Assembly (NCBI GenBank): GCA_947258795.1
Contig: CAMYJU010000010.1
Span: 1 to 38,025 of the forward strand
Reading direction: 5' to 3'
Length of the DNA stretch: 38,025 bases
DNA from: an uncultured Gammaproteobacteria bacterium
Lineage (GTDB): Bacteria > Pseudomonadota > Gammaproteobacteria > DRJJ01
Shown here: one piece after another, positions 1-38,025 of the stretch
How the letters are laid out: the number at the start of each line of letters is the position of its first letter
Numbering within the stretch: position 1 is the stretch's first letter
The notes under the pieces: model-generated
Told to the model about the DNA's origin: nothing
Databases searched by the model: none
The model's input: the letters and a program-made list of their open reading frames with translations, nothing else
Translations under genes and position numbers: made by a program

Positions 1-567
1 CCACTTGGACATAGCACCTTTTAAAATGGAGAGTGCATAGATAATAAATCACTATTCAGCTCCCTTATCAGTTTGCCGTGGGCAGCTTAAGTAAACGTTG
101 ATATGACCTTCCGCTGCCAACAGCCGCAGCAACCTCCTTCCAAATAACATTTAGAATTACATCACCTTGCGGGATTGGGTGTGAGCACGGCACCAGTATT
201 AACGACGGTTGTCATGCTGATATGCGCGGGTTGGTTACCGCCTTACTTGTGTACGCCGCGAAGAGACCTCTCTTTATGTACATTCATGCCAATAAATAGT
301 ATGTTTGAAGTTGTCATGTCGACCTCCGATCCTGTTAATTAATGGCTATGTCCTTAATCATTATGGCTCTGACGCACTGCGTTAATCCACGCTTAGGACG
401 GAGGTTGGCGCCTTTTGCGAAATGAAACATAAAATCATACATTTTCTTATCGCTATACTATGGAGTACATCTGTACTATCAGTACCTGGGCGTCTATCAT
501 TCTAAGGGGAGACCCGTACACACTTCAATCTAGTTATACTTTCTACTAATTTATGAAATAAAATATT
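1..567. other. AT-rich region without a convincing gene
   Basis: I see no long reading frame and no RNA gene in this stretch on either strand. The only coding-like element is a 27-codon frame at 422-505, listed separately. A small inverted repeat, AGTAC-ATCT-GTACT, lies inside that frame. No clear promoter could be assigned to the gene that starts at 568. Confidence 0.5.
422..505 (+). CDS. Possible tiny ORF resembling a lone signal peptide
   Basis: A 27-codon frame begins MKHKIIHFLIAILW and continues with a hydrophobic segment before its stop. It looks like an N-terminal signal peptide with nothing behind it. It could be the remnant of a truncated secreted-protein gene, a small membrane peptide, or chance. 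There is no strong ribosome binding site directly upstream (a GGAGG lies about 20 bases away, which is too far). I do not recognise it and would not annotate it without expression or conservation evidence. Confidence 0.15.
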   Translation: MKHKIIHFLIAILWSTSVLSVPGRLSF

Positions 568-1008
568 ATGACAGACAATCATCAATTTTATAGTGAGCTG
601 TTTAATGGATTAAAAGCATTAGCAGAGTCATCGTTCCCAAAGAAATGTTCAAATTGTGGACGAGTGTTTGATACAGCAAATCAGTTTTTATTAGAAACAC
701 AGTCCATCAATACAACGACAACTGGATTAAAACAAACAGAAGATGAAGATGGCAGTAAAATCGTAGAAGTATTCCGTAATTGTCCATGTGGTTCAACATT
801 GATGGATTTTTTCAGTGATCGAAGAGATTTTTCTGAGGCGGGAATAAAAAGAAGAGAGAAATTTGATGAACTTCTAAAATTCCTAAATGAAAATGGCCTT
901 GATACGAAGATTGCACGAACGGAGCTAATTAAGGTTATGAGGGGTGAAAAGAGTGAAGTTTTATCCAAAATTAGTCCTCCAACCAAGGCAACCCAAATAA
1001 CCAAATAA
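568..1008 (+). CDS. Conserved hypothetical protein with Cys pairs (putative zinc ribbon)
   Basis: This 146-residue soluble protein carries a CSNCG pair near residue 32 and a second pair, NCPCGS, near residue 72. That is the spacing expected of a small zinc-ribbon or rubredoxin-like metal site (inference from cysteine pattern only). The second half is charged and helical, with an SDRRDFSEAG stretch. There is no signal peptide and no membrane segment. I have a general impression of similar proteins in marine gammaproteobacteria but cannot name a function. The gene is AT-rich compared with the hydrogenase genes. The start has no obvious Shine-Dalgarno sequence. The next gene lies 79 bases downstream in the same direction, so co-transcription is possible but not shown. 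Confidence 0.75.
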   Translation: MTDNHQFYSELFNGLKALAESSFPKKCSNCGRVFDTANQFLLETQSINTTTTGLKQTEDEDGSKIVEVFRNCPCGSTLMDFFSDRRDFSEAGIKRREKFDELLKFLNENGLDTKIARTELIKVMRGEKSEVLSKISPPTKATQITK

Positions 1009-1087
1009 TGTTATGCTGCCTAACCAAAAAAATCCGACAGACGAGAAACCGCTCAGCTAACTTAACTGTTTGCTATAAAAACAACCA

Positions 1088-1855
1088 ATGAAGATACATT
1101 CGAAAAACCAAATTGATTACTTGGTACTCGTAGTCATAACGCTAGCCGGAAGTTTTTCACTAATCCTTTTCGGCTTCTTTTTGTTAGGCAATTCGTTTAC
1201 CGTAATATCGTTTGACTACAACAGAATAGGCTTACATGCTTGGGATATTTTACTGTGTCTTATGTTCTTTGCCCAACACAGTACTATGATCCGCAAGGGT
1301 TTCCGTAGCAGAATGGCGGCAATCCTTCCCCCTCATTATCAAAAGGCTTTGTTTACTACTGCTTCTAGTGCTGCTTTACTAATCTTGGTGTTACTTTGGC
1401 AGCACTCCAGTCAAACACTAATAAGCCTTCAGGGTGAATCTCGTTGGGTAGCACATGGTATTTTCTTCGCATCCCTGATAGGTATGATTTGGGGTATGCG
1501 AGCGCTGCGTTCTTTTGATATGTTTGGTAATCAACAAATCCTGGCTCACATACGTTCTTCAAATGAAGTCAGCATACCACTCACAATACGAGGTCCGTAC
1601 CGGTGGATTCGTCATCCATTGTACTTTTTTATTCTGGTAATTATATGGAGCTGCCCGGACGTTACAACGGATCGACTTCTATTCAATATTCTCTTTACAA
1701 CCTGGATTGTGCTTGGAACGCACCTTGAAGAACGTGATCTAGTTGCTGAGTTTGGCAAGACTTATCGTAACTACCAGAACAAAGTACCTATGTTAATTCC
1801 TTGGAGGCCCCATAGGCCCTTTCCGCCCGGCGGGATTAAGAATGACTTCGACTAA
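1088..1855 (+). CDS. Isoprenylcysteine carboxyl methyltransferase-like integral membrane protein
   Basis: This is a 255-residue protein with about five to six hydrophobic segments. The C-terminal part has the signature of the ICMT/phospholipid-methyltransferase/NnrU-like membrane superfamily: RGPYRWIRHPLYF near residue 169, followed by HLEERDLVAEFG and YRNYQNKVPMLIPW. In that family the RHP and EE motifs lie at the S-adenosylmethionine site in the membrane. The substrate cannot be deduced, since bacterial members act on varied lipids or are uncharacterised. It is AT-rich like its upstream neighbour and ends about 140 bases before the convergent DUF3604 gene. The family assignment is fairly secure and the specific activity is not. 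Confidence 0.8.
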   Translation: MKIHSKNQIDYLVLVVITLAGSFSLILFGFFLLGNSFTVISFDYNRIGLHAWDILLCLMFFAQHSTMIRKGFRSRMAAILPPHYQKALFTTASSAALLILVLLWQHSSQTLISLQGESRWVAHGIFFASLIGMIWGMRALRSFDMFGNQQILAHIRSSNEVSIPLTIRGPYRWIRHPLYFFILVIIWSCPDVTTDRLLFNILFTTWIVLGTHLEERDLVAEFGKTYRNYQNKVPMLIPWRPHRPFPPGGIKNDFD

Positions 1856-1900
1856 CAAGTGCAAGCATCCTGGCTTAACCTGCCCTATAATAATTAACAC

Positions 1901-1924
1901 CTCGTTTTACAAAGACAAAAACGA
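1901..1924 (+). terminator. Hairpin downstream of the methyltransferase-like gene
   Basis: CTCGTTTT and AAAACGAG form an 8-bp stem around an 8-base loop, 46 bases after the stop codon at 1855. No T-run follows the stem, so it is a weak candidate for a rho-independent terminator of the two plus-strand genes. Confidence 0.3.
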
Positions 1925-1955
1925 GATGGATGATGCAAAATGAAATCCGTATATA

Positions 1956-1975
1956 ATGCCACCCGAAGGTGGCAT
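1956..1975 (-). terminator. UUCG-tetraloop hairpin ending the minus-strand operon
   Basis: On the minus strand ATGCCACC-TTCG-GGTGGCAT folds into a perfect 8-bp stem closed by the very stable C(UUCG)G tetraloop. It lies 23 bases after the stop codon of the DUF3604 gene. The following bases are TATATAC rather than a clean T-run, so it may act as a terminator or as a 3'-end stabiliser for the transporter/hydrolase transcript. Confidence 0.6.
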
Positions 1976-1998
1976 GTATAACGAGTCTAGAATGATTA

Positions 1999-4389
1999 TT
2001 ATTTTTTGAATTTCATAAACAGCGATGATGTCCAGATTTTTGCATCATCAACCTGACGAGCAACCATATAGACAGGACGATGGCCATGTGGCCCATTCTT
2101 GGGCGCCACTTCAAAATTACCCGTCACTTCGCGCGGTGCATCACAATCACTCATCCGCTCCATAGCCAGGAACATATCGACACCCGGCAAGTCCTTCTTC
2201 ATTCGTGCTGCTTCCAGTAACTCTTCACCGGTAAATTCCCAGGTAAAGGTTGGGCAGTGTACAAATGGATTGCCTTTTAGAGGATCACCGACTTTGACAT
2301 AACCATCGATAGTACCTTCGATTTTGATTTTTGCTGTCGCCAGGTGCGAGACGTCCATCTCGATGGCATCGACATCACCATAGGTATCACTCTTGAATCC
2401 TATCGCAGTCGGGTTCTCACGCCAGCAGGTTTCTTCTTTATGCTCAAAGCCAAGTCCTTCGAATTCATTAATGACCGCATTGGTGATCGTGATCTTGCCT
2501 TTCCAAACTGCCCAACGATAACGGTCTTTGATGCGCGCACCACCCCAGCGGAAGCGAATTTTACGTTCCGAATAACCAAGCTCTTCCTGCAGGTCACGCC
2601 TCCAGATCTCACCATCCTGGTCATAGGCAATGATTTCATCCCAGCCCGCATCACCGAGGAAACGGTAATTAATCTGCGCTGCACCCTTATGTTCGAATTC
2701 ATCACCCATAATGTGCTTACCGCAACTCGTAAAACCAAAGGTCCGTTCACCGGTGGAGGCAAAGGTATGACGTTCACGCAGGGCTATGCCAATGGCCTTG
2801 CGCGATAACTCTGGTGAGATCACCCCTGAGATACCACCCTTGGTCCCAAATACTGCCGTGCCCGGCACACCACCACCGCAACGACCACGGTGTTCGTCAC
2901 CGGCCATACTGGCACCGATCTTGTAACCACGTTGCATCGCATCCTCATATAACCAACCAAAGTGACCCCAGGCAGAACCAATCTCGATTAATTTTTCTAA
3001 CTCGGGATGGTGCCAGTCCATGATGCATCGACGGCCACCGACGTGAGGGGTTAACAAATGACCTTCTGGATCATCAATATAGGCCGCCCATAGTTCTTCT
3101 AGCGGCCAGGTACCCGGGATTGCTTCGGTTGTTCCTGAATCTTCGTTCCAGTCTACTGATCGCACATGCGTGCCATCTTTCAGGAACGGGAATTCAGGCT
3201 CATCATCGTGCAGGAAAATGACATTATGGTCACCACCGGCACAGGAACTACCACACCATTCCGTTCCCGGATAAGCGACGAATTCACCATCTTTGGTGAT
3301 TTCCCGAATCAGCTCAACGGTTTTTTTCCAGCGCTCGGTGGTGATGTTGAAGTCATTGTGGGCAAAAGCCAGTACATCAAGCCCTGTTACATCCCGTCCG
3401 TATGTCAGATTATAAGTCGTCGAGTTGGTTCCAACAGTGTCTTCTGAATGCACGTGTAAATCAGTGTAATAAATTCGAGGAAAGTCGAGGTCCTTGTCAA
3501 CTGTGACGTAAAAAGTATGATGACGAACTGTAGGATGACCTGGCATGGTTGCCGTAATCGCCAACTCACCCGGTTTGTCGGTTGGCATATCTTCCAGCAA
3601 CTGCACAGACCAACCCTCTTCTGGTAACGTTATCTCTTTTTCGTAACAGTCTTCACCATCGAGCGTCGCTTTTATGTGCACCTTGTCAGCACGATTCCAG
3701 CAGGTATTCCCCCACTCATCTTCTGCACGAATACGTAATGGTATCTTTTCGCCCTGTTTAACTAAACGCGACCCGGCCCACTGTAACAAAGCAGGGTGCC
3801 CCGGTTTAATATTGATTGTTAAATCAGGCTCTACTGCGGCGAAACGTGATGTCCCGAGAGGATCTGCATAGCAGCGGAATTTAAAGAACTCTTCTGTAAA
3901 TGTTTGCACACGTGTACCGGGTCCACCAAAACGGCGATCGCCCATGCGTATAACAATTTGATCACCTGCCTTTAAGTAACCATCGTAGGTATCGACGATC
4001 ACAGCCTTCTGGAAAGGCCGCTCATGACCTTTCTGGTCAAATCGAACAGAAAGTTTCTGGACTGATGCCGGACTTTGCCCTTCTACTGTTGGTGATGCAT
4101 GGTACTCAGCTGAAACATAGTTTGCGCCTTTAGGATCAGTTGTCTGGAATAACTCCCAATCAGAGTAGAAACGAAAAGTTGCTTTAAACCATGAGCCATC
4201 CGCCATGCCGGACTGCCCAAGTGTGTACACAATGATGACTTCCTGCCATGAACCGGCAACCATCTCTTCGACATTACAAGTCACCGAGCCAAGAAATGGC
4301 ATGTCCTTGGTCTTGGCATATAGCCCCACAGGCGCAGTATATGAATCGCCGAGTTTTTCTTTTAGTTCGGCATCCGTCATCTTCTTCAT
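1999..4389 (-). CDS. DUF3604 family protein (PHP-type metal-dependent hydrolase)
   Basis: This is a 796-residue protein without a signal peptide. The middle contains YYTDLHVHSEDT near residue 308, typical of the PHP-like metal site in DUF3604 proteins. Further candidate metal ligands follow: FAHND, GTEWCGS, GGDHN, LTPHVGG and MAGDEHRG. The first roughly 300 residues look beta-rich and the C-terminal third is a second beta-rich region. Length and layout fit long DUF3604 members, which are widespread and largely uncharacterised, and PHP folds usually hydrolyse phosphoester or related bonds. The gene is the last of a minus-strand set behind tctC-tctB-tctA, which suggests it acts on the solute imported by that transporter (inference). 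A Shine-Dalgarno-like AGAGGA precedes the start. Confidence 0.85.
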   Translation of the reverse strand: MKKMTDAELKEKLGDSYTAPVGLYAKTKDMPFLGSVTCNVEEMVAGSWQEVIIVYTLGQSGMADGSWFKATFRFYSDWELFQTTDPKGANYVSAEYHASPTVEGQSPASVQKLSVRFDQKGHERPFQKAVIVDTYDGYLKAGDQIVIRMGDRRFGGPGTRVQTFTEEFFKFRCYADPLGTSRFAAVEPDLTINIKPGHPALLQWAGSRLVKQGEKIPLRIRAEDEWGNTCWNRADKVHIKATLDGEDCYEKEITLPEEGWSVQLLEDMPTDKPGELAITATMPGHPTVRHHTFYVTVDKDLDFPRIYYTDLHVHSEDTVGTNSTTYNLTYGRDVTGLDVLAFAHNDFNITTERWKKTVELIREITKDGEFVAYPGTEWCGSSCAGGDHNVIFLHDDEPEFPFLKDGTHVRSVDWNEDSGTTEAIPGTWPLEELWAAYIDDPEGHLLTPHVGGRRCIMDWHHPELEKLIEIGSAWGHFGWLYEDAMQRGYKIGASMAGDEHRGRCGGGVPGTAVFGTKGGISGVISPELSRKAIGIALRERHTFASTGERTFGFTSCGKHIMGDEFEHKGAAQINYRFLGDAGWDEIIAYDQDGEIWRRDLQEELGYSERKIRFRWGGARIKDRYRWAVWKGKITITNAVINEFEGLGFEHKEETCWRENPTAIGFKSDTYGDVDAIEMDVSHLATAKIKIEGTIDGYVKVGDPLKGNPFVHCPTFTWEFTGEELLEAARMKKDLPGVDMFLAMERMSDCDAPREVTGNFEVAPKNGPHGHRPVYMVARQVDDAKIWTSSLFMKFKK

Positions 4390-4522
4390 GGATATATCCT
4401 CTTTACTTGATCTTATTTTAAAAAATTATTTTATGTCGCGGTTCTGCCTGATAGAGCGCTTCAGTTGACACGCTCACTGAACCCCTTCCCCTGTTTAAGT
4501 CTTGTTAAGGCCGTTCTATTCC

Positions 4523-6064
4523 TCAGCCATTTTTTGCCTGTTCCTCGGCTACAACGGCTTCCGCCCGTTTCTTCCGTCCTTCTTTGAAGCTGGTCCAGAA
4601 GGTACGCCCAATCACGAAGAAGGCAAGCGCCATCAACCCCATAGCAACGGGTCGCTGGAAGAACATGAAGGTATCATGCTCGGAAATGATGACCACCTGC
4701 TGCAAAGCGCGCTCCCATTCCGGCGCCAGGATGAAGCCAATCAGGAAAGCCACATAGGAGTAGTCGAACTTGCGCATAAAGTAACCAATGAACCCGAATA
4801 CCAGCATCACACCCACGTCGAACATGGATGATTTGCCCAGGTAGGCGCCCATAATGCAGGTAAACATCACGATCGGGTACAGGATCATCGCAGGGATATC
4901 AACCGCCTTACAGAACAGGCGCAGCCCGAACCGCCCGATCACCAGCAAGAACAGACTGGCCAGTACCAGGCTGCCGTAAATGCCGTACATCAGCTGGGCG
5001 TTCTCCTTGAACAGAAGTGGGCCGGGTTGCATGCCGTGAATCATGAATGCCCCCATCAACATGGCTGCAGCGAGGTTACCGGGGATACCCAGAACGAACA
5101 ATGGAATTAGGCTGGAGGCCACCACCGAGCTATTGGCGGACTCGGACGCTGCGATACCTTCCAGGCGGCCCTTACCGAATTCATCCTTGTGCTCGGACCG
5201 CTTCATCGCCTGGTCGTATGACATGAACGACGCCACCGGTGCGCCCAGCCCCGGCATGGCGCCAACACCTATACCAATCATGCTGCCGCGCAGTAATGTC
5301 TTAATGTTCTTAAAAAATTCCTTGATCGGCAGGAATCTGTCTTCAGGCTTTGATGAGAACACGTGGGCTGAGTGTTCACCATCACCTTTGCCCGCAAACC
5401 GTTCCAACTGCAGCAGGATTTCCGAGAATGCCAACAGACCAATGGCCACCGGAATCAACGACAAGCCGCTACCAAGCTGATAGACGTCAAAGGTGAGTCT
5501 GGGCAATGCAGTGACCGGCTCTGTGCCGATCAGCCCTACCAAAATACCGAATCCGGCCGCCATCAAACCACGACCAATGGAACTGGTGCCGATCCCAGCG
5601 ATGACCGTCAGTGCCAGTGATATAAGCGCAAAGATTTCCGACGGCCCCATGAACAAGGCAACTGCAGCCAGTGGTGCGGCAATCACGATCAGCACCATCG
5701 TAGAAATAAAGTCGCCGGCCACTGAACTGTACAGCGCCATACGAAGCGCCTTTTCACCCTTTCCCTGCTGGGTTAGCGGATATCCATCCCAGGAGGTCGC
5801 CGCCGCCTCTGGTGTACCTGGCGTACGTAATAGCACCGCCGATACTGCTCCACCGAAAAACGCCCCTTTATTCAGACCCACCAAAAAACCGATGGCCGTG
5901 AGCGGCGTCATATAGTAAGTAATCGGAATGAATAGTGCGATGGCCATCGGGCCATTGATGCCCGGGATAGCCCCGATCATCACTCCCACAGCAACACCAA
6001 CTAATAGAAACATCAGGCTGGCAGGTGAAATGGAATCCAGCAATCCCGCAATAATCATTTCCAT
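4523..6064 (-). CDS. tctA: Tripartite tricarboxylate transporter, large permease TctA
   Basis: This 513-residue, highly hydrophobic protein has about twelve membrane segments and typical TctA features. These include a glycine-rich GVMIGAIPGINGPM segment near residue 28 and a matching GVGAMPGLGAPVASF segment in the second half (the two inverted family repeats), plus LLRTPGTPEAAAT. TctA forms the cytoplasmic-membrane channel of a sodium- or proton-driven importer fed by a periplasmic TctC protein. The C-terminal tail is charged (KEGRKKRAEAVVAEEQAKNG). It lies 30 bases after tctB and 133 bases before the DUF3604 gene, in one direction. The substrate is unknown, because these systems import many carboxylates and other small organic solutes. 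Confidence 0.93.
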   Translation of the reverse strand: MEMIIAGLLDSISPASLMFLLVGVAVGVMIGAIPGINGPMAIALFIPITYYMTPLTAIGFLVGLNKGAFFGGAVSAVLLRTPGTPEAAATSWDGYPLTQQGKGEKALRMALYSSVAGDFISTMVLIVIAAPLAAVALFMGPSEIFALISLALTVIAGIGTSSIGRGLMAAGFGILVGLIGTEPVTALPRLTFDVYQLGSGLSLIPVAIGLLAFSEILLQLERFAGKGDGEHSAHVFSSKPEDRFLPIKEFFKNIKTLLRGSMIGIGVGAMPGLGAPVASFMSYDQAMKRSEHKDEFGKGRLEGIAASESANSSVVASSLIPLFVLGIPGNLAAAMLMGAFMIHGMQPGPLLFKENAQLMYGIYGSLVLASLFLLVIGRFGLRLFCKAVDIPAMILYPIVMFTCIMGAYLGKSSMFDVGVMLVFGFIGYFMRKFDYSYVAFLIGFILAPEWERALQQVVIISEHDTFMFFQRPVAMGLMALAFFVIGRTFWTSFKEGRKKRAEAVVAEEQAKNG

Positions 6065-6094
6065 AAGGTTTATGTATTCCGCTTTTAGTTTTTG

Positions 6095-6619
6095 TTATTC
6101 GAAAATCTGAGGACCAGGCACAGGAACGCCGAAGCCATAGCGCATGACGATGTAGAGCACCGCCGTCAGGATGATAGACACCACTATCGACTGGAGCCAC
6201 TTACGACTTCCGATGGCATACTGGAGAATCATCAGGAAGGCGAATGAGGCCAGCACGTAGCCGATGTATTCGATCGCTACCACCAGCAGCACGCAGGGAA
6301 TCATGATACGTGCAAGGTGAGGCAGGTTAATCCTTCCAACCTGCGTGAAACCACCGCCCCCTTCCAGGTCCTCCGGGAATTCTCTTTCTTCTACTGGCAT
6401 CGGCTTTTTCAAGTAAGAAGACACACCGATAAACATCAGGGAAAGGCAAGCCATAAACAGCATGACGCTGACAGCTACAATCGGAACCAGTGCCGCCGAG
6501 GCGCCATAACCGGGATATGCCGGTGTATAGATAGGAATAGCCCAGGCGAGCATTAATATGCAAAACCCGACGATCAATAGGTAAGCGATCGAATCCCTTT
6601 TTATTCTTGTCACTTGCAT
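6095..6619 (-). CDS. tctB: Tripartite tricarboxylate transporter, small permease TctB
   Basis: This 174-residue protein has four predicted membrane segments, for example IAYLLIVGFCILMLAWAIPI at the N-terminus and a pair near the C-terminus. A charged cytoplasmic loop (KKPMPVEEREFPEDLEGGGG) separates the two hairpins. Length and topology fit TctB, the small membrane subunit that accompanies TctA. Sequence conservation in TctB is low, so the assignment leans on its position between tctC and tctA. Transcription follows tctC after an 86-base gap that contains a strong hairpin, which may lower membrane-subunit expression relative to the binding protein. Confidence 0.88.
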   Translation of the reverse strand: MQVTRIKRDSIAYLLIVGFCILMLAWAIPIYTPAYPGYGASAALVPIVAVSVMLFMACLSLMFIGVSSYLKKPMPVEEREFPEDLEGGGGFTQVGRINLPHLARIMIPCVLLVVAIEYIGYVLASFAFLMILQYAIGSRKWLQSIVVSIILTAVLYIVMRYGFGVPVPGPQIFE

Positions 6620-6657
6620 TCCCTCTCTCCCGGCCTTGCGCCCGGAGCAATGCCGAC

Positions 6658-6680
6658 GGGCCGGAGAAAACCTCCGACCC
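6658..6680 (-). other. Intercistronic hairpin between tctC and tctB
   Basis: In the minus-strand RNA, GGGUCGGAG and CUCCGGCCC pair fully over nine positions (one U-G wobble) around a five-base loop. It sits in the 86-base gap after the tctC stop codon and lacks a U-run. This is the usual place for an attenuating or RNA-stabilising hairpin that gives more binding protein than permease. That role is inferred. Confidence 0.55.
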
Positions 6681-6705
6681 GACGAACAATCCAGTCAAAT
6701 AGGGT

Positions 6706-7650
6706 CTATTTCATTTTCGCTTGGTCACCGAAGGTCTTGTACAATTCCTTCGCTGTGTTATCAGCATGCGTTTCACCCCATTTAACAGGTCGCATCAGCA
6801 GGTTGCCTGTGATGAATTCCTGGGTTTCCTTGTCTTTCGCCAGTTTGTCAGCCGCAGCCAGGAGTTTGGCCTTCGCCTTCGCATCCAGACCCTTCGGGGC
6901 AACCAGGGCGACGATCATTTCCACCTGTTCGTCGTAGCCCTGTTCGCGCAAGGTCGGCACGCTCGGAATCGGTGGCAGACGGTCACCCAGTGCTGCAGCA
7001 ATCAACTTGATCGAACCGGCTTCTACGTGCTTGTAAAGAATGGCGCCTACGTAGCCGACATCAGCGTGACCACCCGTCACGGCCTTGATCACAGAAGGAC
7101 CGCCTTTAGACGGAATCAATGACAGCTTCACGCCTTCCTTCTTTGCGATACGTATAATAGCGTCACGGTCATCGGCCCCGTGGAACATGGCAACCATGGC
7201 CTTGTTGTTCTTCTTGTGCCAGGCGAACGCCTCCTTCAACGTGTTCCAGGGTTTGTCGCTCTTTGAGATAAAACCACTGGAGTTCAATGCAACCAGAGTC
7301 AGGTAGTCAAAGTCTTCAGGCTTGTAGACCAGCTTGGCGTGATGCGGCGCGTAGGTATAGGCGGTCAGCGAGGTTACGCCAATATTGTAACCGTCAGGCC
7401 TGGCCTTGCTCAGTTCGGTCGCCATTACGGTGCCGTGGGAACCGGTCACATTCTTCACGTTGATGGGTTGTCCCATGATCTTGCTCATACGCTGACCCAG
7501 GCCACGCGTTAGTCGGTCGATCTGTGCGCCAGGCTGGGTCATGGTCATGAAAGTAATAGGTCGGCTCGGGTATTCCGCAGCGGTGGTGATGGTGCTGGTC
7601 GCAGCCATCAAAAGTCCAACCCCAAGGCTAATTAATTTTCTCATTTTCAC
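6706..7650 (-). CDS. tctC: Tripartite tricarboxylate transporter substrate-binding protein (Bug/TctC family)
   Basis: This 314-residue exported protein has an N-terminal signal peptide (MKMRKLISLGVGLLMAATS, likely cleaved after the TTAA region near residue 25). The mature start EYPSRPITFM is the typical opening of Bug/TctC proteins (YPxRPI). A later P-x-P-S-x-P-T-L-x-E-Q-G-Y motif near residue 228 is also family-typical. It captures a solute in the periplasm and delivers it to TctA/TctB. It is first in the operon, with a good ribosome binding site (GGAGAAG) before the ATG. The ligand cannot be read from the sequence. The neighbouring DUF3604 hydrolase is the only contextual hint. Confidence 0.93.
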   Translation of the reverse strand: MKMRKLISLGVGLLMAATSTITTAAEYPSRPITFMTMTQPGAQIDRLTRGLGQRMSKIMGQPINVKNVTGSHGTVMATELSKARPDGYNIGVTSLTAYTYAPHHAKLVYKPEDFDYLTLVALNSSGFISKSDKPWNTLKEAFAWHKKNNKAMVAMFHGADDRDAIIRIAKKEGVKLSLIPSKGGPSVIKAVTGGHADVGYVGAILYKHVEAGSIKLIAAALGDRLPPIPSVPTLREQGYDEQVEMIVALVAPKGLDAKAKAKLLAAADKLAKDKETQEFITGNLLMRPVKWGETHADNTAKELYKTFGDQAKMK

Positions 7651-7744
7651 TTCTCCATGTTGTCATAATAATTTTTATAAACCGGCCCTTAAACTTAAAG
7701 GAACAGTCTTATCCGTTTTATAACTACCAATACTAACGAACGCA

Positions 7745-7762
7745 GGGTGATATTTGTCACCC
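7745..7762. promoter_or_regulatory. Inverted repeat, possible operator
   Basis: GGGTGA and TCACCC are perfect 6-base arms around TATTTG. The site lies upstream of tctC in the divergent intergenic region. No regulator gene is adjacent, so the binding protein is unknown. Confidence 0.3.
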
Positions 7763-7903
7763 AGGCGAGTATGTTGGCACAGGTAAGGTAATATTAAAAA
7801 ATCGTTATAATCCCCTAAACTAATATTACAGACGGTAAATATATACCAGAAGCTTGAACAGCAATAGACCCTATATATAAAGGGTATCTTTAATATACCT
7901 ATA

Positions 7904-7934
7904 AATACTTACTAATACTAAATAATACTTACTA
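7904..7934. repeat. Two direct copies of AATACTTACTA, 20-base period
   Basis: The 11-base word AATACTTACTA occurs at 7904-7914 and again at 7924-7934, separated by ATACTAAAT-like sequence. The 20-base period is close to two helical turns, as in tandem operator half-sites. The surrounding DNA is very AT-rich, so a chance origin is possible. Confidence 0.35.
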
Positions 7935-8067
7935 CTAGTTATTACATAGTTACTAAATCCAATCTGGCAACAAGATACACGGCATGTCATGATTAGCTTC
8001 ATAAAGGCAAAAAGGACAAAGCCGTTGAGTACCATCAGTAGACCCAACGTAAGCAAGGGTTGTTCGT

Positions 8068-8139
8068 ATGTTGAACCATCTCTGCCACATTTTGCGGCCC
8101 GACCATTTGCACCACCTGATTGAACAGCATGCGGCTTAA
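8068..8139 (+). CDS. Possible 23-residue histidine-rich small ORF
   Basis: An ATG preceded by CAAGGG at a suitable distance opens a 23-codon frame containing six histidines (MLNHLCHILRPDHLHHLIEQ and three more residues). Its stop codon is in the same frame as, and only three codons before, the start of the binding-protein-like gene at 8149. It could be a leader peptide, the remnant of an N-terminal extension of the next gene, or chance. No family is recognised. Confidence 0.25.
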   Translation: MLNHLCHILRPDHLHHLIEQHAA

Positions 8140-8148
8140 GGTCCACAC

Positions 8149-9063
8149 ATGACACAATTGAAGAACCCACTGTCCTGGCCACCGGAAGCTGCACAATATC
8201 CGGACGATGCCGTACGTGCCTTTGCTGCGCCCGGCAGCAACCTGGTGCTGGACTTCCACGGCGATCCAGCGACAGCAGGCCTTGCACTGTTTTCAGATGG
8301 CAACCATCACATGGCGCTGGAAGCATCTGTGCGCGCCTTCCTTGCCGCCAACCCGGAAGTGGGTGACGTGTTCTATACCACCACACCGCCAATGCCACTG
8401 GTAGATGCATTAAAGGGCGACGGCCTGGTGTTGGGTAACCTGCGCATCAGCCGCAAGCCCGATGTATTTATCGGACCTGGCAACATTCTGGATGGCCTGG
8501 TAGACGCTGGCTTCATGACCAGGCATGTGCCGTTCGCCGAAAGCCGGGGCAATGTCATCCTGGTGCGCAAAGGCAATCCGAAGGGCATCACTTCTGTCAC
8601 GGACCTGTTGTCCGACGATGTTATCGTAGCATGCTCTAACCCGGTGACGGAAAAGGCCAGCTATGTGGTTTACGAGGAAGCGGCCAGGAACCTGGCTAAA
8701 GAAGCCGGTACGGACGTAGACGCGATCGTAGCAAAACTGTCAACAGCAGGCCCGAATACCGTACATTCGCAAATCATCCACCACCGGGAAGTACCGGAAC
8801 TGATTGCTGCAGGTCACGCAGACGCGGCGGTAATCTACTATCACCTGGCGCTCCGCTATACCCGAATCTTCCCCGAACTATTTGAACTTGTAGATATTGG
8901 GGGAGTACTTTCAGAACAATCCTCAATCAAGGACCCCACAACCCGCTACCACATCGGGCTCGTCGCAGACGGTGGTAAATGGGGTGAGGATTTCGTTTCG
9001 TTCATGCAAGGCAATACGGTGCAGCAGCTATATGAAGAGAACGGGCTTGTGCGCCTGTGTTGA
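8149..9063 (+). CDS. Substrate-binding-protein-like (PBP-fold) protein without signal peptide
   Basis: This 304-residue protein has the character of an ABC-type, molybdate-binding-like (ModA-like) solute-binding domain. It shows FLAANPEVGDVFYTTTPPMP, NLRISRKPDVFIGPGN, a GNVILVRKGNPKGITSVTDL segment and AAGHADAAVIYYHLALRYTR, in the order seen in type-2 periplasmic-binding folds. Unlike most such proteins there is no N-terminal signal sequence, so it is probably cytoplasmic or uses an unrecognised start. No ATP-binding or permease gene lies nearby. It stands divergent from the tct operon, with AAGG about seven bases before the ATG. The fold assignment is moderately secure. Ligand and role (sensor, chaperone or stray binding protein) are open. 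Confidence 0.65.
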   Translation: MTQLKNPLSWPPEAAQYPDDAVRAFAAPGSNLVLDFHGDPATAGLALFSDGNHHMALEASVRAFLAANPEVGDVFYTTTPPMPLVDALKGDGLVLGNLRISRKPDVFIGPGNILDGLVDAGFMTRHVPFAESRGNVILVRKGNPKGITSVTDLLSDDVIVACSNPVTEKASYVVYEEAARNLAKEAGTDVDAIVAKLSTAGPNTVHSQIIHHREVPELIAAGHADAAVIYYHLALRYTRIFPELFELVDIGGVLSEQSSIKDPTTRYHIGLVADGGKWGEDFVSFMQGNTVQQLYEENGLVRLC

Positions 9064-9095
9064 AACTATATTAATACGTATTAACAACCTTGAAT

Positions 9096-9230
9096 ATGTT
9101 AGAAGAATTTTTCAGCTCAAGTTTACCAATTGTAATCACCGCGATAGGCGGTGTCATTGCTTACGCTGTTCAGAAATCTATAGATCGTCGCAGTACTATT
9201 GCATCTATGCGTCGTGATTTTTATTGTTGA
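9096..9230 (+). CDS. Small membrane protein or truncated gene
   Basis: This 44-residue frame has one hydrophobic helix (PIVITAIGGVIAYAV) followed by a basic segment, QKSIDRRSTIASMRRDFY, and an abrupt stop. The helix-then-RR pattern resembles the N-terminus of longer uncharacterised single-pass proteins in which a soluble domain follows. It may therefore be a 5' fragment, though a genuine small protein is also possible. It lies in the short gap between the binding-protein-like gene and the TauE/SafE gene and has a weak ribosome binding site. Confidence 0.35.
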   Translation: MLEEFFSSSLPIVITAIGGVIAYAVQKSIDRRSTIASMRRDFYC

Positions 9231-9278
9231 GTTTGTCTTAAACTTCATTATCTGAATCTACCGTCTGTCTGGATACAC

Positions 9279-10046
9279 ATGACTGAACTACTTCTTTCAC
9301 CCTACACAATCGCGTTTCTATTCTTCCTGATCGCGTTTATCTATTCCTCGGTAGGGCTGGGTGGTGGCTCTGCCTATACCGCACTGATGGCGCTACTGGG
9401 CTTCAGTACCCTGGCGATCCCGATGGTTTCTCTCACACTTAACCTGATGGTTACCACGCTAGGCAGCCTGAACTTTATCCGCAAGGGTCACGCAAGACTA
9501 AATCTGATATTACCTTTTCTGGTTACGTCAATACCGATGGCCTACCTGGGCGGTGCAATACACCTGCCCAAAGACTTCTTTTACCTGATCCTGATGATTT
9601 CACTGTGCATTGTGGCCGCGCGCATCTATTTCTGGCCTACAACCAGCATGAAACTGAATATGAGCCGAAAAGGGAAACTGGCCGTTTCCCTGCTAGCCGG
9701 CGCTATATTGGGCTTTGTTGCAGGCACGGTTGGTATTGGTGGCGGTATCTATCTGGTCCCACTGATCCTGGTGCTGGGTCTGGGCACAACCAAGGAGGCA
9801 GCGGCCAGCGGGGCTATCTTTATCTGGGTTAACTCTCTGTTCGGTCTGATATCCAGGCTACAATACAATGCTATCGATTTTTCAGACTATATCCCGCTGA
9901 TCCTTGCCGTGGCTGCCGGAGGGCTGCTCGGCTCTCACCTCGGCTCAAGCCACTATCCTCCACGCACCATGGAGAAAATTCTGGGCGTGATAATTATTCT
10001 GGCGATCATTGCGCTGACCAGGAAACTGTTCGTACACTGGTTTTAA
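9279..10046 (+). CDS. TauE/SafE family membrane permease (putative sulfur-anion exporter)
   Basis: This 255-residue protein has about eight membrane segments and the duplicated glycine-rich motif of the TauE/SafE family: YSSVGLGGGSAYTALMALLG near residue 23 and GFVAGTVGIGGGIYLVPLIL near residue 145. Members export sulfite, sulfoacetate or related organosulfur anions, but many are uncharacterised, so the substrate is not certain. It is plus-strand, with an SLC13 anion transporter about 1 kb downstream. Together they may hint at sulfur-anion handling (inference). It ends in a short charged tail, LTRKLFVHWF. Confidence 0.88.
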   Translation: MTELLLSPYTIAFLFFLIAFIYSSVGLGGGSAYTALMALLGFSTLAIPMVSLTLNLMVTTLGSLNFIRKGHARLNLILPFLVTSIPMAYLGGAIHLPKDFFYLILMISLCIVAARIYFWPTTSMKLNMSRKGKLAVSLLAGAILGFVAGTVGIGGGIYLVPLILVLGLGTTKEAAASGAIFIWVNSLFGLISRLQYNAIDFSDYIPLILAVAAGGLLGSHLGSSHYPPRTMEKILGVIIILAIIALTRKLFVHWF

Positions 10047-10074
10047 TCACATTCCGTTGTTCAATTAGAGCCCA

Positions 10075-10284
10075 ATGTCCAATACCACACCAATTCTGAC
10101 TTCTGATCCAGGCACATATGTATTGGTTTTGCTTTGTAAATCGAGTAAGCACATCCAGGTGGGTCGCTGGGGTTATCTGGATACTCAACCAGGCTATTAT
10201 CTTTATATCGGCAGCGCCTTCGGACCGGGTGGTTTAAAGGCTCGCGTATCCAGACATGCCGGGCCTGCCCAAGACCGGCATTGA
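10075..10284 (+). pseudogene. Truncated GIY-YIG (DUF123-type) protein gene
   Basis: The 69-residue product starts like the DUF123 branch of the GIY-YIG nuclease family: PGTYVLVLLCK, then PGYYLYIGSAFGPGGLKARV and SRH. Family members normally run to about 130-150 residues and continue with a K-H-W-H-I-D-Y-L-type core after the ARVSRH segment. Here the frame stops after QDRH, where a Trp codon would be expected (TGA in place of TGG), and the following bases do not encode the rest of the domain. I therefore read it as a 3'-truncated remnant, though an unusual short protein cannot be excluded. Confidence 0.6.
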
Positions 10285-10442
10285 TTCAGCTCAAAAACAC
10301 GTGATTATTCAATTGTTTTTTACCCGTATGATTTGCTAAGGTGGAAACAGCTTTTTCAGTGCCTGGTATTAGCAGGAACACTGATAACGGGTGATCAGAC
10401 ATATCTGGACAGCGCCCTTACTTTAACGGGGGACTTACCATC

Positions 10443-11006
10443 ATGCTGGATGATATTGTTGTCAAAGATGTATATATAAAGATAGATGACTATCCGCATA
10501 TCCCGGATAGTACGCCGGTCGGTCAGGCCATTCACATCATGCACAATGTGCTGGAAGACAAATCCAAGTTCCGTAACATCCTGGTACTCGATGAAGATAA
10601 TCGCCTGGCAGGCTATCTGTCCCTGCGAGACCTGATCCGTGCGATCGGGCCGGATTATCTACGTAAGGAACGCCCCGATATCAAGGGCCACCAGCCATTC
10701 GAATTTACCGGACTTGACCAGGATATGTCCGCCCTTTCCCTGATATGGCAGGAAGGCTTCATGCTCAAGCTGCAGGATGAACTGAAAAAACCCGCCAAGG
10801 ACTGCATGACCCTGATCGAAGATTATGTAGCACTGGAAGACAATATCGCCAAATGTCTATACCTGATGCTTTTTCACGACGTACTGGTGCTGCCGGTACT
10901 GGATGGTGAACAGGTTGTCGGGGTAATACGTCTGGTTGATCTGTTCGAACTGATCGCAGAAGACGTCGAAGAGGCCTGTTGTCCGGAAGTTAAAGGAGGC
11001 AGGTAA
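10443..11006 (+). CDS. CBS-domain protein paired with an anion transporter
   Basis: This 187-residue cytoplasmic protein has two CBS motifs. The first includes STPVGQAIHIMHNVLED and FRNILVLDEDNRLAGYLSLR near residues 22-60. The second includes DNIAKCLYLMLFHDVLVLPV and DGEQVVGVIRLVDLFE near residues 137-175. CBS pairs bind adenine nucleotides and often gate transporters or enzymes. A GGGGGA lies at a good distance before the ATG. The stop codon overlaps the first base of the SLC13 gene, so the two are translationally coupled. The obvious inference is that this protein senses energy state for that transporter. The intervening region (about residues 65-130) is longer than in a minimal CBS pair and has no recognised domain. 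Confidence 0.8.
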   Translation: MLDDIVVKDVYIKIDDYPHIPDSTPVGQAIHIMHNVLEDKSKFRNILVLDEDNRLAGYLSLRDLIRAIGPDYLRKERPDIKGHQPFEFTGLDQDMSALSLIWQEGFMLKLQDELKKPAKDCMTLIEDYVALEDNIAKCLYLMLFHDVLVLPVLDGEQVVGVIRLVDLFELIAEDVEEACCPEVKGGR

Positions 11007-12511
11007 TGCCAGAGCCTTCAGAACAAAACCCGCAACATAAAAACATCCAGATCACGCTTACCCTTCCGATTACCAAACCGGACCTGAAACGTATCATCTT
11101 TATCTTTCTGGGCCTGGGCCTGTTTTTCTGGTTGTATCTGGCCGACCCCTTGCCGGATGCAGTCGACCCGACCGGCAAGCATTTCGCGCTGACACCGGAA
11201 GGCAAGGCGGCTATCGCACTCTTCCTGCTGGCCGGGACCTGGTGGGTATTCGAGGTAGTACCGATCGGCGTAACCAGTCTGGCCATCGGCGTTGTTCAGG
11301 CACTGTTTCTGATCCGGCCTGCCAGTGTCGCGTTCAAGGATTTCATGGACCCTTCCGTATTGTTTATTTTCGGTTCGCTGGTGATCGGCATGGTGTTTAC
11401 CAAGGTCGGTCTATCGCGACGACTGTCCTACAAGATGCTGACGATCGTTGGTGAAAAGACCAGCATGATCTACCTGGGTTGCTTTATCGTGACCGCGGCA
11501 CTTACGCATTTCATGGCACATACCGCTGTGGCCGCAACCATGTTTCCAATCCTGATGGCGATTTACTCACTGTATGGTCATGGTGACAAACCAACCAAAT
11601 TCGGCAAGGGCCTGTTTATCGGCATGGCCTTTGTTGCCGGTGCAGGCAGTATGATCACCCTGCTAGGAGCGGCACGCGGCGCAGTCGCAATCGGCTTTTT
11701 CAATGATATTGTCGAACGCAATGTCTCCTTCTTCGAGCTAAGCTATTACATGTTCCCGATCGGCTGGATAATGGTGTTCCTGTGCTGGTTATTGATAATG
11801 ATCATGTTCAAACCGGAAAAATCCGAGATTCCCGGTCTACGCGATAAGGCCAAACGCCTTTACAAGGAGGCCGGACCGATCACTCGCGACGAAATCTTTG
11901 TCGCGCTGGTGGTACTGGCGGTGATTGTCACCCTGTCACTGAAATCCTTTATCCCTGCGATGGCCTTTATCGACAAGACCTCGGTAATACTACTGTCCAC
12001 GATCATTTTCTTTATGTTCAGGATACTGACGATCAAGGAACTGGAACAGATACCCTGGAACATCATTCTACTGTTTGCCGGCGCGATGAGCATAGGCTTC
12101 TGCCTGTGGGAAACCGGTGCCGCGAAATGGCTGGCGATTAACTGGCTGGCCATGTTCAAGGAGGCCAACTGGTTTATTTTTGTACTTGGTATTTCCTTCT
12201 TTGTTATGGTCATGACCAACTTCATCATGAACGTGGCCGCAATCGCTATTTCGCTACCAGTAGCACTGGTGATTGCTCCCTATCTGGGTGTGGCGCCGGA
12301 ACTGGTACTGTTTTCGTCTTTGATTGTATCGGCCTGCCCGTTCCTGTTACTGGTCGGTGCCGCACCGAATGCGATTGCCTATGACTCCAAACAATTCACA
12401 ACCGGGCAATTTTTCATGGCCGGGATTCCGGGTAGTATCGTGTTAATGGCCGTTACTGCGCTTGCGGTCGGTATTATCTGGCCGCTGATGGGCATGCCAA
12501 TTACACACTAA
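11006..12511 (+). CDS. SLC13/DASS family sodium:anion symporter
   Basis: This 501-residue protein has about eleven to thirteen membrane segments. It matches the divalent-anion:Na+ symporter architecture, with an N-terminal WWVFEVVPIGVTSLAIGVVQ segment near residue 77, an FGSLVIGMVF stretch, ALTHFMAHTAVAATMFPI near residue 165, and a second-half ILLFAGAMSIGFCLWETGAA followed by MTNFIMNVAAIAISLPVA. These correspond to the paired S-N-T-like substrate/Na+ sites of the family, although the canonical SNT is replaced by AHT in the first and TNF in the second. Possible substrates are sulfate, dicarboxylates or other anions. The upstream CBS gene overlaps it by one base, giving a regulator-transporter pair. 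Confidence 0.88.
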   Translation: MPEPSEQNPQHKNIQITLTLPITKPDLKRIIFIFLGLGLFFWLYLADPLPDAVDPTGKHFALTPEGKAAIALFLLAGTWWVFEVVPIGVTSLAIGVVQALFLIRPASVAFKDFMDPSVLFIFGSLVIGMVFTKVGLSRRLSYKMLTIVGEKTSMIYLGCFIVTAALTHFMAHTAVAATMFPILMAIYSLYGHGDKPTKFGKGLFIGMAFVAGAGSMITLLGAARGAVAIGFFNDIVERNVSFFELSYYMFPIGWIMVFLCWLLIMIMFKPEKSEIPGLRDKAKRLYKEAGPITRDEIFVALVVLAVIVTLSLKSFIPAMAFIDKTSVILLSTIIFFMFRILTIKELEQIPWNIILLFAGAMSIGFCLWETGAAKWLAINWLAMFKEANWFIFVLGISFFVMVMTNFIMNVAAIAISLPVALVIAPYLGVAPELVLFSSLIVSACPFLLLVGAAPNAIAYDSKQFTTGQFFMAGIPGSIVLMAVTALAVGIIWPLMGMPITH

Positions 12512-12565
12512 ATTCAAATACAAAATCTGTTATGCTATTCCGACTATCACCACAGCATAACGAGA

Positions 12566-13207
12566 ATGAGCATGATAAAAACCACACTTTATATTCTCAC
12601 CTGTTTGACTATCGTGGGTACTGCTGTTGCCGGGCCCAGGCTAAAAAATACTGAGCCACCTCAAACCTATATCCTGACCATCGACGGCGCGGCTCATGAA
12701 ATTACTGCCGGAAATCCACACAAGATAGATATTTCAGGCAAAACGCATCAGCTTACACTTAACAAGGGCCAGACCCGAAAATTCAACCATGCCGGCGTCA
12801 GCTTCGAATTTAATTCGGCGCTGCATTATTCCTATGAAGCACTGTCACCGCAAATCGATCACTGGTCTCTGGATGGCAACAATGCGGTGATCATGGTGCA
12901 ACAATACCGGGTGAATGTATCCTTCAACGAAATTTTGCAGTCCTACCAGGACCAGTATAAGCAAATGAAGGCCGCTACAGACGTATCTGATGCCAGTCTG
13001 AATATTGGCGGAAAAAATAAAACCGGTAAGCGTCTTCTGGTAAATCTTGGTGAATTCAAGACCGATCAGAGAATTTATTATTTCAGTGATAAGGGCAACG
13101 TAATTGTTATCGTGTTGCAGGATACCTTGACTGATGCAGGCAACAATACGGATGAGTTCAGAAATATGCGCGAGTTATTTCAAAAAACGCTGTCAGTTAA
13201 ATTTTAA
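12566..13207 (+). CDS. Secreted hypothetical protein
   Basis: This 213-residue protein has a clear signal peptide (SMIKTTLYILTCLTIVGTA, likely cleaved at AVAG near residue 22). The mature part is beta-rich, with repeated short strands (YILTIDGAAHEITAG, HKIDISGKTHQLTLNKGQTR), then a helical segment around SFNEILQSYQDQYKQMKAAT. No cysteines or known motifs are visible, and I do not recognise the family. It stands alone, 54 bases after the SLC13 gene. Two in-frame ATGs lie six bases apart, and the first has AACGAG before it. A periplasmic location is likely and the function is unknown. Confidence 0.7.
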   Translation: MSMIKTTLYILTCLTIVGTAVAGPRLKNTEPPQTYILTIDGAAHEITAGNPHKIDISGKTHQLTLNKGQTRKFNHAGVSFEFNSALHYSYEALSPQIDHWSLDGNNAVIMVQQYRVNVSFNEILQSYQDQYKQMKAATDVSDASLNIGGKNKTGKRLLVNLGEFKTDQRIYYFSDKGNVIVIVLQDTLTDAGNNTDEFRNMRELFQKTLSVKF

Positions 13208-13363
13208 TAGGCCATACACAGGGTCATATTCTGCGCATCAAGACACCAATATGGCGATTACCGCCGCAGCCCAGCCACCCTGCATCCAGATAATTCATCA
13301 ATTCCATGTCATATCTGATAGGCTATCCGGGCTAAAATCACAACAACAAACAGGTCTCAGATA

Positions 13364-14713
13364 GTGTCCACTATTGAACAGGAAGTCGCAGACGCACCAG
13401 CCCCGGTCTCATTCACGGAAGCTTTTCTCTATTGGCTAAAACTGGGTTTTATCAGTTTTGGTGGGCCGGCAGGCCAGATCAGCATGATGCACCAGGAGCT
13501 GGTTGAAAAACGCCGCTGGATATCCGAGCATCGGTTTTTGCACGCATTGAATTACACAATGGTACTACCCGGACCGGAGGCCCAGCAACTGGCCACCTAC
13601 ATCGGCTGGCTCATGCACGGCGTTTGGGGAGGCATCATGGCCGGGGTGCTATTTGTTTTACCTTCCCTGTTCATCCTGATCGCACTGACCTGGGTCTACC
13701 TGGCTTATGGAAACCTGCCAACGGTTGAAGGCATTTTATATGGCATCAAGCCTGCCGTAACAGCGATCGTTGTATTTGCGGCGTATCGTATCGGATCTCG
13801 CGCCCTGAAGAACAACATCTTGCGCCTGATGGCACTGCTGGCCTTTGTCGCCATATTCGCACTGGATGTACCGTTCCCGTATATCGTACTGGCGGCAGGC
13901 ATCATCGGTTTTGTCGGTTCGCATTATGCGCCTGAATATTTCCGCGCCGGCGGCCATCATGCCGAATCAGACAAAGATTATGGACCTGCGCTCATTGACG
14001 ATGATACCCCTGTACCTGAACACGCCCGCTTTAAATGGGTCCGGTTGATTATGTATGCGTTCGTTGGGCTGCTGATTTGGGTAGCGGTAATGACTGCCCT
14101 CGCAGCAAACTATGGCTGGGAAGGCACACTCACCCAGATGGGATGGTTCTTTACTAAGGCGGCACTGGTCACCTTCGGTGGCGCCTATGCGGTATTGCCC
14201 TATGTCTACCAGGGCGGTGTGGAACACTATGCCTGGCTGAGCGGCACGCAGATGATCGATGGCCTGGCCCTGGGTGAAACGACACCTGGCCCACTGATCA
14301 TGGTGGTCGCGTTCGTCGGTTTTGTCGGCGGCTGGACCAGGGAAATCTTTGGCCCCGAACTGTTACCGCTGGCCGGCGCGGCCGGTGCCGGTATCGCCAC
14401 GCTGTTTACCTTCCTGCCCTCTTTCCTGTTCATACTGCTGGGTGGCCCGTCGGTTGAAGCAACCCGGCACGATATCAAGTTCACCGCGCCTTTAACCGGT
14501 ATTACCGCCGCGGTGGTCGGTGTTATTCTGAACCTGGCCGTGTTCTTCGCCTATCATGTGTTATGGCCCGCAGGATTCGACGCCTCGTTCGAATGGGCCG
14601 CGATGGTCATCGGTGCACTGGCCTTTATTGCACTGTTCAGATTAAAAATGGGTATCGTCACCGTAATCGGGATCTGTGCTGCACTGGGTCTTGGCTACTC
14701 CCTGCTTTTATAA
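13364..14713 (+). CDS. chrA: Chromate transporter family protein (ChrA-like, two-domain)
   Basis: This 449-residue membrane protein starts with GTG. It has the two homologous halves of long-chain ChrA proteins. The first opens FTEAFLYWLKLGFISFGGPA near residue 17, followed by HALNYTMVLPGPEAQQLATY. The second has WFFTKAALVTFGGAYAVLPY near residue 261, followed by DGLALGETTPGPLIMVVAFV. The FGG and PGP motifs of both halves are intact. Experimentally studied members extrude chromate, while many genomic ones have unknown substrates. No chrB or chrC gene is nearby, so chromate resistance is not certain. It is followed by 433 bases holding the control region of the hydrogenase operon. Confidence 0.9.
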   Translation: MSTIEQEVADAPAPVSFTEAFLYWLKLGFISFGGPAGQISMMHQELVEKRRWISEHRFLHALNYTMVLPGPEAQQLATYIGWLMHGVWGGIMAGVLFVLPSLFILIALTWVYLAYGNLPTVEGILYGIKPAVTAIVVFAAYRIGSRALKNNILRLMALLAFVAIFALDVPFPYIVLAAGIIGFVGSHYAPEYFRAGGHHAESDKDYGPALIDDDTPVPEHARFKWVRLIMYAFVGLLIWVAVMTALAANYGWEGTLTQMGWFFTKAALVTFGGAYAVLPYVYQGGVEHYAWLSGTQMIDGLALGETTPGPLIMVVAFVGFVGGWTREIFGPELLPLAGAAGAGIATLFTFLPSFLFILLGGPSVEATRHDIKFTAPLTGITAAVVGVILNLAVFFAYHVLWPAGFDASFEWAAMVIGALAFIALFRLKMGIVTVIGICAALGLGYSLLL

Positions 14714-14947
14714 CACAATATTTTTTACAGTAGTGACCAGGGAACTCTATGAGTCCGATCGATATCTAATTTGTTATTGATGGATATTTTCCACTGCAGT
14801 AAATAACCTATGATGGAAAAGAAGCCGTTAACCATATCTGTTAACTCTTCGTGCTCCAGGCGACCATGCCGGCCGCTACATTAAGCCTCGTTTAATAGAA
14901 AAACATCCATATCTATCAAATCACCCTGCATTAACTTCGCCTGTTAT

Positions 14948-14963
14948 CTGTGCATGTGCACAG
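14948..14963. promoter_or_regulatory. Inverted repeat, candidate activator-binding site
   Basis: CTGTGCA-TG-TGCACAG has perfect 7-base arms. It lies about 140-155 bases upstream of the predicted transcription start, the usual position of NtrC-type enhancer sites. HoxA/HupR binding there is inference. Confidence 0.4.
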
Positions 14964-15077
14964 ACTGGTAACCTTATAGCCAGTTTGCCTGTTGATTAGC
15001 CAGATACTTTCCATATGGATTTTGATTCAAGTCAATTTTTTTACATAAGTCATTGAATGACCATGCATTAAGCAACC

Positions 15078-15094
15078 GGGCATGGCTCTTGCAA
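15078..15094 (+). promoter_or_regulatory. Sigma-54 promoter of the hydrogenase operon
   Basis: GGGCAT-GGCTC-TTGCAA matches the sigma-54 consensus TGGCAC-N5-TTGCA, with the invariant GG and GC separated by the required 10 bases. Transcription would start near 15104, about 43 bases before the small-subunit ATG. A sigma-54 activator is encoded in the same locus at 32568. Confidence 0.65.
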
Positions 15095-15146
15095 TAACAC
15101 AACTAAATAACAAACAAGTGGATCATTGCTAACCGGAGGATAACCG

Positions 15147-16268
15147 ATGGCTGAAAACGAATTCGATTTTTCAGGGCTGGAAAAACGTCTGAGTGTCTCT
15201 CGCCGGACGTTTCTGAAATTCTGCGCAGGTGTGGCCGCTTCGCTGGGCCTGCCGGGCCATGCCGCTATGGCCATGGCGGCAGCAGTTGCCGATCCAAAAA
15301 AACGTCCTCCGGTCATCTGGCTGCATGGCCAGGAGTGTACCGGTCCGACCGAGGCCCTGCTGCGTTCCGAGCAACCCAGTCTGGAACACCTGATCCTGGA
15401 CCTGATTTCCCTGGACTATCACCAGACCCTGGATAGCGGCGCCGGCCACCAGGTTGAGGAGATCAAGAAAAAATCCATGCAGGAAAACAAAGGCAAGTAC
15501 CTGCTAGTGATCGAGGGTGCGATACCGGTCAAGGACGATGGCATTTACTGCAAGATCGCCGGTGAGACCATGCTCGACCTGACCCACGAGGCGGCTGAAC
15601 ATGCGGCGGCGATCGTTGCCTATGGCTCCTGTGCCAGCTGGGGCGGTGTGCAGGCGGCCTCGCCGAACCCGACCGGCGCACAGGGTGCGCCGCAAGTCCT
15701 GAAAGGCAAGACCGTGGTCACCATACCCGGCTGTCCGCCCAACCCGGCCAACTTCATTGGCACCGTGCTGTATTTTGTCACCTATGGCAAGCTGCCACCG
15801 ATCGATGAATATGGCCGTCCGAAATGGGCCTATGGTCGCCTGGTTCATGAAAACTGCTACCGCCGTCCGCATTTTGATGCCGGGCGTTTTGCGACCGAAT
15901 TCGGGGACGAGGGACATCGCAAGGGCTGGTGTCTGTACAAGCTCGGCTGCAAGGGTCCGGAGACCTATAACAACTGTCCCAGCCTGGAATACAACAATGT
16001 CGGTGGCAATGTCTGGCCGATCGGTGTCGGTCATCCCTGCTTTGGCTGTTCTGAACAGGGGGTCGGCTTCGAAAAACCGATGTTCAGTCTGTCCAGGGTG
16101 CTGACCCATGCACCGCCGAACATGTTCCCGGAAATCGAATCACGTGAAGACGTCAGCGGCATGTCAACCACCGCCGCGGCACTGACCGGCGCGGCAGTTG
16201 GTGCAGTGGTTGGTGCAACCGCGATGGCGGCCAAAAAGCTGAATGAGAAAGAAGGCGATCAGGACTGA
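15147..16268 (+). CDS. hybO: [NiFe]-hydrogenase small subunit, HybO-like (group 1c), altered proximal-cluster motif
   Basis: This 373-residue electron-transfer subunit of an uptake hydrogenase has a Tat signal, SRRTFLKF (twin Arg at 19-20). It directs the folded heterodimer across the membrane, and a weakly hydrophobic C-terminal segment near residues 335-357 may anchor it. Cluster ligands visible are C64, C162 and C196 (proximal), H234, C237, C262 and C268 (distal), and C277, C298 and C301 (medial [3Fe-4S]). The family motif C-T-G-C is here C-T-G-P: residue 67, the second proximal ligand, is proline (codon CCG at 15345-15347). Motifs such as FDAGRFATEFGDEGHRKGWC closely resemble E. coli HybO. 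GGAGGA precedes the ATG by six bases. It is first gene of the operon, followed by hybA-, hybB- and hybC-like genes. Confidence 0.95.
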   Translation: MAENEFDFSGLEKRLSVSRRTFLKFCAGVAASLGLPGHAAMAMAAAVADPKKRPPVIWLHGQECTGPTEALLRSEQPSLEHLILDLISLDYHQTLDSGAGHQVEEIKKKSMQENKGKYLLVIEGAIPVKDDGIYCKIAGETMLDLTHEAAEHAAAIVAYGSCASWGGVQAASPNPTGAQGAPQVLKGKTVVTIPGCPPNPANFIGTVLYFVTYGKLPPIDEYGRPKWAYGRLVHENCYRRPHFDAGRFATEFGDEGHRKGWCLYKLGCKGPETYNNCPSLEYNNVGGNVWPIGVGHPCFGCSEQGVGFEKPMFSLSRVLTHAPPNMFPEIESREDVSGMSTTAAALTGAAVGAVVGATAMAAKKLNEKEGDQD

Positions 16269-16277
16269 GGGGGCACT

Positions 16278-17249
16278 ATGAAACGCAGAGACTTTCTTAA
16301 GCTGACGGCAGGCGGTACGGCCGCTTTGGCCTGTGGTGTCGCCGAGGCAAGACCGAACCTCGAAGCGAACGACAACGCCATCGGCATGCTATATGACTCC
16401 ACGCTTTGTGTCGGTTGCAAGGCCTGTGTAGCCAAGTGCAAGGAGGTCAACAACATGCCGCCGGAAATTGATGGCGACAAGCTGGCCTGGGATTCGGCAC
16501 GCGATCTGTCTGACAAGACCCATAATGTGATCAAGGTGTACAAAAACGGCACCGCCACCGTCAAGGATGCCGAGATCGATGGTTACTGTTTTGAAAAACG
16601 CAGTTGTATGCACTGTGTCGATCCCGGTTGCGTGTCGGTATGCCCGTGTACGGCCATGCGCATCGATGCCAAAACCGGCATCGTCACCCACCACCCGGAG
16701 GTCTGCATCGGCTGCCGTAACTGCATGGTCGGCTGCCCCTATAACGTACCGCAGTTTGAATACGACAATGTGTTCGGCCAGATCCAGAAATGTGAAATGT
16801 GTAATCAGCCCGGTGTCGAACGTATCGACAAGGGCATGATGACCGGCTGTGCCGAGGCCTGTCCGACCGGCGCGACCCTGTTCGGCACCCGTGAAACCCT
16901 GCTTGATGAAGCCAAACGCCGTATGGCACTGAAACCCGGTGAGATCTACAACTACCCCGTCGGTGATGTGCGCAAACCCGACAAGCATCATGAAAAGAAG
17001 GTGCCGGAATACAAACAGCATATCTGGGGCGAGAAGGAGGCCGGTGGCACCAATGTCATGCACATTTCATCGATACCATTCGACAAGCTGGGTATGCCAC
17101 CACTGGAAGAACGCTCGGCGGCCTCGGTTGCAGAGACCGTACAGCATACGGTGTACAACTTTATGGCGCTACCCGCGATCGCACTGGCCGGTCTGGCCTT
17201 TGTCGTAAATCGCAATATCGATGACGATGATGATGGAGGTGACGCATGA
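16278..17249 (+). CDS. hybA: Hydrogenase ferredoxin-type subunit, HybA-like
   Basis: This 323-residue protein has a short Tat signal, MKRRDFLKL, and four 4Cys motifs, starting at CVGCKACVAKC (near residue 44), CMHCVDPGCVSVCPC (near 112), CIGCRNCMVGCP (near 143) and CEMCNQPG...GCAEACP (near 174). Together they can hold four [4Fe-4S] clusters. A hydrophobic segment near residues 295-310 can anchor it in the membrane. In Hyb-type enzymes this subunit wires the small subunit to the NrfD-type quinone-reacting subunit, and the gene order here (hybO-hybA-hybB-hybC) supports that. The start lies nine bases after the hybO stop with GGGGGC before it. Its stop overlaps the hybB start. Confidence 0.93.
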   Translation: MKRRDFLKLTAGGTAALACGVAEARPNLEANDNAIGMLYDSTLCVGCKACVAKCKEVNNMPPEIDGDKLAWDSARDLSDKTHNVIKVYKNGTATVKDAEIDGYCFEKRSCMHCVDPGCVSVCPCTAMRIDAKTGIVTHHPEVCIGCRNCMVGCPYNVPQFEYDNVFGQIQKCEMCNQPGVERIDKGMMTGCAEACPTGATLFGTRETLLDEAKRRMALKPGEIYNYPVGDVRKPDKHHEKKVPEYKQHIWGEKEAGGTNVMHISSIPFDKLGMPPLEERSAASVAETVQHTVYNFMALPAIALAGLAFVVNRNIDDDDDGGDA

Positions 17250-18388
17250 GCGCATATCAGCCACTGGGCGGACGCATATTCACCAAACCGTTTATTGTAC
17301 TGTTCATTATCTTTCTGATCGGTTGCTTTTTCATGTACCAGCGCTTTGTCGTTGGTGGCATGGGTGCGGTCAGCAACCTGAATGACGGTTACGCCTGGGG
17401 TATCTGGGTGGTTTACGACATCATGATCGGCACCGCGTTTGCGTGCGGTGGCTATGCACTGGCATTCACCGTCTATGTGTTTAACAAGGGTAAATATCAC
17501 CCGCTGGTACGCCCGGCGGTACTGGCCAGTCTGCTCGGCTATGCACTGGGTGGTTTCAGCGCGTTTTTCGACATGGGTCGTTTCTGGCAGTTCTATGAAA
17601 TCTTTCTGCCCGGCAACTGGAATTTCAATTCAGCCATGCTCGAGGTGGGCCTGTGCGTAACCGCCTACATCATTATTTTGGCACTGGAGTTTGCACCCGC
17701 ACTGCTCGAACGCCTGGGCATGCATGGACTGCTGAAGGCGCTGAACAAGGTACTGTTCCTGATCATCGCGCTCGGTGTGTTGCTACCAACCATGCACCAG
17801 TCCTCTTTGGGTTCCCTGCTGATCGCAATGGGCCACAAGGTGCACCCGTTATGGCAAAGCATGCACCTGCAACCACTGTTTGCATTACTGAGCGCATTGA
17901 TCATGGGTTTCTCGATCGTGGTGTTCGAGGCCTCTTCGGCCGCGGTCGGCTTCGGGCGCAAGCCGGAGACGCCGCTACTGGCCGGTCTTGGTAAAGCAGT
18001 CATCGGGTTGCTGGCAGCATTCCTGGTCATTCGCCTGATCGTACTGATGGTTCAGGGCAGACTGGGACTGATCTTTGCCGGTGATTTTGCCTCGATGATG
18101 TTCATACTCGAGACCGCCCTGTTTGTGGTCCCGTTGTATATCCTGCTGTCGCCGACGCGCAGTCGCCGTGGCAGCCAGTTGTTGATTGCCGCGGTCAGCA
18201 TGTTACTCGGCGGTGCTATGTATCGCTTCGATGCCTACCTGATTACCTATAACCCGGGTCCCGGCTACAGCTATTTCCCGTCCGCACCGGAGATCATGAT
18301 CACGCTTGGCATCATTGCGCTGGAAATCATGATCTACCTGGTCGCGGTCAAGCTGCTGCCGGTACTGCATCGCGAAGAACACGCCTGA
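17246..18388 (+). CDS. hybB: Hydrogenase membrane subunit, HybB-like (NrfD/PsrC family)
   Basis: This 380-residue integral membrane protein has about ten helices. It starts with a short cytoplasmic segment and a first helix, FIVLFIIFLIGCFFMYQRF. The NLNDGYAWGIWVVYDI segment near residue 42 and YALGGFSAFFDMGRFWQFYE near residue 92 are typical of HybB/NrfD proteins, which react with quinone without haem. It would pass electrons from HybA into the quinone pool, or use the proton-motive force in reverse. The gene overlaps hybA by four bases (ATGA), implying translational coupling. It is followed by the large-subunit gene after 27 bases. Confidence 0.92.
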   Translation: MSAYQPLGGRIFTKPFIVLFIIFLIGCFFMYQRFVVGGMGAVSNLNDGYAWGIWVVYDIMIGTAFACGGYALAFTVYVFNKGKYHPLVRPAVLASLLGYALGGFSAFFDMGRFWQFYEIFLPGNWNFNSAMLEVGLCVTAYIIILALEFAPALLERLGMHGLLKALNKVLFLIIALGVLLPTMHQSSLGSLLIAMGHKVHPLWQSMHLQPLFALLSALIMGFSIVVFEASSAAVGFGRKPETPLLAGLGKAVIGLLAAFLVIRLIVLMVQGRLGLIFAGDFASMMFILETALFVVPLYILLSPTRSRRGSQLLIAAVSMLLGGAMYRFDAYLITYNPGPGYSYFPSAPEIMITLGIIALEIMIYLVAVKLLPVLHREEHA

Positions 18389-18415
18389 ACTGGAACAAGA
18401 TGAGGAGAAGACATT

Positions 18416-20119
18416 GTGACTACACGTATTACAGTTGATCCGATTACCCGCATCGAGGGGCATCTTCGTATCGATGTTGAGGTGGATAACGGCAAGGTCA
18501 GCAAGGCCTGGTCATCAGGCCAGATGTGGCGTGGCATCGAGAAGATACTGGAAGGCCGTGACCCGCGTGAGGCCTGGAGCTATACACAGCGCTTTTGCGG
18601 TGTCTGCACCACGGTACATGCGATCACCTCAGTGCGCGCAGTCGAAAACGCATTGCAAATGGAAATACCACTCAACGCCCAGTTGATCCGCAACATCATC
18701 CAGACCGCCCATGCCGTCCACGACCATATGGTCCACTTTTATCACTTATCGGCAGTGGACTGGGTCGACGTGGTATCCGCGCTGGATGCCGATCCGGTGG
18801 CAACTGCCAAACTGGCCGAGTCGCTATCGGACTGGCACCTGAACGGACCCCATGAAATGAAGGCGGTACAGGAAAGGCTGAAGACCTTTGTTGGCAGTGG
18901 TCAACTGGGCCCCTTTGCCAGTGGTTACTGGGGACATCCGGCGATGAAGCTGCCCCCTGAAGTCAACCTGCTGGCCGTGGCCCACTACCTGCAAGCGCTG
19001 GATGTGCAGATCCTGGCCAACAAGGTTGTCGCCATCCTCGGCGGCAAGACACCCCATATCCAGAACGTTGCGGTCGGTGGTGTCAGCAACTCGATCGGTC
19101 ATGACGCACCATCGGTACTGAATATCGAACGCCTGATGCTGATCAAGAATTTTATCGACAAGCTCGACCACTTCGTCAAATCCACCTACCTGACCGATGT
19201 ACCCGCAGTGGGTGCGTTCTACCTGGACTGGGCCGGTATCGGCGGTGGTGTGAACAACTATCTGTCGGTACCGGATTGCCCGCAGGATACCAAGGGCACC
19301 CAATTCGACCTGCCCGGCGGTTATATCGACAATGGCGACCTCGCCAGCTTCAAGCCGATTACGACATTTAATGATGAGTATTTCCGTGACGGCGTCGCAG
19401 AGAGCTCCAAACACTCATGGTATACCGGCGACAAGGCCCTGCATCCATGGGAAGGCGAGACCGAACCGCAGTACACCGAGTTCCAGGACGACGGCCAGTA
19501 TTCCTGGGTCAAGTCGCCGACCTTCTATGGCAAACGCGCAGAAGTCGGACCGTTGGCCGATGTGCTGGTAGGTGTTGCTTCAGGCAATGAGCTTTACAAG
19601 AAATACCTGGACCAGGTGATGGGAACCCTGAAGGCCGTGTCCAAAAACCCGGATATCCCGCTGGCTGCGGTACACTCAACCATCGGTCGTCATGCCGCCC
19701 GTGCGGTACGCTGTGCGGTCATGGTGGATACCCTGAAAGACCAATGGCAAAAACTGGTCGACAATATCGGTACCGGTGACCTGGATACCTTCAACCCGCC
19801 GGAGTTCCCGAAGGGCGAGATCAAGGGAGTCGGCTTCCACCAGGCGCCGCGTGGCACCCTGTCTCACTGGGTGGTAATCGAAGACGCCAAGATCAAGAAT
19901 TACCAGGCCGTGGTACCCAGTACCTGGAATGCCGGTCCGCGCGATGCCGATGACGAGCCCGGTCCGTACGAGTCCTCCTTACTGGATAACCCGGTAGCCG
20001 ACCCGGAGAAACCACTGGAGATCCTGCGTACGGTGCATTCCTTCGATCCCTGTATTGCCTGTGCCATCCACATGGTGGATACCGAGCAGAAAGAGATCGT
20101 CAAGGTCAAGGCCATGTAA
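18416..20119 (+). CDS. hybC: [NiFe]-hydrogenase catalytic large subunit, HybC-like
   Basis: This 567-residue subunit binds the NiFe(CN)2CO site. The N-terminal motif RFCGVCTTVHA supplies C61 and C64. The C-terminal motif DPCIACAIH supplies C546 and C549 and ends at H552, followed by a 15-residue tail (MVDTEQKEIVKVKAM) that the endopeptidase encoded next should remove after nickel insertion. The start is GTG with GAGGAGAAG immediately upstream. There is no signal peptide, as expected for a subunit carried by the Tat signal of its partner. All four nickel-binding cysteines are present, so the active site looks normal despite the odd proximal cluster in the small subunit. Confidence 0.96.
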   Translation: MTTRITVDPITRIEGHLRIDVEVDNGKVSKAWSSGQMWRGIEKILEGRDPREAWSYTQRFCGVCTTVHAITSVRAVENALQMEIPLNAQLIRNIIQTAHAVHDHMVHFYHLSAVDWVDVVSALDADPVATAKLAESLSDWHLNGPHEMKAVQERLKTFVGSGQLGPFASGYWGHPAMKLPPEVNLLAVAHYLQALDVQILANKVVAILGGKTPHIQNVAVGGVSNSIGHDAPSVLNIERLMLIKNFIDKLDHFVKSTYLTDVPAVGAFYLDWAGIGGGVNNYLSVPDCPQDTKGTQFDLPGGYIDNGDLASFKPITTFNDEYFRDGVAESSKHSWYTGDKALHPWEGETEPQYTEFQDDGQYSWVKSPTFYGKRAEVGPLADVLVGVASGNELYKKYLDQVMGTLKAVSKNPDIPLAAVHSTIGRHAARAVRCAVMVDTLKDQWQKLVDNIGTGDLDTFNPPEFPKGEIKGVGFHQAPRGTLSHWVVIEDAKIKNYQAVVPSTWNAGPRDADDEPGPYESSLLDNPVADPEKPLEILRTVHSFDPCIACAIHMVDTEQKEIVKVKAM

Positions 20120-20121
20120 AC

Positions 20122-20694
20122 ATGCCGGGTAGCGAAATCATGACAGAAAAAAAACACAGGGTACTGATTATCGGCATGGGCAATGTGCTGATGCAGGACG
20201 AAGGGGTTGGCGTACGCGCCGTAGAGGAGCTGGAGAATCGCTATCTGATACCCGACAGCGTCAGGGTGGTCGATGGCGGTACCACCGGCATGGAACTGTT
20301 CGACCCGATTCGACACTGCGAACACCTGATCGTCGCCGATGCGGTCAACACCGGTGACCCGTATGGAACCCTGGTGCGCATTGCCAATCAAGACGTGCCG
20401 GCGTTTTTTCAGACCAAACTCTCGAACCATCAACTTGGGCTGTCTGACCTGCTCGCGCTGCTCAGCCTGAAAGGTGAAACACCCGCACATGTCGCGATCA
20501 TCGGCATGGTACCGCACTCACTCGAACAACGGCTGGGCCTGACTGCCGAGGCCGAGGCCGGTCTGGATAACATGGTCGACATGCTGGTGCAGGAACTGGC
20601 CGGACTCGGTATCGAGCTACAGCAACGTAGCGAAGTACGAATCGGTCACTGGCGCAGGGAAGCCGAGCGTGAGGAACAGGCCACATGTGCATAG
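20122..20694 (+). CDS. hybD: Hydrogenase maturation endopeptidase, HybD-like
   Basis: This product of about 190 residues belongs to the HybD/HupD/HyaD family, which cuts the C-terminal tail off the nickel-loaded large subunit. The nickel-probing residues are visible: the Glu in GMGNVLMQDEGVGVRAVEEL, the Asp in VDGGTTGMELFD, and the His in KLSNHQLGLSDLL. The upstream ATG gives a six-residue extension (MPGSEI). The start at 20140 (MTEKKHRVLIIGMGN) fits the family length better, and neither has a strong ribosome binding site. The gene follows hybC after two bases and overlaps the next gene by ten, which supports co-translation. Confidence 0.93.
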   Translation: MPGSEIMTEKKHRVLIIGMGNVLMQDEGVGVRAVEELENRYLIPDSVRVVDGGTTGMELFDPIRHCEHLIVADAVNTGDPYGTLVRIANQDVPAFFQTKLSNHQLGLSDLLALLSLKGETPAHVAIIGMVPHSLEQRLGLTAEAEAGLDNMVDMLVQELAGLGIELQQRSEVRIGHWRREAEREEQATCA

Positions 20695-20972
20695 GCATAC
20701 CTGTGCAGATTATCGAGGCAGGCGAATTTATGGCGCAGGCCAAAGGCCGCAACGGCATACAGGCGGTGAATATGATGTTGATCGGCAGCCAGCCGGTCGG
20801 CACCTGGGTGCTGAATTTTCTTGGCTCGGCACGTGAAGTCATCAGCGAACAGGACGCGATCAATATCAACAAGGCGCTCGACGGACTGGAGGCGATCATG
20901 CAGGGTGAACAGGACGTCGATGTCGATCACTATTTCCCCGGTCTGGGCGCGACTTCGGAGGCAGGCTTATGA
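20685..20972 (+). CDS. hupF: HupF/HypC-family hydrogenase chaperone
   Basis: This 95-residue protein starts MCIGIPVQIIEAGEF, with the Cys2 that HypC-family proteins use to hold the Fe(CN)2CO unit or the apo-large subunit. The body (VNMMLIGSQPVGTWVLNFLG, then SAREVISEQDAININKALDG) is typical of the longer HupF branch rather than HypC itself, and a distinct HypC is encoded at 28428. It probably serves the large subunit encoded just upstream. HupF has been proposed to protect large-subunit maturation under oxygen in rhizobia. The gene overlaps hybD (ten bases) and hybE (four bases). Confidence 0.88.
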   Translation: MCIGIPVQIIEAGEFMAQAKGRNGIQAVNMMLIGSQPVGTWVLNFLGSAREVISEQDAININKALDGLEAIMQGEQDVDVDHYFPGLGATSEAGL

Positions 20973-21580
20973 ATGATCCACAAACCGCGGCCGCACAGGT
21001 ACAACAGGCCTTCGAAAAGATCTGGCATGAACAAATGGCCGGTATCGATATCCTGAACCCTCGGCTCAGCGTACAAACCCTCGGCTTTCAGCCTTACCGC
21101 AATCGTGTGATCGGTCTGGTGATCACACCCTGGCTGATGGCGCTGATCATGCTGCCGGGTGAGGACGATGACTGGACGGAACTGGAGCTGGGTAAAAAAA
21201 AGCCGCACCGGTTTCCATCAGGCACCCGAAAATTCATGGTCAACGAGTTCGACGGTATCGGTGTATGCCAGACCCATTCACTGTATTCACCCATGCATGA
21301 GTTCGAAAGCCAGGATCATGCACTGGCCGCCGCACAGGGGGTTCTTGATACCCTGATGGTCGAAGGTGATCCGAGCATGGAAGAACCCGCCGCCCATGAG
21401 CCGCCCGCCTGCACCCGGCGTGGCGAGGCCACGGCCGAGGTCCGGCTTGAGGATTTTGCGACCATAGAGCCAACCCAGCCTGTTGCACCGACCGCTTGCG
21501 CATCACCTGGCGGCACGCAGTCAAACAAGACCCTGTCGCGCCGCGACTTACTACGCGGCAGTTTCCTGCGACAGGGCTGA
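20969..21580 (+). CDS. hybE: HybE/HupJ-family hydrogenase assembly chaperone
   Basis: This 203-residue cytoplasmic protein has the HybE/HupJ core: an N-terminal helix, VQQAFEKIWHEQMAGIDILN, then LGFQPYRNRVIGLVITPWLM near residue 37 and a LPSGTRKF-like FPSGTRKFMVNEFDGIGVCQ near residue 86. HybE is thought to keep the small-subunit precursor from early Tat export until it has its clusters. After a Pro/Ala-rich linker the protein ends with LSRRDLLRGSFLRQG, which resembles a twin-arginine motif but lies at the C-terminus. The start overlaps the hupF stop by four bases. The nickel-permease-like gene follows after eight bases. Confidence 0.9.
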   Translation: MNDPQTAAAQVQQAFEKIWHEQMAGIDILNPRLSVQTLGFQPYRNRVIGLVITPWLMALIMLPGEDDDWTELELGKKKPHRFPSGTRKFMVNEFDGIGVCQTHSLYSPMHEFESQDHALAAAQGVLDTLMVEGDPSMEEPAAHEPPACTRRGEATAEVRLEDFATIEPTQPVAPTACASPGGTQSNKTLSRRDLLRGSFLRQG

Positions 21581-21588
21581 AAGCGGAT

Positions 21589-22299
21589 ATGGCCAGTCTG
21601 TTATTCATAGGTTTATTGATCGGCATGCGTCATGCGCTGGATGCAGACCACGTCGCTGCGGTCGCCACACTGGTCAGCCGTAAACAGTCACTGGCCAGCA
21701 CCATAATCCAGGGCAGCCTATGGGGACTGGGACACACCCTGACCCTGCTGCTGTTCGGTTCTGTCGTGATTTTCATGGATACGGTCATGCCGGCGCAACT
21801 CGTAGCGGGTCTGGAACTGGCGGTTGGCCTGATGCTGATCCTGCTCGGTGCAGACGTACTGCGACGTATGATACGCGAAAAGGTGCATTTTCATTCTCAC
21901 CGGCACAACGACAATCACGCCCACTTTCATGCCCATTCACACGCCGGCGAGCGTGGTGCACATGAGGCCTCAGCGCATGACCACGAGCACCCGCGCGGTT
22001 TTCCGCTGCGCGCACTAATGGTCGGGCTGATGCATGGCATGGCCGGATCGGCCGCGGTAATCATCCTGGCACTGGAGACCGTCACCAGCCCGGTGCAGGG
22101 TGTGATCTATATACTGGTATTCGGTATCGGTTCAATGCTGGGCATGGCATTACTGTCGATGGTGATTTCGATACCGCTGTTTCTATCCGCAAAAAAACTG
22201 ACCTGGGCGCATAACGGCTTTCAGTCAGTGGCTGGCATCATTAGTATCACCCTCGGTGCATTCGTGCTGTTACAGCATGGCGCCCTGCTGAGCGTATAA
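21589..22299 (+). CDS. Nickel/cobalt-type permease (NiCoT/UreH-like)
   Basis: This 236-residue membrane protein has about six helices. The first helix carries RHALDADHVAAV near residue 14, matching the HxxxDxDH signature of NiCoT nickel/cobalt permeases. A histidine-rich loop, roughly residues 101-135 (HFHSHRHNDNHAHFHAHSH and on), probably gathers metal ions. A second GLMHGMAGSAAVIILALE motif opens the latter half. I chose the ATG at 21589 because the family begins there, and codons further upstream overlap hybE in another frame. As the last gene of the hydrogenase operon it likely supplies nickel for the active site. Shorter than classical NiCoT proteins, it fits the UreH/HupE-like branch. 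Confidence 0.85.
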   Translation: MASLLFIGLLIGMRHALDADHVAAVATLVSRKQSLASTIIQGSLWGLGHTLTLLLFGSVVIFMDTVMPAQLVAGLELAVGLMLILLGADVLRRMIREKVHFHSHRHNDNHAHFHAHSHAGERGAHEASAHDHEHPRGFPLRALMVGLMHGMAGSAAVIILALETVTSPVQGVIYILVFGIGSMLGMALLSMVISIPLFLSAKKLTWAHNGFQSVAGIISITLGAFVLLQHGALLSV

Positions 22300-22600
22300 G
22301 AGAAATAAAACCAGTCTCATCGGAATGTGTAGTAACCATAATCTGGATGTGATCGACCCAAAGCGGTCTATTGGATAAATCTAATGATGTTCTCAAACCA
22401 GCCAATAGCAAACATTCTGTCGGACTTTATCGCCAGTACATTCTCAATTACCTGAATTAACCACGATAATTTACCATCCGAGTAGTGTGTTGTGATGTCA
22501 ATTGGTGGGTGTCCTGTAGACCTCTCTTCCAGTGGAGTTTGTCAGAGAAACTGCTAATATGAATTAAAGGTATTAGTTTATTCGCAAACACAGGCTATAA
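22300..22600. other. Intergenic region before the GGDEF/EAL gene
   Basis: I see no gene or RNA in these 301 bases. No hairpin terminator for the hydrogenase operon is evident. The sequence becomes AT-richer towards the next gene, marking the edge of the high-GC hydrogenase block. Confidence 0.4.
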
Positions 22601-24691
22601 GTGACTGTTACTAAAAAGAATCTAAACAAGGCCGGGAAGCCGGTATCGTATGATACCGATTTATCCCATGAAGAACTAATTGCTATTATCGACGGCATGC
22701 AGGATACCTTTTATAGGACCGACAGTGATGGTTGGTTGAAATATATTTCCAAGTCAGTAGAGCGCCTATTGGGTTTTAAACCTGAAGAGCTTCTCGGCAC
22801 GAAATTGTCAGACTTGTACGTAGAACCTGATGGACGGGAAAAATTTCTTGTCGCTTTTCAGGAGGCAGAGGGGGATATCGAAGGCTATGAAGCCCCCTTG
22901 CATGATAAGAATGGTCAGATCGTCTGGGTATCTACCAATGCTCATTTTTATCGAGGTCTAGATGGCGAGATTCAGGGAGTCGAGGGTACTACACGTGATG
23001 TGACGACACGCATCATGCAACAGCAAGAACTCAATCGCCTGAAAAGTACCTTGGATAAAACGCTGGATTGTGTTTTCATGTTTGAGCCTGAGACTTTAAA
23101 CTTTTTCTATGTCAATGAGGGAGCGATAAAGCAGGTCGGATACAGTGCCGAAGAACTGTTGCAAATGACACCATACGATATTAAGCCTGCTTACAGTGAG
23201 GCGCAATTTCGCAAGCTGTTGCAATCCTTGACCGATGGACGCAACACTACACTAACCTTTGAAACCATTCATCGTCACAAACAAGGGCATGAAGTTCCGG
23301 TAGAGATATTTCTTCAGTACATCAAACCAGAAAATGAGTCACCACGCTTTGTGGCGATCGTACGTGACCTGAGTGAACGTTTAGAGGTGCAGGAAAAATT
23401 ACGTCACCTTGCACACCATGATTCTCTTACTAACCTGCCTAATCGACTTTTATTCATGGACCGTCTGGAGCATGCCCTGACACGCTATCGCGAAGAAGGG
23501 CAAGTGGCCATTTTATTTCTTGACCTGGATCGCTTCAAGGTGATTAACGATACCCTGGGCCATGCAAGTGGAGACAAGGTGCTACAAATGCTGGGTGAGC
23601 GCATAAATGCATGTATACGCAAGGAAGATACCCTGGCGCGCCTGTCAGGCGATGAGTTTGCCATCATTCTAGAGGACGTGTTTTCGAGCGAAGTGGTGAT
23701 GACGGTTGCCAGACATGTTCTGGATGAACTGGTTAATCCTTTTGTTGTAGAAGGGCATGAATTGTTTATTACCACCAGTATAGGCATCAGCATGTCGCCT
23801 GACGATGGTGAGGATTCGCTGACTTTATTAAAGAATGCGGATATTGCCATGTACCGCGCCAAGGACCTGGGGCGAAATACCTATCAATTTTTTTCACCTG
23901 ATATGAGTACTAAGGCTTTCGAGCGTCTAAGTCTTGAGACCAGTTTACGCTACGCGCTTGAACGTGAACAATTTATGTTGGTATATCAACCCCAAGTGGA
24001 TATAGAGACAGGTAAAATTATTGGTGTTGAGGCATTGTTACGTTGGCAACATCCTGATCTTGGCATTGTCGGCCCGAGTGATTTTATTCCTATATTGGAG
24101 GAGACAGGGCTTATTGTGCCCGTCGGTGAATGGCTGTTGTATAAGGCATGCACCCAAGCGAAGGCATGGCAAAAAAAGTATGACACTGACTTGCGTATCG
24201 CAGTAAATCTTTCCGCACGACAGTTCAATGATGTTGGCCTGGTTTCTATAGTGGATTATTGTCTTGTAAGAACAAAGTTACCCGCCCAGAATTTGGAATT
24301 GGAAATTACCGAAAGTGTTATCATGCAAGACAAGAAACGGATTGGCAGCGCATTTCAAGCATTTGAGGATATGGGGGTCAGAATTGCCATTGATGATTTC
24401 GGTACAGGTTATTCTTCATTAAGTTATCTAAAAAGATTTCCGATTGATACCATTAAGGTGGATAGAAGTTTTATTCGCGATGTGACGACGGACTCGGATG
24501 ATGCCGCCATTGTGTCAGCCATTATCGCTATGGCAAAAAGTCTCAAGCTGGATATTGTGGCAGAAGGTGTTGAAACAAATGAACAAATGGAATTTGTTAC
24601 GGTAAAAGGTTGCTCTGCAATGCAGGGCTATTTATTTAGTGAGCCGCTAACACCAGAAAATATGGATAAACTATTAGCTAAACACAGATAA
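22601..24691 (+). CDS. PAS-PAS-GGDEF-EAL cyclic-di-GMP enzyme
   Basis: This 696-residue cytoplasmic protein starts with GTG. Two PAS domains (about residues 22-140 and 150-265) precede a GGDEF domain with an SGDEF catalytic loop at 349-353 and an RKED inhibitory site five residues before it. An EAL domain starts near 440, with EALLRW at 477, NLSARQF, ESVIMQ, DDFGTGYSSLSYL and EGVET, so all main phosphodiesterase motifs are present. Both synthesis and breakdown of cyclic-di-GMP are possible, with the PAS domains sensing a signal or binding a cofactor. No membrane segment is seen. The gene is AT-richer than the hydrogenase genes on either side and sits between them, so a link to H2 metabolism is only positional. 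Confidence 0.93.
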   Translation: MTVTKKNLNKAGKPVSYDTDLSHEELIAIIDGMQDTFYRTDSDGWLKYISKSVERLLGFKPEELLGTKLSDLYVEPDGREKFLVAFQEAEGDIEGYEAPLHDKNGQIVWVSTNAHFYRGLDGEIQGVEGTTRDVTTRIMQQQELNRLKSTLDKTLDCVFMFEPETLNFFYVNEGAIKQVGYSAEELLQMTPYDIKPAYSEAQFRKLLQSLTDGRNTTLTFETIHRHKQGHEVPVEIFLQYIKPENESPRFVAIVRDLSERLEVQEKLRHLAHHDSLTNLPNRLLFMDRLEHALTRYREEGQVAILFLDLDRFKVINDTLGHASGDKVLQMLGERINACIRKEDTLARLSGDEFAIILEDVFSSEVVMTVARHVLDELVNPFVVEGHELFITTSIGISMSPDDGEDSLTLLKNADIAMYRAKDLGRNTYQFFSPDMSTKAFERLSLETSLRYALEREQFMLVYQPQVDIETGKIIGVEALLRWQHPDLGIVGPSDFIPILEETGLIVPVGEWLLYKACTQAKAWQKKYDTDLRIAVNLSARQFNDVGLVSIVDYCLVRTKLPAQNLELEITESVIMQDKKRIGSAFQAFEDMGVRIAIDDFGTGYSSLSYLKRFPIDTIKVDRSFIRDVTTDSDDAAIVSAIIAMAKSLKLDIVAEGVETNEQMEFVTVKGCSAMQGYLFSEPLTPENMDKLLAKHR

Positions 24692-24723
24692 GCTGTAATT
24701 TAAAAAAAATCAATCAAAAAAAC

Positions 24724-24776
24724 AGGGGCAGAGAGCAATTGTTTCTAATATTAGAGAATATTGCTCTCTGACCCCT
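24724..24776. terminator. Long inverted repeat after the GGDEF/EAL gene
   Basis: AGGGGCAGAGAGCAAT (24724-24739) pairs with ATTGCTCTCTGACCCCT (24760-24776), leaving one bulged A, around a loop that itself contains the palindrome CTAATATTAG. It follows the stop at 24691 by about 30 bases and precedes ATTTATT. It can serve as a bidirectional terminator, or it may be a dispersed REP-like element. Confidence 0.6.
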
Positions 24777-24909
24777 ATTTATTGCGTGAAATCCTTCCTG
24801 ACTATTCAACAAGTTAGCTGAAGAAAAGTTTTTTTCACTAATTTCTCACAACACACCTCTATGCTAGACATTAAGTCAATTATCCTGAACAAGGCAGGAG
24901 AAGAACCGC

Positions 24910-25299
24910 ATGAGATGTTTAGTTGTAATCATGGCGTTGCTATCCGCTACGGCCGTCGCCGCACAACCCGCCAGCCATGTCAGCGAACTGGAGTCTAGTC
25001 TCGAAGCCGTGGATCTGGAGATGATCGAGCTGTTGCAATTGCGTGACGATCAGATCGATGGATACCTCAAAGTCATACGTACCCAACGTAAAGCCTTGGC
25101 GGTACTATCCGATACTCAATGGCAGAAACAACTGGGCCTGTATAAAGGCACTATAGATAAGTTGAAACCAGTGCTGAATGAAGTCCAACTGGCGAAGTTC
25201 TCTGCCTACCTCGGTTGTCTGATAGTAGAACGTGAGTACGATGTGCAATTGAGCATGGAAACTATCGGGATCGGCGAGATAGATCAAGAGTTACCATAA
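24910..25299 (+). CDS. Small exported helical protein, unknown function
   Basis: This 129-residue protein has a signal peptide (MRCLVVIMALLSATAVAA, likely cleaved near residue 18-19). The mature part is almost entirely helical, with a leucine-rich ELESSLEAVDLEMIELLQLR followed by RTQRKALAVLSDTQWQKQLG. This recalls periplasmic Spy/CpxP-like helical proteins, but the LTxxQ repeat motif is not present, so I leave it unnamed. One cysteine (C108) remains in the mature part. GGCAGGAGAAG lies just upstream of the ATG, giving a strong ribosome binding site. It is monocistronic, between the hairpin at 24776 and the GIY-YIG remnant. Confidence 0.7.
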   Translation: MRCLVVIMALLSATAVAAQPASHVSELESSLEAVDLEMIELLQLRDDQIDGYLKVIRTQRKALAVLSDTQWQKQLGLYKGTIDKLKPVLNEVQLAKFSAYLGCLIVEREYDVQLSMETIGIGEIDQELP

Positions 25300-25396
25300 G
25301 TCGGACTTGATCCGAGAAACCATGCCCGAACGCCAGCTACTGGAGACAGCCATGATTTGGGAGATGACTAAACGCTGCGGAGTGACCTACATTACT

Positions 25397-25423
25397 GTCA
25401 TTCCCGCGCAGGCGGGAATCCAT
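25397..25423 (+). repeat. Left copy of a dRS3-like inverted repeat
   Basis: The core ATTCCC-GCGCAGGC-GGGAAT has the ATTCCC-N8-GGGAAT form known from Neisseria dRS3 elements and from similar repeats in other proteobacteria. The 27-base unit matches the right copy at 25730-25756 in reverse orientation at 26 of 27 positions. It ends three bases before the original stop codon of the GIY-YIG remnant. Confidence 0.8.
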
Positions 25424-25426
25424 AAA

Positions 25427-25717
25427 TCAGATAAGATCTGGATAGAGATCAATCCATTGAGGGTTATTTTCATTAATCAGTCGGATTTTCCACTGACGTT
25501 TCCATTTCTTTAATTGTTTTTACCGTATAATTGCCGACTCCATTTCCTTATATTGTTCATACCATACCAAAGTGTGAACCTTATACTTATTGGTAAATCC
25601 CTCTACCAGATTATTTTTGTGCTCCCAAATTCGTTTCACAGGATCAGAAGTGACACCGATATAAAGTGTCCCATAAGGCTTGCTTGCGAGAATATAGACA
25701 AAAGGAATCCTTTCCAT
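25427..25717 (-). pseudogene. GIY-YIG endonuclease gene with an in-frame stop
   Basis: The minus-strand frame begins MERIPFVYILASKPYGTLYI, a standard GIY-YIG opening (VYIL and the G-T-L-Y-I-G-V-T core), followed by DPVKRIWEHKN and VWYEQYKEMESAIIR. It then meets TAA at 25520-25522. Reading through that codon in the same frame gives KQLKKWKRQWKIRLINENNP and ends at TGA 25427-25429. This is the usual C-terminus, where the family has R-E-K-Q-I-K-K-W. One base change (GAA to TAA) therefore split a 96-codon gene. Translation of a 65-residue fragment remains possible. The gene is framed by two inverted copies of a 27-base repeat. Confidence 0.85.
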
Positions 25718-25729
25718 TTTTCCATTGTA

Positions 25730-25756
25730 ATGGATTCCCGCCTACGCGGGAATGAC
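25730..25756 (-). repeat. Right copy of a dRS3-like inverted repeat
   Basis: The core ATTCCC-GCCTACGC-GGGAAT is the same type as the left copy, in opposite orientation, and begins 13 bases upstream of the GIY-YIG start codon. Together the two copies enclose the nuclease remnant like terminal inverted repeats. Confidence 0.8.
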
Positions 25757-26091
25757 GAGGCCTTGTATTTGGTATTGTAGTGTATAAATTCTCGCTCACC
25801 GCCGACGCGGGGACAGGCTGTGCTATATGATGGGTTTTGCTGCTACGTCGGCTACCCCGCCCTCTCATACCCCACCTGCAAACTTACTTTCCATTTTTTC
25901 GCCGTTCTGGATACTGGATTTCCTCTGCTAAACAGCTATTTAGCGCTTGTTTGATGTAAGTCATTAGAAAACTGCCAATTTTTAACTATGCTTCTATTGG
26001 CATATGGATTGCTACATGTGTATGGAAGACTGGCATTTCGTTAGCGAAGTGAAAAGTTTGTTTACGATCCAAGCTATCAGGACGCACAGGC
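25757..26091 (+). promoter_or_regulatory. Control region of the hup/hyp/hox operon
   Basis: No gene is evident here. The stretch ends with a strong sigma-54 promoter match at 25998-26013 and a leader of about 70 bases before hupK. The word TAAGTCATT at 25957-25965 also occurs upstream of the other sigma-54 promoter (15046-15054). I found no clear copy of the 14948-14963 inverted repeat here. Confidence 0.5.
25998..26013 (+). promoter_or_regulatory. Sigma-54 promoter of the hup/hyp/hox operon
   Basis: TGGCAT-ATGGA-TTGCT differs from the sigma-54 consensus TGGCAC-N5-TTGCW at one position only, with GG and GC correctly spaced. The predicted start is near 26024, about 68 bases before hupK. The operon itself encodes the likely activator, so it would be autoregulated. 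Confidence 0.75.
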
Positions 26092-27249
26092 ATGACCATA
26101 GAAGGACGTCTGAGCATAAGCATGAATACCCGCGACGGGCATCAGCATCAGGTACTGATCGACTCCAGTCGACCGGTACATGCGTCCAGGATTTTTCACG
26201 GCAAAGCGGTCGACGAGGCCCTGCATATGCTGCCAATGCTATTCAGCGTCTGTGCCACGGCCCAGGCCTGTGCCGGGGTGCGGGCCTGCGAACAAGCACT
26301 GCATCGCTGCGCGTCGCCAAGGGTTGAACGTCTGCGTGACGCACTGGTGAACATGGAAACGGTACGCGAGCATTTATGGCGCATCATGCTCGACTGGCCC
26401 GGTTTCCTGGGTCAGGCCCCGCAGCCGCAAAGCATGACGGCGATGCTGGCGTTACAACAAGACTATCGCCAGGCCATGACCGGCGGAGTGGATGCATTTC
26501 AACCGTCACAGACACAGGCGGATGCGGATGCGGATGCGGATATCACCATCCCGGACACGTTGTTACAGCGGCTCGAACATATTCTGCAACACAATGTGTT
26601 TGATCATTCGCCAACCAGCTGGCTGGAAATGACCGATCTGGATCAACTCCAGTCCTGGGCCACATCTTCCACTACCGTGGCCGCGCAGTTGCTCGATCGA
26701 ATCATGCAGCTTGAATGGCATGCTATCGGTCAGTGTCAGGTGCAAGCACTGCCGGTGCTGGATACGGAACAGCTACGCCAGGTCATGCGCAATGATGATT
26801 TTATCGTGCATCCGCAATGGGCCGACCACTGTTGTGAAACGACCAGTCTGACCCGTGTTGACAGCACGCTGTTACAACTACTGCGTGAGCACTATGGCAA
26901 CGGCCTGCTTGTACGCATGGTCGCGCTCCTGACTGAACTGGCGCAATTGTCCTCCACATTGATGCCGGACACGATCGACACGGCCGTGGGCGGAAGCGGC
27001 GAGCAGGATACCGGCATCGGCCACAGCTCGGCCGCGCGCGGACAGTTACATCATTGTGTGCAAGTGCATGAGCAGTCGATTAGCAGCTACCGCATTCTGG
27101 CACCCACGGAATGGAATTTTCATCCGCAAGGGGTGGTTGCCAGCAGCCTGGCCACGCTGACTGGCGATCAAGAGCAAATCGATCAACAGGCACGCCTGCT
27201 GATCAACGCGATCGATCCCTGCGTTGACTATGATTTGAGGGTTCAGTAA
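26092..27249 (+). CDS. hupK: Hydrogenase accessory protein HupK
   Basis: This 385-residue protein is related to hydrogenase large subunits but lacks most active-site residues. Near residue 52 it has FSVCATAQACAGVRACEQAL, a degenerate version of the L1 motif. Near the end it has APTEWNFHPQGV (as in large subunits) and INAIDPCVDYDLRVQ, where the second L2 cysteine and the final His are missing. HupK is thought to act as a scaffold or cofactor carrier during uptake-hydrogenase maturation, particularly with HypC/HypD. Four GCGGAT copies encode an Ala-Asp run around residue 143. Its stop overlaps the hypA start by one base, and it is the first gene behind the sigma-54 promoter. Confidence 0.88.
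   Translation: MTIEGRLSISMNTRDGHQHQVLIDSSRPVHASRIFHGKAVDEALHMLPMLFSVCATAQACAGVRACEQALHRCASPRVERLRDALVNMETVREHLWRIMLDWPGFLGQAPQPQSMTAMLALQQDYRQAMTGGVDAFQPSQTQADADADADITIPDTLLQRLEHILQHNVFDHSPTSWLEMTDLDQLQSWATSSTTVAAQLLDRIMQLEWHAIGQCQVQALPVLDTEQLRQVMRNDDFIVHPQWADHCCETTSLTRVDSTLLQLLREHYGNGLLVRMVALLTELAQLSSTLMPDTIDTAVGGSGEQDTGIGHSSAARGQLHHCVQVHEQSISSYRILAPTEWNFHPQGVVASSLATLTGDQEQIDQQARLLINAIDPCVDYDLRVQ
26518..26541 (+). repeat. Four tandem GCGGAT hexamers inside hupK
   Basis: Four perfect, in-frame copies of GCGGAT encode (Ala-Asp)4 in a linker of HupK. Changes in copy number would alter linker length without shifting the frame. Confidence 0.9.
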
Positions 27250-27590
27250 TGCATGAGATGTCCTTGTGTGAAGGCGTGATGCAGGTGCTTAAGGACCAGG
27301 CGCATGAACAGGGCTACTCGCGAGTGGAGGCCGTGTGGCTGGAAATCGGTGAACTGGCCAATGTCGAGATCGAGTCTATGCGTTTTTGTTTTGATGTGGT
27401 CACGCAAGGCACGCTGGCCGAACAGGCCAAATTGGAAATCATCGAGGTGCCGGGTCAGGCCTGGTGTATGCAGTGCGGTAAAACGGTAGCGCTGAAACAG
27501 CGTTTTGATGCCTGCCCGGAATGTAGCAGTTACCAGCTACAGGTGACCGGCGGTGAACAAATGATGATCAAGGAACTGGAGGTGAACTGA
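27249..27590 (+). CDS. hypA: Hydrogenase nickel-insertion protein HypA
   Basis: This 113-residue protein starts [14 protein letters not shown], with the nickel-binding His2 and Glu3 of HypA. A zinc site near residues 73-93 is built from CMQCGK and CPECSS (two CxxC pairs). HypA, with HypB, delivers nickel to the large subunit. The start codon overlaps the hupK stop and the stop overlaps the hypB start by one base, so hupK, hypA and hypB are tightly coupled. Length and motifs are standard. Confidence 0.96.
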
Positions 27591-28426
27591 TGTGCACAGT
27601 ATGTGGATGCAGTGAAGGCGAAACCCGGATCGACGAACAGGAACACACCCATGGGCATCATCATGATCATGTTCACCCACACGACCATGCTCATACGCAT
27701 GATCAGCTACATGATTATGGCCAGGGACCGGCACACGCCCACGCACCGGGCATGAGCCAGTCACGCATGGTACAGATCGAGCAGGACATCCTGAGCAAGA
27801 ACAATGGCTATGCGGCCAGCAACCGGCACTGGTTCGCCGAACACGGCATACTCGCACTGAACCTGGTTTCCAGCCCGGGTTCCGGCAAGACTACACTGTT
27901 GGGTCGCACCATCGATGACCTCAAAGCGGAAATGAGGCTGTCGGTGATCGAGGGTGACCAGCAAACCGCCCATGATGCCGAGCGTATCCGTGCGACCGGT
28001 GTCAGTGCCTTACAAATCAATACCGGCAAGGGCTGTCATCTCGATGCCCATATGATCGGACACGCGCTCGACAGTCTGCAACCGGAACAAAACAGTGTGT
28101 TGTTTATCGAGAATGTCGGCAACCTGGTGTGCCCGGCCGCATTCGACCTGGGCGAGGCACACAAGGTCGCGATCCTGTCGGTCACCGAGGGTGAGGACAA
28201 GCCGCTGAAGTATCCGGACATGTTCCATGCCGCTGACCTGATGCTGCTGAACAAGATCGACCTGCTACCTCACCTGCAATTCGATGTCGATCAGTGCATC
28301 GACTATGCACGCCGGGTTAATCCGCGCATCAAGGTATTGCAGGTGTCGGCCACCAGCGGTGAGGGCATGACGAACTGGTACCAGTGGCTGAAAACCACAC
28401 AGCAACTTTTACTGATCGGTGACTGA
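27590..28426 (+). CDS. hypB: Hydrogenase nickel-incorporation GTPase HypB
   Basis: This 278-residue GTPase has an N-terminal high-affinity nickel motif, MCTVCGC. A histidine-rich stretch follows at about residues 19-60, likely for nickel storage. The G-domain has the P-loop [11 protein letters not shown] near residue 97, [12 protein letters not shown], the [12 protein letters not shown] segment with the metal-binding Cys, and NKIDLL for guanine recognition. It hydrolyses GTP to drive nickel transfer with HypA. The length is normal for His-rich HypB. The hypC start lies one base after its stop. Confidence 0.97.
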
Positions 28427-28427
28427 G

Positions 28428-28664
28428 ATGTGCCTGGCCCTGCCTGCAAGAGTAATCGCGATCGATGAGCTGACTGATATGGCCACGGTAGCGCTTGGCG
28501 AAGTCAGAAAAAAGATATCGCTGGCCCTGGTTGAAGATGTCGAGGTGGATGATTTTGTACTGATCCATGTCGGCTATGCGCTGAACAAGCTCAGTGCACA
28601 GGAGGCGGAACGCACCCTGCAACTGTTCGCCGAGGCCGGTCTGACGGATGCGGGGTGGTCATGA
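28428..28664 (+). CDS. hypC: Hydrogenase chaperone HypC
   Basis: This 78-residue protein starts MCLALPARVIAIDELTDMAT. I chose the ATG at 28428 rather than the one nine bases upstream because the essential cysteine must be residue 2. HypC with HypD holds the iron while the CO and cyanide ligands are attached, then passes it to the apo-large subunit. The VEVDDFVLIHVGYALNKLS segment is typical. It is the second HypC-family gene in the window, after the HupF-like one at 20685, and overlaps hypD by four bases. Confidence 0.95.
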   Translation: MCLALPARVIAIDELTDMATVALGEVRKKISLALVEDVEVDDFVLIHVGYALNKLSAQEAERTLQLFAEAGLTDAGWS

Positions 28665-29809
28665 AATACGTCGATGAATTCCGCCGGCACGATCTGGCGC
28701 AGCAACTGGCCGCAGCCATCCAGCGCGAGGCCAACCCGCAACGTCAGTACCAGTTAATGGAATTCTGCGGCGGGCATACCCATGCGATCTTCCGTTACGG
28801 CGTGCAGGACCTGATGCCGGACAACGTCAACTTTGTTCACGGCCCCGGCTGCCCGGTGTGTGTGCTACCTATTGCCCGACTCGACCATGCCATGCGCCTG
28901 CTGCACGATCATGACGTAATCCTGTGTACTTATGGTGACCTGTTGCGCGTACCGGCCAGTGGCCGCAACAGCCTGCTCAAGGTCAAGGCCGATGGTGCGG
29001 ATGTACGCATGGTCTACTCAACCCAGGACGCGCTGAACATCGCACGCGACAACCCGGATCGCGAGGTGGTGTTCTTCGCGATCGGCTTCGAGACCACGAC
29101 GCCACCGACCGCGGTGGCGATCAGGCAGGCGCATGTTGAGGGCCTGAAAAATTTCAGTGTGTTCTGTAACCATGTGCTGACCCCGGCCGCGATCCAGAAC
29201 ATACTCGAATCGCCTGAACTACGCGGCATGGGCTCGGTGTCGATCGACGGTTTCTTCGGTCCCTCGCATGTCAGCTCGATCATCGGCAGCCGTCCGTATG
29301 AGTTCTTTGCCGAGGAGTTTCAGAAACCGGTTGTGATCGCCGGCTTCGAACCACTGGACGTCATGCAGTCGGCCCTGATGCTGATCCGCCAGCTCAACCA
29401 GGGCCGCCATGAAGTCGAGAACGAATACACCCGAGTGGTCACGCGCGACGGTAACCGCAAGGCCCAGACGCTGGTCGCCGATGTGATGGAATTACGACGC
29501 AGCTTTGAATGGCGTGGTCTCGGGCTGGTGCCCTACAGTGCCTTACAGATCAAACAGGACTACGCGGCCTTCGACGCAGAAAAGCGCTTTACGGTACCGG
29601 TGATCGATGCGACAGACATCAAGGGTTGCGAGTGTCCGCGCATCCTGCGCGGGGTCAAACGGCCGACCGACTGCAAGCTGTTCGGCAAGGTATGCACGCC
29701 GGAAAATCCGATGGGCTCCTGCATGGTGTCGTCCGAAGGCGCCTGTGCAGCCTACTGGAGTTATGGCCGTTTTCGTCAGACAGAACCGGTACAGGAGATG
29801 CAGGCATGA
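28661..29809 (+). CDS. hypD: Hydrogenase maturation scaffold HypD
   Basis: This 382-residue protein starts from the ATG that overlaps the hypC stop (a GTG two codons earlier is possible). Conserved HypD motifs are present: EFCGGHTHAIFRYG near residue 29, VHGPGCPVCVLPIARLDH near residue 59, IGFETTTPPTA, and the C-terminal cysteine-rich [4Fe-4S] region with CECPRILRG, PTDCKLFGKVC and MGSCMVSSEGACAAYWSYG. HypD reduces and assembles the Fe(CN)2CO group with HypC and HypE. Its stop overlaps the hypE start by four bases. Confidence 0.97.
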   Translation: MKYVDEFRRHDLAQQLAAAIQREANPQRQYQLMEFCGGHTHAIFRYGVQDLMPDNVNFVHGPGCPVCVLPIARLDHAMRLLHDHDVILCTYGDLLRVPASGRNSLLKVKADGADVRMVYSTQDALNIARDNPDREVVFFAIGFETTTPPTAVAIRQAHVEGLKNFSVFCNHVLTPAAIQNILESPELRGMGSVSIDGFFGPSHVSSIIGSRPYEFFAEEFQKPVVIAGFEPLDVMQSALMLIRQLNQGRHEVENEYTRVVTRDGNRKAQTLVADVMELRRSFEWRGLGLVPYSALQIKQDYAAFDAEKRFTVPVIDATDIKGCECPRILRGVKRPTDCKLFGKVCTPENPMGSCMVSSEGACAAYWSYGRFRQTEPVQEMQA

Positions 29810-30855
29810 ATGCGAATCCGGAACGCTTTAACATGCGCCTGAACATTCGCGATGGCCGCGTCGACATGACCCACGGCAGCGGTGGCCGCGCGATGGCACA
29901 ACTGATCGACGACCTGTTCGTCAAATACCTGGACAACCACTTGCTACGCCAGGCGAATGACCAGGCCAGTTTCGAGGTCAATGCCGGGCGCATGGTCATG
30001 AGTACCGATAGTCACGTGATCTCACCGCTGTTTTTTCCGGGCGGCGATATCGGCTCACTGTCCGTACACGGTACCGTTAATGATGTCGCCATGTCCGGCG
30101 CCAGACCGTTGTACCTGTCGGCCGGCTTCATACTCGAGGAAGGTTTTGCACTGGCCGACCTGGAACGCATTGTCGCCAGTATGGGCGAGGCCGCAAACCA
30201 GGCCGGTGTGCCGGTGGTGACCGGCGACACCAAGGTGGTCGAAAAGGGCAAGGGTGATGGCGTGTTTATTAACACTACCGGCATCGGTGTGGTACCGGAT
30301 GGCGTCAACATCTCCGGTGAACTTGCACGCCCCGGTGATGTGATCCTGGTGAGTGGCACCATCGGTGATCATGGTGTCGCGATCATGTCCAGCCGTGAAA
30401 ACCTGACATTCGAGACCACGATTGAATCCGATTCGGCGGCACTACATACGCTGGTGGCTAACATGGTCGACGCGGTACCGGCTATCCATTGCCTGCGCGA
30501 TCCGACGCGCGGTGGTCTCGCGACCACCCTGAATGAACTGGCACAGCAATCGGCTGTGGGCATGAGCTTGCAGGAAAGCCGTATCCCGATCAATCCGTCC
30601 GTGTCGGCGGCCTGTGAATTGCTCGGACTGGACCCGCTGTATGTGGCCAACGAGGGCAAGCTGATCTGTATCTGCGCCGCCGATGATGCCGAACACCTGT
30701 TGCAGGTCATGCGCGCTCACCCACTCGGTCAACACGCGGCGATCATCGGCGAGGTGGTGGATGACCGCCACGGTTTCGTACAGATGCAAACCGGCTTCGG
30801 CGGCAAACGTGTGGTCGATTGGCTGGCCGGCGAACAGTTACCGAGGATCTGCTAG
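29806..30855 (+). CDS. hypE: Hydrogenase maturation carbamoyl dehydratase HypE
   Basis: This 349-residue protein has a PurM-type fold: MTHGSGGRAMAQLIDDLF near residue 20, GDIGSLSVHGTVNDVAMSGA near residue 78, VTGDTKVVEKG near residue 137, and DPTRGGLATTLNELA near residue 227. It ends with PRIC, whose terminal cysteine accepts the carbamoyl group from HypF and is dehydrated to thiocyanate, the cyanide donor. I chose the ATG at 29806 because it overlaps the hypD stop and gives the usual family length. An upstream extension in this frame lies entirely inside hypD. Confidence 0.97.
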   Translation: MNANPERFNMRLNIRDGRVDMTHGSGGRAMAQLIDDLFVKYLDNHLLRQANDQASFEVNAGRMVMSTDSHVISPLFFPGGDIGSLSVHGTVNDVAMSGARPLYLSAGFILEEGFALADLERIVASMGEAANQAGVPVVTGDTKVVEKGKGDGVFINTTGIGVVPDGVNISGELARPGDVILVSGTIGDHGVAIMSSRENLTFETTIESDSAALHTLVANMVDAVPAIHCLRDPTRGGLATTLNELAQQSAVGMSLQESRIPINPSVSAACELLGLDPLYVANEGKLICICAADDAEHLLQVMRAHPLGQHAAIIGEVVDDRHGFVQMQTGFGGKRVVDWLAGEQLPRIC

Positions 30856-30864
30856 GACAAAAAA

Positions 30865-32571
30865 ATGCGTATCCTGTTTCTCACTCACTCGTTCAACAGC
30901 CTCAGCCAGCGCTTGTACGTCGAGTTGCAGGCACGTGGCCATGAACTGTCGGTCGAATTCGATATCAACGATGCAGTCAGCGAACAGGCCGTTGAACTGT
31001 TCCAACCTGAGCTGATCCTCGCGCCGTTTCTGAAACGCGCGATACCCGAGTCGATCTGGCGTAAACAGGTATGCCTGATAGTGCATCCCGGCATCAAGGG
31101 TGATCGTGGTCCGTCTGCACTGGACTGGGCCATCCTGAACCGCGAGACACGCTGGGGTGTGACCGTACTGCAGGCCAATGCCGACATGGATGCGGGTGAC
31201 ATCTGGGCCAGCAGTGAATTCGATATGCGTGACGCGACCAAGGCCAGCCTGTACCGCAACGAGGTCACAGAGGCAGCGATGCGTGCGGTAGTGCTTGCGG
31301 TCCAGCGTTTTGAGCAGGGTGGATACACCCCGCAAGCCCTGCACGATATCCAGCACAGCCTGCATGGGCGACTGCGGCCGTTGGTGCAGCAATCGAACCG
31401 TCATATCGACTGGCAACACGACACTAGCGCCACCGTGTTACGCAAGATACGCAGCGGCGATGGCTTCCCCGGCGTGCGTGACTGCCTGTTCGGGCGCGAG
31501 CTGTTTCTGTACGACGCGCGGCCGGAACACACCTTGTGCGGACGACCCGGTGACCTGATTGCGCGCTGTGGCGGCGCGGTCTGCCGGGCGACCACCGATG
31601 GCGCGGTATGGATCGGTCACTTGCGCGACAATCAGGCGGCGCATCCATTCAAGTTGCCAGCCACGCGACTGCTTGGTGACAGGGTCAGCGCATTACCGGA
31701 ACTCAGCCCGGGGCCACGTAGCGGTTATCGTGACATCTGGTATGAACAACACGGCGATGTCGGTTACCTGCATTTTCCTTTCTATAACGGCGCCATGAGT
31801 ACGCAACAATGCGAACGACTGCGTCAGGCCTACATCGATGCGAAACAGCGCCCCACCCGTGTGATCGTACTCATGGGCGGACCCGATTACTGGTGTAATG
31901 GCATGCACCTGAACCTGATCGAGGCCGCCGACAGTGCCGCCGATGAATCCTGGCGTAACATCAACGCCATCGATGACCTCGCACTGGAGATTATCAACAC
32001 CGACACGCAACTGACCATCGCGGCGCTGCAGGGTAACGCCGGTGCCGGGGGTATGTTCCTGGCCCGCGCCGCCGACCAGGTCTGGGCACGCCAGGGTGTG
32101 GTCCTTAATCCGCACTACAAGGATATGGGCAACCTGTACGGCTCTGAATACTGGACCTATCTGTTACCGCGTTTTGCCGGGCAGGAAAAAGCAGAGCGCA
32201 TCAGCAGCGCACGCCTGCCGATGGGCACAGACGAGGCGCTGTCGCTGGGCCTGCTGGATGCCGCCTATGCAACTGATGTTGACGAGTTTGTACAGCTCAC
32301 ACAGCAACGCGCTACGTCCCTGGCCGCGGCCGATAATTTTGAAACACACACACATCAGAAACGTCAGCAGCGACAGGCTGACGAGCAGCACAAACCCCTG
32401 GCGCACTACCGGCAGCAGGAACTGGAACGCATGCGCGTCAACTTTTACGGCTTTGATCCCAGTTACCATGTGGCGCGTTACAATTTTGTCTACAAGATAT
32501 CACGCTCGCGCACACCCCTGACCATCGCAAGCCACCGTCGAACCGATACCCCCCTGCGGAGGGCGATATGA
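30865..32571 (+). CDS. hypX: HypX (HoxX): CO-forming hydrogenase maturation protein
   Basis: This 568-residue two-domain protein has an N-terminal formyltransferase-like part, MRILFLTHSFNSLSQRLYVE onwards. It includes the folate-binding core LIVHPGIKGDRGPSALDWAI near residue 72 and VTVLQANADMDAGDIWAS. The C-terminal part resembles enoyl-CoA hydratase/isomerase (crotonase fold), with VIVLMGGPDYWCNGMHLNLI near residue 333 and ALQGNAGAGGMFLARAADQ near residue 389. In Aquifex and Ralstonia HypX moves a formyl group from formyl-tetrahydrofolate to CoA and releases CO, giving the active-site CO ligand in the presence of oxygen. It sits nine bases after hypE and overlaps hoxA by four. Its presence argues that this hydrogenase is matured under oxic or micro-oxic conditions. 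Confidence 0.93.
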   Translation: MRILFLTHSFNSLSQRLYVELQARGHELSVEFDINDAVSEQAVELFQPELILAPFLKRAIPESIWRKQVCLIVHPGIKGDRGPSALDWAILNRETRWGVTVLQANADMDAGDIWASSEFDMRDATKASLYRNEVTEAAMRAVVLAVQRFEQGGYTPQALHDIQHSLHGRLRPLVQQSNRHIDWQHDTSATVLRKIRSGDGFPGVRDCLFGRELFLYDARPEHTLCGRPGDLIARCGGAVCRATTDGAVWIGHLRDNQAAHPFKLPATRLLGDRVSALPELSPGPRSGYRDIWYEQHGDVGYLHFPFYNGAMSTQQCERLRQAYIDAKQRPTRVIVLMGGPDYWCNGMHLNLIEAADSAADESWRNINAIDDLALEIINTDTQLTIAALQGNAGAGGMFLARAADQVWARQGVVLNPHYKDMGNLYGSEYWTYLLPRFAGQEKAERISSARLPMGTDEALSLGLLDAAYATDVDEFVQLTQQRATSLAAADNFETHTHQKRQQRQADEQHKPLAHYRQQELERMRVNFYGFDPSYHVARYNFVYKISRSRTPLTIASHRRTDTPLRRAI

Positions 32572-34049
32572 CTACACAAGCAACCATCCTGGTCGTTGAT
32601 GACGAGGTACGCAGCCTGGAGACGATACAACGTATCCTGGAAGATGATTTCGATGTCAAAACCGCATCCACGATCAGCGAGGCCGAACAGATACTGCAAC
32701 GCGAATGGGTGCAGATCATCGTCTGTGACCAGCGCATGCCGGAAATGACCGGTGTCGAATTCCTGAAGCGGGTACGTGAACAGTGGCCCGACCTGATACG
32801 CATGATCATTTCCGGTTATACCGACTCTGAGGACATAATCAGCGCGGTCAATGAAGCCGGCATCTATCAATACATTACCAAGCCCTGGCATCCCGACCAT
32901 CTGATCATCACCCTGAACAATGCCGCACGCATGTTCGAGCTGCAACGCCAGAACGAGGCACTGTCGGTCGAACTGAAAAAGACACCTGGGCAGCTCGAAC
33001 AATCGATGAACCGTAAAAGCATCGAGCTGCGGGAAAACTACCAGTGTGATGACGGCATGGTACGCACGCCGGACAGTTGCATGAATGCGGTTTGCACAAA
33101 GATCAGGCGCATCGCACCCTATCATGTGTCCGTGTTGTTAAGCGGCGAATCAGGTACCGGCAAGGAGCTGGCCGCGCGCGCACTGCACTACAACAGTTTG
33201 CGTTGGAACAAACCCTTCATTGCCGAAAACTGTGGCGCACTGCCTGATGAACTGCTCGAGAGCGAACTGTTTGGCTACAAGCGTGGCGCGTTTACCGGCG
33301 CCGTCGAGGACCGCGTCGGCCTGTTCGAGCGCGCCAATGGCGGTACCGTGTTTCTCGACGAGATCGGTGATGTGTCGCCGGCGTTCCAGGTCAAGTTGCT
33401 ACGTGTGCTGCAGGAAGGTGAAATCCGCCCACTGGGTAGCGGCCGTACCCGCCAGGTCGATGTACGGATCGTCGCCGCGACCAACAAGGACCTCGAGGCC
33501 GAAGTACATGCCGGCCGTTTTCGCGAGGACCTGTACTACCGGCTGGCCACGGTGAGCCTGGACCTGCCACCGTTACGTGAACACCCGGAGGATATCCCGT
33601 TACTGGCCAACACCCTGTTACAGGACGCGATCAATGATCTTGGCAAACAGGTTCAGGGGTTCAGCGCCGAGGCGCTGGCCTGTATGCAGTCCTATCACTG
33701 GCCGGGCAATGTGCGTGAGCTGCAAAACGAGGTGCACTGCATGCTGGTGATGGGCAATGAGGATATGCTCGGCGCCGAGTTGTTGACCCCGCGCATCCTG
33801 CGCTCGCTGTCTCCGGATGGACTTTCCTGCGAGGAAGATATCGATACACCGCTGGGCTCGCTGAAGGACCGGGTCGAGTCGCTGGAATCCAGCATCCTGC
33901 GCGAGACCCTGATCAGGCACCGCTGGAACAAGAGCAGTGCCGCCAGGGAACTGGGCCTGTCGCGCGTGGGCCTGCGCAGCAAGCTCGAGCGCTATGGTCT
34001 GGAAAAAGTCGAACAGCTGAACACCGGAGCCCAGGATGCCTACCGTTAA
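32568..34049 (+). CDS. hoxA: HoxA/HupR-type sigma-54-dependent response regulator
   Basis: This 493-residue NtrC-family activator has a receiver domain at residues 5-120 with acidic D11 and D12 and the phosphoacceptor D54 ([13 protein letters not shown]). Its AAA+ domain has Walker A GESGTGKE near residue 193 and the intact sigma-54 contact GAFTGA near residue 240. A C-terminal Fis-type helix-turn-helix ([20 protein letters not shown]) completes it. It should drive sigma-54 promoters, two of which I find at the heads of the hydrogenase operons. In HoxA/HupR systems the unphosphorylated form is often the active one. It overlaps both hypX and hoxJ, so it is co-translated with maturation and sensing genes. 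Confidence 0.93.
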
Positions 34050-35439
34050 GAAATCCGCCGGCAAGCCCCTGGATGAGACCACCGCCAGCCTGATCGACCG
34101 CGCGGGCGTGACCGAGTCCCTGCAACTGGCCCCGTCTACCGAGAGCGTGTGGATCGACGTGATCCGCAAGATGGACTCGGTGTATGCCGACCTGGTGCGC
34201 TACCAGGTCGAGCTGGAAGAAAAAAACACGGCACTGGAGCAGGCCGACCAGTTCATCAACAGTATACTGTCGGCGATGACCGATGTACTGATCGCCTGTG
34301 ATACCAAGGGCAGGATCCTGCAGATCAATGCCGCGCTGGAAAAACTGACCGGCAAACCGGCAGCGTCGTTTATCGATCAACCGATCGAACAGATGTTTGC
34401 CGTGGATTCGAAAATAAAAATGGAGGCCTGTCAGCAAATACCGGAAAACGAGTTCCTGATCGATTATGAGGTTAACATCCTGTGTGCGGATGGCTCGAGC
34501 ACCCCACTGGCGATGAACTGTTCATCACGCTATGACCATATGGGTACAATGGTCGGTATGGTATTGATCGGGCGCCCGGTCGGTGAACTGCGCCACGCCT
34601 ATGATGACCTGAATCGCGCGCATATCAAACTGCAGCAGACCCAGCAACAACTGGTGCATTCCGAAAAAATGGCATCGCTGGGCCGGTTGGTGGCCGGTGT
34701 TGCACATGAGTTGAACAACCCGATCAGTGTCGTGTTCGGCAATATGCATGCATTGCAACGCTACGGTAGCCGCATGACCGAATACCTGCACGAAGTGGAT
34801 GCGCATCATGTTAGCGCTGAACTGGCGCAATTGCGCAGTGAACTGAAAATCGACCGTATCATCGATGATATGCAACCACTGATCGAGGGTACACTGGAGG
34901 CCTCCGAACGCGTCAGTGATATCGTCCAGGACCTGCGCCGTTATTCCGGTGCACAGGCAGAAGGCATCAGTGAATTCGATCTTTCGGCGGTGATCATCAA
35001 GGCGGTCGAGTGGGTGACCCGAGCCAGCCGCATCAAACCGCAGGTCGAGTACGAACTGCCGCAACAATTGCTGATCGAGGGACGCAAGGGCCAGGTACAC
35101 CAGATCCTGGTCAACCTGGTACAGAATGCGCTGGATGCGATGCAGGATCAGGCCAGCCCGCAACTGAGCCTGCATTGTCAGACCAGCGGTGATCGTATCC
35201 GGGTCGAGGTTATCGACCAGGGCCCGGGCATTCCGGAAAGCGACCTGCCGCATATCTTTGATCCGTTCTTCACCAGCAAGCCGGTCGGTCAGGGCACCGG
35301 GCTCGGACTCTATATCAGTTATGGCCTGGCCAGCGATCTCGGTGGTGACCTGCACGCGGAAAACCTGGAGCAGGGCGGCGTGAAATTTACCCTGACGCTA
35401 CCCGTGTCAATGAACCAGAAATTATCGGGGACAGGCTGA
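34036..35439 (+). CDS. hoxJ: HoxJ/HupT-type PAS sensor histidine kinase
   Basis: This 467-residue soluble kinase has an N-terminal coiled segment (VRYQVELEEKNTALEQADQF), then a PAS domain about residues 73-190 (INSILSAMTDVLIACDTKGR onward). A linker helix precedes the H-box VAGVAHELNNPISVV with phospho-acceptor H224. The C-terminal ATPase domain has an N-box (HQILVNLVQNALDAMQD), DQGPGIPESDLPHIFDPFFT and GTGLGLYISYG. It lacks membrane segments, as in HoxJ/HupT, which receive the H2 signal by binding the cytosolic sensor hydrogenase. It overlaps hoxA by 14 bases and hoxB by one. Confidence 0.92.
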   Translation: MPTVKKSAGKPLDETTASLIDRAGVTESLQLAPSTESVWIDVIRKMDSVYADLVRYQVELEEKNTALEQADQFINSILSAMTDVLIACDTKGRILQINAALEKLTGKPAASFIDQPIEQMFAVDSKIKMEACQQIPENEFLIDYEVNILCADGSSTPLAMNCSSRYDHMGTMVGMVLIGRPVGELRHAYDDLNRAHIKLQQTQQQLVHSEKMASLGRLVAGVAHELNNPISVVFGNMHALQRYGSRMTEYLHEVDAHHVSAELAQLRSELKIDRIIDDMQPLIEGTLEASERVSDIVQDLRRYSGAQAEGISEFDLSAVIIKAVEWVTRASRIKPQVEYELPQQLLIEGRKGQVHQILVNLVQNALDAMQDQASPQLSLHCQTSGDRIRVEVIDQGPGIPESDLPHIFDPFFTSKPVGQGTGLGLYISYGLASDLGGDLHAENLEQGGVKFTLTLPVSMNQKLSGTG

Positions 35440-36455
35440 TGGCCCAGCACAGGGACAGTAAACTGAACCTGTTATGGCTGCAGTCCGGCGGTTGTGGTGG
35501 CTGCACGCTGTCGTTGCTCGGCGCCGAGTCACCGGACCTGTTGACCACATTCGACAGCGCGGGCATCAGGCTGTTATGGCACCCGAGTCTGAGCGAGCAA
35601 AGCGCATCCGGCCTGCATGAACTGTTGCAGCAGATTATTAATGGCGATATCCGACTCGATCTGTTTTGCCTCGAAGGTTCGGTCATCCAGGGTCCTGACG
35701 GCAGCGGCCTGTTCCACCGCCTTTCCGGTAGCGATCGCCCGATGCGTGACTGGATACATGATCTGTCAAAAGTCGCCCATTACTCGATCGCGATCGGCAG
35801 TTGCGCGGCATTCGGCGGTATCACATCAGGCGGCGGCAACCCGAGCGAGGCCTGTGGCCTGCAGTTTGAAAACAGCGTGCCTGGTGGCCTGCTGGGTGAA
35901 TCTTTCAATGCTATCGAAGGTCTGCCGGTGATCAACATCGCCGGTTGTCCGGTACATCCAAATTGGGTCACAGAGAGCTTGTTACAAATCGCGCACGGCG
36001 ATATGAACCGGCAGGAGCTGGATGAGTTCAACCGCCCACGCAGTTACACCGATCATCTGGTGCATCATGCCTGCCCACGTAATGAATTTTATGAATTCAA
36101 GGCCAGTGCGGCGAAGCCCTCCGATCTAGGCTGCCTGATGGAAAATATGGGCTGTCTCGGTACGCAGGCACATGCCGATTGCAATATCCGCCCGTGGAAT
36201 GGTGAAGGGTCCTGCATCCGCGGCGGCTATGCCTGTATCAACTGCACCCAGCCCGGATTCCAGGAACCCGACTACAGTTTTACCACAACGCAGAAGATTG
36301 CCGGCATCCCGGTCGGCCTACCGACCGATATGCCCAAGGCCTGGTTTATTGCACTGGCATCACTGTCCAAGGCGGCGACGCCGAAACGCCTGCGCGAAAA
36401 TGCACACGCCGACCATATCCTGGTTACCCCGGGCAACAGGGACAAGGATAAATGA
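35439..36455 (+). CDS. hoxB: H2-sensing (regulatory) hydrogenase small subunit, HoxB/HupU
   Basis: This 338-residue small subunit without a Tat signal is the hallmark of cytosolic sensor hydrogenases. It opens MAQHRDSKLNLLWLQSGGC, so the proximal motif is C-G-G-C with both cysteines present. Further ligands lie in IGSCAAFGG, NIAGCPVHPNW, DHLVHHACPR, DLGCLMENMGCLG, ADCNIRPWNG and CINCTQPGF. It forms the H2 sensor with HoxC and contacts the kinase HoxJ. Unlike the catalytic small subunit at 15147 it has a complete ligand set, a useful internal contrast. It overlaps hoxC by four bases. Confidence 0.93.
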   Translation: MAQHRDSKLNLLWLQSGGCGGCTLSLLGAESPDLLTTFDSAGIRLLWHPSLSEQSASGLHELLQQIINGDIRLDLFCLEGSVIQGPDGSGLFHRLSGSDRPMRDWIHDLSKVAHYSIAIGSCAAFGGITSGGGNPSEACGLQFENSVPGGLLGESFNAIEGLPVINIAGCPVHPNWVTESLLQIAHGDMNRQELDEFNRPRSYTDHLVHHACPRNEFYEFKASAAKPSDLGCLMENMGCLGTQAHADCNIRPWNGEGSCIRGGYACINCTQPGFQEPDYSFTTTQKIAGIPVGLPTDMPKAWFIALASLSKAATPKRLRENAHADHILVTPGNRDKDK

Positions 36456-37900
36456 GCCGTCGCATCATCGGTCCGTTCAATCGCGTTGAAGGTGATCTCG
36501 AGGTACAAATCGAGTTCAGCGACGCAAAGGTCAGCAAGGCCTGGGTGGTTTCACCGCTGTACCGTGGCTTTGAGCAGATGTTGCACGGCAAGGACCCGAT
36601 GGATGCACTGGTCTATGTCCCGCGTATCTGCGGGATCTGTTCGGTTGCACAATCTGTGGCCGCGGCCCGTGCGATTGCCCATGCCCAAGGCGTAGACATG
36701 CCAGCCAATGGTGAGCTGGCCACCAACCTGGTTCTGGCGACCGAGAATCTCGCGGACCATCTGACTCACTTCTACCTGTTCTTCATGCCGGACTTTGCCC
36801 GTGAAACCTATGCCAACGAAGACTGGTTTACAGATGCACAGCAACGCTTCAAGGCGGTGGAAGGCAGTGCGGCACGTGAGGTATTGCCGGCGCGCGCCGA
36901 GTTCATGCATCTGATGGGACTACTGGCCGGCAAGTGGCCACACAGCCTGGCCTTACAACCGGGCGGCACCAGCCGTTCACTGGAGACACAGGAAAAGGCC
37001 AGGATCAGCAGCATTCTGTACAGCTTCAGGCAGTTTCTGGAACAGGTGCTGTTCGGCGATATGCTCGAGAACGTGATCGCGCTGGACTCGGTCGCGGCAC
37101 TGGACGACTGGGTCACACAGGCGGCACCGGCGAGCAGCGACTTTCGGCATTTCCTGCATATCGCACAGGCGCTGGAGCTGCAATCACTCGGTCGCGGGAC
37201 CGACCGTTTCATGAGTTACGGCGTCTATGCACTCGAGGGCAAACCACTGTTTGCGGCCGGCACCTGGGACGGTGACGCCGGTGAACTCGACCAGGCCGTG
37301 ATACGCGAGGATATCAGTCATAGCTGGATGCACCACCAGGCCGAAGCCAAACACCCGTATGACGGTGTGACCCAGCCATCCGCCGATCAGGCTGACGCCT
37401 ATACCTGGTGCAAGGCACCGCGCCTGGATGGCCAGGTCATGGAGGTCGGTGCACTGGCACGCCAGGTGGTCAATGGCCACCCGTTGATACGCGACCTGGT
37501 GGCACAATCAGGCGGCAATGTACGCAACCGCGTCATTGCGAGACTGCTGGAGATTGCGCTGGTCGTCGTGGAAATGGAGCAATGGACCAGCCGGATCCGA
37601 CCGCGCGAACCGTTCTGTACCCATGCGGCCCTGCCGGATGAGGCACAGGGTTACGGCATGATCGAGGCGGCACGCGGCAGCCTGGGACACTGGATGCGCC
37701 TGAAGAAAGGCCGCATCCTGAACTATCAGATTATTGCGCCGACCACCTGGAACTTCTCACCGCGCGATGCCGGTGGCACGCCCGGTGCGCTGGAACAGGC
37801 CCTTATCGGTGCACCATTGCGTGATGGCGAGCAAGACCCCGTGTCTGTGCAGCACATCGTGCGCTCGTTTGATCCCTGCATGGTTTGTACGGTGCACTGA
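36452..37900 (+). CDS. hoxC: H2-sensing (regulatory) hydrogenase large subunit, HoxC/HupV
   Basis: This 482-residue large subunit carries [17 protein letters not shown] near residue 59 and ends directly with DPCMVCTVH. No C-terminal tail needs cutting, which is typical of HoxC/HupV proteins that mature without an endopeptidase. The four nickel cysteines are present. Compared with catalytic enzymes, the L1 motif has SVAQ in place of the T-x-H-A type, as in other sensors. Its role is to bind H2 and signal through HoxJ. Its stop overlaps the hypF start by one base. Confidence 0.93.
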
Positions 37901-38025
37901 TGGTCGGCGAAAGCATCCGCGTTACCGGGATTGTACAGGGTGTCGGCTTTCGCCCGACGGTATGGCGCCTGGCCAGAGACTGCGGCATCGTCGGGCGAGT
38001 CTGGAACGACACCGAAGGTGTATTG
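37900..38025 (+). CDS. hypF: Carbamoyltransferase HypF, N-terminal part (cut by window end)
   Basis: The 42 codons visible give [20 protein letters not shown] near residue 8, the acylphosphatase motif that opens HypF, followed by [14 protein letters not shown]. HypF converts carbamoyl phosphate into the cyanide precursor passed to HypE. The ATG overlaps the hoxC stop. The gene continues beyond 38025 and completes the hypABCDEF set. Confidence 0.93.

Follow-up and report, generated by a model that had tools for sequence, protein, structure and literature searches.

The proximal iron-sulfur cluster of [NiFe]-hydrogenases sets the electron path to the NiFe site and is one of the principal known means of tuning O2 tolerance and catalytic bias. 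In E. coli hydrogenase-2 (Hyd-2; HybOABC, group 1c) the cluster has four Cys. The O2-tolerant MBH and Hyd-1 enzymes (group 1d) depart from this Cys4 [4Fe-4S] arrangement with a Cys6 [4Fe-3S] cluster and the extra Cys 19 and 120, and in super-oxidised MBH a backbone N-H binds Fe4. The medial cluster is [3Fe-4S], with Pro238 at its site in D. fructosovorans.

Residues other than Cys are on record at the second proximal ligand. Asp and Asn occur there naturally in G. metalloreducens and N. punctiforme, and the C81D/N variants of A. macleodii supported hydrogenase activity with a non-Cys residue at this ligand (PMC4070099, including its Table 1). In Huc of Mycobacterium smegmatis (group 2a), where HucS has Asn, all three clusters are [3Fe-4S], the proximal one by cryo-EM and EPR, and its authors place the operation of [3Fe-4S] clusters ~250 mV above that of [4Fe-4S] (PMC10017518). 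An engineered C12P in HupS of Nostoc punctiforme has also been listed (PMC9919214).

The hyb operon and its small subunit

The window (the whole stretch of DNA that was analysed, 38,025 nucleotides from an uncultured gammaproteobacterium) contains an operon like hybOABCDE of E. coli, whose first gene encodes a Tat-exported [NiFe]-hydrogenase small subunit. This subunit differs from that of Hyd-2 in having Pro for the second proximal Cys. It was aligned with its relatives in a set of 27 sequences with Pro at this position, 69 with Cys and 7 with Asn (hereafter Pro, Cys and Asn rows). Among the Pro rows a few are near-identical and one pair is protein-identical. The features referred to below are the following.

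15147..16268, + strand: hybO-like small subunit, 373 aa, twin-arginine signal (TIGR00391, 474.2 bits, cut-off 179.5)
15336..15347, + strand: codons of C64-T-G-P67 (TGT ACC GGT CCG), P67 being the second proximal-cluster ligand position
15423..15434, + strand: codons of Q93-T-L-D96 (residues 93-96), Q93 and D96 fixed in 27/27 Pro rows
15513..15515, + strand: codon of Glu123 (HoxK Glu76), a possible carboxylate ligand, Glu in 27/27 of the clade
16017..16019, + strand: codon of the invariant Pro291, by its motif the Pro238-type residue that fills the fourth corner at the medial [3Fe-4S] cluster
16278..17249, + strand: hybA-like Fe-S subunit (NF008134, 444.9 bits, cut-off 263)
17246..18388, + strand: hybB-like quinone-reactive membrane subunit (NF008133, 512.9 bits, cut-off 450)
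18416..20119, + strand: hybC-like catalytic large subunit with six near-diagnostic positions
20122..20694, + strand: hybD-like maturation endopeptidase
20969..21580, + strand: hybE-like assembly chaperone (TIGR03993, 136.4 bits, cut-off 78.5)

An earlier note on this DNA had read residues 64-67 as C-T-G-P, with a proximal Cys ligand replaced by Pro. The alignment upheld this reading: Pro67 (codon CCG at 15345-15347) pairs with the second Cys of ECTGC in the solved Hyd-2 chains, and a constant offset of 47 between HoxK and window numbering makes it Cys20 in D. gigas/HoxK numbering. A Pro side chain cannot ligate iron. The proximal Cys ligands left are C64, C162 and C196, and these are intact together with H234, C237, C262 and C268 and with C277, C298 and C301. 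The note was thus right that the other ligands are intact, though there are ten of them and not nine; none of the ten is missing from any of the 27 Pro or 69 Cys rows. In an AF2 model of the small subunit, with a mean pLDDT of 75.6 and lower confidence near residues 71-80, strands E55-60 and E88-92 precede positions 67 and 93-96, respectively, and one edge of the alpha/beta-domain sheet probably carries both positions.

The closest solved chains were those of E. coli Hyd-2 (5xvb and 6ehq), which have identical distal and medial ligands. The TIGR00391 score, the nesting of the sequence beside Cys-type Hyb relatives and the HybA and HybB partners, both above their NCBIfam cut-offs, place the enzyme with the group 1c Hyb type. 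However, the small and the large subunit fell below the Hyd-2 equivalog cut-offs (NF007779, 504.7 against 659 bits; NF007778, 877.7 against 969 bits), and Pro67 in 27/27 departs from the four-Cys proximal site. Judged by sequence, the window enzyme is a variant of the Hyb type and not a standard member. It shares with Huc a non-Cys residue at the matching ligand, but this is Pro and not Asn, HucS stood far lower in the list of solved chains, and the two differ in group and architecture, the window enzyme keeping a distal His/Cys3 site where Huc has 3Fe clusters throughout. The Cys6 enzymes depart from Cys4 in the other direction: all Pro rows have Gly at both extra-Cys positions (Gly66 and the 120 position) and one Cys fewer. 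Natural Asp and Asn replace the same ligand as Pro67 and can in principle ligate, which Pro cannot. The HupS C12P variant is likewise a proximal Cys to Pro change, but it is man-made, affects the first ligand and has Asn already at the second.

The gene order hybO-A-B-C-D-E was conserved across the Pro-bearing relatives wherever the contig was long enough, with one exception (L112), in which no hybD or hybE match was found in the stretch read. The suggestion in the earlier note that the operon is functional agrees with this order, with the intact hyb operon of the window and with the presence of ligands and maturation genes. Also in the window are hyp genes, two regulators resembling HupR and HupT, and a HupUV-like H2 sensor, a role assigned by resemblance. 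The regulators and this second, HupUV-like hydrogenase occupy 32568-37900. The small subunit of the latter is closest to HucS, yet it keeps Cys at the proximal ligand (GGCGGC). By analogy, the HupUV-like hydrogenase is probably an H2 sensor controlling the hyb operon. By appearance, a 568-aa ORF that separates the hyp genes from the regulators (30865-32571) resembles HoxX, and an ORF directly upstream of the hydrogenase operon (13364-14713) resembles a ChrA-type chromate transporter. The host genome has dsrA as well as two ccoN genes for cbb3 oxidase, which fit a microaerobic sulfur bacterium.

Distribution and origin of the Pro

A scan of species genomes recovered 80 related loci. All relatives with more than ~68% identity that included the motif region had Pro, and the remainder had Cys, save for a separate Asn group. 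Class-wide and phylum-wide searches added further Pro members. The carriers included Thiodiazotropha, Sedimenticola, other gammaproteobacterial MAGs, one alphaproteobacterial MAG and three genomes with magnetosome-type genes. The last three belong to one family outside the window's class and have 9-11 magnetochrome (PF18509) matches each, and one of the three is the single-contig genome mentioned below. The Pro-type hydrogenase thus appears to span marine sulfur bacteria, clam symbionts and magnetotactic cocci, and its presence outside the window's class rules out a recent oddity of a single lineage. One further pattern match (L104) was discarded, as tblastn detected no hydrogenase there. Within the window's own order two genomes were sampled, and the second (81% complete) was without the gene.

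With the diagnostic columns masked, a single branch set the Pro rows apart from all others in the small-subunit tree (SH-aLRT 98) and likewise their partners in the large-subunit tree (SH-aLRT 99), and the Pro rows again formed one group when only the Pro column was omitted. Their clade adjoins Cys-bearing group 1c relatives. These topologies indicate that the replacement of Cys by Pro arose once, among such relatives. The search for a clade sharing the Pro that the earlier note had proposed therefore yielded one, with 27 members and a single origin. Median dN/dS among the Pro rows was ~0.05 in unsaturated pairs, a rough value as many pairs are near synonymous saturation, and the Pro-type small subunit is under strong purifying selection. 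A pseudogene is ruled out by this selection, the conserved ligands and the clade-wide Pro.

The Hyb small subunit of Ca. Sedimenticola endophacoides (L025) has the Pro, and transcription of a group 1 membrane-bound hydrogenase is documented for this species (PMC6461927). The likely use of the Pro-type enzyme is H2 uptake at low oxygen. In two Pro-bearing genomes a second, Cys-type hydrogenase lies beside the Pro operon: an MBH-like Cys6 enzyme (ECTCC) at L028:2733-5593 and another group 1 type at L026:133-993. The Pro member of the latter genome (L026:2663-3778) has GSCACWGG, against GSCASWGG elsewhere, and so an extra Cys two residues past the third proximal ligand.

The seven Asn rows (motif DCAGN, its Asn at the ligand position that Asn also takes in HucS) are group 1 relatives from Chloroflexota, Nitrospirota and Acidobacteriota (L037:13218-14069, L072:3421-4473, L084:7001-7882, L085:5094-6158, L089:7001-7939, L090:7001-7951 and L091:4452-5477). 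Mostly they formed one clade, with one row apart. These relatives may also have a proximal [3Fe-4S] cluster.

The proximal cluster

Only P67, Q93 and D96 were fixed in all Pro rows of the small-subunit alignment and present in at most 3% of the Cys rows. Position 93 corresponds to D. gigas Glu46, which is included in one published proton pathway (PMC3325256); all Cys rows have Glu, Asp or His there. In the large subunit six positions were near-diagnostic (Q96, V114, S226, F246, P263 and K406); at V114, all 48 Cys-type partners have Leu. Since the clade has one origin, such shared changes may reflect ancestry and not function.

We think it rather probable that the membrane-bound [NiFe]-hydrogenase encoded in the window, of Hyb type (group 1c-like), is functional and that its three-Cys proximal site holds a [3Fe-4S] cluster. 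The pattern of C64, C162 and C196 with a non-ligating Pro67 is present in 27/27 Pro rows, and this cluster type is favoured because of three precedents, namely the medial-site Pro, Huc and HupS C12P. The earlier note had proposed a real and functional ligand replacement, with a 3Fe cluster or another fourth ligand, and our results support that view, the cluster type itself still being inferred; the clade-diagnostic Q93 and D96 and the parallel with Huc had escaped the note. On the favoured reading, the second proximal Cys was swapped for Pro together with the fixed Q93 and D96, and C64, C162 and C196 would hold a [3Fe-4S] cluster, an arrangement found already at the medial site, where another Pro is present. 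Electrons would pass between NiFe, [3Fe-4S], [3Fe-4S] and [4Fe-4S] and on through HybA/HybB to quinone. A high-potential proximal cluster would bias the enzyme to H2 oxidation at higher potential and alter its O2 response in a way that would suit a microaerobic sulfur bacterium. Having no backbone N-H, Pro precludes the Fe-N bond known from super-oxidised MBH. The HupS C12P change of Raleiras et al. 2016 reportedly hit the proximal cluster, gave [3Fe-4S] and raised H2 output. That result points the opposite way, to H2 production, and the catalytic bias may thus run in either direction.

The chief alternative, a proximal cluster that is still [4Fe-4S], with its fourth iron on Asp96, Glu123 or water/hydroxide, is possible but in our judgement unlikely; potential and lability would then shift while nuclearity stayed the same. 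The fixation of D96 in all Pro rows and its absence or near absence from Cys rows are in keeping with such a role, and position 123 is Glu in 27/27 Pro rows against Glu or Asp in Cys rows, although Glu is equally found there in many Cys4 relatives. A [4Fe-4S] cluster with an Asp ligand occurs in Pyrococcus ferredoxin (PMC4070099), and a carboxylate as fourth ligand is not far-fetched because Glu76 lies 2.8 A from the displaced Fe4 in a HoxK variant (PMC10583674). On the other hand, Huc has [3Fe-4S] with Asn at this position. To our knowledge position 49 (Asp96) has never been listed as a cluster neighbour, which counts against Asp96 as the ligand. The earlier note had allowed that another nearby Cys might occupy the ligand position. 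The alignment of 27 Pro and 69 Cys rows contained no clade-specific Cys, and the sole extra Cys conserved in the mature chain, C135 (27/27 Pro rows), occurs just as well in most group 1c relatives of the Cys4 type. It aligns with HoxK Cys88, which is not known to be among the six Cys ligands, and we find it scarcely credible that Cys135 moves in to restore an ordinary Cys4 [4Fe-4S] site.

An isolated ligand loss could abolish cluster assembly, leaving the proximal site empty and the enzyme dead or specialised for a non-catalytic role. This is very improbable, given that a deep clade under strong purifying selection has retained every other ligand along with the motifs of the large subunit and the maturation genes, and that transcription of a group 1 membrane-bound hydrogenase is on record for a Pro-bearing relative (PMC6461927). 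A sequencing or assembly error at the Pro67 codon, for which we found nothing in favour, is practically out of the question. The earlier note had already thought a random error unlikely, and Pro in 26 further genomes, one of them a single contig of 4,719,581 bp, makes a Cys codon implausible. All four synonymous codons are in use in the 27 rows (CCC 17, CCG 6, CCT 3, CCA 1), and this clade-wide distribution refutes an error.

Returning to the proximal [3Fe-4S], we tentatively suggest, with rather less confidence than in the cluster type itself, that the clade may represent a third natural route, besides the Cys6 [4Fe-3S] cluster and the all-3Fe relay of Huc. A Pro-defined proximal [3Fe-4S] next to the usual medial [3Fe-4S], with co-evolved E46Q and a new Asp49, would retune catalytic bias and the response to O2 in the microaerobic sulfur bacteria and magnetotactic bacteria that have it. 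Natural Asp and Asn at this ligand were known already, and natural Pro is apparently new: it is not in the survey of natural ligand replacements (PMC4070099 Table 1), and no report of it was found in the largely open-access literature that was searched. A change like the one engineered in HupS has apparently arisen in nature and become fixed in symbionts and in magnetotactic cocci. The clade makes it testable whether a high-potential proximal [3Fe-4S] cluster gives uptake bias or O2 tolerance.
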